Below are positions 1 through 57,115 of a stretch of DNA of 57,115 nucleotides, in pieces. The stretch spans positions 1 to 57,115 of the forward strand of contig NZ_BSSE01000039.1 of NCBI RefSeq assembly GCF_030268965.1, in the 5' to 3' direction. The stretch is from Microtetraspora sp. NBRC 16547 (GTDB taxonomy: Bacteria; Actinomycetota; Actinomycetes; Streptosporangiales; Streptosporangiaceae). Positions within the stretch are counted from its first letter, which is position 1, and the number at the start of each line of letters is the position of its first letter. A model generated the notes under the pieces. It saw only the letters and a list, made by a program, of their open reading frames with translations. It was not told the origin of the DNA and did no database searches. Position numbers and translations under genes: made by a program.

Positions 1-2031
1 AGCGATCACACCGGCCCAGCCGCCCTGGGCGTAGATGTCGGCGTACAGCGCCCGCAGCAGCGACAACGGGAACTGCAACTCGACGATCCCACGACGACGA
101 ACCGACGCTGTTTTCGCGCGGGGATCCCCTTCTGGCTCCTGGTCCGACTCGCGGGCAGGCTTCGCCCTTGTCCCGCCGATGTCTGCGGAAGCGGTATCAG
201 CTGCGGGGCGGGGCGTGGATGAGATGCCAGGCACGCGGCCGGGGCCGGGCACCTCACAGGAATCGGACGCGTACGGCGCGGCTGAAGCCGGACTAAGCGC
301 CGGCGGGGAACCGCGGCCGCCCGCGGGGCCGGAGTCCTGTTCGCGACCGGCGGCCGGGCGGGATGCGGGAGGTGACGGCGGTGGAGGGGTCGGGCGGCGG
401 GGCCACCCCGCAGGGCGGCGTCGGGTGATCCCGGCGTAGAGGAGGTGACCGTCGCCATCGCAGATGGCGAACCGCCACTCGCCGCCGATCTGTCGTTTGG
501 CGAGCCTGCGGGCCAGATGGGCGTGGATCGGCCCCCACCCGGCAAGCTCTGAGGGCAGGTCGTCCAGGTGCATGAGCGTGGAGACCTGAACCCGCAGCTC
601 ACCCGCCGCGAACCCCACCGGCTCCACCACGCCCGCGCTCGACTTCACGCTGCTGCCCTGAGCACTCCCAGCGCCACCGTCACCACGGCTACGGCCGCGA
701 CCATGGCCGCGGTCTCCATCGCCGTCGTCCTTACTGCCGTCCCGGCCGCTGTCGCCGTCGCCACCACAGCCACCGCCGCCGCCGTTGCCGTCATCGGGGG
801 CGCCCGCGTGGCTATCGCCACAGCCGTCATCGCCGCCATCGCCGTCGTCGCTGTCATTGGGGTCGTCCGCGCCGCCAGCGCCACAACCGCCAGGGCCACC
901 GTCACCACGGCCACCGCCGCCGCCATTGCCGTCGTCGGGGTTGTCCGCGCGGCCGTCGCCGTCGCTCTTGCTTCCGTCCCGGTCTCCGTCGCCACTGCCA
1001 CCGTCGTCGTCGTCGTCGCCGTCGAAGTCGTCGCCGGTGTGGTCGGGGTCGTCCCCGCCGCGGGAGTCGGGGTCGTCCCCGCCGTGGGAGTCGGGGTCCG
1101 CGCCGTGGGGGTCGGGGTCCGCGCCGTGGGGGTCGGGGTCCGCGCCTTGGGGGCCGGGGGTGTCGAAGGGGGCGTCGGAGAGCTGGTCATCGTAGTCGTC
1201 CTCCTCACCGGCCGCCTTGCGGGCGGCGTTGGCGAACAGGACGGAGATGATCGCGTCGTCGTCCAGGCCGGACATGCTGCCCTCAAGCAGGCCGAGGAAC
1301 ACATCCGCCCGGACATGATCGATCGGGGCGTGCAGGCCACTCTTCTTCGCCCGCACCGCGATCGCATCCACCCGGGCGATCGCAGCGGCCGCCTGATCCA
1401 CCGGCAACTGCTCGCCGGTGATGCTCGCCGAGCCATCGGCATGCCGCACCCCGATCACCCGCCGCTGGTGAACAGCCCGCTCGTACTTACGGCGCGCCCA
1501 GGCCGGATCCGCGGCGATCAACAACTTCTTGATCTTCTCCCGCAGCTCACTCGTCGTCCACTTGCCCGCCTTGGGCAGCAGATGATCGGCGACAGCGCGG
1601 GCGAGCTCGATGGGGACGTCTTCCAGCCAGTCGCAGAACACCACCGCCCGCGCCTTGTCGATCAAACCCGCCGACAAGGCGTCCCGCACCCGAGGGAGAC
1701 GGATTTTCAGGTCGTAGGCGAACCCGTATTCCCGCTCGGCAGCCCGGCGGGTGAGCCCCAACGCCGACCTGACCTCATCGGGTGAGTTCTTGTCCGGCTC
1801 CGCCATTTTCTCCATGCCGGAGACGGAAATCTCATACAGGCCGACTTCGGCCATCACGGTGGCTTTCCGGGCTTGCATGTGCGCTTCGAGGCGGGCGTAT
1901 GCCTGCATGACGATGACGGCGTCGAAGCCGTCCAGCCTGGCGATATCGATCCCATCGAGCACGGCGGCCAGCTCCACGCCGGGGGCCATCAGCTCCAGGC
2001 CGGCGGGGATCGGCTGCCGTTCGATAATCAC
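1..2031 (-). CDS. DUF222 (13E12 repeat family) protein, left copy, 3' end outside the window
   Basis: The minus-strand frame starts at a GTG (2029-2031) and stays open to base 1, giving 677 codons without a stop. The first ~270 residues are a helical DUF222-type domain; a long Asp/Gly/His/Pro-rich low-complexity linker (roughly bases 620-1200) follows, then a more ordered part that would lead into the usual C-terminal HNH nuclease, which lies beyond the window. DUF222/13E12 proteins are repeated in actinobacterial genomes and often carry HNH nucleases; their role is not settled. The gene is an inverted paralogue of the one at 55109-57115; the two differ by 8 codons, mainly in the linker. The opposite-strand reading through the linker is a GC-rich shadow. 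The frame choice is confident because both copies keep it open despite their differences. Confidence 0.85.
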   Translation of the reverse strand, partial: MIIERQPIPAGLELMAPGVELAAVLDGIDIARLDGFDAVIVMQAYARLEAHMQARKATVMAEVGLYEISVSGMEKMAEPDKNSPDEVRSALGLTRRAAEREYGFAYDLKIRLPRVRDALSAGLIDKARAVVFCDWLEDVPIELARAVADHLLPKAGKWTTSELREKIKKLLIAADPAWARRKYERAVHQRRVIGVRHADGSASITGEQLPVDQAAAAIARVDAIAVRAKKSGLHAPIDHVRADVFLGLLEGSMSGLDDDAIISVLFANAARKAAGEEDDYDDQLSDAPFDTPGPQGADPDPHGADPDPHGADPDSHGGDDPDSRGGDDPDHTGDDFDGDDDDDGGSGDGDRDGSKSDGDGRADNPDDGNGGGGGRGDGGPGGCGAGGADDPNDSDDGDGGDDGCGDSHAGAPDDGNGGGGGCGGDGDSGRDGSKDDGDGDRGHGRGRSRGDGGAGSAQGSSVKSSAGVVEPVGFAAGELRVQVSTLMHLDDLPSELAGWGPIHAHLARRLAKRQIGGEWRFAICDGDGHLLYAGITRRRPAGWPRRPTPPPPSPPASRPAAGREQDSGPAGGRGSPPALSPASAAPYASDSCEVPGPGRVPGISSTPRPAADTASADIGGTRAKPARESDQEPEGDPRAKTASVRRRGIVELQFPLSLLRALYADIYAQGGWAGVIA

Positions 2032-2393
2032 ACCGGAACGCTAACAACCACCACCGACAAAAACGCTTCCCAGGCGACCTCGATAAAGGTCCGGAAAACA
2101 TTCACCTGGAATCACAGTTCCCCAAATAACTATTGGGAGCGCGACGGATAGCAGGCAGCGCGAAGCGAGCGCTGGCGCTGGGCAGTGACGAGGCAGGGGT
2201 CGTGCGGCGGCGAACTGGAGGCGGCGGCGAGCGGAGCGGAGGTGGGTGGTTGTGGAGGCGCGCGTGAGACCGTGCCAGCAACAACCGCGCCCGCGATGGC
2301 CGCGAGAGCGGCATCACCAGGACGCAACTATCACGGCGCGCCGGAACAACCACCCACCGCAGCGCAGCGACAGGTTACGTACGGCGAATCACA
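1..2393. repeat. Left arm of a long imperfect inverted repeat (partner 54378-57115)
   Basis: Bases 1-127 are identical to the reverse complement of 56989-57115; the first mismatch is base 128. Similarity then continues through the whole DUF222 gene, the ~100 bp upstream of its GTG (2032-2130), and a second block at about 2240-2393 that matches 54378-54540 in reverse. Between these blocks the right arm carries several hundred extra bases. The repeat unit is therefore a gene plus its upstream DNA. It may be a repeated genomic element of the REP13E12 kind or simple paralogy. Confidence 0.85.
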
Positions 2394-2500
2394 CGTCCGG
2401 GACGTGTCGATGGAAGAGCTCTCCGTGGTGATCGAAACACCGTCGAGCAACGTGCTCGATCTTCACGGATGACTTGGCGGCTCGGCGACGGATCTACGGA
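2032..2500. other. Gene-free interval upstream of the left DUF222 gene
   Basis: About 470 bases with no convincing coding frame. The part to 2130 is the conserved leader shared with the right DUF222 copy. 2240-2393 is the second shared block, ending near a GGCGAATCA sequence. 2394-2500 is unique and holds the 3' flank of the acetyltransferase gene; no clear terminator was seen. Confidence 0.5.
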
Positions 2501-3130
2501 TCAGAGCCCGAAGTCCGTACGGCAGGCGTCCAGGCCATGTATCTCCACGGGCACGGGGGAGACGAAGTCCTCCCTGAGCAGCCGGAACTTCTGATCGGCG
2601 ACCCGCTCGCCGCGTACGGCCACATAATCGAACCCGTTGGGCTGGTAGCCGAGCTTGCGCGTGACGGTGAGCGACGCCTCGTTGCCGGTCAACGCCGCGG
2701 TGATCGCGCTCTCCGCTCCGAGCCCCGCGAAGGCCAGGTGCAGTACGGTGGCGCGCATCTCGGTGCCGATGCCCTTGCCCTGGTGAGCCCGGCCAAGCCA
2801 GGAGCCGCTGCCTACCTCCCGGGTCGTCGCGAAGTCGGTCCCACGCAGCGTCTGAGTGCCGATGACCTTTCCCTCGTGGACGACCATGAAGTTGCAGCGC
2901 CAGCTGCCGGGCGTCCAGTTCGCCAGGCAGGCGAGGTGGTGGCGGATCACCTGCCCGGAGAGTTCGTCGCCCGGCACGTCGGTCCACGGGACGAGGAACG
3001 GCATGAATCCCGGGTCGTGCACGCCCTGGAGCGCGCAGTCCGCGAGTTCATCTAGATCATCGAGCGTGGGCAGGCGGAGTTCGAGACGAGGTGTCGTCAG
3101 GCGGAGATCAAGGAGTGGCCAGTGACGCAT
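2501..3130 (-). CDS. GNAT-family N-acetyltransferase (RimJ/RimL type)
   Basis: A 209-residue protein if started at the ATG at 3130; an in-frame start at 3175 would add 15 residues that do not look conserved. The body opens with LRLTTPRLELRLPTLDD, the usual first strand of RimJ/RimL-like acetyltransferases. The acetyl-CoA pyrophosphate loop is near residues 110-125 as GRAHQGKGIGTEMR, and a C-terminal RKLGYQPNGFDYVAVRGE segment follows. These enzymes move acetyl from acetyl-CoA to amines, often protein N-termini or small molecules. The substrate here cannot be told. It stands alone, divergent from the 2H phosphoesterase gene. Confidence 0.85.
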   Translation of the reverse strand: MRHWPLLDLRLTTPRLELRLPTLDDLDELADCALQGVHDPGFMPFLVPWTDVPGDELSGQVIRHHLACLANWTPGSWRCNFMVVHEGKVIGTQTLRGTDFATTREVGSGSWLGRAHQGKGIGTEMRATVLHLAFAGLGAESAITAALTGNEASLTVTRKLGYQPNGFDYVAVRGERVADQKFRLLREDFVSPVPVEIHGLDACRTDFGL

Positions 3131-3247
3131 GCCCGGGATTGTTCCTGACAGCGGGCATGACGGCACCCGTGACATGACGGCGCCCGCATTTCTTTCTATC
3201 GTTGCTTTCGGAGTGCCAAGCGCACCGCCGTACCTTCGAGGATCGAT

Positions 3248-3784
3248 GTGACCACCAGCAGGACGCCCTCACCGTTCGCGGCGGGGGAGACCTCCCTCAT
3301 CGTCAAGATGCCCGAGGCGGAGCCGATCGTCAGCCGTTGGCGCGAGCGCTTCGACCCCGCGGCGGCGTACGGCGTGCCCGCCCACGTCACGGTGCTGTAC
3401 CCGTTCCTGGAGCACGCGCGGATCGACGGGCGGGTGGTGACGGAACTGCGGGAGTTGTTCGCCGGGCACGCGTCGTTCGAGGCGCGGTTCGGCCGGTGCG
3501 GGCGTTTTCCCGGCATCCTCTACCTCGTTCCCGAGCCGAAGGGGCGGTTCGTCGCGCTCACCGAGGCTGTCGCGGCGCGCTGGCCGGAGGCTCCGCCGTA
3601 CCGGGGGCAGTTCGACGACGTGATCCCGCACATGACGGTCGCCGACGGCGAGGATCTCGACGCGATCGAGGTCGAGATCGCGGCCCGCCTCCCGGTCGTC
3701 GCGTACGCCCGTTCGGTGTCGCTGGAGGTTTTCGACGGCGACCGGTGGCACCAGGAGGCCGTGTTCCCGCTGCGTGAGCCGTGA
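3248..3784 (+). CDS. 2'-5' RNA ligase / 2H phosphoesterase family protein
   Basis: This 178-residue protein begins at a GTG with a GAGGAT element just upstream. It carries the two H-x-T/S-h motifs that define the 2H superfamily: HVTVLYPF near residue 46 and HMTV near residue 127. Size and motif spacing fit single-domain bacterial members, which open or close 2'-5' or cyclic phosphodiester bonds in RNA or nucleotides. The physiological substrate is not known. It is followed 79 nt later by a P-loop kinase in the same direction, so co-transcription is possible. Confidence 0.85.
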   Translation: MTTSRTPSPFAAGETSLIVKMPEAEPIVSRWRERFDPAAAYGVPAHVTVLYPFLEHARIDGRVVTELRELFAGHASFEARFGRCGRFPGILYLVPEPKGRFVALTEAVAARWPEAPPYRGQFDDVIPHMTVADGEDLDAIEVEIAARLPVVAYARSVSLEVFDGDRWHQEAVFPLREP

Positions 3785-3863
3785 CCGCTGGTCCGTCCAC
3801 GTCCCGGCCGGGTTCAAGCGGCTAGCCTGCAAGTCCCCGACGACCCGGAGATGAGGAGCGGCG

Positions 3864-4571
3864 ATGGACCTCGTTGCGCAGCCGGACGGCATGAGCGGTA
3901 TGGGCGCGGACGGACGGCCCGACCTGGTGCGCCGGGCCGTGGCGCTGGCCGTGGCGCTGGCCGTGACGCCGGCCGGGGCCGCCGACGGCGGCCGCCCCGC
4001 GGTACTCGGGATCGCCGGCAAGCCGGGGGCGGGCAAGTCGACGCTCGCCGCCGCGCTCACCGAGGCGCTCAACCTCCGGCTGCCGGGGGCCGTGGTGCTC
4101 GCCCCGATGGACGGCTTCCACCTGAGCAACGAGGTGCTCGCCGGGCTGGGGCTCCGCGACCGCAAGGGCGCGCCGGAGACGTTCGACGCCTGGGGATATC
4201 TCGCCCTGCTGGAGCGGATCAGGGGCGGGCGGGAACCCGTCGTGTACGCGCCGACATTCGACCGGGCCATCGAGGAGCCGGTCGCCGGGGCCGTCCCCAT
4301 CCCCAGGACCGCGCGGCTGGTGATCACCGAAGGCAACTACCTGCTGCTGGACGAGGAGCCGTGGGGCCGGATCCGCGCTCTCCTCGACGAGGTGTGGTAC
4401 GTGGAGGTCGCGGACGAGCTCCGGCTCGACCGTCTCACCGCCAGGCACGCGGCGTTCGGCAAGCCGCCGGAGGAGGCGCGGGCGTGGGCCACCGGCAGTG
4501 ACGAGCGCAACGCGGCCCTGATCGGGCCCACCGCGGGAAGAGCTGACCTGCGCATACGCCTGGACGGCTGA
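3864..4571 (+). CDS. Nucleoside/nucleotide kinase family P-loop protein
   Basis: The ATG at 3864 follows a GAGGAG ribosome-binding site. The 235-residue product has a Walker A motif GKPGAGKST near residue 53, then a long helix and the segment VLAPMDGFHLSNEVL, typical of the uridine kinase/phosphoribulokinase-like family often called nucleoside/nucleotide kinase or YggC/FrcK-like. A TEGNYLLLDE segment near residue 155 matches the second strand of that fold. Expected reaction: ATP-dependent phosphorylation of a sugar, pantothenate-like or nucleoside substrate. Substrate not predictable from sequence. Confidence 0.85.
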   Translation: MDLVAQPDGMSGMGADGRPDLVRRAVALAVALAVTPAGAADGGRPAVLGIAGKPGAGKSTLAAALTEALNLRLPGAVVLAPMDGFHLSNEVLAGLGLRDRKGAPETFDAWGYLALLERIRGGREPVVYAPTFDRAIEEPVAGAVPIPRTARLVITEGNYLLLDEEPWGRIRALLDEVWYVEVADELRLDRLTARHAAFGKPPEEARAWATGSDERNAALIGPTAGRADLRIRLDG

Positions 4572-4669
4572 TCACCGGGACCGCTTGGCCCTCATATGGG
4601 ACTTAGTAGACAATGGGCGAAACGTCGGGCAATCGGGTGACCGGCAGTGGGCGTGGCAAGGAGGGCGAC

Positions 4670-6952
4670 GTGGCGAGGAAGGCACCGGACGAGGACGTCA
4701 CCGAGAAGGACCTCGAGGTCGGCCCGCCGAAGGAGTGGGCCGCCGGGATCCCGGCGGTGGCGAAGTCGCTGCGCATGTCGTACGACCAGATGGGCGCCGG
4801 GCGTACCTTCCTCACCCTGGCCAGGGTCAACCAGAAGCACGGGTTCGACTGCCCCGGCTGCGCCTGGCCGGAGGGCGACCACCGCAGCCCCGCGGAGTTC
4901 TGCGAGAACGGTGCGAAGGCGGTGGCGGAGGAGGCCACGACCCGCAGGGTCACCCGCGAGTTCTTCGCCGCGCATTCCGTGAGCGAGCTGGCCGGCCGTA
5001 CGGACTACTGGCTCGGCCAGCAGGGGCGGCTCGCCGAGCCGATGCACAAGCCGGCCGGGTCGGACCACTACACGCCGGTGAGCTGGGACGACGCGTTCGC
5101 CGTCATCGCGCGCGAGCTGCGCGCGCTGGCCGGCCCGGATGAGGCGCTGTTCTACACCTCCGGCCGCACCTCGAACGAGGCGGCGTTCGTCTACCAGCTG
5201 CTGGTCCGCAGGTTCGGCACGAACAACCTGCCGGACTGCTCCAACATGTGCCACGAGTCCAGCGGCTCCGCGCTCAACGAGACCCTGGGCATCGGCAAGG
5301 GCACGGTGTCGCTCGGCGACCTGCACCGCGCCGACCTCGTCTTCGTCGTCGGGCAGAACCCCGGAACGAACCACCCCCGCATGCTCTCGGCACTGGAGAT
5401 GGCCAAGCGCAACGGCGCGCGGATCATCGCGGTGAACCCGCTGCCCGAGGCCGGGCTGCTGCGGTTCAAGAACCCGCAGCGCGTGTCCGGGGTGGTCGGG
5501 CGCGGCACGACGCTGGCCGACCGCTTCCTGCAGATCCGGCTCAACGGCGACCTCGCGCTCTTCCAGGCGCTGTCCCGGCTGCTGCTCGATGCCGAGGAGG
5601 CCGCCCCCGGAACGGTGATCGACAAGGAGTTCGTCGAGGAGCACACCCACGGCTTCGAGGAGTGGGCGGCGCGCCTGCGCGACCTCGACTGGGCCGAGGT
5701 GGACGAGGCCACCGGCCTCGACCGGTCCGCGATCGAGGAGACCGCCAAGGACGTGCTCGCGGCGAAGTCCGTGATCGTCTGCTGGGCGATGGGCCTCACC
5801 CAGCACAAGAACTCGGTCCCCACGATCCGCGAGGTGGTCAACTTCCTCCTGCTGCGCGGCAACGTCGGCCGGCCGGGCGCGGGTGTCTGCCCGGTGCGCG
5901 GGCACTCCAATGTCCAGGGCGACCGCACCATGGGCATCTACGAGAAGCCCGGGAAGGCGTTCCTCGACGCGATCAGGGACGAGTTCGGGTTCGAGCCGCC
6001 CCGCGACCACGGGTTCGACACCGTCGAGGCGATCCGGGCGCTGCGCGACGGGCAGGCCAAGGTGTTCTTCGCGATGGGCGGCAACTTCGTCGCCGCCACG
6101 CCGGACACGGAGGTGACCGAGGCCGCGATGCGCGGCGCCAGGCTCACCGTCCAGGTGTCGACCAAGCTGAACCGCTCCCACGCCGTGTGCGGCGAGGAGG
6201 CGCTGATCCTGCCCACGCTGGGCCGTACGGAACGGGACGGCGACAGGTTCGTCACCGTCGAGGACTCCATGGGCATGGTCCACGCCTCGCGCGGACGGCT
6301 GCGGCCCGCCTCGCCGCACCTGCTGTCCGAGGTGGAGATCGTCTGCCGGCTGGCCCGCGAGCTGTTCGGGCCGGATGACAAGGTGTCGTGGGCAGAGTTC
6401 GCCGCCGACTACGGCGCGATCCGCGACCGGATCGAGCGGGTGATCCCGGGGTTCGACGAGTTCAACGCCCGGGCCGAGGAGGGCTTCGCGCTGCCGAACG
6501 CGCCGCGCGACGAGCGGCGTTTTCCCACGGCGACCGGCAAGGCCAACTTCACCGTGAACGCCCTGGAGGTGCTGCGCGTCCCCGAGGGCCGGCTGCTGCT
6601 GCAGACCGTGCGCAGCCACGACCAGTACAACACCACGATCTACGGCATGGACGACCGCTACCGCGGCGTGCGCGGCGGCAGGCGCGTGGTCTTCGTCCAT
6701 CCGGACGACCTCGCCGAGCGCGGCCTGGCCGACGGCGACCTGGTGGACCTGACCAGCGAGTGGCCCGACGGGGAGCGCCGGGCCGAGGCGTTCCGGGTCA
6801 TCGCCTACCCGACCGCGCGCGGCTGCTGCGCCGCGTACTTCCCCGAGACGAACGTGCTCGTGCCGCTGGACTCGGTGGCCGAGACGTCGGGCACTCCCAC
6901 GTCCAAGAGCGTCGTCGTCCGGCTCAGCCGGTCCGGTACGGCGACCGCCTGA
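4670..6952 (+). CDS. FdhF/YdeP family molybdopterin oxidoreductase
   Basis: I place the start at GTG 4670 because AAGGAGG sits five bases before it; an ATG at 4613 lacks a ribosome site. The resulting 760 residues match the usual length of YdeP-type formate-dehydrogenase-like enzymes. Visible features: a Cys pair in DCPGCAWPEGDH near residue 60, NMCHESSGSALNE near 192, the molybdopterin-guanine-dinucleotide binding stretch LVFVVGQNPGTNHPRML near 222, GVCPVRGHSNVQGDR near 404, and a C-terminal molybdopterin-binding barrel ending VAETSGTPTSKSVVVRL. In Escherichia coli YdeP is linked to acid resistance; here the substrate is unknown. No accessory Fe-S subunit lies nearby. Confidence 0.92.
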   Translation: MARKAPDEDVTEKDLEVGPPKEWAAGIPAVAKSLRMSYDQMGAGRTFLTLARVNQKHGFDCPGCAWPEGDHRSPAEFCENGAKAVAEEATTRRVTREFFAAHSVSELAGRTDYWLGQQGRLAEPMHKPAGSDHYTPVSWDDAFAVIARELRALAGPDEALFYTSGRTSNEAAFVYQLLVRRFGTNNLPDCSNMCHESSGSALNETLGIGKGTVSLGDLHRADLVFVVGQNPGTNHPRMLSALEMAKRNGARIIAVNPLPEAGLLRFKNPQRVSGVVGRGTTLADRFLQIRLNGDLALFQALSRLLLDAEEAAPGTVIDKEFVEEHTHGFEEWAARLRDLDWAEVDEATGLDRSAIEETAKDVLAAKSVIVCWAMGLTQHKNSVPTIREVVNFLLLRGNVGRPGAGVCPVRGHSNVQGDRTMGIYEKPGKAFLDAIRDEFGFEPPRDHGFDTVEAIRALRDGQAKVFFAMGGNFVAATPDTEVTEAAMRGARLTVQVSTKLNRSHAVCGEEALILPTLGRTERDGDRFVTVEDSMGMVHASRGRLRPASPHLLSEVEIVCRLARELFGPDDKVSWAEFAADYGAIRDRIERVIPGFDEFNARAEEGFALPNAPRDERRFPTATGKANFTVNALEVLRVPEGRLLLQTVRSHDQYNTTIYGMDDRYRGVRGGRRVVFVHPDDLAERGLADGDLVDLTSEWPDGERRAEAFRVIAYPTARGCCAAYFPETNVLVPLDSVAETSGTPTSKSVVVRLSRSGTATA

Positions 6953-6965
6953 CCGGGATCACGGC

Positions 6966-7000
6966 GAAGGCCCGCGTGGCGGAGTCCACGCGGGCCTTCG
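6966..7000. terminator. Bidirectional terminator between convergent genes
   Basis: A 14-bp GC-rich stem (GAAGGCCCGCGTGG, loop of six, then the exact complement) sits between the stop of the molybdoenzyme gene and the 3' end of the YcnI gene. It has no long U tract, as is common in high-GC actinobacteria. Confidence 0.8.
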
Positions 7001-7052
7001 TGTCACTGCGATCGGGCGACGGTATCGGTCACGGTGTCGGTCACTGGGCCGG

Positions 7053-7796
7053 TCACTGGGACCGGCGGCGCAGCCCGGCCACTCCGACGGCGGTGCCGGC
7101 GAGGCCGACGACGATCCCGATCGCGCCGATGAGCCGTGCGGTGCCGTCGGACGACGAGCCGCCGGTGTCCGATGAGGCCGCCTCCGCGTTCGAGGCGGCG
7201 ACGGACGGAGCGGCGGAGGAGGCCGTCGCGCCGTGGCCGCCGGCCGTGTCGTCGTCTGCCGCGACCAGCTTGAGGGTCGGCGCCGGGTGGTCCGGCTCGG
7301 AGCCGTCCGGCTTGGCGGGGTCGGCCCACTTCACGACTTCATCGTTGGAGTACGTCTGGGTGGTCGGGAACGTCAGCTCGTCCACCTTGGTGGGCAGCGG
7401 GCCGACCGACGCCTCGAACTCCTGGAACTGGCCCGGGCCGATCTTGCCGCCGGTCCAGGTGATCTTCAGGACCGACTCGGTGATGGTGTCGCCGGAGTCG
7501 GACACCACGGGAGCGGGGAGCTTGCCCTCGATCACCTTCACGTCCCAGCCCGGGACCGGACGGACGGACACGAAGGGCAGCGGGTTGTCGGTCGGGAACT
7601 CCACCTCGATCTTGGTGGTGGAGGCGTTGTCCCGCTCGTTCGGGACGCGGAAGGCGAGCTTGGACCAGGAGCCCTTCACCGCGGTTCCGGGGTTGACCGT
7701 GACGTGGGCGAGGGCGGGCACGGCGAGGCCCAGCGTGACGGCGAGGGCACCGGCGGTGACGGCTGCGGTGCGGCGGGCGGCGGTGGTCAATGTCAT
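7053..7796 (-). CDS. YcnI family copper-associated secreted membrane-anchored protein (DUF1775)
   Basis: This 247-residue protein starts at ATG 7796, with GGAG about 9 bases upstream. An N-terminal signal peptide ends in VPALA, leaving His as the first mature residue (HVTVNPG). In characterised YcnI proteins this N-terminal His and a conserved Trp bind Cu(II) in a monohistidine brace. The DUF1775 domain covers about residues 30-175, including a KITWTGGKIGPGQFQEF stretch. A Ser/Ala/Thr-rich linker and a C-terminal transmembrane helix (LIGAIGIVVGLAGTAVGVAG) ending in RRR follow, so the copper domain is anchored outside the membrane. The next gene downstream on the same strand is oppositely placed only by the hairpin; the membrane protein at 7910-8461 lies upstream in the same direction and is a plausible operon partner. 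Confidence 0.92.
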   Translation of the reverse strand: MTLTTAARRTAAVTAGALAVTLGLAVPALAHVTVNPGTAVKGSWSKLAFRVPNERDNASTTKIEVEFPTDNPLPFVSVRPVPGWDVKVIEGKLPAPVVSDSGDTITESVLKITWTGGKIGPGQFQEFEASVGPLPTKVDELTFPTTQTYSNDEVVKWADPAKPDGSEPDHPAPTLKLVAADDDTAGGHGATASSAAPSVAASNAEAASSDTGGSSSDGTARLIGAIGIVVGLAGTAVGVAGLRRRSQ

Positions 7797-7909
7797 GGGA
7801 GGTTCTCCAGTCGTCTGCGTGGATACCGAAAGAGCGCGAACCGTCTGGTCGTGTCTCCAAGGACGGGGAGAAGGACCCGGTCCGGGAGCGCGCGGTCGCG
7901 CGTGGATCG

Positions 7910-8461
7910 TCAGAAGGCGGAGAGAACGGGCGGGCCACGCACTACCAGCGCGTGCTTGAGCGTCCGGCCGGTCAGGCGGACGGGCGCGGCCGTGATCCGG
8001 ACGAACGGGACGACCGGCGCGGGGGGCACGTGCCCGGCGGTCAGCGGGCGCAGCGCGGACGCGCCGAGCCTGCGGAGCAGGCACCACAACGCCGTTTCGC
8101 CGCGGGCCAGCCACCACCCGGTGACCAGCGTGGCGGTGAGGTGCGCGGCGACCATCCCGGCTTCCACTCCGAGGCGGTGCGAGTGCGCGGGGACGGCGAG
8201 CCCGTCCACCTCGGCGCTCCGGCTCAGCAGCAGGTGCAGGAAGAGCTGCGCTCCGGCGAGGAGGGCGGTGATGGTCCCGCGGGATCGCTCCCGTCCCGCC
8301 AGTACGGCCGCGGCCGCCATGATGACCGTGCCGCCGACGGCCAGCGCGCCCGGTGTGGGCCCGGCCCCTCCCGCGAACCTGTGCGCGAAAACGCCGAGAC
8401 CTACGCAGACAGCCGAGAAGGCGGCGGCGCGGGTGAGGCGCAGGGGGAGGCGGGCACGCAT
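7910..8461 (-). CDS. Small integral membrane protein upstream of ycnI
   Basis: A 183-residue protein from ATG 8461 (a TTG at 8470 is possible). It shows four to five hydrophobic helices, with His residues in FAHRFAGG, HSHRLGVE and GMVAAHLTAT, and no soluble domain. I do not recognise a named family with certainty. Genes for membrane proteins of this kind commonly accompany ycnI in actinobacteria, which suggests a role in copper handling, but that is inference from position and His content. It ends 113 bp before the ycnI start on the same strand. Confidence 0.7.
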   Translation of the reverse strand: MRARLPLRLTRAAAFSAVCVGLGVFAHRFAGGAGPTPGALAVGGTVIMAAAAVLAGRERSRGTITALLAGAQLFLHLLLSRSAEVDGLAVPAHSHRLGVEAGMVAAHLTATLVTGWWLARGETALWCLLRRLGASALRPLTAGHVPPAPVVPFVRITAAPVRLTGRTLKHALVVRGPPVLSAF

Positions 8462-8641
8462 GACGCCCAAATGCTCTCACAGAGAGTCCCTGGCCCGTCT
8501 CTTCCTCGAAGGTTCCATCTCGTAACCGGCAGTGGTCCTGTTTGTGGCCTTCCGCCGGCGACGGCGGGTGGCCCGCCTGTCGGCCGAGTCCGCTGGTGAA
8601 CGTATGCTGATGTGCAAAATTCTTCAATTGAGGACCACTAC

Positions 8642-10438
8642 ATGCCGGTGCTCCACTCCCACACGGCCGCACTTTCAATTCGGGCCAGGTTGCGCGGGCT
8701 GCTCCCCACGCGCGCCGACTGGAGGCAGGCCCGCCGCAGTCCGGGACGCGACCTGGTCGCCGGGCTCACGGTCGCCGTAGTCGCCCTTCCCCTGGCCCTC
8801 GCGTTCGGCGTCAGCTCCGGGCTCGGCGCGCAGGCCGGCCTGGCCACGGCCGTGGTGGCGGGCGCGCTGGCCGCCGTCTTCGGCGGCAGCAACCTCCAGG
8901 TGTCCGGCCCGACCGGCGCGATGACGGTCGTCCTGCTGCCGATCATGCGGCAGTACGGAGCGGACGGGGTCCTCATGGTGGGGCTGCTCGCCGGGCTCGT
9001 GCTCGTCGCCCTCGCGATCGCCCGGGTGGGCCGGTTCGCCCGCTATATGCCGATGCCGGTCATCGAGGGGTTCACGGCGGGGATCGCCGTGGTGATCGCC
9101 CTCCAGCAGGTTCCCGCGGCGCTCGGTGTCGCCGGCGCCTCGGGCGAGCGGGTCTGGCAGGTGGCCGCCGACGCCGTCGCCCGGTTCGCGGCCGATCCGC
9201 ACCCGGCGGCGCCGCTGATGGCGCTCGCCGTCGCGGCGGTGATGCTGCTGGGAGCGCGATACCGGCCGACGGTGCCCTTCTCGCTGATCGCGGTGGCGGC
9301 GGCCACCGCGGTCGCGCAGGCCGGCGGGCTCGACGTCGTCCGCATCGGGGCGCTGCCCCCTGGGCTGCCCGCGCCGTCCCTCGGCTTCGTCGATCTCGGC
9401 GCGGTCACCGTCCTGCTGCCCTCGGCCCTCGCGGTGGCCGCGCTCGCCGCGCTGGAGAGCCTCCTGTGCGCGTCGGTCGCGGACGCGATGAGCGTGGGCG
9501 AGCGGCACGACCCCGACCGGGAGCTGTTCGGGCAGGGGATCGCCAACCTGGCCGCGCCGCTGTTCGGCGGCATTCCCGCGACCGCCGCGATCGCCCGTAC
9601 TGCGGTCAACGTCCGGTCGGGCGCCCGCTCGCGCGTCTCGGCGCTGACCCACGCCGCCGTGCTCGCGATGATCGTGTTCACCGCGGGCGGCCTGGTCGCG
9701 AAGATCCCGCTCGCGGCGCTGGCCGGGGTCCTGATCGCGACCACCGTACGGATGGTCGAGGTGGGCTCCCTGCGGGCCATCGCCCGATCCACCCGGAGCG
9801 ACGCCGTCGTGCTGGTCCTGACCTTCGCCGTCACGGTCCTGTTCGACCTGGTCACCGCCGTCGCGGTGGGCGTGGGCGTCGCGATCGTGCTCGCGCTGCG
9901 GGCGGTGGCGCGCAGCGTCCGGGTCGAGCGGGTGCCGCTGGAAGGCGAGGACGCCGCCGTGAGCGGTGACGCTGCGGATCACGGTGCCGCGGATCACGGT
10001 GCTGCGGATCACGGTGCCGCGGATCACGACGCCGAGGAGCGGCGGCTGCTCGGCGAGCACATCGTGGCCTACCGTTTCGACGGGCCGCTGTTCTTCGGTG
10101 CCGCGCACCGCTTCCTGCTGGAGCTGTCGGAGGTCGCGGACGTCCGCGTGGTCATCCTCCGCATGTCCCGCGTGTCGACCATCGACGCCACAGGGGCCGG
10201 CGTGCTCGGCGACGTGATCACGCGGCTGGAGCGGCGGGGCGTCGCCGTCCTGCTGTCCGGCATCCGGCCCGGGCACGACCAGGTCCTCGCCGCGCTCGGG
10301 ATCGCCGACCATCTCCGGAGGGACGGCCTGGTCTTCTCCGACACGCCCGCCGCGATCGCCCATGCCCGTACGCTGCTGACCCCGCCCGCCGCATCGTCTG
10401 CTCCGGGGGATCGTGCGGAGACGGCGATCGCGCCGTGA
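8642..10438 (+). CDS. SulP family inorganic anion transporter with STAS domain
   Basis: I choose ATG 8642 because GAGG lies eight bases before it; a GTG at 8612 has no ribosome site. The 598-residue protein has the SulP membrane core with conserved stretches DLVAGLTVAVVALPLALAFG (residues ~37-56) and GGSNLQVSGPTGAMTVVLLP (~80-100), about a dozen transmembrane helices, and a C-terminal STAS domain (~475-585) with the phosphoryl-loop-like MSRVSTIDATGAGVLGD. SulP proteins carry sulfate, bicarbonate or other anions with Na+ or H+. An unusual DHGAA tandem repeat (bases 9976-10032) forms the linker between membrane core and STAS. No carbonic anhydrase or sulfate genes are adjacent, so the ion is open. 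Confidence 0.92.
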   Translation: MPVLHSHTAALSIRARLRGLLPTRADWRQARRSPGRDLVAGLTVAVVALPLALAFGVSSGLGAQAGLATAVVAGALAAVFGGSNLQVSGPTGAMTVVLLPIMRQYGADGVLMVGLLAGLVLVALAIARVGRFARYMPMPVIEGFTAGIAVVIALQQVPAALGVAGASGERVWQVAADAVARFAADPHPAAPLMALAVAAVMLLGARYRPTVPFSLIAVAAATAVAQAGGLDVVRIGALPPGLPAPSLGFVDLGAVTVLLPSALAVAALAALESLLCASVADAMSVGERHDPDRELFGQGIANLAAPLFGGIPATAAIARTAVNVRSGARSRVSALTHAAVLAMIVFTAGGLVAKIPLAALAGVLIATTVRMVEVGSLRAIARSTRSDAVVLVLTFAVTVLFDLVTAVAVGVGVAIVLALRAVARSVRVERVPLEGEDAAVSGDAADHGAADHGAADHGAADHDAEERRLLGEHIVAYRFDGPLFFGAAHRFLLELSEVADVRVVILRMSRVSTIDATGAGVLGDVITRLERRGVAVLLSGIRPGHDQVLAALGIADHLRRDGLVFSDTPAAIAHARTLLTPPAASSAPGDRAETAIAP

Positions 10439-10441
10439 GGA

Positions 10442-12718
10442 TCACCGCTTCGGGCGGCGGCCCTTCAGCGCGGCGGCGACGCGTGAGAGCACCCGGTCCC
10501 ACTCCGAGCCGAACGGGTTGTCCTGGACCAGGTACGTCCAGGTCGCCGTGGGGCGGCCCAGCCCCTGGCCGGCCAGGTCGCGGGTGACGTCCACGGTCTC
10601 GAACGTCTCCTTCGACCGCCGCCCGATCTCGTCGATCAGGTGACGGTACGCCGGGACCGCCTCCCGGTTGAACTCGTCGAGCGGGTTGAGCCGGCCGAGC
10701 GCCCGCAGGTGGATGCCCTCGCGGATGTCCGCCATGTGGGCGAGGTGCTCGGTCCAGCAGCGGTCCAGGTGGAAGAGCACGATCTGGCGGGCGGCCCGCT
10801 CGACGGCGGCCTCCCCGGCGGATCCGCACAGCTCGGCGTACCGCTCGGGACAGGCGGTCGCGAGGGCCCGCGCGCCCGCGTCGCCGTGCAGGACGCGGTC
10901 GCGCTGCTCCAGGAGCTCGGCTCGCTGTCGTTCGAGCAGCCGGGTGTACCGCCAGGTGTTCCGGTGGATCTCCAGGTTGGCTCCCTCCGCGACCCGCTGC
11001 GCGTGCCCCACCGTCCACCCGGCGTGCTGGCTCCGTACGACGCCGTCGGGGTCGGCGACGGGCAGCGCCAGGTCGGGAGCGTAGGCGGTGAGCAGCTCGT
11101 CGTCGCCGCTCACGAAGAAGACCGAGCCGCCCGGGTCACCCTGCCGTCCGGCGCGGCCCCGGAGCTGGTCGTCGAGCCGGCTGCTGTCGTGCCGGCCGGT
11201 GCCGATCACATACAGGCCGCCGAGGTCCTTGACCGCCTGCTCCGAGCGGTCGTCGGTCGTCCCCGCGTCGCCGAGGCGGATGTCGGTGCCGCGCCCGGCC
11301 ATCTGGGTGGACACGGTGATCGCGCCACGCGCCCCGGCCCGGGCGATGATCGCGGCCTCCTCGGCGTCGTTCTTGGCGTTGAGCACGACGGGCGCGAGGC
11401 CCCGCGCGCGCAGCCGCAGGTCGAGGCGCTCGGACTCGGCGACGTCGAGTGTGCCGACCAGGATCGGACGGCCGGTGGCGTGCTGGGCGGCGATCTCTTC
11501 GACGATCGCGGCGACCTTGTCGTCGGCGGAGGCGAAGATCCGGTCCGGCTCGTCCACCCTGACGCAGGGGCGGTTGGGCGAGACCACCGCGACCTTCAGG
11601 TCGTAGAACTCGCGGAGCTGTTCGCCGACGGCGACCGCCGTACCCGTCATGCCGCATATTTCGGGATAACGGGTGAGGAGGCCCTGGATCGTGATCGAGT
11701 CGAGGATCTCCCCGGTCTCCGACAGCGCCAGCCGTTCCTTGGCCTCGACCGCCGCCTGGAGGCCGTCCGGCCAGCGCTGCAGCAGCGCGACCCGGCCCCG
11801 CGAGGGGTTGATCAGGTGGACCCGGCCGTCCCTGACGATGTAGTCCACGTCGCGGGTGAGCAGCGCGTGCGCGTGCAGCGCGAGGTTGACCTCCGTCACC
11901 GTGTGCGGGTGGTCGTAGAGGTCGACGCCCAGGGCTTTCTCCACCGTGTCGGTGCCCTTGGGGGTGAGGAAGACGTTGCGCCCCTCTTCGTCGATCTCGA
12001 AGTGGTAGCCCCTGGACAGTCGCCGGACCAGGGCGGCCATCTCGGGCGCGGCCTGGCCGGGATCGGCGGCTCCCGCGAGGATCAGCGGCACGCGGGCCTC
12101 GTCCACCAGCACCGAGTCGGCCTCGTCGACCAGCGCGACCTCCGGCGCCGGGACCTGCAGGTCGGCCGGGTCGGTGCACAGCCGGTCGCGGAGCACGTCG
12201 AACCCGAGCTCGCTGACCGCCGCGTACGTCACGTTCCGGGAGTACGCCTCGCGTCGCTCCGCGGGGGTGGAGCTCTGCCCGATCCAGCCGACCGTGAGGC
12301 CGAGGGACGCGTACAGCGGCTCCATCCACTCGGCGTCCCGGCGGGCCAGGTAGTCGTTGACCGAGATCACATGGACCCGCCGGCCTCGCAGCGCGTACCC
12401 GGCGGCGGCCAGCGCCCCCGACAGGGTCTTGCCCTCGCCGGTCGCCATCTCGGCGACGTGACCGTCCAGTAGAGCCAGCATGCCCACGAGCTGCACGTCG
12501 TACGGCCGCTGCCCGAGCGTGCGCTTGGCCGCCTCGCGGACCACCGCGCAGAACTCGGCGGTGCCGACGGCCGGACCGGTCGGGGCCGGCAGGTCGGGCC
12601 GCGCCTCCACCTCGGACTCCAGCCGCGCGGCCTCGGCGACGGTCGCCTGGAACCGCGCCAGGTCGACGCTTCCCGGCTTTTCGAGGAGGCGTCTGATCAT
12701 CTGCGGCACCCAGGCCAT
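10442..12718 (-). CDS. secA2: Accessory Sec translocase ATPase (SecA2-like)
   Basis: Start ATG 12718 has GGAG seven bases upstream; longer in-frame starts lack one. The 758-residue product has the SecA motor: Walker A ATGEGKT (~residue 93), Walker B VDEADSVLVDEARVPLIL (~196), preprotein cross-linking and helical regions, MAGRGTDIRLGD (~475) and LRGRAGRQGDPGGSVFFVSGDDE (split here as two motifs of the same helicase lobe). It is shorter than housekeeping SecA (about 900 residues) and lacks the C-terminal CxCxHC zinc tail, both typical of SecA2 proteins that export a restricted set of substrates in actinobacteria. No accessory SecY or dedicated substrate is adjacent; convergent with the SulP gene with only 3 bp between stops. 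Confidence 0.9.
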   Translation of the reverse strand: MAWVPQMIRRLLEKPGSVDLARFQATVAEAARLESEVEARPDLPAPTGPAVGTAEFCAVVREAAKRTLGQRPYDVQLVGMLALLDGHVAEMATGEGKTLSGALAAAGYALRGRRVHVISVNDYLARRDAEWMEPLYASLGLTVGWIGQSSTPAERREAYSRNVTYAAVSELGFDVLRDRLCTDPADLQVPAPEVALVDEADSVLVDEARVPLILAGAADPGQAAPEMAALVRRLSRGYHFEIDEEGRNVFLTPKGTDTVEKALGVDLYDHPHTVTEVNLALHAHALLTRDVDYIVRDGRVHLINPSRGRVALLQRWPDGLQAAVEAKERLALSETGEILDSITIQGLLTRYPEICGMTGTAVAVGEQLREFYDLKVAVVSPNRPCVRVDEPDRIFASADDKVAAIVEEIAAQHATGRPILVGTLDVAESERLDLRLRARGLAPVVLNAKNDAEEAAIIARAGARGAITVSTQMAGRGTDIRLGDAGTTDDRSEQAVKDLGGLYVIGTGRHDSSRLDDQLRGRAGRQGDPGGSVFFVSGDDELLTAYAPDLALPVADPDGVVRSQHAGWTVGHAQRVAEGANLEIHRNTWRYTRLLERQRAELLEQRDRVLHGDAGARALATACPERYAELCGSAGEAAVERAARQIVLFHLDRCWTEHLAHMADIREGIHLRALGRLNPLDEFNREAVPAYRHLIDEIGRRSKETFETVDVTRDLAGQGLGRPTATWTYLVQDNPFGSEWDRVLSRVAAALKGRRPKR

Positions 12719-12851
12719 GCCAGCTCCAACAAGTTGTTTGCCGGACTGGGTTTCGTCTGTCCGGTTCCCCGAGCCATTCAAACCCAACGATCTTTTGAGT
12801 GCGAAATATTCATGACACGACCTGACAGGTATGGCGGGCAGAGTAGGGCCC

Positions 12852-13211
12852 ATGACGACCATCGCGAAACTGATCGCCTTCACCATCGACTGCGCCGAGC
12901 CGAAGCGGCTCGCTGAGTTCTATTCCCAGATCACCGGCTTCGAGGTCCAGTACGCCGAGCAGGAGTATGCCGGGATCGGCGACGGGACCACCAGCATCTA
13001 CTTCCAGCGGGTCCCCGACCGGAAGCCCGGCTCCTGGCCCGGCCCGGACAAGCAGTTCCACCTCGACTTCCGCGTCCCCGACGTGGCGAAGGCCGTGGAG
13101 GAGTACATCGAGCTGGGGGCGACCAAGCCGGAGTTCCAGCCGGGCGACGGCTGGACCGTTCTCGCCGACCCGGAGGGCCACCTGTTCTGCGTCTGCCCCG
13201 AAAGGTCGTGA
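12852..13211 (+). CDS. VOC (glyoxalase-like) family protein
   Basis: Starts at ATG 12852. The 119-residue protein has the paired beta-alpha-beta-beta-beta modules of the vicinal-oxygen-chelate fold: FTIDCAEPKRLAEFYSQITG at the N-terminus and KQFHLDFRVPDVAKAVEEYI in the middle, ending with DPEGHLFCVCPE. Likely metal ligands are the His in FHLDF and Glu/His near the C-terminus. Members include glyoxalases, dioxygenases and drug-binding proteins; this glyoxalase-like subgroup has no known substrate. Divergent from secA2. Confidence 0.85.
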   Translation: MTTIAKLIAFTIDCAEPKRLAEFYSQITGFEVQYAEQEYAGIGDGTTSIYFQRVPDRKPGSWPGPDKQFHLDFRVPDVAKAVEEYIELGATKPEFQPGDGWTVLADPEGHLFCVCPERS

Positions 13212-13301
13212 TTTCAGCGGCGGCGGTGGCAGGGACAGTAGATTCTTTCCCTAAGCTGACGTGGTGAGATCCCACGACGAACGATTCCCCGGCCGGCGCC
13301 C

Positions 13302-14171
13302 ATGATCTTGGCGGGAGTGGCCATCGCCCTGGTCGGTGCGCTCGGATACGCGCTGGGCGCGGCCTTGCAGCAGTTCGAGGCCGTTCGAGACGGAGCCACC
13401 CTCCAGCTGGTCAAACGGCCGCGCTGGTGGATCGGCGGGATCATCGGCTTCATCGGCGCGAGCCTGCACGCGGTGGCGCTGAGCGTCGCGCCGCTGGTCG
13501 TGGTGCAGCCGATCAGCGTCGCCACGCTCGTCTTCGCGGTGCCGTTCGCCGCCATGCTGCACGGCCGCCGGCCGCATCGGGCCGAGATCCTCGGCTCCGT
13601 CGCGGTGGCGGCCGGGCTGCTCGGCCTCATGCTGCTGGTGCCCGCGCACAACGTCACGCCGTCGCTCTCCGACGGGGCCGCGCTCGGCCTGATCGGGTGC
13701 GTCGCCCTCATCGTTGCGGTGAGCTTCGGCATCGCCAGGTTCCTGCGCGGACCGGGCAAGGCCCTGGCGATGTCGGTGGGCGCCGGATCGGTCACCGCCA
13801 CGGTGTCCACGTTCGTCCGCGTCGTCGGCGGGGGGCTGCACGGCGACCTCTCCCGGCTGCTGCACTGGTTCACCCTGGCCATCCCCGTGCTGCTCGTCTG
13901 CGCCGTGGTCCTGCTGCAGAAGTCGTACGCCGTGGGCTACTTCGGCATCGCGTATGCCGGCGTCCAGGTGGTCGACCCCATCACCTCGGTGGCCGCGGGG
14001 GCGGTGCTCCTCGGGGAGTCGCTGCCGACCGGCACCGGTCAGGCGATCCCCGCGCTGCTGGCCGCGGCCGTCCTGATCGGCGGAACGGTGACGCTGGGCC
14101 GGCTGTCCCCGGATCATTCCCGCAAGGCGCCCGCCTCCGTTCCGGTCAGCTCGTCGGCGGCCGCCAATTGA
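13302..14171 (+). CDS. DMT-superfamily transporter (EamA/NIPA-like)
   Basis: A 289-residue polytopic membrane protein starting at ATG 13302. It has about nine to ten hydrophobic helices beginning MILAGVAIALVGALGYALGA and an internal PISVATLVFAVPFA stretch typical of drug/metabolite transporters. The arrangement with a short N-terminus and Gln-rich first loop resembles the NIPA magnesium-transporter branch, but the substrate is not certain. Its last 26 bases overlap the 3' end of the convergent FAD monooxygenase gene. Confidence 0.85.
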   Translation: MILAGVAIALVGALGYALGAALQQFEAVRDGATLQLVKRPRWWIGGIIGFIGASLHAVALSVAPLVVVQPISVATLVFAVPFAAMLHGRRPHRAEILGSVAVAAGLLGLMLLVPAHNVTPSLSDGAALGLIGCVALIVAVSFGIARFLRGPGKALAMSVGAGSVTATVSTFVRVVGGGLHGDLSRLLHWFTLAIPVLLVCAVVLLQKSYAVGYFGIAYAGVQVVDPITSVAAGAVLLGESLPTGTGQAIPALLAAAVLIGGTVTLGRLSPDHSRKAPASVPVSSSAAAN

Positions 14172-15291
14172 ACAGCGTGTCCGCCTGACGTAGGGCGGCG
14201 GTCGTGCCCACCCTCCCCGCGAGGGAGATCACGCCGTCGCGCGCGGCGACGGCCAGCGGGTTCGTCCACCGGGTGAGGCGGCAGATGGCGGCCGACCGCT
14301 GGACGATCCGCGACGTCCGCGGCAGCCGGTCGCGGGTGTAGGTGGCGAGGCCTTCCACGACGGACGCGCCCTCGCTCACCCGGTGCGCCAGGACCACCGC
14401 GTCCTCGATCGCCTGGCAGGCCCCCTGGCCCAGGTTCGGCGTCATCGGGTGGGCGGCGTCGCCGAGCAGTGCGACCCGGCCCCGATGGAACGCGGGCAGG
14501 GGCGTGTCCAGGAAGAAGACGTCGTTCCGCAGGATCTTCGCGGGGTCGACGCGGGCCAGCAGCGCGGGGATCGGGGCGTGCCAGCTCCCGAACCGCCGCA
14601 GCAGCTCCGCCTTCTCGGCTTCCGGGTCCCCGTGGCCCTCTCCCGGAGGGACGACCGCGGTGGCATAGCAGTACACCTGGTCGTTTGCCAGCGGCATGAC
14701 GCCGAAGATCAGCCCGCGGCCCCAGGACTCCGATCCGGTGACCTCGCTTCCTGGGACGACGAACCGCCAGGCCGTCACGCCGGAGTACACCGGATCGGGG
14801 TGAGCGGGGAAGAGACCGCGGCGCACCGATGAGCGGATGCCGTCGGCGGCGACGACCAGGTCCGCGTCCAGATCGCCGGCGTCGGTGGTGACCCGGCCTG
14901 AGGTGTCCACGCCGTGGACGGTGGTGTTCAGGCGCAGGGCGCCGGGCGGGAGCAGGTCGGCGAGCAGGTCCACGACCGTCGACCGCAGGAGCAGCACGGT
15001 CGGGTCGCCGTAGCGCGCCTGGGCGGCCTCGGCGCTGGTCCGCGACAGCCACCCGCCGGACGCCCGCCGGACGCCCGCCGTGCCCTGCAACGCCGCCAGC
15101 TTCCTGATCTGGCCGCCGATGCCGAGTGTGTCGAGCGCCCGGAGCGCGTTCGGCGCGACCGCCAGGCCGGAGCCGACGGGCTCGATCGAGGACGCCCGTT
15201 CGCACACCGTCACCTCCCAGCCGCGTAGCCGGAGCGCGGCCGCCGCCGTGAGCCCGCCGATTCCCGCACCGATCACCAATGCCCGTGCCAT
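14146..15291 (-). CDS. FAD-dependent monooxygenase (salicylate/PHBH hydroxylase-like)
   Basis: 381 residues from ATG 15291. The N-terminal Rossmann motif GAGIGGLTAAAALRLRG binds ADP of FAD; LVVAADGIRSSVRR (~residue 143) is the DG motif; RVALLGDAAHPMTPNLGQGA (~272) is the GD motif with the ribityl-binding Asp. This set defines class A flavoprotein hydroxylases that use NAD(P)H and O2 on aromatic or related compounds. It is divergently paired with a TetR regulator gene across an 81-bp region with three operator copies, so its expression is very likely set by that regulator in response to its substrate or a drug. Confidence 0.92.
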   Translation of the reverse strand: MARALVIGAGIGGLTAAAALRLRGWEVTVCERASSIEPVGSGLAVAPNALRALDTLGIGGQIRKLAALQGTAGVRRASGGWLSRTSAEAAQARYGDPTVLLLRSTVVDLLADLLPPGALRLNTTVHGVDTSGRVTTDAGDLDADLVVAADGIRSSVRRGLFPAHPDPVYSGVTAWRFVVPGSEVTGSESWGRGLIFGVMPLANDQVYCYATAVVPPGEGHGDPEAEKAELLRRFGSWHAPIPALLARVDPAKILRNDVFFLDTPLPAFHRGRVALLGDAAHPMTPNLGQGACQAIEDAVVLAHRVSEGASVVEGLATYTRDRLPRTSRIVQRSAAICRLTRWTNPLAVAARDGVISLAGRVGTTAALRQADTLFNWRPPTS

Positions 15292-15305
15292 GACGCCTCC
15301 CGTGT

Positions 15306-15365
15306 CACTACGTCTGTAGTGAGGAGCGTACTACGGATGTAGTGACCGTCACTACGGCTGTAGTA
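15306..15365. promoter_or_regulatory. Three tandem TetR operators between FAD monooxygenase and tetR
   Basis: Three 16-bp near-palindromes of the form (C/T)ACTACG-N2-TGTAGT(G/A) lie at 15306-15321, 15329-15344 and 15350-15365. Arms CACTAC and GTAGTG are exact complements in the first copy; copies start 23 and 21 bp apart, about two helix turns. The third ends 7 bp before the tetR ATG. The position between divergent genes fits repression of both by the TetR product. Confidence 0.85.
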
Positions 15366-15372
15366 TCCAGGC

Positions 15373-16050
15373 ATGCTCAACCAGCGTGTGATGCTCATCG
15401 GGGACGCGGCCATCGCGATCCTGGCCGAGCGGGGGATGCGCGGGCTCACCCATCGGGCGGTCGACGAGGCGGCCGGGCTGCCGCCGGGGTCGACGTCCAA
15501 CCACGCCCGCACCCGCGCCGCGCTCCTCGGGCTCACCCTGGCCCGGCTCACCGAGCTGGAGCGGGAGGTCTTCGCCGACCTCACGCCGGACAGGGACGGC
15601 GGCCTGGACGGCGGCCCGGACGGCGGCCCGGACGGCGGTCCGGATGGCGGCACGGATAGCGGTCCGGGCGGCGGCCCGGATGGCAGTGCGGGCAGGGCGA
15701 TGGAGCCGGGCATCTTGGTGGAGGTGCTGGCCCAGGTGATGCACCGCGCGCTGAACCGCGACCGGCACGTCACGATCGCGCGCTACGAGCTGGCGCTGGA
15801 GGCGACCCGCAGGCCCGAGCTGCGCGAGATCTACGACCAGGCCGGGCGCGGCTTCCGCGCGCCCGCGGTCACGCTACTCGCCGCCGCCGGGTCGTCCGAT
15901 CCGGTACGGCACGGCCGCCAGGCGGTGGCTTTCGTGGAGGGCATCCTGTTCGACGCGGTGGTGGGCGCGGGGGCCGCGCCCTCCCTCGATGACCTGCGCG
16001 CGGCCTTCACCGAGTTCCTCCGGGGTGTCCTAACGAGAGGGACGCCGTAG
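15373..16050 (+). CDS. TetR family transcriptional regulator
   Basis: 225 residues from ATG 15373. The N-terminal helix-turn-helix covers about residues 10-48, with GMRGLTHRAVDEAAGLPPGS as the core and a recognition helix followed by STSNHARTRAALL. The C-terminal ligand-binding domain resembles the TetR C-terminal 'RutR/DUF2236-like' group with HVTIARYELALEATRRPEL. A Gly/Asp/Pro-rich stretch of about 29 residues (bases 15595-15690, built from 12-bp repeats) interrupts the region after helix 4 and is probably a species-specific loop expansion. It likely represses itself and the divergent FAD monooxygenase through the three sites at 15306-15365. Confidence 0.9.
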   Translation: MLNQRVMLIGDAAIAILAERGMRGLTHRAVDEAAGLPPGSTSNHARTRAALLGLTLARLTELEREVFADLTPDRDGGLDGGPDGGPDGGPDGGTDSGPGGGPDGSAGRAMEPGILVEVLAQVMHRALNRDRHVTIARYELALEATRRPELREIYDQAGRGFRAPAVTLLAAAGSSDPVRHGRQAVAFVEGILFDAVVGAGAAPSLDDLRAAFTEFLRGVLTRGTP

Positions 16051-16066
16051 CAGCCTCAGCGCAGTC

Positions 16067-16648
16067 TCAGCGCGAGGTGAGGCGGGCTCGGTGGGCGGGC
16101 CACTCGTCGTCGAGGATCGAGTAGCAGGGGCTGTCCCGCCAGGTGCCGTCGGCGCGGCGGCACTGCCGCCGGAGGATCCCCTCGCGCACGCCGCCGATCC
16201 GCTCGATGGCCGCCTGTGACCGGAGGTTGAGGATGTCGGTCTTGAGCACGACGCGGTTGAGGCCCAGCGGGCCGAAGGCGTGGTCGAGCAGGAGCACCTT
16301 GCATTCGGTGTTCACCCCGGTGCGCCAGTACGCCCGGCCGTACCACGTCGAGCCGATCTCCACGCTGCCGTCGAAGCCGCTCACGTCCCAGAAGCCGGTG
16401 GAGCCGATCGCCCGCCCGGTCTCCTTCAGGATGACCGCGAACTGGGTGGTCTCCGGATCGCCGAGCAGCCCCGAGATCATCCGCCGCATGTCGGCCTCCG
16501 ACGCGGGCATGCGGCTCGGCCGCCACCGCCAGACCTCCTCGTCGCTGTCCAGTGCGGCCGTCAGGTCGGGCGCGTGGTCGAGGGCGAGTGGCACGAGCCG
16601 GACGACATCGCCGTCGAGCACGACGGGTTCGGGCATCTTCGTAGTCAT
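16067..16648 (-). CDS. GNAT-family N-acetyltransferase
   Basis: 193 residues from ATG 16648. It starts LDGDVVRLVPLALDHAPDL, typical of the RimJ/RimL-like 'acetyltransferase_3' family, has the acceptor loop GSTWYGRAYWRTGVNTECK (~residue 98) and the acetyl-CoA helix NLRSQAAIERIGGVREG (~142). Such proteins acetylate protein N-termini or small amines. It lies convergent with tetR (16 bp between stops) and divergent from the acyl-CoA operon. Confidence 0.88.
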   Translation of the reverse strand: MTTKMPEPVVLDGDVVRLVPLALDHAPDLTAALDSDEEVWRWRPSRMPASEADMRRMISGLLGDPETTQFAVILKETGRAIGSTGFWDVSGFDGSVEIGSTWYGRAYWRTGVNTECKVLLLDHAFGPLGLNRVVLKTDILNLRSQAAIERIGGVREGILRRQCRRADGTWRDSPCYSILDDEWPAHRARLTSR

Positions 16649-16714
16649 GCGTGGAGGTTAGCGATGCCGGCCACGCTGCCGCGCGGCGGCCTCGGGAGAG
16701 CAGTGTCGACATGC

Positions 16715-16731
16715 ATACCGTCTGGTCGGTA
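16715..16731. promoter_or_regulatory. TetR operator before the acyl-CoA dehydrogenase operon
   Basis: ATACCGTCTGGTCGGTA is a near-palindrome with TACCG/CGGTA arms. It matches the site at 22221-22237 before the tetR gene (CATACCGACTGGTCGGT) at 15 of the 17 shared positions. It ends 11 bp before the GTG of the first operon gene, so binding would block transcription start. Confidence 0.8.
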
Positions 16732-16742
16732 CGCTGCCAGGC

Positions 16743-17741
16743 GTGAACGCTGACCCGCCCGGACTGGACCTCGCCCGCCTCTCCCACCACCTGGAACGCG
16801 AGGGCCTGACCAGCGGCCCGCTGCGCGGCGAGGTGATCCACGGGGGCAAGTCCAACCTGACCTACGTCGTGCGCGACCGGGAACGGACGCTCGTCGTGCG
16901 CCGGCCGCCACTGGGACACGTCCTCGCCACCGCGCACGACATGGGCCGGGAACACCGCGTCATGACCGCGCTGGGGGACACCGGCGTCCCGGTGCCCGTG
17001 ACCTACCACCTCTGCCAGGACCCCGACGTCATCGGCGCGCCCTTCTACGTCATGGAGTACGTCGAGGGCGGCCACCCGCCGGTCACCCCGAAGATCTCCC
17101 GCGACCTTGTCGGCGTACTGGCCACGCTGCACTCCATCGAGCCGGACGACGTCGGCCTCGGCGACTTCGGCAGGCCGGAGGGCTTCCTCGAACGCCAGGT
17201 CGGCCGGTGGAAGCGGCAGCTCGACGCCTCCCGCAGCAGGGAGGTGCCGGGCATCGACGACCTCTTCGCCCGCCTCGCGCGCGCCGTCCCCGAGTCCGGC
17301 CGCCCGGCCATCGTCCACGGCGACTTCAAGCTCGGGAACACGCTCATCGCGGACGGCGAGGTCAGGGCGGTCCTCGACTGGGAGATGTCGACGCTCGGCG
17401 ACCCGCTCACCGACCTCGCGCTGTTCCTGCTGTACGGCGAGTTCGCCGCGCTGGACAGTGGATTCGCCGCGCTGGACGGCGGGCACGACGCCGAGCCGGC
17501 CGAGTCGGCAGGTTCACCCGAGCCGGGGGGATCGCCCGAGCTGGCCGGCCACTACGCGGCCGTGTCCGGCCGTGACCTGTCCCGGCTCGGCTGGTACATC
17601 GGGCTCGCCTGCTTCAAGCTCGCGGTGATCGCCGAGGGCATCCACTTCCGATACGTCAAGGGGCTCACGGTCGGCGAGGGCTTCGCCGAGATCGGAGACC
17701 AGGTGGCCCCGCTGGTCGCCCGTGGACTCATGGAGGTCTGA
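16743..17741 (+). CDS. Phosphotransferase family protein (ACAD10/APH-like), acyl-CoA catabolism operon
   Basis: 332 residues from GTG 16743. It has the aminoglycoside-phosphotransferase kinase fold: IHGGKSNLTYVV (nucleotide loop, ~residue 35), FYVMEYVEGG hinge (~100), the catalytic loop IVHGDFKLGNTL (~193) and the metal site VLDWEMSTLGDP (~210). This subgroup is homologous to the kinase domain of mammalian ACAD10/11 and in bacteria commonly sits beside acyl-CoA dehydrogenases, where it is thought to phosphorylate hydroxyacyl-CoAs before beta-oxidation. Here it is followed after 3 bp by an acyl-CoA dehydrogenase gene. Bases 17450-17540 encode an extra Ala/Gly/Glu/Pro-rich insert with a duplicated FAALD segment. 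Confidence 0.9.
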   Translation: MNADPPGLDLARLSHHLEREGLTSGPLRGEVIHGGKSNLTYVVRDRERTLVVRRPPLGHVLATAHDMGREHRVMTALGDTGVPVPVTYHLCQDPDVIGAPFYVMEYVEGGHPPVTPKISRDLVGVLATLHSIEPDDVGLGDFGRPEGFLERQVGRWKRQLDASRSREVPGIDDLFARLARAVPESGRPAIVHGDFKLGNTLIADGEVRAVLDWEMSTLGDPLTDLALFLLYGEFAALDSGFAALDGGHDAEPAESAGSPEPGGSPELAGHYAAVSGRDLSRLGWYIGLACFKLAVIAEGIHFRYVKGLTVGEGFAEIGDQVAPLVARGLMEV

Positions 17742-17744
17742 CCG

Positions 17745-18956
17745 ATGGATTTCGGGTTCGACGATGTCACGCTGGAGCTGCGCGAGCGGTTGACGGCGTT
17801 CATGGACGAGTGCGTCTACCCCGCCGAGCCGGTCTTCGCCGAGCAGGCGGCCGCCGGCGGCTGGTCCCCGCCGCCGGTGCTGGAGGAGCTGAAGGCCGAG
17901 GCCCGCCGCCGTGGCCTGTGGAACCTCTTCCTGCCGGGGGAGGAGGGCGCGGGCCTCACGAACCTCCAGTACGCCCCGCTCGCCGAGGTCATGGGCCGGT
18001 CCCCGGCCATCGCGCCCCCGGCCACCAACTGCGCCGCGCCGGACACCGGCAACATGGAACTGCTCGCCCAGTTCGGCAGCGACTGGCAGCGCAAGCAGTA
18101 CCTTGAGCCGCTGCTCGACGGCCGGATCCGCTCCGCGTTCGCGATGACGGAGCCCGACGTCGCCTCCTCCGACGCGACCAACATCTCCACGTCGATCACC
18201 AGGGACGGCGGGGAGTACGTCATCAACGGCCGCAAGTGGTTCATCACCGGGGCGATGAACCCGAACTGCGCGGTCTTCATCGTGATGGGGCAGACCGACC
18301 CGGAAGCGCCGTCGCACCGCAGGCAGAGCATGATCCTGGTCCCGCGCGACGCGCTCGGGCTGACGGTCCGGCGCGGGATGACGGTCTTCGGCTACGACGA
18401 CGCCGACCACGGCGGCCACGCCGAGGTGCTCTTCGAGGATGTACGGGTGCCCGCCGACCATCTGATCGGCGAGGAGGGCGGCGGGTTCGCGATCGCCCAG
18501 GCCAGGCTCGGTCCCGGCCGGATCCACCACTGCATGCGCCTGATCGGCATGGCCGAGCGCGCGGTCGAGATGATGTGCCGCCGCACGTTGGCGCGGACCG
18601 CCTTCGGCAGGCCGATCGCCCAGCAGGGCGTGGTCCAGGACTGGATCGCGGAGTCCCGGGTGAAGATCGAGCAGCTGCGCCTGCTCGTGCTGAAGACGGC
18701 CTGGCTGATGGACACCGTGGGCAACCGCGGCGCCCACACCGAGATCCAGGCCATCAAGATCGCGACGCCGGTCACGGTGGAGTGGATCCTCGACAAGGCC
18801 ATCCAGGCGCACGGAGGCGGCGGCGTCAGCCAGGACTTCCCGCTGGCGGCCCTGTGGGCGGGAGCCCGGAGTCTGCGGTTCGCCGACGGCCCGGACGAGG
18901 TGCACAAGCGTTCCCTGGCGTACCGGGAGCTCAAGAAGCACATGGGCGCGGTCTAG
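17745..18956 (+). CDS. Acyl-CoA dehydrogenase (ACAD10/11-like)
   Basis: 403 residues from ATG 17745. ACAD features: FAD/substrate segment FAMTEPDVASSDATNI (~residue 129), the middle beta-domain INGRKWFITGAMN (~160), C-terminal FGRPIAQQGVVQDWIAESRV (~288) and IQAHGGGGVSQDFPLA (~352). The usual catalytic position reads DGPDEVH instead of EGTxEI, a feature of the ACAD10/11-like branch that handles hydroxy or branched acyl-CoAs. The pairing with the preceding kinase supports that branch. It is membrane-free, tetramer-type, 403 residues as expected. Confidence 0.92.
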   Translation: MDFGFDDVTLELRERLTAFMDECVYPAEPVFAEQAAAGGWSPPPVLEELKAEARRRGLWNLFLPGEEGAGLTNLQYAPLAEVMGRSPAIAPPATNCAAPDTGNMELLAQFGSDWQRKQYLEPLLDGRIRSAFAMTEPDVASSDATNISTSITRDGGEYVINGRKWFITGAMNPNCAVFIVMGQTDPEAPSHRRQSMILVPRDALGLTVRRGMTVFGYDDADHGGHAEVLFEDVRVPADHLIGEEGGGFAIAQARLGPGRIHHCMRLIGMAERAVEMMCRRTLARTAFGRPIAQQGVVQDWIAESRVKIEQLRLLVLKTAWLMDTVGNRGAHTEIQAIKIATPVTVEWILDKAIQAHGGGGVSQDFPLAALWAGARSLRFADGPDEVHKRSLAYRELKKHMGAV

Positions 18957-19160
18957 TGCCCCTCCCGGCAATCTTTGCCCCGTCGCGTCGCCCAGGGCGG
19001 CACCTCGCCGCGTTGTCGTCGTCGCTCGTAGGCTCCGCTACGACCTCCTCCTCCGCCTTGCCATGCACCACCCTGGACACCGCTCCTTCCGGGCAAACCT
19101 TGCCGGTCACGGCACTCGCGCAGCCCGGGACGGCACCGTCGCGTTGTGGAGGGATATTTC
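18957..19160. other. 204-bp intergenic spacer inside the operon with a repeat-like hairpin
   Basis: An unusually long gap for this otherwise compact operon. It holds a hairpin TCGTAG-N6-CTACGA at 19026-19043 set in a pyrimidine-biased stretch (CCTCCTCCTCCGCC) and a second imperfect complementarity between CCCGGCAATCTTTGCCC and GGGCAAACCTTGCCGG (18964 and 19096). It has the look of a dispersed extragenic repeat rather than a gene. No coding frame is convincing. Confidence 0.55.
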
Positions 19161-20333
19161 ATGACATGGAGTGAAACGATGGTGCGGGAGCGCGCCCGCG
19201 CCTTCCTCGCCGCCAACGACCCCTCGGCCATGGACCGGCTGGATTTCCTGCGGGCCAGGTTCGACGCAGGGCTCGCCTGGGTGCACTTCCCCGAGGGGCT
19301 CGGCGGCCTCGGAGCGCCGCGCGATCTCCAGACCACCGTGGAGAGCGAGCTGCGGGGGACCCCGGACAACCGGCCGGGCCGGATCGGCATCGGCCTCGGC
19401 ATGGCGGCGCCGACGATCCTCGGCTTCGGCACCGAGGAGCAGAAGGAGCGCTTCCTGCGCCCGCTGTGGACGGGGGAGGAGGTCTGGTGCCAGCTCTTCA
19501 GCGAGCCCGGCGCCGGATCCGACCTCGCCACGCTCGCCACCCGCGCGGTCAGGGACGGCGGCGAGTGGATCGTGGACGGGCAGAAGGTGTGGACGTCCAG
19601 CGCCCACAACGCCCGGTGGGCGATCCTCGTCGCGCGCACCGACCCGGAGGTGCCCAAGCATCGCGGGCTCACGTACTTCGTCTGTGACATGGAGGCGCCC
19701 GGTGTCGAGGTACGGCCGCTCCGGCAGATCACCGGCGAGGCCGAGTTCAACGAGGTCTTCCTCACCGGGGTCCGGCTCCCGGACTCCCTCCGGCTCGGCG
19801 CGGTCGGCGACGGATGGCGGGTCGCGCAGGCCACGCTGATGAACGAGCGGGTCGCCATCGGCGGGGCGTCCGGCCACCGCACGATGATCGACACTGTCTG
19901 CGAGACCTGGCGGAGCCGCCCCGAGCTGCGCACGCACGACCTGCACCAGCGGTTGCTCCGGCTCTGGGTGGACGCCGAGGTCCTGCGCCTCACCGGGGCG
20001 CGGCTTCGCGAGCAGCTCGCCGTGGGCCGCCCCGGACCCGAGGGATCCGGCATGAAGCTGTCGTTCGCGCGGCTGCACCAGGAGCTGTCCGGCCTGGAGG
20101 TCGAGCTGCTGGGCGAGGACGGCCTGTCCTACGACGACTGGACCTTCCGCCGGCCGGAGACGGTCGACTTCGTCGGGCGCGAGGCGGGCTACCGCTACCT
20201 GCGGGCGAAGGGCAACTCCATCGAAGGCGGCACCTCCGAGATCCTCCGGAACATCATCGCCGAGCGCGTGCTCGGCCTGCCCGCCGAGCCGCGAGCCGAC
20301 AAGGACATCCCCTGGAAGGACCTGCCGCGATGA
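19161..20333 (+). CDS. Acyl-CoA dehydrogenase, catalytic-type subunit
   Basis: ATG 19161 is chosen since GGAGGG lies eight bases before it; a GTG at 19146 would place that site inside the gene. The 390-residue protein has LFSEPGAGSDLATLAT (~residue 112), IVDGQKVWTSSAHNARW (~141) and the C-terminal KGNSIEGGTSEILRNIIAER (~352), which carries the conserved EGGTSEI segment of catalytically complete actinobacterial ACADs. It overlaps the next ACAD gene by ATGA. Adjacent ACAD pairs in actinobacteria (for example the FadE26/27 type) form alpha2-beta2 heterotetramers acting on sterol side chains or similar acyl-CoAs; the same is likely here. Confidence 0.92.
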   Translation: MTWSETMVRERARAFLAANDPSAMDRLDFLRARFDAGLAWVHFPEGLGGLGAPRDLQTTVESELRGTPDNRPGRIGIGLGMAAPTILGFGTEEQKERFLRPLWTGEEVWCQLFSEPGAGSDLATLATRAVRDGGEWIVDGQKVWTSSAHNARWAILVARTDPEVPKHRGLTYFVCDMEAPGVEVRPLRQITGEAEFNEVFLTGVRLPDSLRLGAVGDGWRVAQATLMNERVAIGGASGHRTMIDTVCETWRSRPELRTHDLHQRLLRLWVDAEVLRLTGARLREQLAVGRPGPEGSGMKLSFARLHQELSGLEVELLGEDGLSYDDWTFRRPETVDFVGREAGYRYLRAKGNSIEGGTSEILRNIIAERVLGLPAEPRADKDIPWKDLPR

Positions 20334-21553
20334 CGACGCCACCGGTCTCACTGCTCTACACGGAGGTCGAGGAGGAGCTCCGGGCGGCGGTCCGCGCCCT
20401 GCTCGCGGACGCGTGCCCCCACGCGGCGGTCCTCGCCCGGATCGAGTCGGCCACGCCGTACGACGGGGATCTGTGGAAGGCACTCGCGCGGGACATCGGC
20501 GCGGCGGGGCTGCTCGTCCCCGAGGAGCTCGGCGGCGCGGGCGCGTCGGCCCGCGAGGCGGCGGTCGTGCTGGAGGAGCTGGGCCGGGCCGTCGCGCCCG
20601 TCCCGTTCCTCACCAGCGCCGTGGTCGCCACCCGCGCCCTGCTCGCCGCCCGTACGGCCGGGGTGGCCGGGGGGAGCGGGGTGGCCGACGAGCTGCTGGA
20701 ACGGCTCGCCTCCGGGGAGATCACGGCGGCTCTCGCGGTGTCCTTCGCGGCTTCGCCGTACCGGCCGGTGGGCGCCGAGGTGACGTACGAGCCGGGTACG
20801 GGCGAGACCGGCGCCTGTGATGTGGTGGTGAGCGGGCGGGTGACGGGCGTGGCCGGGGCGGAGGCGGCGGACGTGCTGCTGGTCTCCGCGAGCCTGCCGG
20901 GGCGGGAGGAGAGTGCGCTGATCGCGGTCGAGACCCGGGAGCAGGGCGTCGCGATCACCCCCATGACGTCGCTCGACCTGACCCGCCCGGTGGCCATGGT
21001 GTCTTTCGGCTCGGCCAGGGGGCGGATCGTCGCTCGGAGCGAGTCCACTCGGAGCGAGTCCATCGTGCGGGACGCCATCGCGTTCGGGGCGGGACTGCTC
21101 GCCTCGGAGCAGCTCGGGCTGGCCGAGTGGTGCCTGAGCGCCACGGTGGAGTACGTCAAGGAGCGCAAGCAGTTCGCCCGCCCGGTGGGGTCGTTCCAGG
21201 CGCTCAAGCACCGGCTGGCGGATCTGTGGCTGGAGATCGGCGGCGCCCGTGCCGCCGCGCGCAACGCCGCCGGCGCCCTCGCGGCCGGTTATCTCGGTGG
21301 TCCCGGGGCCGGTTGTCCCGGGGGTCCCGGGGGCTCGGCGGTGGCGGTCGCGGTGGCGCAGGCCCATTGCGGGGACGTGGCGGTGCACGCCGCCGAGGAG
21401 TGCGTCCAGCTACACGGCGGGATCGGGATCACCTGGGAGCATCCCGCGCACCTCTATCTCAAGCGGGCGAAGGCCGATCAGATCGCCTTCGGCACTCCGG
21501 GAGAGCATCGGACCGCCCTCGCGGGTCTCGTGGACGTCCCGGCACCGGCCTGA
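20330..21553 (+). CDS. Acyl-CoA dehydrogenase, partner subunit
   Basis: Starts at ATG 20330, overlapping the previous stop (ATGA), so the two are translationally coupled. The 407-residue product has the ACAD helical N-domain (LLVPEELGGAGASAREAAVV, ~residue 57), a divergent middle domain, EYVKERKQFARPVGSFQALK (~279) and ECVQLHGGIGITWEHPAHLY (~363). The C-terminal position that is EGTSEI in complete enzymes reads FGTPGEH, so this subunit probably lacks the catalytic base and works as the second subunit of a heterotetramer with the preceding protein. A Gly/Pro-rich insert (bases ~21290-21335) looks like a recent loop expansion. Confidence 0.9.
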   Translation: MTTPPVSLLYTEVEEELRAAVRALLADACPHAAVLARIESATPYDGDLWKALARDIGAAGLLVPEELGGAGASAREAAVVLEELGRAVAPVPFLTSAVVATRALLAARTAGVAGGSGVADELLERLASGEITAALAVSFAASPYRPVGAEVTYEPGTGETGACDVVVSGRVTGVAGAEAADVLLVSASLPGREESALIAVETREQGVAITPMTSLDLTRPVAMVSFGSARGRIVARSESTRSESIVRDAIAFGAGLLASEQLGLAEWCLSATVEYVKERKQFARPVGSFQALKHRLADLWLEIGGARAAARNAAGALAAGYLGGPGAGCPGGPGGSAVAVAVAQAHCGDVAVHAAEECVQLHGGIGITWEHPAHLYLKRAKADQIAFGTPGEHRTALAGLVDVPAPA

Positions 21554-21554
21554 G

Positions 21555-21600
21555 GTCGTCGAAACTCCGGTCGTCGAAACTCCGGCTGTCAGGACTCCGG
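21555..21600. repeat. 15-bp tandem repeat between convergent genes
   Basis: GTCGTCGAAACTCCG occurs twice in direct tandem, followed by a decayed third unit (CTGTCAGGACTCCGG). It lies between the acyl-CoA dehydrogenase stop and the end of tetR. No hairpin terminator is evident. Confidence 0.6.
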
Positions 21601-22188
21601 CCGCAGCGACGCGAGCAGGAGGTCGGCGAAGTGGCGGCCGACCTCCGCTCCCGTGAGCGGTCCGTCGGGGTTGTACCAGGTGCCGAGGTGGTGGACCGAG
21701 CCGAAGAAGAAGTCGACCACCATCTCGGCCGGGATGTCCGCGCGGAACACGCCGGTTCGCTGGCCCTCGGTGACCAGGTCGCGGAAACGCTCGTGGTAGC
21801 GGCGGCGCTCGGCCCGGACCATTTTGCGGGTGTCCGGGGCGAGCTGGTACATCGACCGGAAGAAGATCTTCGAGTCGTCGAGGTTGTCGACCGTGGTCGC
21901 GACCACGTCCACCGCGGCGGCGTGCAGGCGCTCCGCGACCGGGCCCTCCGCCTCGGCGAACGCCGTCAGGCGCTCCATCTGCATACGCAGAAGCCGGGCG
22001 TAGATCTCGTGGAGCAGGTCGTCCTTCGAGGCGAAGTAGTGGTACATGGCGCCCTTGGTGACCCCGGCCGCCGTGACGATCTCCTGGACGGACGTGCTCT
22101 CGAAGCCGCGGTCGGCGAACAGGCGCGTGGCCTCGGCGAGCAGGCGATGCCGTACGGGCTCCTCGACCGTGACTCCGCTGCGCGCCAT
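21589..22188 (-). CDS. TetR family regulator of the acyl-CoA operon
   Basis: 199 residues from ATG 22188, preceded by GGAGGGG. N-terminal HTH about residues 14-58 (ATRLFADRGFESTSVQEIVTAAG then KGAMYHYFASKDDLLHEIY, quoted in two parts) and a C-terminal domain like the KstR2/FadR-type TetR proteins with VDFFFGSVHHLGTWYNPDGP. Proteins of this group bind acyl-CoA and repress beta-oxidation or sterol genes. The gene is convergent with the third acyl-CoA dehydrogenase and shares its operator sequence with the operon promoter 5.5 kb away, which indicates autoregulation plus control of that operon. Confidence 0.9.
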   Translation of the reverse strand: MARSGVTVEEPVRHRLLAEATRLFADRGFESTSVQEIVTAAGVTKGAMYHYFASKDDLLHEIYARLLRMQMERLTAFAEAEGPVAERLHAAAVDVVATTVDNLDDSKIFFRSMYQLAPDTRKMVRAERRRYHERFRDLVTEGQRTGVFRADIPAEMVVDFFFGSVHHLGTWYNPDGPLTGAEVGRHFADLLLASLRPES

Positions 22189-22223
22189 GGTGACCCCTCC
22201 CTGATGTGATGGGCACCCAGCAT

Positions 22224-22237
22224 ACCGACTGGTCGGT
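22224..22237. promoter_or_regulatory. TetR operator upstream of tetR
   Basis: ACCGACTGGTCGGT has perfect 6-bp arms (ACCGAC/GTCGGT) around a TG centre. It lies 36 bp before the tetR start and matches the site at 16715-16731. It fits the A(C/T)CGACCGGTCGGT-type operators of acyl-CoA responsive TetR regulators. Confidence 0.82.
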
Positions 22238-22370
22238 TCTGAGAATTCTTCCGGGTATATGTCTTTGTTGCGGAAATGCGACTCTTTGCGACCTGGAGCT
22301 CCGTTTTCGAGACCTGGAGCCCCCATTCGGTTAGCGTTGGGAGAGCAGTCCTGATCTCGGGGGGCATCCG

Positions 22371-23150
22371 GTGCCAAGCGGGTCCATCTACGTGCCGCGC
22401 GACGAGAAGTTTACCGGCGCGTCGCCGCAGAACCTCTACGTGACCTTCTGGTTCGCGGGGCGCAAGAGCCGCCTCTGGACGCGCGGGGTCATCGGCGTGG
22501 CGGGGTTCGCCGGCGGCAGCCTGCTGGCGGCCCGGTTCGGCTGGTCCGACACCCTGCTCGCCGGGCTCGTGACGGGCGGCCTGGCCGCGCTCGCCGACTT
22601 CCTGGTCGCGTGGCGGTCCTTCGCCCGTACGGCCGTGTGGCGGGGCAGCAGGCGCGGCGAGATCCGCACCGGCCGGCTGCTGCGCCGCGGCCTGACCCGG
22701 CACGGTTACCGCGTCATGGACGGCCGCGCCGTACCCGGAGAGGCGTCGATCGACCACCTCGTCATCGGGCCCGGCGGGGTGTGGATCGTGGACAACGAGG
22801 CGTGGTCGCCGGACACCTACATCGCGAGGTACGGCGACCGCCTGTTCTTCGACGAGAAGTTCGGCACCTCGGTCGCGAAGGGACTGATCGGCGCCGCCTC
22901 GGCGCTGGCCGCGCTGCTGGCCCGCGAGACGGGGATCGACGTCACGATCTCGCCGGTGCTGGCCGTCCACAGCGGCAAGATCGAGGGCCGGGGCGGGACG
23001 GTCACCGGTGAGGGGCTGACCGTCGCCTACCCGCACAAGGTCGCCCGCTGGATCCGCTCCGAGCCGAACGGATCGCTGACGGAGGAGCAGGTCGAACTGC
23101 TCGCCCGGACCGCCGCCCGCATCCTGCGCGGCTCCAGGCTGCGTTTCTGA
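22371..23150 (+). CDS. NERD domain-containing membrane protein
   Basis: 259 residues from GTG 22371. After a short cytosolic head come two hydrophobic helices (about residues 38-56 and 60-78), then an NERD (nuclease-related) domain from ~95 with the pattern RTGRLLRRGLTRHGYRVMDG, SIDHLVIGPGGVWIVDNEAW. The IDHL/GPGGVWIVDNE stretch holds the Asp and Glu expected at the restriction-endonuclease-like active site; the usual downstream QxK is not clear. NERD proteins are thought to act on nucleic acids, but no function is established for membrane-anchored ones. It stands alone. Confidence 0.85.
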   Translation: MPSGSIYVPRDEKFTGASPQNLYVTFWFAGRKSRLWTRGVIGVAGFAGGSLLAARFGWSDTLLAGLVTGGLAALADFLVAWRSFARTAVWRGSRRGEIRTGRLLRRGLTRHGYRVMDGRAVPGEASIDHLVIGPGGVWIVDNEAWSPDTYIARYGDRLFFDEKFGTSVAKGLIGAASALAALLARETGIDVTISPVLAVHSGKIEGRGGTVTGEGLTVAYPHKVARWIRSEPNGSLTEEQVELLARTAARILRGSRLRF

Positions 23151-23220
23151 ACCTGCTCCGCTGCCGCGCTTCCGGATTCTCTGCTTCCGGGTTCTGCGCC
23201 ATGTCTCCCGCCGCCGCGTT

Positions 23221-24630
23221 CTAGGCGAGATCCTCGATGAACGTGACGAGTTGAGCGACATTTCGGCATTCGTACATCGGGACGATCCCGGCGTACGCGG
23301 TGGCGACGGAGTCACCGGTGTCCCACTGCGGGTGCGGCTCGGGGTTGAGCCAGTAGGCGTGCCGCGCCTCCCCGGCCAGCCGTCCGAGCACGTCGAGCGC
23401 GGGCGGCTGATAGTTGGAACGGGCGTCGCCCAGGATCAGCAGCGACGTCCTGGGGCCGATCGCGTCGCCGTACCGCTCGGCGAACTTCGTGAAGACGTGG
23501 CCGTAGTTCGTCCGCCCGAATCTCGCCATGTCGGCTTCCTTCGTGATCCGGGTGATGGCGTCCAGCACGTCGGCGCCGGGCCGGAAGAACGCGGTGATCT
23601 CGTCCACGTGGTCCACGAACGCGAACGCCCGCACCTTGGTGAACTGCTCGCGCAGCGCGAACGTCAGCAGCAGCGTGAAATGCGAGAACGCGGCGACCGA
23701 GTCGCTCGCGTCGCACAGGATCACGAGTTCCGGCTTGTGCGGGCGGCGCGGCCGCAGATGCGTGGTGAGCGGCACCCCGCCCGTGGACAGCGAGGCCCGC
23801 ACCGTGCGCCGGAAGTCGAGCCGTCCCCGATGTCCCCGTTTCTGCTTGGCGGTGAGCCGGGTGGCGAGGCGGCGGGCGAGTGGGTACACCTCCCGGCGCA
23901 GCCGGGCCAGTTCGTCCTTAGTCAGGCGGAGGAAGTCCACGCGGTCGATCGGCGGCCCCACGGTCGCCTTCGCGATCTTCTCGATGCCGGATTCCTCGGC
24001 GATCCTGCGCCGGACATCGGAGGCGACGGCCTCCTCGAACTTCCGGATGCTCCGGGCTATCCGCTCGCGGGCGAGCTTCTCGGGGACACCGCCCCGCTCG
24101 GGAAGCATCCGGTCCAGCATCCGCGCGATCAGCGTCTGCGGGGAGAGGGCGCGCAGCACCACGTACGAGAACCACGACTGCCGGTGCCCCGAGGCCGGCA
24201 CCTTGCCGAACCGCTCCACCATCGCCCGGGCGAACGCCCGGAACGCCGGATCGTCCGGATCGCCCATCAGCAGGTCGGCCAGCCGGTCCCGTAACTCGGC
24301 GAGTTCGGCCGGCTCGGGCGGCGCGGGCATGTCGGGTGGCGCGGGCTGTGCGGGGCGCCCCGTGCGGTCGCCGCTGTGCACCGGCGGGCCGTACCCGTCG
24401 GAGATCACGGGCGGGAACCACAGGTCGAACAGCGCGTCGAAGCCGGGACGGTGCTGGTGGCGCTTGACCAGCGTGGCCGCGTACGCCTCCCGGAGCGTCT
24501 CGCGTTCGGCCAGGTCGATCACGGTGAGCGCCTTCGCGGCGTCGAGGCCCTCGGCCAAGGAGACCGGCAGCCCCGCCCCACGCAACGCGTGCACGAACGC
24601 CACGTGCCGGTCGAGCAGCGGTTCGCTCAT
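23221..24630 (-). CDS. VWA domain protein (CoxE-like), partner of MoxR ATPase
   Basis: 469 residues from ATG 24630. The N-terminal ~270 residues form a basic helical region; a CoxE-type von Willebrand A domain follows with the metal site LVILCDASDSVAAFSHF (~residue 298, DxSxS), ALREQFTKVRAFAFVDHVDE (~325) and TSLLILGDARSNY (~397). The MoxR gene lies immediately upstream on the same strand (64 bp). MoxR-VWA pairs act together as chaperone-like systems that insert cofactors or assemble complexes, as CoxD/CoxE do in CO dehydrogenase maturation. The client here is unknown. Confidence 0.9.
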   Translation of the reverse strand: MSEPLLDRHVAFVHALRGAGLPVSLAEGLDAAKALTVIDLAERETLREAYAATLVKRHQHRPGFDALFDLWFPPVISDGYGPPVHSGDRTGRPAQPAPPDMPAPPEPAELAELRDRLADLLMGDPDDPAFRAFARAMVERFGKVPASGHRQSWFSYVVLRALSPQTLIARMLDRMLPERGGVPEKLARERIARSIRKFEEAVASDVRRRIAEESGIEKIAKATVGPPIDRVDFLRLTKDELARLRREVYPLARRLATRLTAKQKRGHRGRLDFRRTVRASLSTGGVPLTTHLRPRRPHKPELVILCDASDSVAAFSHFTLLLTFALREQFTKVRAFAFVDHVDEITAFFRPGADVLDAITRITKEADMARFGRTNYGHVFTKFAERYGDAIGPRTSLLILGDARSNYQPPALDVLGRLAGEARHAYWLNPEPHPQWDTGDSVATAYAGIVPMYECRNVAQLVTFIEDLA

Positions 24631-24694
24631 GTCGCCTCCTCGCCTGGCGGCTCGGGAGACGCGCAGTGGTCGTCGATGCGCTCGCTTCGCTGGG

Positions 24695-25540
24695 TCATGG
24701 CCGGGGCAGCCCGAGCTCCTTGGCGGCCCGGCTCTGGTCGGAGTCGTGCTTGAGCACCACGCCGAGCGTCGCGCCGATCAGCCCCTCGTCCAGGTCCGTA
24801 CGGCCGAGCGCCAGCAGGGTGCGTGCCCAGTCGATGGTCTCCGCGATCGAGGGCGACTTCTTCAGTTCCAGGCTCCGCAGCGTGGCGACCGTACGGGCGA
24901 GGCGCTCGGCGACCTGGCCGGGAAGCTCTGGCACCTGGGCCAGGACGATGTCGCGCTCGCGTTCCGGCGTCGGGTAGCCGAGATGCAGATAGAGGCAGCG
25001 TCGCTTGAGCGCCTCCGACAGCTCCCGGGTCGCGTTCGACGTGAGCACGACGTACGGCCGGCGGGTCGCGATGATCGTGCCGAGCTCGGGGATCGTGACC
25101 TGGTAGTCGGAGAGGATCTCCAGGAGCAGCCCCTCGACCTCCACGTCGGCCTTGTCGGTCTCGTCGATGAGCAGCACAGTCGGCTCGTCGCTCCTGATCG
25201 CCTTCAGGAGCGGGCGTTCCAGGAGGAACTCCTTGGAGAAGATGTCCTCCCACGCCTCATCGTCGGCCTGGATGCGAAGCAGCTGCTTCTTGTAGTTCCA
25301 TTCGTAGAGGGCGCGGGCCTCGTCCAGGCCCTCGTAGCACTGCAACCGGATCAGCCGGGCGCCGGTGGCCTGAGAGATGGCCTTGGCCAGCTGGGTCTTG
25401 CCCACCCCGGCCGGCCCCTCGGTCAGCAGCGGCTTTCCGAGCGCCCCGGCGAGGAACACGGACGTCGCGATGCCGTCGTCGGCAAGGTAGTCCACGGCGG
25501 CGAGCCGCCCCCGGACCTCGTCAGGCGAGGCGAACCACAT
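24695..25540 (-). CDS. MoxR-family AAA+ ATPase
   Basis: 281 residues from ATG 25540. AAA+ motifs: Walker A GPAGVGKTQLAKAI (~residue 43), Walker B VLLIDETDKAD (~120), sensor 1 VVLTSNATRELSEALKRRC (~160, with arginine finger RRC) and a C-terminal lid. The EVEGLLLEILSDYQVTIPE stretch is characteristic of MoxR proteins. It is the first gene of the MoxR-VWA operon. Confidence 0.93.
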   Translation of the reverse strand: MWFASPDEVRGRLAAVDYLADDGIATSVFLAGALGKPLLTEGPAGVGKTQLAKAISQATGARLIRLQCYEGLDEARALYEWNYKKQLLRIQADDEAWEDIFSKEFLLERPLLKAIRSDEPTVLLIDETDKADVEVEGLLLEILSDYQVTIPELGTIIATRRPYVVLTSNATRELSEALKRRCLYLHLGYPTPERERDIVLAQVPELPGQVAERLARTVATLRSLELKKSPSIAETIDWARTLLALGRTDLDEGLIGATLGVVLKHDSDQSRAAKELGLPRP

Positions 25541-25588
25541 CGACGCTCCTCTTGATCGAACCGAATGTTGTTCTAGTTTAGCCCGGTT

Positions 25589-25616
25589 TTGACGGGTCTG
25601 TGTGGTGCGATAACCT
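25589..25616 (+). promoter_or_regulatory. Promoter of the tRNA-Lys gene
   Basis: TTGACG at 25589-25594 and TAACCT at 25611-25616, 16 bp apart, ending 12 bp before the tRNA. It fits a housekeeping sigma-70-type promoter. Confidence 0.6.
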
Positions 25617-25628
25617 CTAACTGCTCAC

Positions 25629-25702
25629 GCGCCGCTAGCTCAGTTGGTTAGAGCAGCTGACTCTTAATCAGCGGGTCCGGGGTTCGAGTCCCTGGCGGCG
25701 CA
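25629..25702 (+). tRNA. tRNA-Lys (anticodon CTT), CCA encoded
   Basis: Complete cloverleaf: acceptor GCGCCGC/GCGGCGC, D arm GCTC...GAGC, anticodon stem GCTGA/TCAGC with loop CTCTTAA (anticodon CTT, decoding AAG), T arm with GGTTCGAGTCC, discriminator A and encoded CCA at 25703-25705. Followed at once by a terminator. As a tRNA next to an integrase remnant it is the likely historical attachment site. Confidence 0.97.
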
Positions 25703-25707
25703 CCAGC

Positions 25708-25746
25708 AAGAAGCCCAGGTCGGTACGTCTGACCTGGGTTTTCTTC
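25708..25746 (+). terminator. Intrinsic terminator after tRNA-Lys
   Basis: AAGAAGCCCAGGTC pairs with GACCTGGGTTTTCTT around a 9-base loop, with a U-rich 3' side. It begins 5 bases after the CCA end. Confidence 0.85.
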
Positions 25747-25920
25747 ATTTGGAGCCCACCCCAACGGCGCCCTGTGCCCCATCCTGATCATGATGGTTGC
25801 TCCGTGGTTGCTCGTCTGTCGTGATCTTGTTTCCGTCATGATCCATCTGCGGTTCATGGCTCTGTCGGTCGTGATCACATGGACGGCCGGCAGTGATCGT
25901 GGTCCGATTACCCTGTCGCC

Positions 25921-26538
25921 GTGGGAACCGACATCTACGGCTTCATCGAGGTTCGTCACCCGTCCGCCGGTGAGTACTGGTATGAGGGGGAGTCGTGGCT
26001 GGTGTCCATGCCTCTCTACCCGCTCTATGACGGCCGTGACTACGCGGCCTTCGGTTGCCTCTTCGGCGTCCGTAACTGGCTCGGCTGGACTCCCGTCGCG
26101 GCCGGCCGGGGCCTACCAGCCGACGTGTCGGAACCGATCCGTGCCGACTATGCGAACGAGCTCGATGCCGCCCTGCAGGGCTGCACGTGGGTGTCGTGGG
26201 CGGAGCTGCGTGAGCTGGACATGGCAGTCCGTCCGGCCGCACGGGGGATGCTCCAGATCCGACCAGGACACGACTCGCCGGTCTATCAGTACCGGATCGA
26301 CGACCAGTGGCCCGATGAGGTTGTCGAGCAGTACGGCATACCGCCGTTGGGAGCCTCGCCCATCGAGGCGCTGGCAGGTCGCTGGGAGGTTGCCGGGGCG
26401 ACACTCGAGTACGGCCCGGTGACACGACTCGACGTGCTGGGACCGGGCACCGGGTGGGAGCACGTCTTCGAGGTGATGCGGGCGTTGGCGCACCGGTTCG
26501 GGCCTGACGGCGTTCGACTGGTCGTCTGGTTCGACTGA
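25921..26538 (+). CDS. Hypothetical protein, probably leaderless
   Basis: 205 residues from GTG 25921. The product is acidic with many aromatic residues, starting GTDIYGFIEVRHP and containing GRDYAAFGCLFGVRNW, EHVFEVMRALAHRFGPDGV and a C-terminal VWFD. I recognise no domain. It looks like a single globular domain related to the 'DIYG...' group of small actinobacterial proteins of unknown role. No ribosome site is present; a TACCCT -10 element at 25909-25914 puts the transcript start at or next to the GTG, which suggests leaderless translation. It lies between tRNA-Lys and the integrase remnant, so it may be cargo of the integrated element. Confidence 0.7.
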   Translation: MGTDIYGFIEVRHPSAGEYWYEGESWLVSMPLYPLYDGRDYAAFGCLFGVRNWLGWTPVAAGRGLPADVSEPIRADYANELDAALQGCTWVSWAELRELDMAVRPAARGMLQIRPGHDSPVYQYRIDDQWPDEVVEQYGIPPLGASPIEALAGRWEVAGATLEYGPVTRLDVLGPGTGWEHVFEVMRALAHRFGPDGVRLVVWFD

Positions 26539-26563
26539 CGGCACCACACGAGAAGGAAAAGGC

Positions 26564-27614
26564 TCACCGCCTGAGGGGAATCAAGGCGGCTGCGTCTTCG
26601 GCGGCCTGGCGGGCGAGGTCGGGGAGGACCGAGGTGTAGGTGTCGGCGGCGATCGTGATGGAGGACAGGCCGAGGGTCTCCTGAACGACCTTGAGGTCGC
26701 AACCAGCGGCGAGGATGAGGGTCGCTGCTCCGTGGCGGAGGTCGTGCAGCCGTACGGGGGGAAGGTTGGCCTGGTGGGCGAGTCGCTCGAATTGGTCTGT
26801 CACGCGGGCAGGGTGGAGCGGCTGGCCGTTGTCCCGGGTGAACACGAAGTCGTTCTCCACCCAGTCGCCTCCCAGCGCAAGACGCTTCCGGCGCTGCTCT
26901 TTCCGGTGGGCGCGGAGGACCTTGATGGTCTCGCTGTCGAGGGCGACGTGGCGTTCGCCTGCTTCCGATTTCGGCTGTCCTTGATCCGTGGCCCAACCCA
27001 GCTGAGTGATCTGCCCGCGCACGGTGACGATCCCGGCCTTGAGGTCGACGTCGCTCCACCGGAGTCCGCATGCTTCGCCGCGTCGCAGGCCTCGGAGGGC
27101 GATCAAGTGGTAGAGCGCGTACAGGTTGTGGCTGCGCGCGACGGACAGGAAGGCTCCTGTCTGTTCGGGCGTCCAGACCATGACGGCCGAGGGGCGTGGC
27201 GTGGAGATGTAGACGTCAAGTGGACGCTTGCCGTAGGGCCGTTGATGCTCGGCGGCGAGCCCTTGCGCGTAGTCACTCCGCCAGGCTCGTACGCGTTCGG
27301 GAGTCCAGACCAGCGCCTTCGGGCGCTTCCCGGACGGGAGCTCCACGAGGGCGGCGACGTTGATGTCGATGAGCCGCTGCTTGATCGCGGCGTTGAGCGC
27401 GGCCCGCAGTGTCGCGCGGATCCGCTGTTTGGAGGCTGCTCCCGCCGGTCGGCGCCCTTTGACCAAGGCTCGGGTGGCCGTGTCGCCGGTCCTTCGGGCC
27501 TGTTCGATGGTGTCGTTGAGCTCGTCGATGGCGTCGAAGACGCTTGCCACGTCGGAGACCTGGAGCCGATCAAGACGGATCCTGCCGATGTGGGGAAGGT
27601 AGTAGAGCCGGATG
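26564..27614 (-). pseudogene. Tyrosine recombinase (phage-type integrase), 5' truncated
   Basis: The frame runs from the stop at 26564 back to about 27614, where integrase-like sequence (HIRLYYLPHIGRIRLDRL) meets IS1380 sequence on the opposite strand; no start codon remains before the break. The catalytic part is present: RGLRRGEACGLRW (first Arg), HDLRHGAATLILAAG (His-x-x-Arg), DTYTSVLPDLARQAA (Tyr nucleophile). The missing N-terminal arm-binding domain should make it inactive, though a GTG at 27550 could give a 328-residue C-terminal product. The gene points toward tRNA-Lys, as expected for an element integrated there. Confidence 0.85.
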
Positions 27615-28440
27615 TGGCGGTGGGAAAGCGAACTCAGCCCGTGGCGCGGAATCGTTCGTGGCCGAGTCGATCAGCACCGCGCGGGCGGCGGGCGCCACCG
27701 GCATCCTCCTCGTGCGCGGCGACTCGGCGTTCTACACCGGCGCGGTCATAGCCGCCTGCCTTCGCGCGGGCGCACACTTCTCCATCACCGCGAAGATGGA
27801 CCCCAAGATCAAAGCAGCGATCGCCGCCATCGACGATGACGCCTGGCAGGCGATCGAGTACCCGGACGCGATCTTCGATGAGCAGGCCGGCTGCTGGGTG
27901 TCCGACGCCGAGATCGCCGAGACCCGCTACACGGCGTTCACCTCGAAGAAGGGCCAGGCGGTCACGGCCCGGCTGATCGTGCGCCGGGTCAAACGCCTCA
28001 ACCCCAAGGTCGCGACCGGTCAGGACGAGCTGTTCAGCGTCTACCGGTACCACGCCGTGTTCACCGACAGCCCGTTCCACCTGCCTCAGGCCGAAGAACA
28101 GCACCGTGACCACGCGATCGTCGAGCAGGTCTTCGCCGACCTCGTCTACGGCCCCCTCGCGCACCTCCCCTCCGGCGACTTCGCCGCGAACGCCGCCTGG
28201 CTGACCTGCGCCGCGATCACCCACAACCTGCTACGCGCCACCGGCTGCCTGGCCGGCCCCGTCCACGCCAAGGCACAGGGTGCCACACTCCGTCGGCATC
28301 TGATCGCGGTCCCAGCCCGCCTGGCTCGGCACGGACGCGGTCACATCACCCTCCACCTGCCGCAGCGTTGGCGCTGGCAGCACGCGTGGATGAACATCTT
28401 CGACGCCGTCCACGACCCACCACCAGCCCGAGCGGCCTGA
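27615..28440 (+). pseudogene. IS1380-family transposase, C-terminal fragment
   Basis: The frame begins inside the family sequence at GGKANSARGAESFVAE and runs to a stop at 28440 (about 275 residues). Diagnostic stretches: LLVRGDSAFYTGAVIAACL (DDE Asp region), FSITAKMDPKIKAAI, EQVFADLVYGPLAHLPSG, and the basic C-terminus near TLHLPQRWRWQHAW. The N-terminal ~170 residues with the first catalytic Asp are missing. No 5' terminal repeat is seen, so this is a remnant that interrupts the integrase. Confidence 0.88.
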
Positions 28441-28786
28441 CCCGCCCGAACCCCCGGTCACCGCCCGCACCGCCACGACCCCCCACGGTCACCCGCGCCA
28501 TCAGCGCACGAACCCCGCCCCCGAGCCCAGCGGACATGTGGACAGGCTGCGACCCGCACGCAGCGGCTCCCACATGCGCGGAAACAGCGCTTCACCTGTG
28601 GAAACGGCCCTCGCGGAGGAATTGGACCAGAAATCAATCAGGAGAAATCACGCGGTGCATCCAGGCTGAGCGTGCCTGTTCCTGCCCAGGAAAGCGCTAC
28701 TGTCCGAGTCGATCTCGGTGAGAAAACGTCATTCTCTCATCAACTTGTGATCATTTTCCGTTCACCGTCCAGAAGGGGCGGCCCGA
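28441..28786. other. Gene-free interval after the IS1380 fragment
   Basis: About 345 bases, with lower GC than the flanks toward the right end. It should contain the 3' terminal repeat of the insertion sequence but I could not identify it by eye. AGAAGGGGCGG at 28771-28781 is a ribosome site for the pseudogene that follows. Confidence 0.4.
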
Positions 28787-29037
28787 ATAAATAAGATCGT
28801 TCAGACGCCGGCGCTCACCGGCGCTGCCGCGTGCGCCCTGTTCGCCGCCACCCCCGCCCAGGCGGCGACGAGCCCCTGCAACCCCGCGACGGTGTGCGGT
28901 TCCCGCTACTCCGTCATCGACCACCACGACCTGAACGCAGGGCGGGGAAGCCTCATGGCGACGATCTAGCTCGCCTACGACGGCAGCTCCAACTGCGTGG
29001 TCACGCTCAACCGCTCCGGCCTCCTCAACGCCAAGAT
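28787..29037 (+). pseudogene. Spore-associated protein A-like secreted protein, degraded
   Basis: A good ribosome site precedes ATA at 28787-28789 where a start codon is expected. The frame then reads NKIVQTPALTGAAACALFA and a signal-peptide-like TPAQAATSPCNPA, VCGSRYSVIDHH, as in small secreted SapA-like proteins of streptomycetes. An in-frame TAG at 28967-28969 breaks it just before LAYDGSSNCVVTLNRSG, which continues the family pattern. Both the start and the internal stop indicate decay. The remaining open frame to 29074 runs into the leader of the next gene. Confidence 0.7.
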
Positions 29038-29091
29038 CATTTTCGTTGATGGCTGGTTTCCGTCCGACATGTGAACATAAGGGGAAAGCGC

Positions 29092-31596
29092 TTGAATAGC
29101 TTATGGCGGAAAAGTAGGAAGACCGGCCGGTTCAGATTGTTGGCCGCATCGCTGGGCGTGACCATGTTTGCGACCTTGATGAGCGCGATGCCCGTCCAGA
29201 GCGCACATGCGGATCCGACCGGAGCACCCACCTACCGAGCGCTCGCCGGCGGCGGGTCGGCGACGACACAGGAACTGATGAACGCGATGGCGGACGCGGT
29301 GACGGTGAACGGGCAGAAGGTGCTGGCCTCCTACGAGGCGGCCAGCAGCCAGCTATCGAGCACGTTCACCACCAAGAGCCCCACGACGAATCCGTACTGC
29401 ACGCTGAACCGCCCGGCGGGCGACGCCGGCGGGCTGGGCGCCTTGGGCTACTCGATGGCGGTGGCCGACGGGTGTCTTGATTTCGCCCGGCTGGCAGGCG
29501 AGCCCACCACCCCGCAGTTGAACTCCCCGGTCGCCAATGTGACCTACCTGCCGTACGCGTTGGACGGGATCACGTATGTGGTGGACCAGAGGAGCCCGCT
29601 GCACGAGCCGAGCTTGGATTACCTGCGCGCGATCTATACCTGTGCGGCTACTACGACGCAGTACCATCCTCTGCTTCCGGCATCGGGGTCGCAGCTGCGC
29701 AGTGAGTGGCTGGCGGCCCTCAATATCAGCGAGGCGGACCTGAGCAACGGGAAGTACCCGTGCGTCAAGGACACCACCCTCAATGGGCGTCCGATCTCCG
29801 AGAATGACCCCAGCGTGCTGACATCGGACGAGTACGCGATCGTGCCGTATTCGATCGGGCAGTGGGCGAAGCACACGTGGAACTACCGGCTGGGGAACAT
29901 CATCGGGGCACCGGAGACCAATGGGCAGGGTCCTGTGGTGCCCAACACGGCGGCGTTCCCTGACGGGGTCAGCTACACCATCCGCAGTCAGTACCAGCGG
30001 GACCTGACCCTCGGTGAGTTGAAGGACATCTACCAGTGCCGGATGACGCAGGTCGACGGGAAAGCGGTGTATCCGCTGCTGCCAGTCGCGAGCCCGGTCC
30101 GGACGGCGTGGCTGAAGATGATGGGCATCACCGAAGCCGACATGTCCGCGGGCCGTTACCCGTGTATCAGCACCACCACTCACGGCAGCTTCCCGATCCA
30201 GCCCAATACAGGGTCCTTCCAGGAGTGGGGCAACCAGATCATGCCCTACTCCATCACCGAGTACATCCGTCAAATGCTCGGGTACGACAACGGCGTGGCG
30301 GTCCCGGATAACCGCAACGCACTCACGCTGGGCGGGCTCGTCCAGGGCGGCGGGGTGGTGAAGCGGCCGTTCGTGCTCAACACCGGCTACGGCCGGCCGC
30401 TGGTGCACCGGTTGTACAACGTGGTCCCCGCGGAGAAGCAGCGGGTGAGCCCGTGGCGGGAGGCCTTCACCGGCAAAGACTCGCTGATCTGCCGGAACAC
30501 CGGGCTCATCGAGACCTATGGCTTCACTCCTCTGGCACCGGAAGCCTGCGGCGGCGGTGACCGGGCGCTTGCCGACCCGGCAGCGCCCAGCTACCGGATC
30601 CGCAACGCCAACAGCGGCAGCTGCCTGGCGATCGCCGGAGCCAGCACCGCCGCCGGCGCCCTTGCCGTACAGCAGCCCTGCTCCAGCGGAACCGAACAAC
30701 AGTGGACCTGGTACGGGACCACAGGGCGGCAACTCAAGAACACCAACAGCGGGCTGTGCCTGTCGATCGGCACGACCAACACCCCCAGCAGTGCGCAGGC
30801 CTTCCAAGCGCCCTGTGGATCCGGCGCCGAGCAGCAGTGGATCCAGCAGGTCGGCCCGGCCAGCTCAGAGATCCAGCTCAAGAGCGCCATCAGCTTCTGT
30901 AGCACCTGTGTGCTCTCCATTTCCAACGCCAGCACCCTCGCAGGCGCCAAGGCAGTCGCCGTCGTGGCCCGTAACCTCCCCAACGAATCGTGGACCCTGC
31001 ATACCGCCACCACCTACTCGCCGGGCCCGGACACAACGACCTCGGTGACCAGCACATCCACGGCCACCATGGCAGGCACCGCGGCGAGCCCAGCCCCGGT
31101 GGGGAAGACGGCGCTCGCGGCGGCGGCGGCCGGCCAGTGGGTTTCGGTGACCCATCCGAAGCGGTTGGTCGACGTCAGCAACGGCAGGTGCAGATTCCAG
31201 GGCGACTGGGAGCAAGCATCCGCCAGGCCCGGCAGCGGGCCCATCGGTGGTGCCTTCCTCTTCGCCACCGGATATCTCAACGGCCCCAAGTGCGCGGTCA
31301 CGATGCATCTGCAGGTCGTCAGCTACGATTTCAGGGACCTGACGGTATTCACCCATGATCACTACTACGACGCCAGCAAGCCCTCAAGCGCCGGCAAAAA
31401 TGAGCGCTGGATGTTCTGGGGACCCATTGTCGGCGGAGTCTACTACCCGAAAATCGGTAACCAGGTCTACCTCGTCACCTACGAGGTGAAGGACCTGACC
31501 ACCGGAACTGGCCTTCCCTCGGTCGGGCAGATCTGGGGACCGCCGGCGAACTGGTGTGACGGCTGGCGCCCGCCGACCAGCCCGCCGGGCTGCTAA
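29092..31596 (+). CDS. Large secreted protein: duplicated substrate-binding-like region plus ricin-type beta-trefoil lectin
   Basis: I prefer TTG 29092 because AAGGGG lies 7 bases before it; GTG 29071 has none. The ~834-residue product has a basic head and a signal peptide ending near VQSAHA. Residues ~50-450 resemble PstS/periplasmic binding proteins (GGGSATTQELMNAMAD) and hold an internal duplication: IYTC...YHPLLPASGSQLRSEW...KYPC and IYQC...VYPLLPVASPVRTAW...RYPC, each followed by (V/M)PYSI. A ricin-type lectin with repeats of NANSGSCLAIAG / NTNSGLCLSIG and QQW motifs spans about 500-640. A Thr/Ala-rich linker and a C-terminal domain of unknown type with Cys and aromatic residues complete it. 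Likely an extracellular carbohydrate-binding protein. GC content is lower than in the core genes. Confidence 0.8.
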   Translation: MNSLWRKSRKTGRFRLLAASLGVTMFATLMSAMPVQSAHADPTGAPTYRALAGGGSATTQELMNAMADAVTVNGQKVLASYEAASSQLSSTFTTKSPTTNPYCTLNRPAGDAGGLGALGYSMAVADGCLDFARLAGEPTTPQLNSPVANVTYLPYALDGITYVVDQRSPLHEPSLDYLRAIYTCAATTTQYHPLLPASGSQLRSEWLAALNISEADLSNGKYPCVKDTTLNGRPISENDPSVLTSDEYAIVPYSIGQWAKHTWNYRLGNIIGAPETNGQGPVVPNTAAFPDGVSYTIRSQYQRDLTLGELKDIYQCRMTQVDGKAVYPLLPVASPVRTAWLKMMGITEADMSAGRYPCISTTTHGSFPIQPNTGSFQEWGNQIMPYSITEYIRQMLGYDNGVAVPDNRNALTLGGLVQGGGVVKRPFVLNTGYGRPLVHRLYNVVPAEKQRVSPWREAFTGKDSLICRNTGLIETYGFTPLAPEACGGGDRALADPAAPSYRIRNANSGSCLAIAGASTAAGALAVQQPCSSGTEQQWTWYGTTGRQLKNTNSGLCLSIGTTNTPSSAQAFQAPCGSGAEQQWIQQVGPASSEIQLKSAISFCSTCVLSISNASTLAGAKAVAVVARNLPNESWTLHTATTYSPGPDTTTSVTSTSTATMAGTAASPAPVGKTALAAAAAGQWVSVTHPKRLVDVSNGRCRFQGDWEQASARPGSGPIGGAFLFATGYLNGPKCAVTMHLQVVSYDFRDLTVFTHDHYYDASKPSSAGKNERWMFWGPIVGGVYYPKIGNQVYLVTYEVKDLTTGTGLPSVGQIWGPPANWCDGWRPPTSPPGC

Positions 31597-31616
31597 CTTT
31601 CACGGATCTGGCAGCC

Positions 31617-31661
31617 GGCCCCGGCATGTCCCGCGCACACCGCCCGGGACATGCCGGGGCC
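31617..31661 (+). terminator. Strong terminator after the lectin gene
   Basis: A 17-bp perfect stem (GGCCCCGGCATGTCCCG and its complement) with an 11-base loop, followed by TTTCG. It begins 20 bp after the stop codon. Confidence 0.85.
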
Positions 31662-31679
31662 TTTCGCTGATCGCCATCG

Positions 31680-31981
31680 TTCCCCTTTGTGGCGTAGACG
31701 GAGTGGATCTCCCTGGTCCGGGCGGAGGAGGCCAAGTCGGCGTAGCGGTCGAGCCCGGCCAAGGTGAAAAGGTGAGCCAGTGCGACGGTCACCTGCTCGG
31801 GGTGGTCGATGAGCCACGTGACCGGCAGGATGTGCCAGAGGAATTCCTGTAACCGGCGCGCGGTGACCGCCTCCAGGCCGTGTTCACCGACGATCACATT
31901 GATCGCGGCCTCGGCATGGTCGGCTTCCTTGTCCCCGTACTGGTGGCGGAGCCTGGCCAGCGTCACCTGATCGATCCCCAT
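31680..31981 (-). pseudogene. Probable gene remnant, minus strand
   Basis: From an ATG at 31981 the minus strand reads a protein-like helical sequence of about 100 residues, including EADHAEAAINVIVGEHGLEA, LQEFLWHILPVTWLIDHPE and VALAHLFTLAGLDRYADLAS. The frame then runs on through the terminator into the 3' end of the lectin gene, so the natural C-terminus is lost. No family recognised and no ribosome site seen. Composition and helix pattern suggest real ancestry, but it could be chance. Confidence 0.35.
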
Positions 31982-32410
31982 GTGTCCAGTCTGCCCGTGC
32001 TGTTGGCGGAGGCGGAACGGCTGGCCGAGGCCATGCTGAAAGGTCAGGATCGTGAAGAGGTGGCGGACTCGGTGGCCAGGCAGCTGCGTCTGCTCCACAT
32101 CCGGGACCTCGCCGATCGGGCGGGTCCACAGTGGGGCGGCGGGTACGTCGATCCGGTGGACGCCGCGTCCGAGATGGCGGCCGAGGTCATCCAGCCCTAT
32201 CTGGACGACCTGTCCCGTCGAGTGAAGATCGGTGAGAACGCGGCTGCGCTGGAGATCGGACTGGGCCTCCTGTCGGGCCTGTATGGCTGCCGTCACGAGG
32301 ATGACAACGATCTGGCACTCGTCCACGGAGGTCGGCTTGGTGGGCGAGCCGCTCGCACCCCCAGGCAAAACCAGGTGCTTGAGCTGCCGCTCCTCCCTAC
32401 GCTTCCCGCC
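31982..32410 (+). pseudogene. Probable gene remnant in frame with the exonuclease
   Basis: The plus frame upstream of the exonuclease is open from 31880 and reads helical, acidic sequence: LLAEAERLAEAMLKGQDREE, LRLLHIRDLADRAG, AAEVIQPYLDDLSRRVKIGE, GLGLLSGLYGCRHEDDNDLA. It resembles helical tail regions rather than any exonuclease extension. Because it is in frame, a fusion from GTG 31880 (367 residues) cannot be excluded. It more likely marks the 3' remains of another gene now abutting the exonuclease. Confidence 0.35.
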
Positions 32411-32983
32411 ATGGACAGCACCGGGGCCGAGCGCCTCCTGAACGTCGTGGACGTCGAAGCCACCTGCTGGGCCGGCTACCAACCGCCGAGCATGGTCAGC
32501 GAGATCATCGAGATCGGGCTGACCGTCGTCGATCTGGACATGGGGGAGCGCCTCGCCCGCCATCGGATCCTGGTGCGGCCCGTCCGGTCCACGGTCAGTG
32601 AGTTCTGCACGGAGCTGACCGGCCTCACCCAGCACGAGGTCGACGGAGGCGTCGGCTTCGCCGAGGCGTGTCGGCTGCTGGCGGCCGAACACCACGCCGG
32701 GACGCGCCCGTGGGCCAGCTGGGGCGACTACGACCGCCACCAGTTCACCCGGCAGTGCCAGGCCAGCCGGGCGCCCTATCCCTTCGGCCGGCACCACACC
32801 AACGCCAAAGCGGCCTTCACCGAGGCATACGGCCTGCGCAAACGCCCTGGCATGGCACAGGCATTGGAGATCGCCGGACAGCGGCTCGAAGGCCGTCACC
32901 ACCGTGGCGAGGACGACGCCTGGAACATCGCCGCCCTCGTTCTCCACCTGTCCGAGCGGGGCGTCTGGCCGGATCCATGCTGA
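32411..32983 (+). CDS. 3'-5' exonuclease (ERI1/KapD-like DEDDh)
   Basis: 190 residues from ATG 32411. Motif I LLNVVDVEATCWAGY contains D-x-E, followed by EIIEIGLTVVD; motif II is ASWGDYDRHQFTRQC (~residue 100); motif III HRGEDDAWNIAALVL has H-x4-D (~160). The ERI1/KapD-like subgroup trims RNA 3' ends or acts on DNA. The upstream in-frame sequence is probably not part of it, though no strong ribosome site marks 32411. Confidence 0.8.
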   Translation: MDSTGAERLLNVVDVEATCWAGYQPPSMVSEIIEIGLTVVDLDMGERLARHRILVRPVRSTVSEFCTELTGLTQHEVDGGVGFAEACRLLAAEHHAGTRPWASWGDYDRHQFTRQCQASRAPYPFGRHHTNAKAAFTEAYGLRKRPGMAQALEIAGQRLEGRHHRGEDDAWNIAALVLHLSERGVWPDPC

Positions 32984-33684
32984 CCACGCCGGGCATTCCT
33001 CTGCGCGCGGAGGCTGGACAGAGGCTTCCGCGGAATATGCGGTGGGCTGGGAGCCCGTTCTGGAGGTCCGTCTTGGTGCTCTCGGTCCCACTCATGGATG
33101 CGCATGTGGGGTCCAAGTACTGACCCCGGCACCGGAGAAGGGCCGGGGCCGGACTCGGGCCCCACATGGTCGGGACCTGCGCGGCACGGTGCGGCGCGTC
33201 GGCGGCGGCGTTGCCGCTCAGCGCCGGTTGAGACGGGTGAGGCCGGGCATCAGAGAACCTCGTCGAGCAGGCGGTCGATGTGCTCGTCCGCGATCTCCTC
33301 ACGGCGCATCATGTGGCGTTGGGCGAGGTCGGCGAGGTTCCGAGAAGACCGTGTTCTCGGAAGCTCCCGGGCCGTGAGCTTCCGAGAACGAGGGCCAGGC
33401 CGTGACATACGGCCAGCTCAGCACTTCCGAGAACCGGGGCGTGTACCTGGGTGACGTTTCCCTTCACGACAGGCTGTTTCGGGAGTGCTCGGTCGCGGAC
33501 GCCGGACAAGCTGACCGGCTGGCCGGCCATCAATGTGGCCCATGCCGAGCGTCAGCCGGAGCGAGTGCGCGAGGATGCTGGACGGTCTACCCGTCCGATG
33601 GATCGAGATCGTGGCGGAACAGCTCGATTGTCGGGCTGCTCTCGTGCTGCAGTCTGGCACTCGATGGCGGGTCGTACGACCGTG
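32984..33684. other. 700-bp gene-free, repeat-rich interval
   Basis: No intact gene. On the minus strand 33248-33337 reads NLADLAQRHMMRREEIADEH then IDRLLDEVL and a stop, which looks like the C-terminal scrap of a protein of unknown family. 33338-33433 holds four TTCCGAGAA repeats. Several GC-rich hairpins are present. The interval separates the exonuclease from the ECF41 locus and may be the distal edge of the integrated element. Confidence 0.5.
33338..33433. repeat. Cluster of TTCCGAGAA repeats with a 13-bp inverted repeat
   Basis: TTCCGAGAA occurs at 33338-33346, 33380-33388 and 33425-33433, and its reverse complement at 33354-33362. The second and third form a perfect 13-bp stem (TTCTCGGAAGCTC / GAGCTTCCGAGAA) around a 9-base loop (33354-33388). 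Direct copies are spaced 42 and 45 bp, four helix turns. Could be an iteron-like protein binding array, a recombination site or a terminator. Confidence 0.8.
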
Positions 33685-34452
33685 TCAGGGTTGGGTGTCG
33701 AGCCACTCCTGGAAGGTGGGGCCGGCGAGCTTGGCGTGAGGGCTGGGCAGGAACCCGCCGCTGGCGGCGGTCTCGGCATCGGGCATGCCGGAGCCGTCGA
33801 CGCCGACGACCTTGATGCCTCGGCGGGCACCGAGGAGTGTGGCCGCCTCGGCCATGGTCTCCTTGCGGGGTCCGGCGATCTCGGGGATCGGTGTTCCGGG
33901 AGCGGGCTGGGCGGGCGCGTCGGGGTCGGTGGCCAGGTCGACCAGTTCCTCGGCCACGGTGCGGCAGGCCACGAGCTGGGTGGGCAAGGCTGGGATGTAG
34001 GCGACGTCGCCCTGCTGCCAGTCCAGGAGCTGACCGACGAATTCGTGGAACTGCGCAGCCCGCAGAATACGAGCGGGCAGCGGGCCGGACAGGTTGGCCT
34101 CCTCGTGCACCTGCTGGGCGGCGATGAAACCGGCGGTGGCCTTGTCGGTGCCGATGATGGATACGACGACGATCTGGCCGACTCCTGCCTTCTGGCCGTA
34201 CTCGTGCAGATTGCGGGCCGACGTGCGGAAGAACTCCGTCGCCGCTTCCTGCTCGGAGGCGTGCCACGAGGCGACGTCGATGATGACATCCACCTCGGTG
34301 AGCGCCTCGGCCAGGCCCTCACCGGTGATGATGTCCACGCCGGTGGCTCGTGACATCGGCACGACCTGGTGCCCCCGTTCGGTGAGGACGTCGACGACGT
34401 GGCGTCCCAGCCGCCCGGTCGCTCCTGCCACCGCGAACTTGGTGATGCTCAT
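33685..34452 (-). CDS. NAD(P)-binding NmrA-like / atypical SDR protein of the ECF41 locus
   Basis: 255 residues from ATG 34452 with AAGGGA upstream. N-terminal Rossmann motif FAVAGATGRLGRHVVDVL, then VDVIIDVASWHASEQE, IVVVSIIGTDKATAGFIAAQ and a C-terminal substrate lobe, as in NmrA-like and atypical SDR proteins (isoflavone reductase/YtfG type). It starts 14 bp after the carboxymuconolactone-decarboxylase-like gene on the same strand. ECF41 sigma factors are known to control such carboxymuconolactone decarboxylase/oxidoreductase/epimerase genes. Confidence 0.9.
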   Translation of the reverse strand: MSITKFAVAGATGRLGRHVVDVLTERGHQVVPMSRATGVDIITGEGLAEALTEVDVIIDVASWHASEQEAATEFFRTSARNLHEYGQKAGVGQIVVVSIIGTDKATAGFIAAQQVHEEANLSGPLPARILRAAQFHEFVGQLLDWQQGDVAYIPALPTQLVACRTVAEELVDLATDPDAPAQPAPGTPIPEIAGPRKETMAEAATLLGARRGIKVVGVDGSGMPDAETAASGGFLPSPHAKLAGPTFQEWLDTQP

Positions 34453-34466
34453 GCTTTATCCCTTTC

Positions 34467-34964
34467 TTACTCGCTGTAGTTCTGGCCGGGGGGCATGCCG
34501 GGGATCGGCTTGGCGATGAGAGCGGCGGGGGTGAAGAAGCCGATGTGGGCGATCGCCATGATGAGCGTCCAGAGCGCCTTGTCGTCGTAGTGCGCGGACG
34601 CCTTGGCGTACAGCTCGTCGGGGACTCGCTCCCCGGACGGGTTCGGGGACAGGACGGCCTCCACCAGCTCCAGCGCGACCTGTTCGGCCTCGGTGAAGTA
34701 GGTGGCGTCCCGCCAGGTCGCCACGGCGGTGATGCGCGCCTCTGATTCCCCTGCCTGGCGGAGGTTGCCGGTTTCCCTGATGGTGAAGTACGTGCTGCCG
34801 AGCATCTGCCCGGCGCGCAGCTGCAGCAGGTGGATGGTGACCTGCGGAATCGAGCCGTTCTTGATGACCTTGTGCAGGCCTTCGCCGACTACCGCCATCT
34901 CGGGGACGAACGGGAGGGGGTTGGGCATGCGCGACCGGAGGTTGGTCGTCGTGGGTGTGGACAT
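34467..34964 (-). CDS. Carboxymuconolactone decarboxylase/AhpD-like protein lacking the redox cysteines
   Basis: 165 residues from ATG 34964, GGAAG upstream. The AhpD-like fold is recognisable from VTIHLLQLRAGQMLGSTY and the following RETGNLRQAGESEARITAVA, ATWRDATYFTEAEQVALELV. In this family the loop normally reads LRASQINGCxxCxxxH; here the positions of both cysteines and the His are Ser, Phe and Glu. A thiol peroxidase role is therefore unlikely. First gene of the operon reading away from the ECF41 gene, with a matching promoter element at 35009-35035. Confidence 0.88.
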   Translation of the reverse strand: MSTPTTTNLRSRMPNPLPFVPEMAVVGEGLHKVIKNGSIPQVTIHLLQLRAGQMLGSTYFTIRETGNLRQAGESEARITAVATWRDATYFTEAEQVALELVEAVLSPNPSGERVPDELYAKASAHYDDKALWTLIMAIAHIGFFTPAALIAKPIPGMPPGQNYSE

Positions 34965-35008
34965 GCTGGGACTTCCTTACTCGTGGTGTTGCGTCATTAC
35001 GAGCAAGA

Positions 35009-35097
35009 GATCCCGGCGACCCGCTCCTTGTGACAGCGGGACCTATGTGACATAGCCCACCGATCGTCGGTGTCACAAAGCGGCGGGGACCGGGATC
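35009..35097. promoter_or_regulatory. Divergent ECF41-type promoter pair
   Basis: TGTCACA, the -35 motif known for ECF41 sigma factors, occurs on the plus strand at 35071-35077 and on the minus strand at 35035-35029. In both cases exactly 16 bases later comes GATC (35094-35097 and 35012-35009), preceded by CCGG. The plus copy reads toward the sigma gene (start 35140), the minus copy toward the carboxymuconolactone-decarboxylase-like gene (start 34964). The known -10 CGTC is not exact here. Confidence 0.75.
35043..35055. promoter_or_regulatory. CTATGTGACATAG palindrome, copy 1
   Basis: A perfect 13-bp palindrome with a single central base, lying between the two divergent ECF41-type promoters. 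The same sequence plus the following C recurs at 40491-40503. Confidence 0.6.
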
Positions 35098-35139
35098 GTA
35101 CGGATATGGCAGTCGCGAACGAACAGGCAGGAACCAGCG

Positions 35140-36156
35140 ATGAGCGAACGAACTGAGCAACCGACGGCCACAGCTCGTGGCAGTCGCATGGACTCGGCCA
35201 CCGAGGCGTTCGTCGCCCACCGCAACCTGCTGTTCACCCTCGCCTACGAGATGCTCGGTTCCGCCGCCGACGCCGAGGACGTCCTGCAGGAGACCTGGCT
35301 GCGGTGGGTGGGCGTCGACCTGGGCCCGGTGCTGGACCAGCGCGCGTACCTGATCCGGATCGCCACCAGGCAAGCGCTGAAACGACTTCGCACACTGGAC
35401 CGGCGCAAGGAGACCTACGTCGGGCCGTGGCTACCCGAGCCGCTGCTGACCACCCCGGATGTGGCCGAGGACGTCGAACTGGCCGACAGCGTCTCGATGG
35501 CGATGCTGCTGGTGCTGGAGACGCTCACGCCGACCGAGCGGGCCGTGTTCGTGCTGCGCGAGGTGTTCGAACTGGACTACGACGAGATCGCCCAAGCCGT
35601 CGACAAGACCCCCGCTACCGTACGCCAGATCGCCCACCGAGCACGGGCACACGTCGCCGCGCGCCGGCCACGCGGCACCGGCTCCCCCGCCGAGCACCGA
35701 GCCGCACTCCAGGCCTTCCAGCGAGCGGTCGAGACCGGCGAGCTGCAGAGCCTGCTCGACATCCTCGCGCCGGACGTCGTCGCCCTCAGCGACGGCGGCG
35801 GTGTCAAGCATGCCCTGCTGCGGCCCATTGTGGGGGCTGACAACGTTGCTCGCTTGCTGGCCGTCGGCTGGTGGAAGCGCGACGCAGAAAGGTCGGTCGA
35901 GCTGGTGCAGATCAATGGCGGCCCGGGGCTGCTCGTCCGCGTCAATGGGGAGATCGACGGCGTGGTGGCGGTGCGAGTGGAGAACGGCTACGTCACCGGC
36001 GCTTACCACGTGCGCAATCCCGAGAAGCTGTCGCGTATGGAACAGGAGACCGCCGTGAGCCGCTCAGGCCGGAACGACCAACAGCCCGGTGCGCCCCGGA
36101 GATCACACGCGGCCACTGCCACGAGCCACCATGCCAAGGAACGACCTGGCTGGTGA
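35140..36156 (+). CDS. ECF41-family RNA polymerase sigma factor
   Basis: 338 residues from ATG 35140 (M17 at 35188 is an alternative). Sigma region 2 is FVAHRNLLFTLAYEMLGSAA and DAEDVLQETWLRWVG; region 4 is LTPTERAVFVLREVFELDYD with EIAQAVDKTPATVRQIAHRA. A SnoaL/NTF2-like C-terminal domain follows with the two ECF41 signature motifs: DGGG (SDGGGVKHALLRPIVG, ~residue 225) and NPEKL (~290; consensus NPDKL). ECF41 factors have no anti-sigma partner; the C-terminal domain tunes activity. A further ~45 residue basic tail is unusual. It lies divergent from its probable targets with matching promoters. Confidence 0.93.
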   Translation: MSERTEQPTATARGSRMDSATEAFVAHRNLLFTLAYEMLGSAADAEDVLQETWLRWVGVDLGPVLDQRAYLIRIATRQALKRLRTLDRRKETYVGPWLPEPLLTTPDVAEDVELADSVSMAMLLVLETLTPTERAVFVLREVFELDYDEIAQAVDKTPATVRQIAHRARAHVAARRPRGTGSPAEHRAALQAFQRAVETGELQSLLDILAPDVVALSDGGGVKHALLRPIVGADNVARLLAVGWWKRDAERSVELVQINGGPGLLVRVNGEIDGVVAVRVENGYVTGAYHVRNPEKLSRMEQETAVSRSGRNDQQPGAPRRSHAATATSHHAKERPGW

Positions 36157-36315
36157 GAGTCGAGGCACCGAAGGGTTCAAGGACTCGTCGTCGAGCGGGG
36201 AGCCTTTTTGTTAGGAGTTCGAAGCGCCCGGCCCACCCGGGCTCACCAGCAGGCGATCACATCGGCGGGATTGTCGGCGGCGAAGGCTACGGTGACCGCG
36301 AGGAGGCGATAATCA

Positions 36316-37428
36316 GTGGAACTCACCCCCCAACAGGTGCTCGGCCTGCGGATATCCAGCCTGCTGCTACGAGCGTCGCCCGGCGGCGCCGGCCGGGCGA
36401 CGGGCGTGGCCGAGGTGGTGACCTGGCTCGGGGCGATGCAAGCGCAAGACCTGGCCAGCGGTCTGTGGTCGTTCGGCGCGCGACTGCCCGGATCCACCGC
36501 CGCCGACGTCACCGCCGCGCTGGAGCGGCGTGAGGCGCTGCGCACGTGGCCGATGCGCGGCACCATCCATTTTGTCCCGTCCCGCGACGCCCGCTGGATG
36601 CTCGAATTGATGGGCGTCCGGGTGCTGAACGGCGCGGCGAGGCGGCGCGAACAACTCGGCCTCTCGGAGGAGACCGCCGTTGCGGCCATGGAGGTGCTGG
36701 GCGCGGCCCTGGCCGGCGGCGGGCGGCTGAGCCGGTCGGAGTGCCTGGCCCTGCTGGCCGGCAAGGGCATCGACACCGGTGGCCAGCGCGGCTACCACCT
36801 GCTGTGGTACGCCAGCCAGCGGGGTCTGCTGTGCATCGCCCCCAACATCGGCAACGAGCAGAGCTTCGTGCTGCTCGACGAGTGGGTTCCCGACCCGCAC
36901 CGGCCAGAGCGCGACGAGGCGCTGGGCACCGTCGCCCTGCGTTACTTCCGCGGCCGCGGGCCGACCACCCGGCACGACTTCGCGGGCTGGACCGGCCTGA
37001 CCGCGGCCGATGCCAAACGCGGCATCGCCGTGGCCGGCGACGCGCTGGCCCGGGTGACCGTCCACGGGGTGGAGACGTACCTCGACGCCGCGCTCCTCGA
37101 CACCGCCCCTCCCCCGGCCGGCGACGACGAGGTGCTCGTGCTGCCGGGGTTCGACGAATACCTGCTGGGCTACAAGGACCGCTCGCTCATGGTCGCCGAC
37201 GAGCACAAGGCGGCCATCATCCCCGGTAACAACGGGGTCTTCCAGTCCACCGTGGTACGCGCCGGCCGGGTCGTGGCCACCTGGAAACGCACCCTCGCGA
37301 AGAGCCAGGTACGGATCGCCGTTCAGCCGCTCGTACCGCTCCACAGAAGCGACCGGGCGGAGGTTGAGCGGGCGTTCGAGCAGTACGCGCAGTTCGTGGA
37401 ACGCACCCCGGAGGTGCGCTGGCCGTGA
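36316..37428 (+). CDS. Winged-helix DNA-binding domain protein (YcaQ/AlkX-like)
   Basis: 370 residues from the GTG at 36316. It has the start LTPQQVLGLRISSLLLRA, VTWLGAMQAQDLASGLWSFG and LRTWPMRGTIHFVPSRDARW of the 'winged helix DNA-binding domain-containing' family (HTH_42), and DEYLLGYKDRSLMV near the C-terminus. Related proteins (YcaQ, AlkX, AlkZ) are DNA glycosylases for crosslinks or alkylated bases; catalytic QxQ/QxD is represented by the QAQD near residue 40. A DNA-repair role is plausible but not proven. Confidence 0.88.
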   Translation: MELTPQQVLGLRISSLLLRASPGGAGRATGVAEVVTWLGAMQAQDLASGLWSFGARLPGSTAADVTAALERREALRTWPMRGTIHFVPSRDARWMLELMGVRVLNGAARRREQLGLSEETAVAAMEVLGAALAGGGRLSRSECLALLAGKGIDTGGQRGYHLLWYASQRGLLCIAPNIGNEQSFVLLDEWVPDPHRPERDEALGTVALRYFRGRGPTTRHDFAGWTGLTAADAKRGIAVAGDALARVTVHGVETYLDAALLDTAPPPAGDDEVLVLPGFDEYLLGYKDRSLMVADEHKAAIIPGNNGVFQSTVVRAGRVVATWKRTLAKSQVRIAVQPLVPLHRSDRAEVERAFEQYAQFVERTPEVRWP

Positions 37429-37466
37429 CCAGCGAAGCATGCGGGCTTCGCCGCGTCGCGGGTGGT

Positions 37467-38192
37467 TCATGCTGGCGGCAGGGCGCTTTCGGTGGCAGAG
37501 GGATCGAGGAGGTCGAGGACGGCGGTCAGGGCTGCCGGACGTTGGTCCACCGGTAGGTGGTCGACCAGGTGGACCGCACAGCCCAGGGCCGCTGCGCCGC
37601 CGTCGGCAGCGCGGTCGTCACCTACCATGACGACCTCGTCGGGTGCGAGGCCGAGCAGGGTGCAAGCGGCTTGAAAGATCGCCGGGTCGGGCTTCTTGGT
37701 TCCCTGTTCGCAGGAGAGCAGGTAGTGCGTGATGAGGTCGTCCACTCCGTGGTGGCGGAAGACGCGACGCAGGTCCCAGCCGATGTTGCTGACGACGGCG
37801 ACGGGAATCCCTCGTCCGCGCAGCTCCTTGAGCGTGCTCTCGGTGTCGGGATAGGGCTGCCAGGCTGCCGGTGTGAGAGTGCGGTCATAGAGCGCATCGG
37901 CCAGGTCCGGACAGGGGAGAGCCGCCTCCCGCGCGAGCGCGGTATATGCGGCACGATGCCGTTCGGCGCTCAGGTCGCGTTCCCTCCACAGCGTGGCCAG
38001 GTCCGGGGGAACGCGGCGCGGAAGAGGGCCGCCGGGAAGTGCTCCGGCCTCTTCGAGCCGGGCGGCGCAGGCGGTGAGATCGTCCTCCGGCATGTCGTAG
38101 CCGGCTTCCGTGACCACCATGCGGAGCCAGGTCTCGGTTGGCTCGACACGGAAGAGGGTTCCGGAGAAGTCGAACATGGCACCCTTGATCAT
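37467..38192 (-). CDS. HAD family hydrolase
   Basis: 241 residues from ATG 38192. Motif I FDFSGTLFRVEP has D-x-S instead of the usual D-x-D, so the second Asp (general acid) is Ser. Motif II IPVAVVSNIGWDLRR, motif III KKPDPAIFQAACTLLG and motif IV VVMVGDDRAADGGAA are normal. The D-x-S form occurs in some actinobacterial HAD proteins and may lower phosphatase activity. Substrate unknown; convergent with the winged-helix gene. Confidence 0.88.
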   Translation of the reverse strand: MIKGAMFDFSGTLFRVEPTETWLRMVVTEAGYDMPEDDLTACAARLEEAGALPGGPLPRRVPPDLATLWRERDLSAERHRAAYTALAREAALPCPDLADALYDRTLTPAAWQPYPDTESTLKELRGRGIPVAVVSNIGWDLRRVFRHHGVDDLITHYLLSCEQGTKKPDPAIFQAACTLLGLAPDEVVMVGDDRAADGGAAALGCAVHLVDHLPVDQRPAALTAVLDLLDPSATESALPPA

Positions 38193-38396
38193 GTCTGCGA
38201 TCCTCGCCTGGCTGGAAAGCCATGCGCAAGCACCACTGGCTCCAGAGACGATTGGCGGTGCGTCCCGATCAGTCGGTCAACGGTGTCGGCCTTTCGGTTG
38301 TACAACACCTCCGGTTTCTCGCAGCCGTTGAACGTCGAATGCGAGCTCGTGGAGCCTGTACGTCGTCTCGTCCGTCTGAGGCGTACATAGGCGGGC

Positions 38397-38423
38397 GGGC
38401 CCGGCGGGGATGCCGCCGGGCCC
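38397..38423 (-). terminator. Terminator after the CocE/NonD hydrolase gene
   Basis: An 11-bp perfect GC-only stem (GGGCCCGGCGG and its complement) with a 5-base loop, 40 bp past the stop of the minus-strand gene. No U tract. Confidence 0.75.
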
Positions 38424-38462
38424 GGATACGGCGCCAGGAAGATCCCGGCGCGGTTCAACGGA

Positions 38463-40391
38463 TCAGTAAAGGTTGCTCTCCGGCACCGGCAGGTCGATCT
38501 GCTGCGGGCCGTGCCACTTGCCCTTGTCCTTCGGGATGTCACCGTCGCTCAGCGAGTGGCCGACGCCGAGCACGAGCGGGATCTGCACCCTGCTCTTGTG
38601 CAGGTCGATGGTGACCTGCGTGCCGGTGGCCTTCTCACCGCTGTACGTCGAGTCGGTTCCGGCGATCACCAGGCCGATCCGGTGTCCCTTCTTGAAGACG
38701 TAGTCCTGCGGCAGTGTCTTCCACTTGACCTGGGCGTACGTACCCGGGGTAAGTGGCGAGGACTCGCTGAGCGAGTCGCGGTTCTGCGCGTCGATCCAGC
38801 CGCGGGCCACGATCTCGAGTGGCCGGGTGGCCAGGTTGGTGACGACCTTCTTGTAACAGGCGCTGTCCTCGGGCGTGCTCTCACCGTGACAGCTCCTCTC
38901 GGTGAGGGTGGTGATGCCCTGTCCGCGCCGCCAGTCGACCCTGGTGTCCGTGCCGAAGTCGACGAGGAGCGCGGTCAGGTTCGAGGTGGGCTTGTCGAGC
39001 GCGACCCGCAGGTCCACTTCAGGCGTGCCGGACATGCGCAGGTCCCGGGGCAGCTCGCCGGTGGTGAAGGCCACCCTTCCCGGCTTGGTCGTGCCGACGT
39101 CGGCCACCATCGCGTCCTCGGACTGGCGGACGTCGGTGAAGGTCGCGGTCTCGCCGTTCTTGCCCGGGCTGAGGTTCAACGAGCCGTCGATCGCCGGGCG
39201 GAAGAACTTGGTCGACGCGGACGGCGTCGGCCAGTCGCGCTGAGTGATCCAGTTGGTCGGGCTGACCTGGACGTCGGCGCGGGGCTCGTCCATGATGCCG
39301 TTCTGCACGCCGAGCAGCCAGCGGTCGAACCAGCGGTGCAGCGTGTCGACCCACAGATCGCGGCGCCCCTCGAAGTCGAAGGGGTCCACGTGCTGGTACT
39401 GGCCGATCCAGACCTTGCGCGGCACGTTCCTGTCTGCCAGCGCCTCCCACCACGTGGAGAAGTGGTCGGGCTTGACGTTCAGGTCGTTGACCGTGTGCAC
39501 GGCGAAGACGCTGGCCCGCACCTTGGACGCGTCGCCCAGCGTGCCGGCGATGTAGTCGCGCTCGGCCCAGAAGGCGTTGTAGTTGCCGGTGCTGTCGTCG
39601 GCCTCGGCGTCCAGGCGCGCCCGTACGGCGGCGCACTTGGCGACGGGGTCGGTGTCGATGACCCTCGCCAGGTAGGACATGTAGTTGTAGTTGTAGACCA
39701 CGCCGTTGGAGCGCTGGTACTTGTACCAGGAGCTGATCGCGGAGATCGGGACGATGGTCTCCAGGCCCTCCACGCCGGTCGCCGCGACCGCGTTGGCCAG
39801 CGTGCCGTCGTACGACTTGCCGATCATCGCGGCCTTGCCGGTGCTCCAGTCGGCGAACGCCTGCGTGCCGTCGGCGTGGTAGGCGGTGGCGCGGCCGTTC
39901 AGCCAGTCGATGACGGCCTTGCCGCCCAGCACGTCGGCCCGCCCGCCGACGTCGGGACAGCCGTCGGACTTGGTGGTGCCGATCATGTCGACGTTGAGCA
40001 CCGCGTACCCGCGGGGCACGAAGTAGTTGTCGTAGAACAGGGGGAACTTGGCGAGGTTTCCGGCCGAGTCGTAGACCTTGCGCTCGGACTCGTTGCCTCG
40101 GCCGGAGTTGTCGTAGTACGGGCTTTCATCGATGATCGTCGGCACCTTGAGCCCGGAACCCGACTCCTTGGGCCTGATGATGTCGACGCGGACCCGGTCC
40201 AGCCGCCCGTCGGAGTCGCTGTCGACGCTCGACTCGACGTAGACGTGCTCGCGGATGGCGTCGGTGTAGGAGAAGACGGGCTGGCTGCGCCCCTGTTCGA
40301 TGGTGACGGCGGGGTCGGTGGTCGCGTGGGCCGGGGTGGCGCCGATCACGACCACGGCGACGGCGACGAGGGCTGCTCGTAAGTGCGGCAC
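38463..40391 (-). CDS. Secreted CocE/NonD (Xaa-Pro dipeptidyl-peptidase) family hydrolase
   Basis: 642 residues from ATG 40391 with a signal peptide (ALVAVAVVVIGATPAHA). Alpha/beta-hydrolase core: VPTIIDESPYYDNSGRG (~residue 83), the nucleophile elbow MIGKSYDGTLANAVAAT (Ser at ~195), AERDYIAGTLGDASKVRASV and WIGQYQHVDPFDFEG with the catalytic His (~345). A C-terminal jelly-roll with FRPAIDGSLNLSPGKNGET and a final GHSLSDGDIPKDKGKWHG is typical of X-Pro dipeptidyl-peptidase-like S15 enzymes. Likely extracellular release of X-Pro dipeptides or a related amide/ester hydrolysis. Confidence 0.92.
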   Translation of the reverse strand: MPHLRAALVAVAVVVIGATPAHATTDPAVTIEQGRSQPVFSYTDAIREHVYVESSVDSDSDGRLDRVRVDIIRPKESGSGLKVPTIIDESPYYDNSGRGNESERKVYDSAGNLAKFPLFYDNYFVPRGYAVLNVDMIGTTKSDGCPDVGGRADVLGGKAVIDWLNGRATAYHADGTQAFADWSTGKAAMIGKSYDGTLANAVAATGVEGLETIVPISAISSWYKYQRSNGVVYNYNYMSYLARVIDTDPVAKCAAVRARLDAEADDSTGNYNAFWAERDYIAGTLGDASKVRASVFAVHTVNDLNVKPDHFSTWWEALADRNVPRKVWIGQYQHVDPFDFEGRRDLWVDTLHRWFDRWLLGVQNGIMDEPRADVQVSPTNWITQRDWPTPSASTKFFRPAIDGSLNLSPGKNGETATFTDVRQSEDAMVADVGTTKPGRVAFTTGELPRDLRMSGTPEVDLRVALDKPTSNLTALLVDFGTDTRVDWRRGQGITTLTERSCHGESTPEDSACYKKVVTNLATRPLEIVARGWIDAQNRDSLSESSPLTPGTYAQVKWKTLPQDYVFKKGHRIGLVIAGTDSTYSGEKATGTQVTIDLHKSRVQIPLVLGVGHSLSDGDIPKDKGKWHGPQQIDLPVPESNLY

Positions 40392-40490
40392 GGAGAGCCT
40401 CCAGAGACTGGGGGAATCATCCGTAAATCTCCAGGAGTGTCCGCATATGCGACAAGATCCCTTTATGTGTTTGACATCACCTTGGTTCTG

Positions 40491-40503
40491 CTATGTGACA
40501 TAG
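40491..40503. promoter_or_regulatory. CTATGTGACATAG palindrome, copy 2
   Basis: Identical to 35043-35055, including the next C. It lies 100 bp upstream of the secreted hydrolase gene on its promoter side and just past the stop of the RecD-like chimera. Read on the minus strand it contains TGTCACA, the ECF41 -35 motif, pointing to the hydrolase. Confidence 0.6.
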
Positions 40504-40504
40504 C

Positions 40505-40789
40505 TCAGCGGGGACGGCCCGGCGAGTCTGGGGCGGGGGCGATGCTCGGAAGCTGGTCCTGGTCGCCCACGAGCAGCAGGTGGCTGCCCGAGGGGACGGC
40601 CGAGCAGAGCCGGGTGGCCAGGTGCAGGTCAAGCATGGACGCCTCGTCGATCACGATCAGATCCGCGGCGGCCGGGGTTTTGTCGAAGAGGATGTTCGGG
40701 CCGGTCGGAGGAAAGTCTCCGAGCCTGGCCCGTCCTTGGAAATCGTCGAGAAATAGAGGGAAAGCCGGATTCACCTGAACCCGAGACAT
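40505..40789 (-). pseudogene. Chimeric open frame: unknown N-terminus joined to a RecD-like helicase fragment
   Basis: ATG 40789 follows AGGAG by 8 bases, and about 40 residues (MSRVQVNPAFPLFLDDFQG...) look like the genuine start of a protein I do not recognise. From AAADLIVIDEASMLDLHLAT onward, with SGSHLLLVGDQDQLPSIAP, the sequence is the Walker B/motif III part of a RecD-type helicase (ExoV alpha family). The frame stops 94 residues after the start. Neither half is complete, so this is a fusion of two gene scraps. It lies 60 bp after the 20-residue peptide gene on the same strand. Confidence 0.65.
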
Positions 40790-40849
40790 CGGCTGGGCTC
40801 CTGGAAGAAGACGGTGTGGGGCCACCGCATCGGCGGCCCCACGGGACAG

Positions 40850-40912
40850 TCAGCAGCTGTTGCTGTTTCCTGTGGTCTCGACTTCTTCGACCTTCTTGAT
40901 CTCGATCTTCAT
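40850..40912 (-). CDS. 20-residue peptide, possible RiPP precursor
   Basis: ATG 40912 is preceded at 6 bases by AAAGGGG, a strong ribosome site. The frame reads a charged Lys/Glu-rich leader (MKIEIKKVEEVE), then TTGNSNSC and TGA: a small leader with a core-like Gly-Asn-Ser-Asn-Ser-Cys tail. This resembles very short ribosomal-peptide precursors with a C-terminal Cys/Ser core. The upstream DNA (40920-41040) is AT-richer than its surroundings. No intact modifying enzyme is adjacent; the next gene downstream begins with a good start but is truncated and fused to a helicase scrap. The cluster may be a relic. Confidence 0.5.
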   Translation of the reverse strand: MKIEIKKVEEVETTGNSNSC

Positions 40913-41026
40913 GGGAAACCCCTTTCGCCGATTCCTCCGGTCGGGCGAGGGTTTAGGGGGAGGAGTACCGGAAAGCGTGACCCAAATACTCGAAGTAATT
41001 GCAATGACTCGCTTTGTGATGTCAAG

Positions 41027-41605
41027 TCATAGTGATTTGACAAAATCGATGACCCGCTTCCAGGCGAGCGCCGCGGCGTCGGGGTCGTATCCGGGGAGGT
41101 CCGGGTCGGTGAACAGGTGCGTCTCGCCGGGATAGACGTGCGCCTCGAAGTGGGCGCCGGCGGCGGTGACCGCGCGGCCCAGCTCGGCGATCTCGGCGGC
41201 GTCGATCCATGGATCGCGCTCCATGTAGTGGACCTGGACCGGAACGGTCGACGGCCACGGCCCGGAGGTGACCTCGTCCGCGGTCACACCGCCATGCAGC
41301 AGGACCGCGCCGCGTGCCGCGGGATGGGTGGCGGCCAGGAGTTGGGCGGCGTACGCGCCGAGGGAGAACCCGGCGAAAACCGCCGGCCCCCGGATGTCCG
41401 CGCGGATCTCCCGCGCCCGGCGCTCGATCTCGGCGAAGCCCAGCGCGTCGCGCTTGCGCAGGCCGCCCTCGATGTCGTCGAAGATCTCTCCGTCGTAGTA
41501 GTCAGGCGTGCGTACGGTGTGGCCCGCCGACCGGAGGATGTCGGCGGCGGCGGAGACGCCGGGTCGAAGGCCCTGAGCGGAGTGGAACAGGACGATCTCA
41601 GTCAT
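41027..41605 (-). CDS. Dienelactone hydrolase family protein
   Basis: 192 residues from ATG 41605. Alpha/beta-hydrolase: EIVLFHSAQGLRPGV at the N-terminus, PDYYDGEIFDDIEGG, the nucleophile elbow AVFAGFSLGAYAAQLLA (Ser ~residue 101; Ser replaces the Cys of classical dienelactone hydrolases), VQVHYMERDPWID (Asp ~131) and ETHLFTDPDL with the catalytic His (~162). Substrate unknown; stands alone. Confidence 0.9.
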   Translation of the reverse strand: MTEIVLFHSAQGLRPGVSAAADILRSAGHTVRTPDYYDGEIFDDIEGGLRKRDALGFAEIERRAREIRADIRGPAVFAGFSLGAYAAQLLAATHPAARGAVLLHGGVTADEVTSGPWPSTVPVQVHYMERDPWIDAAEIAELGRAVTAAGAHFEAHVYPGETHLFTDPDLPGYDPDAAALAWKRVIDFVKSL

Positions 41606-41714
41606 GCGGTTTGTCTACCACCGGGCCTAAGCTCTGACCAGATGCCGCTTTCCCGGCAATCCGCCGCTCTTGATGTGCCTAGTGCAGCGCCGCAAAGATC
41701 CTTAAGAGGTTCGA

Positions 41715-42038
41715 GTGGTTACGACGATCGACGACCGGCGCACCGGCCTGGCCAACCGGCACCTGTACGCGGTGACCGGTGAGGAGATCGTGAAGTACGA
41801 CGTCGTCACCGGAGTGAGCCGTACGTACCGGACTGAGGGTTCCCCGGGCGAGGCGGTCTTCGTGCCCAGAGACCCCGAGGCGGGCGGCGTCGAGGATGAC
41901 GGCTGGCTGCTCACGATCGTGGGATCGCGGGCGGAGTTGCTGGTCCTCGACGCGGCGGACCTGTCCCACGTGGCGTCCGTACGGCTGCAGCGTCGGGTTC
42001 CGGCCGGTTTTCACGGTTCCTGGATGGAGGACCGATGA
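41715..42038 (+). pseudogene. Carotenoid oxygenase, C-terminal fragment
   Basis: A 107-codon frame from GTG 41715 reads the last ~105 residues of a carotenoid cleavage dioxygenase (RPE65 family): VKYDVVTGVSRTYRTEG, GEAVFVPRDPEAGGVEDDGW, LLVLDAADLSHVASVRL and RRVPAGFHGSW, which holds the last iron-ligand His. The other ~350 residues with three of four iron ligands are absent upstream. The junction lies near 41700. Confidence 0.85.
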
Positions 42039-42178
42039 CGCCCAGGTCGGAGTCACCGGGCCGGGTTTTCTGCGTTATGCGACCGGCTTGACGATCGCCG
42101 GTCATTCACGTCCGCGTGTGGTCGTGGCGGCGGATTAAGAATCTCGATCTTTCATGATTTTTCCGGCAAACTCGTCCC

Positions 42179-43480
42179 GTGACGCGACGGGTCGGTGAAC
42201 ATGCCATCGTTTTGGGGGCGGGAATCAGCGGGCTGCTGGCCGCCCGCGTGCTGACGGACTTCTACGACCAGGTGACCCTGATCGAGCGCGACGTGCTGAA
42301 CGGTGACAAGCCCCGCAAGGGCGTGCCGCAGGGGTTTCACGGGCACGCGCTGCTGCCCCGCGGACTCCAGATCATGGAGGAGCTGTACCCCGGCCTGACC
42401 GAGGGCATGATCGCCGGCGGTGCCGTGCCGTACGAGATGATCGTGCACGTCCGAATGATCATGGGAGGCTTCGAGTTCGCGCGGATACCGACCGGCGAGA
42501 GCGGGGTGTCCGCGACCAGGCCCTTCCTGGAGAGTCACATCCTCCGCCGGGCGCGGGAGCTCGATCGTCTCGTGATCGCGGACCGCAGCCAGGTCACCGG
42601 CCTGCTCACCGAGGAGAACAGGGTCGTCGGGGTCGGTGTCGCGGGGGAGGACGGGCCGCGGGAACTGCGCGCCGATCTCGTCGTCGACGCGATGGGCCGG
42701 GGCGGGCGGACGCCCGCGTGGCTGGAGGCGATGGGGTTCGACCGCCCCCAGGAGGAGACGGTCAAGGTCGAGGTCGCGTACGCCACCTGGTACCTGCGGC
42801 TTCCCGAGGCGGAGGTCGCCGGCGACCGGATGATCATCGTCGGCACCTACCCGGGCAGGCTCAAGGGCGCGGCGCTCTGCGCGGTGGAGGGGGACCGCTG
42901 GCTGGTGACCCTGGGCGGCAGCGCGGGCGTGCGCCCGCCCGCCGACCCCGAGGGCTTCCTGGCCTGGCTGGACGAGGTCGCTCCGGCCGACGTGGCCGCC
43001 GCCGTACGCCGGGGCGAGCCGCTCGGCGAGATCGGCGTGGCCAGGATTCCGACGAGCGTGCGGCGCAGATACGAGAGGCTGGACCGGTTCCCGGAAGGGC
43101 TCCTCGTCACCGGGGACGCCGTCTGCAACTTCAACCCGGTCTACGGCCAGGGCATGACGGTGGGGGCGCTTGACGCGCTCGCGCTGCGCGACAGCCTGCG
43201 CGACGGGACCCGTGATCTGGCGGGCCGCTACTTCGCCGCAGTAGCCAGAGCGCTCGACTCCGCCTGGCAGATGTCCACCGGCGCGGATCTGGCCCTGCGC
43301 GAGGCCAAGGATCAGCGGACCGTGGCGAGCCGCGTCCTCAACGCGTACCTCAGCAGGCTGCAGCGGGTCGCCGCGCGCGACTCGCGGGTCGCGGTCGCCT
43401 TCAGCCGGGTGAGCGGTCTGATCGACCCGCCCTCGGCTCTGGTCCGCCCCGCCGTGATGTGGCGCATCCTGCGCGGTTGA
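42179..43480 (+). CDS. FAD-dependent oxidoreductase (halogenase/geranylgeranyl-reductase-like)
   Basis: 433 residues from GTG 42179. Rossmann start AIVLGAGISGLLAARVL; RKGVPQGFHGHALLPRGLQI (~residue 43); LVVDAMGRGGRTPAWLE (~162); and GLLVTGDAVCNFNPVYGQGM (~304), the GD motif of the flavin-dependent monooxygenase/reductase group. Proteins of this kind are commonly annotated as FAD-dependent monooxygenases or 2-polyprenyl-6-methoxyphenol hydroxylase-like and occur in natural-product loci. With the terpene synthase 550 bp downstream it could tailor a terpene, but the link is positional only. Confidence 0.85.
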   Translation: MTRRVGEHAIVLGAGISGLLAARVLTDFYDQVTLIERDVLNGDKPRKGVPQGFHGHALLPRGLQIMEELYPGLTEGMIAGGAVPYEMIVHVRMIMGGFEFARIPTGESGVSATRPFLESHILRRARELDRLVIADRSQVTGLLTEENRVVGVGVAGEDGPRELRADLVVDAMGRGGRTPAWLEAMGFDRPQEETVKVEVAYATWYLRLPEAEVAGDRMIIVGTYPGRLKGAALCAVEGDRWLVTLGGSAGVRPPADPEGFLAWLDEVAPADVAAAVRRGEPLGEIGVARIPTSVRRRYERLDRFPEGLLVTGDAVCNFNPVYGQGMTVGALDALALRDSLRDGTRDLAGRYFAAVARALDSAWQMSTGADLALREAKDQRTVASRVLNAYLSRLQRVAARDSRVAVAFSRVSGLIDPPSALVRPAVMWRILRG

Positions 43481-43486
43481 GCGCCT

Positions 43487-43640
43487 CTATGGCGTATCGA
43501 GGAGGGCGAGCAGCCGGACCGCCTGGCGTTCCAGAGTTCCGGGAGGGTTGCGCGGGCGGGCGTGATCCTCGTTAAGGAACATGATCAGCCAGGTGAACGC
43601 CAGGAGCCGGCGGCACTGGCTGCCCGCCACTCCGCCTGCG
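43487..43640 (-). pseudogene. C-terminal scrap of an unknown protein
   Basis: Reading from about 43640 to a stop at 43487-43489, the minus strand gives RRLLAFTWLIMFLNEDHARP and RNPPGTLERQAVRLLALLDTP, a well-formed C-terminal helix pair with no start codon of its own. Family not recognised. Confidence 0.45.
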
Positions 43641-43801
43641 GCTCACCACGCGTCCACGAGCGGAAGCGTTTGTTATCCCGTATAGAAAAGGAGCGCCGCT
43701 GACATGAGCGACAGGCCATCTTGACTGAGTTCCGTGTTCGTCAGCGGAGAGATATCCGATGCCGTAGGGTGCTGCCGCCGAGAACTGCGACAGAGGGTGA
43801 T

Positions 43802-43930
43802 TTGGCGTTCACACAACGGGTTGCCGCCCCGGAGGAGGGCGACGTGAACCGTGCTGGTGAGGACTATCGAGTCGTCGAACCGATCGAGCGGTACCTGGAG
43901 TTCCTGCGCTCGACCGACCGTACCCTCACG
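43802..43930 (+). pseudogene. N-terminal scrap of a tyrosine recombinase
   Basis: From TTG 43802 the plus strand reads AFTQRVAAPEEGDVNRAGED then YRVVEPIERYLEFLRSTDR, the arm/core-binding start of transposon-type site-specific integrases (V-x-P-V-x-R-Y-L-x-F-L pattern). It ends after TDRT; the rest is missing. It lies in the promoter region of the terpene synthase gene. Confidence 0.5.
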
Positions 43931-44030
43931 GGCGATATCGCGCTCCTTGATCCGCCGAGTGGCCGGCAATCCACCGCTCCACGCCCCAGCGGGCGTGACC
44001 TCGAACTGACGCACCATCCAGGAGGCCGAG

Positions 44031-45158
44031 TTGACGGACGCCTTCCAGCTCCCCTTGTTCTATATGCCGTTCCAGGCCAGGGTGAATCCGCACCTGGAGG
44101 CCGTCCGTCCGCGAGTTCGCGCCTGGGCATGCGCTGTGGGTCTGCTTGAGCCGCTGGGCACCGACTCATACCACGGCGGCTGGAGTGCGGAGACCTTCGA
44201 CAGGGCGGACTTCACCCGGTTCACCGCCTGGACCTATCCCCATGCCTGCGCCGAGGAGCTGGAGCTGTTGTCTGGCTGGCACAGCCTCATCTGGTGCCTG
44301 GACGACGTCTTCAGCGCCGGGTGTGAAGCTCTCGATAACCGGGAGCAGATCCTGCAACGTATCGAGCGGCTGATGGCATTCATGCCGATCATGACACCCG
44401 GCTTGGTGCCACCCCCCGAGCATCCTGTGGAACGTGCCCTGGCCGACCTGTGGCGCCGCACGGCGCCCTCGGCATCGATTCCGTGGCGCCTGCTGTACAC
44501 CAGGTCCGTACGGCAGTTCCTGGAGGCATCGTTGTGGGAGACAGAGAACCTCGAACGCCACCGGTTTCCCGACCTCATCGAGCAGGCCGAGATGCGCCGC
44601 GACTACGGGGCGGCCGGGTGCAGCGCACTACTGATGGAGCACTCGCTCGGTTGGGAGATCCCCGATGACATCCGGGGCACCCGGCCGTTCACTGTACTGA
44701 TCGACTCATTCCGGGACACGGTCGATCTGCACAACGACATCGTGTCCTATCCCAAGGAAGTCCGCGAGGGCGTCGCGAGGAACAACATCGTGCACGTGGC
44801 CCAGGAACTCCTCGGTGTCTCCCTCAAGGATGCGGTCTCCTTCGTTGACCGCATCCTGACGGGTCGAGTCAAGACACTCGAAGAGAACGTCGAGACGGAC
44901 CTCCCGCAAGTGCTGCATGACCTGCATGCGGATCCTGAGACTCAGCGTGCCGTCCTGCGGCATGCCCAGGCCATCCAGGGCTGGGCTGCCGGCTCGTACC
45001 GCTGGCACAGGGACACCGATCGGTACCGGCCCGCCGCCGGCTCCCACCGCCAGGATTCCGCGCGGGACCTCACGATCCCTTCGAGCCTGCTGTCCACGTG
45101 GGAACGGGACGCGTTTCTCCGCGATTTCGGGAGCCGCCCAGAAGTACCCCCTCGGTAG
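44031..45158 (+). CDS. Class I terpene synthase
   Basis: TTG 44031 is chosen because AGGAGG lies 6 bases before it. The 375-residue product has the first metal-binding motif as LDDVFSA (~residue 88; the usual third acidic residue of DDxxD/E is Ser) and a complete NSE triad NDIVSYPKE (~234). The effector Arg is in the region before it, and the C-terminal RY pair appears as DRYRPAAGS. The family cyclises farnesyl or geranylgeranyl diphosphate with Mg2+. Product not predictable. Length and layout match bacterial sesquiterpene synthases. No prenyl-diphosphate synthase adjacent. Confidence 0.93.
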   Translation: MTDAFQLPLFYMPFQARVNPHLEAVRPRVRAWACAVGLLEPLGTDSYHGGWSAETFDRADFTRFTAWTYPHACAEELELLSGWHSLIWCLDDVFSAGCEALDNREQILQRIERLMAFMPIMTPGLVPPPEHPVERALADLWRRTAPSASIPWRLLYTRSVRQFLEASLWETENLERHRFPDLIEQAEMRRDYGAAGCSALLMEHSLGWEIPDDIRGTRPFTVLIDSFRDTVDLHNDIVSYPKEVREGVARNNIVHVAQELLGVSLKDAVSFVDRILTGRVKTLEENVETDLPQVLHDLHADPETQRAVLRHAQAIQGWAAGSYRWHRDTDRYRPAAGSHRQDSARDLTIPSSLLSTWERDAFLRDFGSRPEVPPR

Positions 45159-45212
45159 TTTGTGCAATATGCCGTGGCACCTCGAGGTCGTGGGTGCTCC
45201 ACCGGTCGGCCA

Positions 45213-45668
45213 TCAGGTCGTGGCGGCCTTGGGCGGGACGAGCACGACGACGGTGTCCGCGAACTTGTCGTGGTAGCACTGGCGCCGGCCGTTCAGGAAC
45301 AGGTGAAACTTGTCGATCAACCCAATGAGCCAGCCGAACATGGGGATCAGCGGGATTCCCACAGAGAAACCGGCTCGGATCGCCGAACTCCGGAGGGACG
45401 GCGGCAGGCCGGTGTGCGGCGAGACCACCATGATGCCGACGATGCGCTTGCCGACGGTCTGGCCCCAGCGCGCGTGGAGCAGCCAGAAATAGAGGAAGCC
45501 CGGCAGCACCGCGAGCACCTCATCCCCGCGCGTGTTGAACAGCTCCGCCGATGATTCGGTGACCCATGCGATCGCATACAGGATGAGGAGGTCGATGGCG
45601 GCGGCTCCGAGACGGAGATGCGGCGCCGCGATCCACAGGCGGACCACGCGACGGGGGGTTTCGGTCAC
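45213..45668 (-). CDS. RDD family membrane protein
   Basis: 151 residues from GTG 45668. It has three to four transmembrane helices and an R-D-x(D) motif near the first one (LRLGAAAIDLLILYAI, where R, A and D positions mark the RDD domain), then HARWGQTVGKRIVGIMVV (~residue 65), the conserved G-K-R stretch, and a C-terminal FADTVVV. RDD proteins are small membrane proteins, some implicated in ion or compatible solute transport. Function unknown here. Confidence 0.88.
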   Translation of the reverse strand: MTETPRRVVRLWIAAPHLRLGAAAIDLLILYAIAWVTESSAELFNTRGDEVLAVLPGFLYFWLLHARWGQTVGKRIVGIMVVSPHTGLPPSLRSSAIRAGFSVGIPLIPMFGWLIGLIDKFHLFLNGRRQCYHDKFADTVVVLVPPKAATT

Positions 45669-45772
45669 CCGACGATTGTGGCGGTGACGTCCGACATTCC
45701 GGCCAGGATCCGCGACAAGCAGCGATAGTTCCCCCGATACCCGATCGAACTGCCACGCTCGGCCTGGGGACC

Positions 45773-46411
45773 TCACCGTCGAGGACGAACCCGGCTGTGG
45801 ACGAGCGCGCGTGGCGACCGGTACCGGGCGGCCAAGGCGTCGCGGGCCTCCATCAGGGCGAACCCGAGCAGGTTCAGCCCCCGCCAGGTGGACGCGCTGG
45901 GGGCCCGCTCATCGTCCGCGGTCAGCCCGATGCCCCAGATCCTGTCGTGGGGACTGGCCTCGACGAGCACCCTGGCCCGGGTGCCCAGCAGGAACTCCTT
46001 CAGCTCCGGATGAGCGTCGAACTTGGCGATGTTGCCGCGCACCACGATCGCGAAACGCCGCGCCTTCCACAACGTGTCATCGAAGCCGCGGACCGTGCGG
46101 CCGAGAGCCTTGGCCTCGCCCGGATGCGCGGCGGCCAGGATGCGCTCCGCCGTCGCGTCGTCCCCGAACAGCCATGCCTTGTGGGCCATCATGTAGTGCT
46201 CCGCCGACCGGAAGACGTGTCCCTCGGCGGTGAACGGCGCCGCCTCCCACCACTGGCTGAGGCAGCCGGGTCCGGCGGTGCCGTCCGGCCGGGGACGGTG
46301 GCCCCAGAAGAACAGATAACGCCCCGGCCGGCCGGCCAGCTCAGCGGCGACCGCCTCCTCGACCGAGCGCGGCAACGCGGCCTCGTCCGTGCGTTCCGTT
46401 CTGCTTGGCAT
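45773..46411 (-). CDS. NADAR family protein (YbiA-like)
   Basis: 212 residues from ATG 46411. NADAR signature stretches: LFFWGHRPRPDGTAGPGCLS (~residue 33), SAEHYMMAHKAWLFGDDATA (~70), TVRGFDDTLWKARRFAIVVR (~100) and NLLGFALMEARDAL (~182). NADAR domains hydrolyse N-glycosidic bonds; YbiA acts on riboflavin intermediates, and other members remove ADP-ribose from guanine in DNA. Placed near AlkB and nucleotide-processing genes, a role in nucleotide damage is possible. Confidence 0.92.
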   Translation of the reverse strand: MPSRTERTDEAALPRSVEEAVAAELAGRPGRYLFFWGHRPRPDGTAGPGCLSQWWEAAPFTAEGHVFRSAEHYMMAHKAWLFGDDATAERILAAAHPGEAKALGRTVRGFDDTLWKARRFAIVVRGNIAKFDAHPELKEFLLGTRARVLVEASPHDRIWGIGLTADDERAPSASTWRGLNLLGFALMEARDALAARYRSPRALVHSRVRPRR

Positions 46412-46721
46412 GTCCGTCCTCCTCACTCCCGGCGGCTGCGCCGATCCTCACTGCCGGAGTCCGCGAAGTCAAAGGGAATTCCGTATGGCGAGGCGGTGCG
46501 GCAGGGGCCACGCCTCGCGGTCCGATCAAACGCGTCCGATCAGATTTGTCGGAGTCGATCACTATGTTCCGGGGCATGGCTGGTGCGGTTCGGGCGCGGT
46601 CGTACGCCCGTTCTTCCGGGTTCGACCTGACGTCGGGCCACGTGAGTTCACGGGTTCCGGGCGGCATGACGAGACAGCGGCCGGAGGCGTCCCACGTTCG
46701 CCACCGGCCGGAGGTGACCGC

Positions 46722-47735
46722 GTGACTCCCTGGCAGGAGATCCTCGGGCGCATCGAGGCCGGTGACGCCGCCGGCACCCTGCGCCTCGTGACCGCGCTCG
46801 ACGCGATCGGTAGGAGGGCCGTGGCGGCCGAGCTGCCCCGCCATCTGGCGGAGCTCAAGCGCGTGCGGGACGGCTGGTGGGAGTGGCACAACCAGATCCC
46901 GGCCCTGCGCGTGGCGGGAGCCGAGTGCCTGCCGGGAACGGCCGCGGTGGCCAACTGGCTGTTCCGGCGCGATTTCGGCTGGCGAGCCGACCACGTGGCC
47001 GACGCCGGGCGCGTCCTCGGACTGCTGCGGCGGCGGCCGGAGCCGTGGCGCGCCGATCTGGCCCGCCGCATGGCGGAGCGGCTGCGGGCTCCGCAGGTGC
47101 GCGCGGAGATTCCGAACTGGCGGATCGTGGCGAGCCTGGTCCGGGAGACGGGGATCGAGCCGCCGCCGAACGACGCCTTCGTGGTCGGCTGGATGCGTTC
47201 CCTCGGTGTGGCCGCCTACGGTCGCGACCTGGAACGCGGCGGTCTGGAGCGGATCATCGACGATCCGCTGTTCGCCCGGCTCATGCCGTCCGTCTTCGAA
47301 AGCGACGGCCTGGGATCGGCCCTCTTCGGGACGCAGATCGACGTCATCGCCCGGATGGTCGACGCGGGCGCGCTCGATCGGGCCGAGGTCCTGGATCGGG
47401 TCGTGGGGCGGCTGCTGCGCGACGGGCCTTCGGCCCTCCCGGCGCTGGCCGAGTTGCACGACCGGCTCGATCCCACTCTCGATGAGGTGGAGGAGCGGGT
47501 CACCGACTACGTCCGGATGCTCTCCTCCGTGCCGCTCGCGGTGGCCGAGACGGCGCTGGCGTCGGTACGGCGACTGGAGGCGGAGGGCCGCCTGGAGGCG
47601 GAGGGCCGCCTGGAGGCGGAGGGCCGCCTGGCCGCCGACATGTTCGCCGAGGCGGTGGAGGGGCTGGCGTTCCGTTCCGAACAGAAGATCGTCCTCATGC
47701 TCATCGAATGGATCGGCGCTGGTCGAGCAGCGTGA
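46722..47735 (+). CDS. DUF6493 family protein, probably truncated at the C-terminus
   Basis: 337 residues from GTG 46722; GGAGG lies 7 bases upstream. The sequence begins TPWQEILGRIEAGDAAGTLR and contains AVANWLFRRDFGWRADHVAD and GLAFRSEQKIVLMLIEWI, matching the N-terminal third of DUF6493 proteins, which are usually 800-900 residues long and made of HEAT-like helical repeats. The frame stops at 47735, at what should be an inter-repeat boundary. An in-frame 18-bp tandem repeat (RLEAEG three times, 47573-47626) precedes the cut. Role unknown; such genes often travel with SWIM zinc-finger and MoxR/VWA genes. Confidence 0.8.
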   Translation: MTPWQEILGRIEAGDAAGTLRLVTALDAIGRRAVAAELPRHLAELKRVRDGWWEWHNQIPALRVAGAECLPGTAAVANWLFRRDFGWRADHVADAGRVLGLLRRRPEPWRADLARRMAERLRAPQVRAEIPNWRIVASLVRETGIEPPPNDAFVVGWMRSLGVAAYGRDLERGGLERIIDDPLFARLMPSVFESDGLGSALFGTQIDVIARMVDAGALDRAEVLDRVVGRLLRDGPSALPALAELHDRLDPTLDEVEERVTDYVRMLSSVPLAVAETALASVRRLEAEGRLEAEGRLEAEGRLAADMFAEAVEGLAFRSEQKIVLMLIEWIGAGRAA

Positions 47736-47865
47736 CGGCGACGGGCACGCCGCGCTGCCGATGCACAACCGCTGCGCCATGGCGGCGGCCGTGGCCTATC
47801 TGACCGACCTCACCCGGCCCGCGTCCACGGTTTGTCCTGCGGACCGAACCCCCTGAACAGCCGAG

Positions 47866-48489
47866 TCAGCGGACCCCGCGCGGGCGGAACTGGACGCTGA
47901 TCCGGGGGCCGACCGCCCGCGCGGTCTTCGGGATCGCGTGCTCCCACGTGCGCTGGCAACTGCCGCCCATCACGATGAGGTCGCCGTGGCCGAGGTCGTG
48001 GCGCAGCGCCGGCCCGCCGCCGCGCGGGCGGAGCAGCAGGGCGCGCGGCGTCCCGATCGAGATGATCGCGACCATCGTGTCCTCGGTGCGCCCGCGCCCG
48101 ATGGTGTCGCCGTGCCATGCCACGCTGTCCCTGCCGTCGCGGTACAGGCACAGCCCGGCGGTGCGGAACGGCTCGCCCAGCTCGGCGGCGTAGTGCGTGT
48201 CCAGTGCCTTCCTCGCCTCGTCGAGCGCGGGATCGGGTAGGGGACTGTCCTCGTCGTAGAAGCACAGCAGCCGGGGCACGTCGACGACCCGGTCGTACAT
48301 GTGCCGCCTCTCGGCATGCCACGGCACGACCTGGAGCAGCCGCTCGAACAGGGTGTCGGCGCCGGAGATCCAGCCCGGCCGGACGTCGATCCACGCCCCG
48401 TGGTCCAGGACCGTCCGCTTCACCGACGCTCCGAGAGGGCCGGGCCCGATCTCGTCGCCGCAGTCCAGCAGTGAGCTCTGGAAAATCAC
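47866..48489 (-). CDS. alkB: AlkB-like Fe(II)/2-oxoglutarate dioxygenase
   Basis: 207 residues from ATG 48489. AlkB motifs: RRHMYDRVVDVPRLLCFYDE (nucleotide-recognition lid), VAWHGDTIGRGRTEDTMVAI with the H-x-D iron ligands (~residue 125), RALLLRPRGGGPALRHDLGHG, and RTWEHAIPK with the distal His (~184), followed by RISVQFRPRGVR, the 2-oxoglutarate-binding R-x5-R. It removes alkyl groups from 1-methyladenine and 3-methylcytosine in DNA or RNA. It is divergent from the tRNA-SDR-LRR-Nudix cassette, 83 bp between starts. Confidence 0.92.
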   Translation of the reverse strand: MIFQSSLLDCGDEIGPGPLGASVKRTVLDHGAWIDVRPGWISGADTLFERLLQVVPWHAERRHMYDRVVDVPRLLCFYDEDSPLPDPALDEARKALDTHYAAELGEPFRTAGLCLYRDGRDSVAWHGDTIGRGRTEDTMVAIISIGTPRALLLRPRGGGPALRHDLGHGDLIVMGGSCQRTWEHAIPKTARAVGPRISVQFRPRGVR

Positions 48490-48572
48490 TCGTCCAGCTT
48501 AATCAAACGCGTGTTCGATCATGGCTTCCGGTGTGATGATCTGTCGGGTAGGTTGCTGATCTACGCCGCGCG

Positions 48573-48645
48573 GGGTTCATAGCGCAGTGGTCGTCGCGCC
48601 TCTTTGGCAAAGAGGAGGACGTCGGTTCGAATCCGGCTGGACCCC
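48573..48645 (+). tRNA. tRNA-like gene with GGC anticodon (nominal Ala), atypical identity elements
   Basis: Foldable cloverleaf of 73 nt: acceptor GGGTTCA/TGGACCC, D arm GCG...CGC, anticodon stem CCTCT/AGAGG with loop TTGGCAA (anticodon GGC at 48606-48608), variable AGGAC, T arm GTCGG-TTCGAAT-CCGGC. Position 73 is C and CCA is not encoded. The pair 3:70 is G:C, not the G:U that alanyl-tRNA synthetase needs; a wobble occurs at 5:68 instead. A G lies at -1 opposite C73. The body is nearly identical to the next tRNA (48658-48730). The alanine label is by anticodon only. Confidence 0.7.
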
Positions 48646-48657
48646 ACCCCTCGGCGT

Positions 48658-48730
48658 GGGCCTGTAGCGCAGTGGCTGTCGCGCCTTCCTCTCACGAAGG
48701 AGGACGCCGGTTCGAATCCGGCCGGGCCCG
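48658..48730 (+). tRNA. tRNA-Glu-like gene (anticodon CTC)
   Basis: 73-nt cloverleaf: acceptor GGGCCTG/CGGGCCC, D arm GCG...CGC, anticodon stem CCTTC/GAAGG with loop CTCTCAC (anticodon CTC at 48691-48693), variable AGGAC, T arm GCCGG-TTCGAAT-CCGGC, discriminator G, no encoded CCA. Outside acceptor and anticodon arms it differs from the preceding tRNA-like gene at only 3 positions. It does not resemble the usual actinobacterial tRNA-Glu (which starts GCCCCC). It ends 26 bp before the SDR start codon and may lie on the same transcript. Confidence 0.75.
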
Positions 48731-48756
48731 CGGAAGGAGCACGAGAAGGAGGGGGA

Positions 48757-50094
48757 ATGGACCGCGAGGGGGCCGCCGCCCTGCTGCGACTGATCGGAGA
48801 GGCGCGAGACCTTCCGCTGGGCGACCCCGACCGGCTCCGGATCGAGCACGCCGCCCTCGCCCTCGTACGGGACGGCCAGCGCCGGCGCAGGCGGGAGCGC
48901 CGGCGGGACGCCGCCGCGGCCGATGCCTCGGTGCTCGCGGCGACCGCGATGGGCGCGGTGGACCGGGTGATCGACGCCCCCGTCGGTCCCGGTCCTGGTG
49001 CTGACGCCGGTCCAGATGCCGGGGGACGGCTGCGCCGGACGCGCAGGTGCTACATCTGCAAGAGCGGGTTCGTCCACGTGGACGGCTTCTACCATCTGCT
49101 CTGTCCCTCCTGCGCCGCTCTCAACAGGGCCCGCCGCACGGCTCGCGCCGACCTGTCCGGACGGCGGGCGCTGGTCACCGGCGGGCGCACCAAGATCGGC
49201 CATCACGTCGCGCTGAAGATGCTCGGCGACGGCGCGCACGTCACGGTGACCACCCGCTTTCCCCGGGACGCGGCCCGGCGCTTCGCCGAGGCCGGGGACC
49301 GGGCGGACTGGGCCGACCGCCTGCGGATCGTCGGCATCGACCTGCGCGACCCCCGCCAGGTCATCGCCCTCACCGACCACCTCCTGGAGGGGGGCGACCC
49401 ACTGGACATCTTGATCAACAACGCCGCGCAGACGCTCCGCCGCCCTCCCTCGGCGTACGCGGCCCTGCTGGAGGGGGAGCGGCTCGGGCTCCCGGCGGGC
49501 GCGTGGTCGGCGCCCGGGTTCTCTCCGGTGCGGGCCGGAGCTCTACCCGGCGGCGAGCCGGTTCCCCTGGATGGGGATCCGCACCTCCCGGACGTGTCCG
49601 GCCTGCTCCCCGACCTCTCGGCGGGCAACTCGTGGTCGGCGCGGATCGGCGAGATCGACGCCGCCGAGGTGCTGGAGGTCCAGCTCGTCAACGCGGTGGC
49701 GCCGTTCCTGCTGATCGACCGCCTGCTGCCGCTGCTGCGGGCCACGCGTTCCCCGCGCCGCTACGTCGTCAACGTGTCGGCGGTTGAGGGGCAGTTCACG
49801 GTCGCCAACAAGACCGGACGGCACCCCCACACCAACATGGCCAAGGCCGGGCTCAACATGCTGACCCGCACCAGCGCCGCCGACCTCGCGAAGCAGGGGA
49901 TCTACCTCTGCAGCGTGGACACGGGGTGGATCACTGACGAGAACCCCCTCCCGACACGCGAGCGGCTGAACCGCAGGACTCCACTCGACGTGATCGACGG
50001 GGCGGCGCGCGTCTACGACCCGATCGTGCGCGGCGAGTCCGGTGATCCGGTGCACGGAGTCTTCCTCAAGGACTACGCGGAGTCGCCGTGGTGA
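48757..50094 (+). CDS. SDR-fold protein with zinc ribbon, catalytic Tyr missing
   Basis: 445 residues from ATG 48757 (GAAGGAGGGG upstream). Residues 1-90 are a helical, Arg/Ala-rich region. A zinc-ribbon with CYICKSGF and CPSCAALN (~98-122) leads into an SDR Rossmann domain: RALVTGGRTKIGHHVALKML (~137), LDILINNAAQTLRRPP (~217), VVNVSAVEGQF (Ser, ~340) and HPHTNMAKAGLNMLTRT, where the YxxxK catalytic Tyr is Thr. This zinc-ribbon SDR family occurs widely in bacteria and plants without a known reaction; loss of the Tyr means ordinary alcohol dehydrogenation is unlikely. Stop overlaps the next start. Confidence 0.85.
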   Translation: MDREGAAALLRLIGEARDLPLGDPDRLRIEHAALALVRDGQRRRRRERRRDAAAADASVLAATAMGAVDRVIDAPVGPGPGADAGPDAGGRLRRTRRCYICKSGFVHVDGFYHLLCPSCAALNRARRTARADLSGRRALVTGGRTKIGHHVALKMLGDGAHVTVTTRFPRDAARRFAEAGDRADWADRLRIVGIDLRDPRQVIALTDHLLEGGDPLDILINNAAQTLRRPPSAYAALLEGERLGLPAGAWSAPGFSPVRAGALPGGEPVPLDGDPHLPDVSGLLPDLSAGNSWSARIGEIDAAEVLEVQLVNAVAPFLLIDRLLPLLRATRSPRRYVVNVSAVEGQFTVANKTGRHPHTNMAKAGLNMLTRTSAADLAKQGIYLCSVDTGWITDENPLPTRERLNRRTPLDVIDGAARVYDPIVRGESGDPVHGVFLKDYAESPW

Positions 50095-51203
50095 CCCCCG
50101 GCGATCTCTACTCGCTGCTCGCCTGGTTGCGTACCGGCCGCCCGGTCGAGCGCCGCACCGACTTCGCGGTGGGCACGGCGATGCCGGACGGCCGGCTCGA
50201 CCTGTGCAAGCAGGCGCTCGGCCCGATGGGGGCCAGGCTGGTCGCCGAGGCGCTCCCGTCCGCCGGGCCGACGCGCCACCTGCTGCTGGGCACGGACGAG
50301 CTCGGTGACGCGGGGGCCGGTACGGCCGCCGACGCGGCGACGGCGTCCAGCGCTTCGACCCTCTACCTCGGATGCAACGGCATCGGCGGGGCCGGTGCCT
50401 GCCTGATCGCCGATCGGCTCGTCGCCTCGCCCGGCGTCGTACGCGGCCTGTGGCTCAAGCGCAACCCCGTCGGTCCCGACGGCGGGCTGATCATCGGGGA
50501 AGTCGTCGGCACGGGCTTGACCACGATCGACCTGGTGCAGACCCGCCTGGACGCCGGCGGCCTGGCGGCGCTGGTCGATCACATCGTCGCCGCCGGAGGG
50601 ATCGGGCGGCTGTTCGTCAGCGGCAATCCGCTCGGCCCCTCGGGCGCGGAGGAGCTGGCCCGGCTGATCGCGGCCGACGGTGTTGAGGAGCTCTACGCCT
50701 CCGCGGCGGGTCTGGGCGACAGAGGGGCGGAGTTCCTCACCGGGGCCCTGCGAGGCGGGCGGCTGCGCCGGTTGTCGTTGGCGAGCAACGGCATCGGCCC
50801 GGTGGCCGCGGCCGCCTTGATCGCCGCCGCCGTCGCGGCGGGTGCCGAGATGGTCGATCTCGGCAGGGTTCGCGCCGCAGGCGTGCTCGGTGCCCAGGAC
50901 AACCATGTCGGCGACGACGGGGCAGCGGCCGTCGCCCAGGCGCTGGCGGCGTCCACGCACCGGCCGGCCCATCTGAACCTCCGCCATACGGGGATCGGCA
51001 GCAGGGGAGCGTTGCACCTCCTCGCCGGGGCGCGGAACGCTGCCGTCCCGACGCGTTTCGTGCTGGGAGGGGGCATCGCCTCCAGGGTGAAGCGCGAGCT
51101 CGGCGCGCTGGCGGAGGCCGTACCGGAGCTGCGGCCGCATCCCGAGGTCGCCGCGGTCCGGAGCGTCCACCGCACATCACGTCGAGAGGAGAGCGGAAGA
51201 TGA
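50088..51203 (+). CDS. Leucine-rich-repeat protein (ribonuclease-inhibitor type)
   Basis: 371 residues; GTG 50088 or 50091, overlapping the SDR stop. After a ~55-residue head it holds about nine LRR units of the ribonuclease-inhibitor kind, such as LYLGCNGIGGAGACLIAD, LWLKRNPVGPDGGLIIG, LFVSGNPLGPSGAEELARL, LSLASNGIGPVAAAALI and LNLRHTGIGSRGALHLL. LRR solenoids bind proteins or peptides. No signal peptide, so cytosolic. Overlaps the downstream Nudix start (ATGA), so SDR, LRR and Nudix are coupled in translation and may form a complex. Confidence 0.88.
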   Translation: MVTPGDLYSLLAWLRTGRPVERRTDFAVGTAMPDGRLDLCKQALGPMGARLVAEALPSAGPTRHLLLGTDELGDAGAGTAADAATASSASTLYLGCNGIGGAGACLIADRLVASPGVVRGLWLKRNPVGPDGGLIIGEVVGTGLTTIDLVQTRLDAGGLAALVDHIVAAGGIGRLFVSGNPLGPSGAEELARLIAADGVEELYASAAGLGDRGAEFLTGALRGGRLRRLSLASNGIGPVAAAALIAAAVAAGAEMVDLGRVRAAGVLGAQDNHVGDDGAAAVAQALAASTHRPAHLNLRHTGIGSRGALHLLAGARNAAVPTRFVLGGGIASRVKRELGALAEAVPELRPHPEVAAVRSVHRTSRREESGR

Positions 51204-52015
51204 CAGCCGATGGCGACTTCGGCGTGCCCGGGTCGCTGGACCGGGTGTTCGCCGACGTCCGCGCGGAGCGGGCCGCCCAGGACGAGCAGTGGGGGCTGGG
51301 CGAACACCCCGACGGGACCGGGCCGGAACGCACGGCCGCCGCCGACGCGGCCAAGCGCGACACGGCGGAGGCGACCGAGCGTGGCGTGCTGACCTGGCGG
51401 CACATCCTGCTGGAGGAAGTGCTTGAGGCCTTCGCCGAGGACGACCAGGCCGCGCTGCGCGCCGAGTTGGTCCAGGTGGCCGCGGTGGCCGCCAAGTGGA
51501 TCCAGGCGATCGACCGGCGCGCTCCGTCCCCGGGGCACGCGGTGGACAGGACCCGGTTCCGCGCCATCGTCGACGTGCACCTGCTGCTCGTCCGGGACGG
51601 CGCCGTGCTGCTCGCGCGCCGGGCCGGCACCGGGTATGGCGACGGCATGTGGCACCTGCCGAGCGGCCACCTGGAGGCGGGGGAGTCGGTCGTCGACGCC
51701 GCCGTACGCGAGGCCGCCGAGGAGATCGGCGTGGCGATCCGCCTCGATGACCTGACCTTCGCCCATGTCATGCACCGGGCGCCGGACCGGGTCGGCCTGT
51801 TCTTCACGGCCGCCGCCTGGGAGCCCGAGCCGTACAACGCGGAGCCGGACAAGTGCTCGGAGATCGCCTGGTGGCCGCTCGACGCCCTCCCGCCCGACAT
51901 GATCGACTATCCGGCGGCGGCCGTACGGGCGATCGCGGCGGGCGAGCCCTTCGCGCTGCACGCCTGGGACGGCGCCGCCGATCTCGGCCCGGTCAGATCC
52001 TCGACTCGAACCTGA
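51200..52015 (+). CDS. MazG-like domain / Nudix hydrolase fusion
   Basis: 271 residues from ATG 51200 (ATGA overlap with the LRR gene). Residues ~10-105 (RVFADVRAERAAQDEQWGL, TWRHILLEEVLEAFAEDDQA, ELVQVAAVAAKWIQAID) look like an all-alpha MazG-like NTP pyrophosphatase, with EExxE-type acidic residues. Residues ~118-265 are a Nudix domain with a full Nudix box at ~155-177 (G-x5-E-x7-REAAEE-x-GV). Both domains hydrolyse nucleoside triphosphates or related diphosphates. The fusion suggests cleaning or processing of a particular nucleotide, or removal of a nucleotide cap. Confidence 0.88.
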   Translation: MTADGDFGVPGSLDRVFADVRAERAAQDEQWGLGEHPDGTGPERTAAADAAKRDTAEATERGVLTWRHILLEEVLEAFAEDDQAALRAELVQVAAVAAKWIQAIDRRAPSPGHAVDRTRFRAIVDVHLLLVRDGAVLLARRAGTGYGDGMWHLPSGHLEAGESVVDAAVREAAEEIGVAIRLDDLTFAHVMHRAPDRVGLFFTAAAWEPEPYNAEPDKCSEIAWWPLDALPPDMIDYPAAAVRAIAAGEPFALHAWDGAADLGPVRSSTRT

Positions 52016-52271
52016 GCCGGTCGCCGTCGCACGTCACCACCGGGTCGCGGGTCCACCCCGGACGCGGCTGGTGATAGCGGGTCAGCGCCACGTCCGCCAC
52101 CGCCAGGAGCCCGCACGCGGCCGGCGCCGCCTGCGTGACCAGCCCACTGAAGAACCGGGGATGCTCGAGCAGTCCCCGCGTGGTCCTGCCCCCGGACGTC
52201 GAAAACCCCAGGTGGCCCTCGGTGAGCGTGGAAGGTCCGGCGTAGGAATACGCCTGCACGGCATTCGTCAT
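51993..52271 (-). pseudogene. SWIM zinc-finger family protein, N-terminal fragment
   Basis: 92 codons from ATG 52271: AYSYAGPSTLTEGHLGFSTS, HPRFFSGLVTQAAPAACGLL, AVADVALTRYHQPRPGWTRD and CDGDRLRFESR. This matches the N-terminus of actinobacterial SWIM zinc-finger family proteins of about 400 residues, where FES is normally followed by a GCCGVYARLDVL-like stretch. Here a stop comes two codons later. The SWIM motif itself is missing. The end overlaps the convergent Nudix gene by 23 bp. Confidence 0.7.
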
Positions 52272-52413
52272 GGCGGCGAGAGTAGAGATCGCCTACGACA
52301 AAATGCTGGATGTGATCAGCGAACCCTTTTCATCCTGAGTTGGTTTGGGTACCGAGGACCAGGAGATCATCACCGCTCGTAGGAACGGTATGAGGGTTCC
52401 TTGGGGGCTGCGG

Positions 52414-53547
52414 TCAGAGGGATTGCACAGCAGGCGCGGTAAGGCGGTTGCTGAAGCGGGCGAGCATGGTGGTCTGGGACGTTTCGGGGAACAGCCGGCC
52501 AATCAGCGGTGGGATGCGCCAGTTGGCGGGATTGCGCTTGGCCAGCCGGGAAACCAGAGATATGTGCGGGTAGCGGGCCTTCTCGTAGGCGCGCAGCCGT
52601 ACCGCCGGATCGTTGCCGTTCTTGGCGAGCTCGCGCCCGAGCACCCACGCGTCCTCGAGGGTCTGGTTGGCGCCCTGCCCCAGGGTCGGTGGCATGGTGT
52701 GGGCGGCGTCGCCGACGAGGGTGATACGGCCCTCCCCCCATACCGGGCGGACCTTGTTCCAGTGGTGCCCGAAGAACTCGAGGTCGTCCTCGGAGGCGGC
52801 GGCGAGTACCTCGGGGACAGGCGACGCCCACCGCCCGAACCGGTGCCTCAGCTCGGTCAGCGGTGCGGTGGGTCGCGTATCGGTAGGTGACCAGCGCACG
52901 TCGAACCACCACTGCAGCAGGCCGTCCCCGGCGGGCATGAGCCCGCACGCGCCCTCTCGTCCCGTGATCATGAGGTGGTGATGGGTGGGGGTGAGGTCGA
53001 TGTCGATCGGACTGAGGCCCTGCCATGTGCCGAAGGTCGCCGGTCGGACGGCACCGTCGCCCCACAGGCAGCGCCGTACAGCCGAGTGGTGGCCGTCGGC
53101 TCCGATGAGCAGGTCTCCTGTGGCCGTCGACCCGTCGCTGAAGGTCGCCGTGACCCGGCCATTGTCCTGAGTTACGCTCCGGCAGCTCATGTCGTAGCGG
53201 ATGAGGTCGTCGGGCAGCCCGTCGGCCAGGCGTTCCAGCAGGTGACGGCGGGGGATCGCCTTGGTCGGGAAGCCGTAACGGTCGGCCGCGTGGGCAATGT
53301 TCATGCTGGTGCGCAGCCGGCCGTCGGCGGTCAGCGCGTCGATCCTGTCGATGTGGGTGCCGACGCCGTCCAGGCTGATGCCGAGATTGTTCAATACGGC
53401 ATTGCCGTTGCTCCAGATGAGCACCGCCTTACCGCCCGTCCGCCGGGCCGGAGCCTGCTCATAAACCCGCACCCGGTGACCTGCGGCCAGCAGCCCGCGT
53501 GCGACAGCCAGGCCGCCCACCCCGGCGCCTACGACAAGAATCTCCAT
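52414..53547 (-). CDS. FAD-dependent monooxygenase (TetX/PHBH-like)
   Basis: 377 residues from ATG 53547 (GGAGGAG upstream). Motifs: VVGAGVGGLAVARGLLAAGH, AIPRRHLLERLADGLPDDLI, LLIGADGHHSAVRRCLWGDG (DG motif) and ITLVGDAAHTMPPTLGQGA (GD motif). Class A flavin hydroxylase for aromatic or drug-like substrates. Divergent from a MarR gene across a perfect operator, so probably induced by its substrate through that regulator. Confidence 0.92.
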   Translation of the reverse strand: MEILVVGAGVGGLAVARGLLAAGHRVRVYEQAPARRTGGKAVLIWSNGNAVLNNLGISLDGVGTHIDRIDALTADGRLRTSMNIAHAADRYGFPTKAIPRRHLLERLADGLPDDLIRYDMSCRSVTQDNGRVTATFSDGSTATGDLLIGADGHHSAVRRCLWGDGAVRPATFGTWQGLSPIDIDLTPTHHHLMITGREGACGLMPAGDGLLQWWFDVRWSPTDTRPTAPLTELRHRFGRWASPVPEVLAAASEDDLEFFGHHWNKVRPVWGEGRITLVGDAAHTMPPTLGQGANQTLEDAWVLGRELAKNGNDPAVRLRAYEKARYPHISLVSRLAKRNPANWRIPPLIGRLFPETSQTTMLARFSNRLTAPAVQSL

Positions 53548-53564
53548 ATCTCCTCCAGATCGGA

Positions 53565-53585
53565 GTATCTTCAATTCGAAGATAC
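53565..53585. promoter_or_regulatory. MarR operator
   Basis: GTATCTTC-AATTC-GAAGATAC, a perfect 8-bp inverted repeat with a 5-base centre, midway in the 62-bp gap between the divergent FAD monooxygenase and marR genes. Its AT-rich arms and half-site spacing are typical of MarR binding sites. Confidence 0.85.
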
Positions 53586-53609
53586 ATCGCGGTGGAGTAG
53601 ATTGGGAAG

Positions 53610-54062
53610 GTGGTCGACAAGCATCCAGAAGAGGCTGTTTTCCGTGAGTTCCTGATCGCGGTCCTTCTGTACAACGAGGCGCTCGCCGACCGTCTCGGTC
53701 TGCAACCGGTCGACGTCGCCGCCGCCATGCTGCTGGAAATGCGCGGACCACTCGCGGTAGGGGCGATCTCCGAGAAGCTCGGGCTGCCATCCGCTTCGAC
53801 GACCCGGCTGATCGACAGGCTGGAGAAGGCCGGCTACGTGCGACGGGTGCGCGGCGAACGTGATCGGCGCATGGTCACCGTGGAGCTGGTCGAAGGCGGC
53901 ATGGGCGATTACGACGCCGCCTGCGAGGCGTCCAGGCGGCACTTGGGGGCGCTCGGCATGCACTACGGGCCGGAACAGGTGCCGGTGCTGTTGGATATGT
54001 TCACCCGCGTCGCCGAGGCCTATCGATCGGCGACCAAGGAGCTGCGAGAGGGCGCGACCTGA
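53610..54062 (+). CDS. MarR family transcriptional regulator
   Basis: 150 residues from GTG 53610. The winged helix-turn-helix is VGAISEKLGLPSASTTRLID with RLEKAGYVRRVRGERDRRMV as the wing (~residues 50-92); N- and C-terminal helices form the dimer and ligand pocket. It probably represses itself and the divergent monooxygenase through the site at 53565-53585. In Streptosporangiaceae-like genomes such pairs answer to phenolic compounds or drugs. Confidence 0.92.
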   Translation: MVDKHPEEAVFREFLIAVLLYNEALADRLGLQPVDVAAAMLLEMRGPLAVGAISEKLGLPSASTTRLIDRLEKAGYVRRVRGERDRRMVTVELVEGGMGDYDAACEASRRHLGALGMHYGPEQVPVLLDMFTRVAEAYRSATKELREGAT

Positions 54063-54097
54063 ACCATCCCGACACTTCCGATGTCGCGACGGCGCGC

Positions 54098-54372
54098 TCA
54101 CCGATTACCCGGATGCGGGCGTGGGAGCGGTTGAACGTCCTTCTGTGCGCGAGACAACCAGGGGCGGTGGCCCTTGAACGGGGGCGGATCTGCCGCCCGC
54201 TCCTTGTAACCGTTGTCGGCGAAGGTCATCACGCCGACGCCGGTCAAGGTGTCGATCAGGCCGACCGTCCGGGCTGCGGTTACATCGTGGACGGCGCCGG
54301 GCAGGGCAGGCGAGGCCCACACCGGCCGGCCCATGAGGTAAGCGAGTACCTGCACGTTGATCCCGTGGCACT
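54098..54372 (-). pseudogene. IS5/IS112-like DDE transposase fragment
   Basis: The minus strand reads CHGINVQVLAYLMGRPVWAS, PALPGAVHDVTAARTVGL, VMTFADNGYKERAADPPP and LSRAQKDVQ. This is the middle of an IS5-type DDE transposase (HGxNVQV with the second catalytic region). Start and C-terminal catalytic Glu region are missing or out of frame. A remnant with no visible terminal repeats. Confidence 0.8.
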
Positions 54373-55108
54373 ACGGCAGATGTCTGATTCGCCGTAGTTG
54401 TGGGTCGCTGCGCTGCGGTGGGTGATTGTTCCGGCGCGCCGTGATAGCGGGCCTCTGGTGAGCCGCTGTCGCGGCGTTCGCGGGCGCGGTGGTTGCCGGC
54501 ACGGTCCTACGCGCGCCTCCACAACCACCCACCTCCGCTCCGCTTCCCGCCGCCCTCGCATCGGCTCTGCGCTCCTCCATATCGGGCGGCTTTACCGCCG
54601 TTCTCGCCTGCGGCCATCTCTGCCAGGGCCATCCGGTCACTCCGCCGTCTGCGGTCGCGCCAGTGGTTGGCGGTGTGCTGGTCGCGAACTCCGGCGCGGA
54701 CCGTCTCCGGTGGGACCGTCTCCGGCACGGAACCCGCCGGTCGCCTCGGCGGGCACGGACCGGCCGCTGGCCTTGGCTGTGCTTTCTCGGCACATTGTGT
54801 GGCGCCCGGCTCGGAGGAGAGCGGAGCAGGCGGGGCGAGGACCGCAGCGAAGGCCCAGCGAAGCGGGCTTTGCGTGGACCGGAGGTTCCGGCAGGCGCAG
54901 CGACCCCCCCCAAGAAACCCGATTCGAGAAGCCGCCCCAACACGATCGGCCCTCAAACCGCCGATTCGCCCGCTCTGCCCCGCACCCGCAGGATGCCGCG
55001 TCCAATAATTATTGGAGTGGAACTGTGATTCCAGGTGAATTCTTTCCGGCGCTTTATCGGGGTCGTCTGGGAAGCGTTTTTGTCGGTGGGGGTTGTTAGC
55101 GTTCCGGT
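54373..55108. other. 735-bp gene-free interval before the right DUF222 gene
   Basis: 54378-54540 is the inverted counterpart of 2240-2393, and 55009-55108 of 2032-2130. The ~460 bases between (about 54545-55005) have no counterpart in the left arm and no convincing gene; they contain a tandem ACCGTCTCCGGTGGG-type repeat (about 54702-54730). Confidence 0.5.
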
Positions 55109-57115
55109 GTGATTATCGAACGGCAGCCGATCCCCGAGGGCCTGGAGCTGATGGCCCCCGGCGTGGAGCTGGCCGCCGTGCTGGATGGGATCGATATCGC
55201 CAGGCTGGACGGCTTCGACGCCGTGATCGTGATGCAGGCATATGCCCGCCTCGAAGCGCACATGCAAGCCCGGAAAGCCACCGTGATGGCCGAAGTCGGC
55301 CTGTATGAGATTTCCGTCTCCGGCATGGAGAAAATGGCGGAGCCGGACAAGAACTCACCCGATGAGGTCAGGTCGGCGTTGGGGCTCACCCGCCGGGCTG
55401 CCGAGCGGGAATACGGGTTCGCCTACGACCTGAAAGTCCGTCTCCCTCGGGTGCGGGACGCCTTGTCGGCGGGTTTGATCGACAAGGCGCGGGCGGTGGT
55501 GTTCTGCGACTGGCTGGAAGACGTCCCCGTCGAGCTCGCCCGCGCTGTCGCCGATCATCTGCTGCCCAAGGCGGGTAAGTGGACGACGAGTGAGCTGCGG
55601 GAGAAGATCAAGAAGTTGTTGATCGCCGCGGATCCGGCCTGGGCGCGCCGTAAGTACGAGCGGGCTGTTCACCAGCGGCGGGTGATCGGGGTGCGGCATG
55701 CCGATGGTTCGGCGAGTATCACCGGCGAGCAGTTGCCGGTGGATCAGGCGGCCGCTGCGATCGCGCGGGTGGATGCGATCGCGGTGCGGGCGAAGAAGAG
55801 TGGCCTGCACGCCCCGATCGATCATGTCCGGGCGGATGTGTTTCTCGGCTTGCTTGAGGGGAGCATGTCCGGCCTGGACGACGACGCGATCATCGCTGTC
55901 CTGTTCGCCAACGCCGCCCGCAAGGCGGCCGGTGAGGAGGACGACTACGATGACCAGCTCTCCGACGCCCCCTTCGACGACCCCGACTCCCAAGGCGCGG
56001 ACCCCGGCCCCCACGGCGCGGACCCCGACCCCCACGGCGCGGACCCCGACTCCCACGGCGGGGACGACCCCGACTCCCGCGGCGGGGACGACCCCGACCA
56101 CACCGGCGACGACTTCGACGGCGACGGCGACGGCGACGGCGGTGGCCATGGTGGCGACGGTGGGCCTGGCGGTTGTGGCGACGGCCGCGCGAACGACCCC
56201 AATGACGGCGACGGTGACGGCGACGACGACGGCGGTTGTGGCGATAGCCACGCGGGCGCCCCTGATGACGGCGACGGTGGCGGCGGTGGCTGTGGTGGGA
56301 GTGGCGACGGCGACGGCGACCGGGACGGCAGCAAGGACGACGGCGATGGAGACAGCGGCCATGGTGGCCACAGCCGTAGCCGTAGCCGTGGTGACGGTGG
56401 CGCTGGGAGTGCTCAGGGCAGCAGCGTGAAGTCGAGCGCGGGCGTGGTGGAGCCGGTGGGGTTTGCGGCGGGTGAGCTGCGGGTTCGGGTGTCCACGCTC
56501 ATGCACTTGGACGACCTGCCCGCCGAGCTTGCCGGGTGGGGGCCGATCCACGCTCATCTGGCCCGCAGGCTTGCCAAACGACAGATCGGCGGTGAGTGGC
56601 GGTTCGCCATTTGCGATGAGGACGGTCACCTCCTCTACGCCGGGATCACCCGACGCCGCCCCGCCGGATGGCCTCGCCATCCAGCATCCGCCCCTGTATC
56701 CCGCACGCCTGCCCCGGGACTCGCCCCGACACCCCGCCTCGCCAACGCCTCGCCCGCTGATGTCCCGCGCCCGGACACCTGCCCCGATCGAGAACACGAC
56801 CCGGGTCCCCTGCCCGTTGTCGACCCCGTATCGGGAGTGCCTCCCGCTGCCGATACTTCTGCCACGCACGGCGTGGTCTCCACGCCTGCTCTTTCTTCCG
56901 CACCCGGTCCTGCGGCCGAAACCGGTCCCGCGGGCGTGCGGGGGACGGCGGTGGATCCTGCCCAGAAGTCGGACAGCGGGCCGGAAGAGGATCCCCGCGC
57001 GAAAACAGCGTCGGTTCGTCGTCGTGGGATCGTCGAGTTGCAGTTCCCGTTGTCGCTGCTGCGGGCGCTGTACGCCGACATCTACGCCCAGGGCGGCTGG
57101 GCCGGTGTGATCGCT
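54378..57115. repeat. Right arm of the long inverted repeat (partner 1-2393)
   Basis: The final 127 bases match the reverse complement of bases 1-127 without a mismatch; the rest is diverged (about nine in ten bases by eye) and carries an insert upstream of the gene. Confidence 0.85.
55109..57115 (+). CDS. DUF222 (13E12 repeat family) protein, right copy, 3' end outside the window
   Basis: Starts at GTG 55109 and stays open for 669 codons to the window end. N-terminal helical DUF222 domain (IDIARLDGFDAVIVMQAYA, ALGLTRRAAEREYGFAYDL, HLLPKAGKWTTSELREKIKK), an acidic Gly/Asp linker (55950-56400), then AAGELRVRVSTLMHLDDLPA, and a Pro/Thr/Ala-rich stretch before the sequence VELQFPLSLLRALYADIYAQ at the edge. 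The HNH motif that usually ends such proteins would follow. Inverted paralogue of 1-2031; see there for how they differ. Confidence 0.85.
   Translation, partial: MIIERQPIPEGLELMAPGVELAAVLDGIDIARLDGFDAVIVMQAYARLEAHMQARKATVMAEVGLYEISVSGMEKMAEPDKNSPDEVRSALGLTRRAAEREYGFAYDLKVRLPRVRDALSAGLIDKARAVVFCDWLEDVPVELARAVADHLLPKAGKWTTSELREKIKKLLIAADPAWARRKYERAVHQRRVIGVRHADGSASITGEQLPVDQAAAAIARVDAIAVRAKKSGLHAPIDHVRADVFLGLLEGSMSGLDDDAIIAVLFANAARKAAGEEDDYDDQLSDAPFDDPDSQGADPGPHGADPDPHGADPDSHGGDDPDSRGGDDPDHTGDDFDGDGDGDGGGHGGDGGPGGCGDGRANDPNDGDGDGDDDGGCGDSHAGAPDDGDGGGGGCGGSGDGDGDRDGSKDDGDGDSGHGGHSRSRSRGDGGAGSAQGSSVKSSAGVVEPVGFAAGELRVRVSTLMHLDDLPAELAGWGPIHAHLARRLAKRQIGGEWRFAICDEDGHLLYAGITRRRPAGWPRHPASAPVSRTPAPGLAPTPRLANASPADVPRPDTCPDREHDPGPLPVVDPVSGVPPAADTSATHGVVSTPALSSAPGPAAETGPAGVRGTAVDPAQKSDSGPEEDPRAKTASVRRRGIVELQFPLSLLRALYADIYAQGGWAGVIA

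What the first reader, a model, noticed from the sequence alone, without database searches (positions are those of the whole stretch)
48573..52015. Two tandem atypical tRNA-like genes directly ahead of a coupled SDR-LRR-MazG/Nudix operon
The two tRNA-like genes are near copies of each other outside acceptor and anticodon arms, and unlike the standard tRNA-Ala or tRNA-Glu of actinobacteria. The GGC one lacks the G3:U70 pair needed for charging with alanine. They end 26 bp before a three-gene operon whose genes overlap (SDR stop inside LRR start, ATGA between LRR and Nudix). The SDR lacks the catalytic Tyr and carries a zinc ribbon; the LRR is ribonuclease-inhibitor-like; the last protein joins two nucleotide hydrolase domains. 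A nucleotide/RNA-linked complex acting on or with the tRNA-like RNAs is a reasonable hypothesis. This is inference from position and domain type.
Basis: partly seen in the sequence, partly recalled or inferred. Interest (0 to 1): 0.85.

Follow-up and report, generated by a model that had tools for sequence, protein, structure and literature searches.

The report
tRNA mimics beside a conflict-like operon
Two odd transfer-RNA-like genes in this bacterial genome belong to a little-noticed family of short RNAs that look like transfer RNAs but seem to be made without the usual trimming and often with an over-long end stem, and in related bacteria they sit again and again in front of the same set of genes, which hints at a system that uses fake transfer RNAs, perhaps as bait or sensors.

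Summary
The pair at 48573-48645 and 48658-48730 belongs to a family of tRNA-like RNAs (146 unique copies collected) with near-constant D and T arms and variable, compensatorily changing acceptor and anticodon arms. Two properties set them apart from the genome's 57 other tRNA genes. Of 97 copies with at least 7 closing pairs, 65 extend the helix by 3 bp or more, against 0 of 57. And 81 of the 89 copies with 9 bp or more have a -10 box 4-9 nt before the first helix base, which suggests leaderless transcription. In 297 genomes of the order the RNA and the LRR gene go together: 58 both, 3 RNA only, 5 LRR only, 231 neither. The fullest operon reads RNA(s)-SDR-LRR-ankyrin-MoxR-DUF2201/vWA; the window is a reduced form. 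Nudix is a local extra, and the SDR's missing Tyr is family-wide, also in RNA-free relatives. My mechanism, bait or sensor mimicking tRNA anticodon arms in a conflict-type system, is inference (about 0.4). No description was found in the held literature (ten searches).

The parts
48549..48554 (+). -10-like box TAGGTT, 8 nt before the outer helix of RNA 1
   Evidence: sequence; family rule TANNNT 4-9 nt before the helix in 81 of 89 long-helix copies
48563..48657 (+). tRNA-like RNA 1 with its interrupted closing helix: ACGCCG 48563-48568 with CGGCGU 48652-48657, then GGGGUUCA 48572-48579 with UGGACCCC 48638-48645
   Evidence: sequence; minimum-free-energy fold shows both helices
48573..48645 (+). 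tRNA-like RNA 1, core cloverleaf, anticodon GGC, 3-bp D stem
   Evidence: family model 85.9 bits (this row was in the training set)
48655..48732 (+). tRNA-like RNA 2 with 10-bp closing helix CGUGGGCCUG 48655-48664 with CGGGCCCGCG 48723-48732; its 5' strand overlaps the outer helix of RNA 1
48658..48730 (+). tRNA-like RNA 2, core cloverleaf, anticodon CUC; no -10 box of its own 4-9 nt upstream
   Evidence: family model 90.9 bits (training row)
48757..50094 (+). SDR-fold protein, 445 aa, N-terminal zinc ribbon, TGGRxKIG, catalytic Tyr replaced by Thr
   Evidence: Pfam PF00106 5.2e-20; conservation
49048..49113 (+). zinc-ribbon cysteines CxxC...CPxC (residues 98-119), the four Cys invariant in 110 of 110 rows
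49822..49851 (+). HPHTNMAKAG motif, Thr in place of catalytic Tyr
50088..51203 (+). LRR protein, ribonuclease-inhibitor-like repeats, 371 aa; the protein most tightly linked to the RNAs
   Evidence: Pfam LRR_6; PDB match to ribonuclease inhibitor 3.8e-11; co-occurrence
51200..52015 (+). Nudix hydrolase with an N-terminal part that is MazG-like by eye only; same-genus accessory, not part of the conserved system
   Evidence: Pfam NUDIX 9.6e-19; directly behind the SDR or LRR only in L001 and L002 of 110 loci

Best explanation
Shown by sequence comparison: the two genes belong to a family of tRNA-mimic RNAs; most long-helix copies have a promoter box placed so that transcription should start at the first base of the closing helix; and the family is tied to a chromosomal gene set of actinomycetes (LRR, usually SDR, often ankyrin, in several loci MoxR AAA+ and DUF2201/vWA). 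Inferred: the RNAs are not translation adaptors. Their 5' end starts inside a long helix, so they should need no RNase P step and should resist charging, and they are held by the LRR and/or ankyrin proteins. Their anticodon arms, many of which resemble those of host tRNAs, are displayed as bait for enzymes that attack tRNA (phage, competitor or endogenous anticodon nucleases). Binding or cleavage of the bait changes the protein complex and lets the MoxR/vWA-metallopeptidase pair act, or in reduced loci such as the window lets SDR-LRR signal or simply protects host tRNAs by competition.
For: Compensatory change in 17 of 20 pairs. Helix extension of 3 bp or more in 65 of 97 copies vs 0 of 57 other tRNA genes of the window's genome. 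-10 box 4-9 nt before the helix in 81 of 89 long-helix copies vs 2 among at most 57 of those tRNA genes. In 66 unique canonical anticodon arms (from 74 of 123 copies) the non-anticodon positions match the host arm of the same anticodon at 8.85 of 14 vs 6.36 of 14 for other anticodons, n = 61 with a host counterpart; all were compared with the window genome's tRNAs, and arms are not independent. LRR/RNA co-occurrence 58/3/5/231 of 297 genomes, ankyrin 49/12/5/231; SDR 60/1/63/173. An LRR homologue follows the SDR in 24 of 35 RNA-bearing SDR loci and 0 of 75 RNA-free ones. Full operon in L249 and L250, with RNAs also between genes in L247. Ribonuclease-inhibitor-like LRR. [quoted passage not shown]
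Against: No expression, binding or phenotype data. 65 of 146 copies lack a perfect 5-bp/7-nt anticodon arm, some of these strongly conserved (seven copies share one identical 20-nt arm region), which simple bait mimicry does not predict. Anticodons within one array are not significantly more diverse than chance (1 of 26 same-anticodon pairs, 2.3 expected, P = 0.30). Only 16-18 anticodon types occur, most ending in C, unexplained. In the window's closest kin the RNAs look unstable: same-genus G082 and G198 lack the pattern, and the copy in L003 has a broken innermost acceptor pair. Eight of 36 rows in the RNA-bearing SDR clade lack RNA and LRR. PADLOC: no hit for SDR and LRR; Nudix 2.4e-11 to candidate PDC-S07, ankyrin 7.3e-10 to candidate PDC-M72A (in the repeats), Streptomyces MoxR 3.5e-8 to MkoA (short AAA stretch), none of them a system with such RNAs. 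No mobile-element signal: no LRR on plasmids, no ankyrin homologue in phage records. The window genome shows no ankyrin (E up to 1e-30) or vWA homologue (E up to 1e-3). Copies with no system gene within 1.5 kb exist (11 of 54 partly overlapping loci fetched by pattern).
Confidence: 0.4

Rival explanations
1. Scaffold RNA: the RNAs are structural parts of a ribonucleoprotein, comparable to bacterial Y RNAs with Ro60; the tRNA shape serves protein binding and the anticodon arm is not read.
For: Constant D and T arms, variable acceptor and anticodon arms; 65 of 146 arms not canonical; a vWA protein in the neighbourhood of several loci.
Against: Anticodon arms resemble host arms of the same anticodon; a scaffold would not need that. 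No Ro60/TROVE match was reported for the proteins scanned.
Confidence: 0.22
2. Cis-acting leaders: the RNAs are attenuators or processing sites in front of each gene that tune expression of the operon, for example by competing folds or by binding the encoded protein.
For: In 126 of 146 copies a system gene follows on the same strand within 1300 nt (SDR 90, LRR 25, ankyrin 10, MoxR 1, biased because many loci were fetched through the SDR); T-rich stretch after the helix (TTT in 16 vs 2 of 89); copies lie between genes in L247; the two window RNAs share 48655-48657 in alternative outer helices.
Against: Stand-alone copies without a system gene within 1.5 kb; a promoter box at the helix start in most long-helix copies; tandem arrays of up to 6 copies (L237).
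Confidence: 0.2
3. Divergent working tRNAs: extra tRNA genes that still decode.
For: Rfam tRNA 58 bits; 7-nt loops with U33 in 51 of 66 unique canonical arms; resemblance to host anticodon arms.
Against: Complete ordinary set in the genome; no G3:U70 in the Ala copy; closing helix of 9 bp or more in 89 of 146 copies; box placement without room for a leader; CCA encoded in the 7-bp register in 10 of 118 copies vs 15 of 57 other tRNA genes; C33 or A33 in 15 of 66 unique canonical arms; C13 faces U22, A22 or C22 in 120 of 146 copies.
Confidence: 0.1
4. Dedicated aminoacyl donors: the RNAs are charged and feed a tRNA-dependent biosynthetic enzyme.
For: Restricted anticodon set (mainly Trp, Ala, Gly, Glu, Asp, Ser, Cys).
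Against: No tRNA-dependent ligase or transferase among the neighbours that were scanned (not every neighbour was); over-long helix; one acceptor type carries different anticodons (alignment).
Confidence: 0.05

Closest known systems
rsr-yrlBA-rtcBA operon (Ro60 orthologue Rsr, Y RNAs, RNA repair)
   Same: Small RNA with a tRNA-like domain encoded beside proteins of an RNA/tRNA-damage response; a competitive-inhibitor role against an anticodon nuclease was suggested there (PMC7790460, passages).
   Different: Here a full cloverleaf with varying anticodon arms, many copies, own promoter boxes, long closing helix; no Ro60, RtcB or RtcA among the neighbours scanned; protein partners are SDR, LRR, ankyrin, MoxR, DUF2201/vWA.
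MoxR-vWA ternary conflict systems (Kaur et al. 2020, PMC7159879; passages read)
   Same: AAA+ MoxR-type ATPase next to a vWA protein in actinomycetes, with variable partner proteins; one Pfam hit of the L249 MoxR is to the bpMoxR family of those systems, weak (3.5e-4, below cut-off).
   Different: The vWA protein is of the DUF2201 metallopeptidase type; partners are ankyrin, LRR and SDR; an RNA is the constant element. In the main text held, 'tRNA' and 'LRR' occur once each (in the reference list), 'ankyrin' and 'DUF2201' never.
Ordinary tRNA (RF00005)
   Same: Cloverleaf, T loop mostly UUCGAAU, G18G19, perfect 5-bp/7-nt anticodon arm in 81 of 146 copies.
   Different: Helix length, promoter placement, 3-bp D stem in most copies, lacking Ala identity pair in the window copy, extra to a full tRNA set.
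Phage tRNA arrays
   Same: Some phage tRNAs share the D-arm sequence TAGCGCAGAGGCAG (L285, L289).
   Different: Those lie in arrays of ordinary tRNA calls.

Membership tests
ordinary translation tRNA | 7-bp acceptor stem with free 3' end | tested here: not met
   65 of 97 copies with >=7 bp extend by >=3 bp, 18 stop at 7; 0 of 57 other tRNA genes extend by >=3. Window: copy 2 has 10 bp, copy 1 has 8 bp plus a 6-bp outer helix. Family-level, not every copy.
ordinary translation tRNA | 5' leader removed by RNase P | tested here: inconclusive
   Box placement implies no leader in 81 of 89 long-helix copies; boxes of other tRNA genes mostly at 10-38 nt. Transcript ends were not measured. Window copy 2 has no own box.
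ordinary translation tRNA | aminoacylation identity elements | tested here: not met
   Only for the Ala(GGC) copy: G3:C70 instead of G3:U70 of the genome's other tRNA-Ala genes. Not tested for other copies.
ordinary translation tRNA | used by the ribosome | not testable with these tools
   needs expression and charging data
Ro60 / Y RNA system | TROVE/Ro60 protein encoded nearby | tested here: not met
   No such hit in Pfam scans of the neighbours chosen; not every neighbour was scanned.
MoxR-vWA ternary conflict system | MoxR AAA+ and vWA genes adjacent | tested here: met
   Met in relatives: L249 by Pfam, L244, L247, L250 by similarity to it, and in another arrangement L034 by Pfam. Not met in the window: no vWA homologue in the genome up to E 1e-3, only weak MoxR hits (best 6.4e-6).
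MoxR-vWA ternary conflict system | VMAP, iSTAND, FtsH or beta-propeller third component | tested here: inconclusive
   None reported by Pfam in the proteins scanned; scan incomplete.
classical SDR oxidoreductase | catalytic Tyr of YxxxK (motif recalled) | tested here: not met
   Thr in 110 of 110 rows
classical SDR oxidoreductase | Rossmann nucleotide-binding motif TGxxxGxG (recalled) | tested here: inconclusive
   TGGR(x)KIG instead; T, first G, R and last G invariant in 110 rows; binding not tested.
known anti-phage defence families (PADLOC 2023) | profile match of the core proteins | tested here: inconclusive
   SDR, LRR and vWA no hit; Nudix 2.4e-11 (PDC-S07), ankyrin 7.3e-10 (PDC-M72A, repeats), Streptomyces MoxR 3.5e-8 (MkoA), L249 MoxR 1.1e-4 (RtcR type); domain-level matches, no system recognised.

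The most novel reading that the evidence does not exclude
A bacterial surveillance system whose variable part is RNA: families of leaderless, helix-capped tRNA mimics display copies of host anticodon arms as bait, and LRR/ankyrin proteins together with a MoxR-vWA/metallopeptidase pair turn attack on the bait into a response.
Probability: 0.3. Interest if true: 0.93.

Novelty: categorically new. Interest (0 to 1): 0.84.

Why it matters
A tRNA-shaped RNA family with what looks like its own biogenesis logic (promoter at the helix start, long closing helix), tied by near-perfect co-occurrence to an uncharacterised multi-gene set, is to my knowledge undescribed. ARAGORN and Rfam file many copies as tRNAs, which would distort tRNA gene counts in actinomycetes. 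If the bait idea holds, it gives a directly testable case of RNA decoys in bacterial immunity or toxin resistance; if not, it still adds a new RNA-protein partnership to study. The novelty statement rests on ten searches of an open-access library that lacks most subscription journals.

Tried and rejected
Considered and set aside: (1) Nudix as a core part: directly behind the SDR or LRR in L001 and L002 only of 110 SDR loci, within the flanks held. (2) SDR as the RNA-defining partner: 63 genomes of the order have the SDR without the exact pattern (at least G039, G060 and G159 of these carry a variant copy) and 75 of 110 SDR loci lack the RNA. In those 75 loci the family model finds nothing above 40.2 bits: known tRNAs, a tmRNA and one 21-bit hit in L074 (checked). 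Copies that fit the pattern score 64 to 92 bits in 12 whole genomes. The flanks held were 1.5 kb (15 loci) or up to 4 kb (60 loci), so distant copies are not excluded. (3) Anticodon diversification within arrays: not significant. (4) Folding energy as evidence: not significant for the window RNAs. (5) Plasmid or phage carriage: LRR not on plasmids, ankyrin homologue not in phage records, two partial ankyrin hits on Streptomyces plasmids of 174 and 841 kb, four SDR hits on plasmid records of 68 kb to 2.8 Mb. The DNA pattern hit 7 viral contigs. In 5 (L284, L285, L287, L288, L289) it falls in a group of ordinary tRNA calls; L286 has no tRNA call at the spot; L283 is a lone copy with a terminator-like sequence behind it and stays open. 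(6) LRR genomes without the pattern (5): three do carry variant RNAs before the SDR (G060 full T-arm match; G159 58.2 bits; G039 52.9 bits; these two scores are within the range of ordinary tRNAs, the place is what speaks for them); G182 and G248 lie at contig ends and cannot tell. (7) The pattern is not perfectly specific: one of its hits, G104:C27:147925, looks like an ordinary tRNA-Gly.

Rows dropped before counts: of 63 RNAs read in the first 110 loci, duplicates and those with fewer than 7 acceptor pairs were dropped (43 left), and I left out one more with a long arm (L057:3462-3539), so 42 were aligned. One search used 123 of 124 rows (one over-long match dropped). The promoter statistic uses 89 of 146 copies (helix of 9 bp or more); in the other 57 the register is uncertain: for 28 with 0-6 contiguous pairs there are 15 box matches at 9-10 nt in a fixed 10-nt register, and 29 with 7-8 pairs are scattered. 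L008 and L095 hold the same SDR (identical rows), so the 35 RNA-bearing loci are 34 distinct. The 57 comparison tRNA genes include the odd L178.

Full report
WHAT IS IN THE WINDOW. ARAGORN and Rfam both find two tRNA-like genes, Ala(GGC) and Glu(CTC), at 48573-48645 and 48658-48730. An SDR-LRR-Nudix operon with overlapping genes follows. The same genome has an ordinary tRNA set including three tRNA-Ala(GGC) with G3:U70 and two tRNA-Glu(CUC). The pair is therefore additional and, for the Ala copy, lacks the main alanine identity pair.

THE RNAs ARE A CONSERVED FAMILY. ARAGORN on these 110 loci showed tRNA calls directly before the SDR in many of them, with varying anticodons. A fixed search read 63 copies. 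An alignment of 42 of them has near-invariant D and T arms and variable acceptor and anticodon arms. On the cloverleaf, 97.7% of 834 cells are paired and 17 of 20 pairs show changes on both sides; 0 of 500 shuffles reach either value, and sliding the partner by one column drops pairing to about 50%. Because rows with fewer than 7 acceptor pairs were left out, the 100% pairing of that helix is partly by selection; the anticodon and D helices were not selected for pairing, and of the T stem only the two inner G-C pairs were fixed by the search.

A model of the family (R1) scores the window pair at 86 and 91 bits (both were in its training set) and ordinary tRNAs of the same genome at most 61.6 bits (which held 8 of the 36 stretches fetched). 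In 12 whole genomes, copies that fit the DNA pattern score 69-92 bits, with one at 64; a copy outside the training set reaches 91.8 (G055). I did not check the identity of every other hit in that list.

TWO FEATURES SEPARATE THEM FROM tRNAs. First, the acceptor helix often continues outward. Of 97 copies with at least 7 contiguous pairs, 65 extend by 3 bp or more, against 0 of 57 other tRNA genes of the window's genome; in the larger set 89 of 146 copies have 9-15 bp, with 10 bp the commonest. Second, in 81 of these 89 a TANNNT box ends 4-9 nt before the first helix base, with a sharp peak at 6-7 nt; none of the 89 has one in the windows 16-39 nt upstream. Among the genome's 57 other tRNA genes only 2 have such a box at 4-9 nt before the mature end; most boxes found there lie at 10-38 nt. 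The first helix base is G in 75 of 89, and the 10 nt or so behind the helix are T-rich. The simplest reading is a short RNA whose transcription starts at the first base of the closing helix, without a leader for RNase P. Transcript ends were not measured.

In the window, copy 1 has 8 bp plus an outer 6-bp helix (48563-48568 with 48652-48657), with TAGGTT 8 nt before it, in line with the rule. Copy 2 has 10 bp (48655-48664 with 48723-48732) but no box of its own. The two outer helices share 48655-48657, so they cannot both form fully.

ANTICODON ARMS. In 74 of 123 copies the arm is a perfect 5-bp/7-nt arm; there are 66 unique arms with 16 anticodons, most often CCA, then GGC, UGC, GCC, CUC, GUC, GCU, CGC. 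For the 61 with a counterpart among the window genome's tRNAs, the 14 non-anticodon positions agree with the arm of the same anticodon at 8.85 on average and with other arms at 6.36; four arms (L035 CCA, L036 CUC, L039 GUC, L120 GGC) are identical to it. The arms are related by descent, so the p-value given there is only a guide. Against a pure mimicry idea, 65 of 146 copies have other arms, some repeated identically, and arrays are not significantly richer in different anticodons than chance.

THE GENE SYSTEM. In the order sample the DNA pattern of the RNA occurs in 61 of 297 genomes, its reversed control in none, and in 22 of 394 genomes of the class sample, which overlaps it. Co-occurrence in the 297 genomes: LRR 58 both, 3 RNA only, 5 LRR only, 231 neither; ankyrin 49, 12, 5, 231; SDR 60, 1, 63, 173. 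Of the 5 LRR-only genomes, 3 carry a variant RNA before the SDR and 2 end at contig borders. An LRR homologue of the window's protein follows the SDR in 24 of 35 RNA-bearing loci and in 0 of 75 RNA-free loci. On the SDR tree (quick method, SH-aLRT support only) the label 'has the RNA' needs 4 changes against 29.9 in shuffles; 8 of the 36 rows in the window's RNA-bearing clade lack it. Of 54 non-window loci fetched by the RNA pattern (some overlap), 41 have SDR or LRR, 2 only the vWA gene and 11 none of these within 1.5 kb.

Wider stretches show the fullest layout: RNA(s), SDR, LRR, ankyrin, MoxR, DUF2201/vWA (L249, L250), with RNAs also between the genes in L247, and ankyrin genes multiplied, each with its own RNA (L238) or behind an RNA array (L243). 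Pfam on the L249 proteins identifies ankyrin repeats in the C-terminal part of the 574-aa protein (no match for the rest), AAA_5 in the MoxR-like protein, and DUF2201 plus VWA in the last. Twelve Streptomyces-type and related loci (L032, L034, L036-L041, L044, L049, L057, L065) have a larger MoxR-like gene and a DUF2201-type gene convergent to the SDR (Pfam on L034 only). The window's genome has no ankyrin homologue (E up to 1e-30), no vWA homologue (E up to 1e-3) and only weak MoxR hits: it is a reduced version. In its nearest kin the RNAs look unstable: G082 and G198 of the genus lack the pattern, and the copy in L003 has a broken innermost acceptor pair.

PROTEINS. The SDR's four zinc-ribbon cysteines and the Thr of HPHTNMAKA, where SDRs have the catalytic Tyr, are invariant in 110 of 110 rows, RNA-linked or not (one row has Ser for the Ala before Lys). 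So the altered active site belongs to the whole SDR family and says nothing about the RNAs. The LRR protein's PDB relatives include ribonuclease inhibitor (3.8e-11). Nudix is a genus-level addition as far as the flanks show.

MECHANISM. See Best explanation. Shown: RNA family, structure, promoter-box placement, partner genes. Inferred: no role in translation, protein binding, bait or sensor role, downstream response. The nearest published idea is the suggestion that YrlA's tRNA-like domain could compete for an anticodon nuclease in the rsr-yrlBA-rtcBA operon (PMC7790460, passages read). MoxR-vWA conflict systems (PMC7159879, passages read) are the nearest protein framework; the terms ankyrin and DUF2201 do not occur in the text held, and tRNA only in a reference title. 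Ten literature searches found no description; of the other papers listed there I saw only the search listing.

Noticed in passing
L178:37-115 (G000:C1:26686-26764): A further odd tRNA-like gene in the window's genome, called tRNA-Cys(GCA) by ARAGORN but with a Glu-like D arm, a long anticodon arm and the same T arm as the family; lowest Rfam score of all 60 (39 bits).
   Followed up: partly
L026, L238, L132 and others: Recurrent non-canonical anticodon arms (for example seven copies with one identical 20-nt arm region), before ankyrin, LRR or SDR genes; their fold and role are unexplained.
   Followed up: partly
L283:8599-8679: A lone family-like copy on a viral contig (65% GC) followed by a terminator-like hairpin and T-run, outside any tRNA array.
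   Followed up: partly
L135, L141, L142, L143, L145, L147, L149, L152, L155, L160, L166: Eleven stand-alone copies without a system gene within 1.5 kb; five of them (L142, L147, L149, L152, L155) have anticodon CCA.
   Followed up: partly
L238 and L243: Tandem ankyrin-protein genes (3 and 4 copies), in L238 each preceded by its own RNA and promoter box.
   Followed up: partly
L009-L020, L023, L024, L030: An RNA-free SDR subfamily with an unnamed ~476-501-aa gene convergent to it in all but one locus (L020); by eye its C-terminus resembles a fragment beside the vWA gene of L034.
   Followed up: no
window:47866-48489: A 2OG-Fe(II) oxygenase gene divergent from the RNAs, found in this place in L001-L003 only among the 110 SDR loci.
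   Followed up: no
family-wide: 40 of 66 unique canonical arms have an anticodon ending in C (reading GNN codons); Trp CCA is the commonest single type (15 of 66). No explanation.
   Followed up: no
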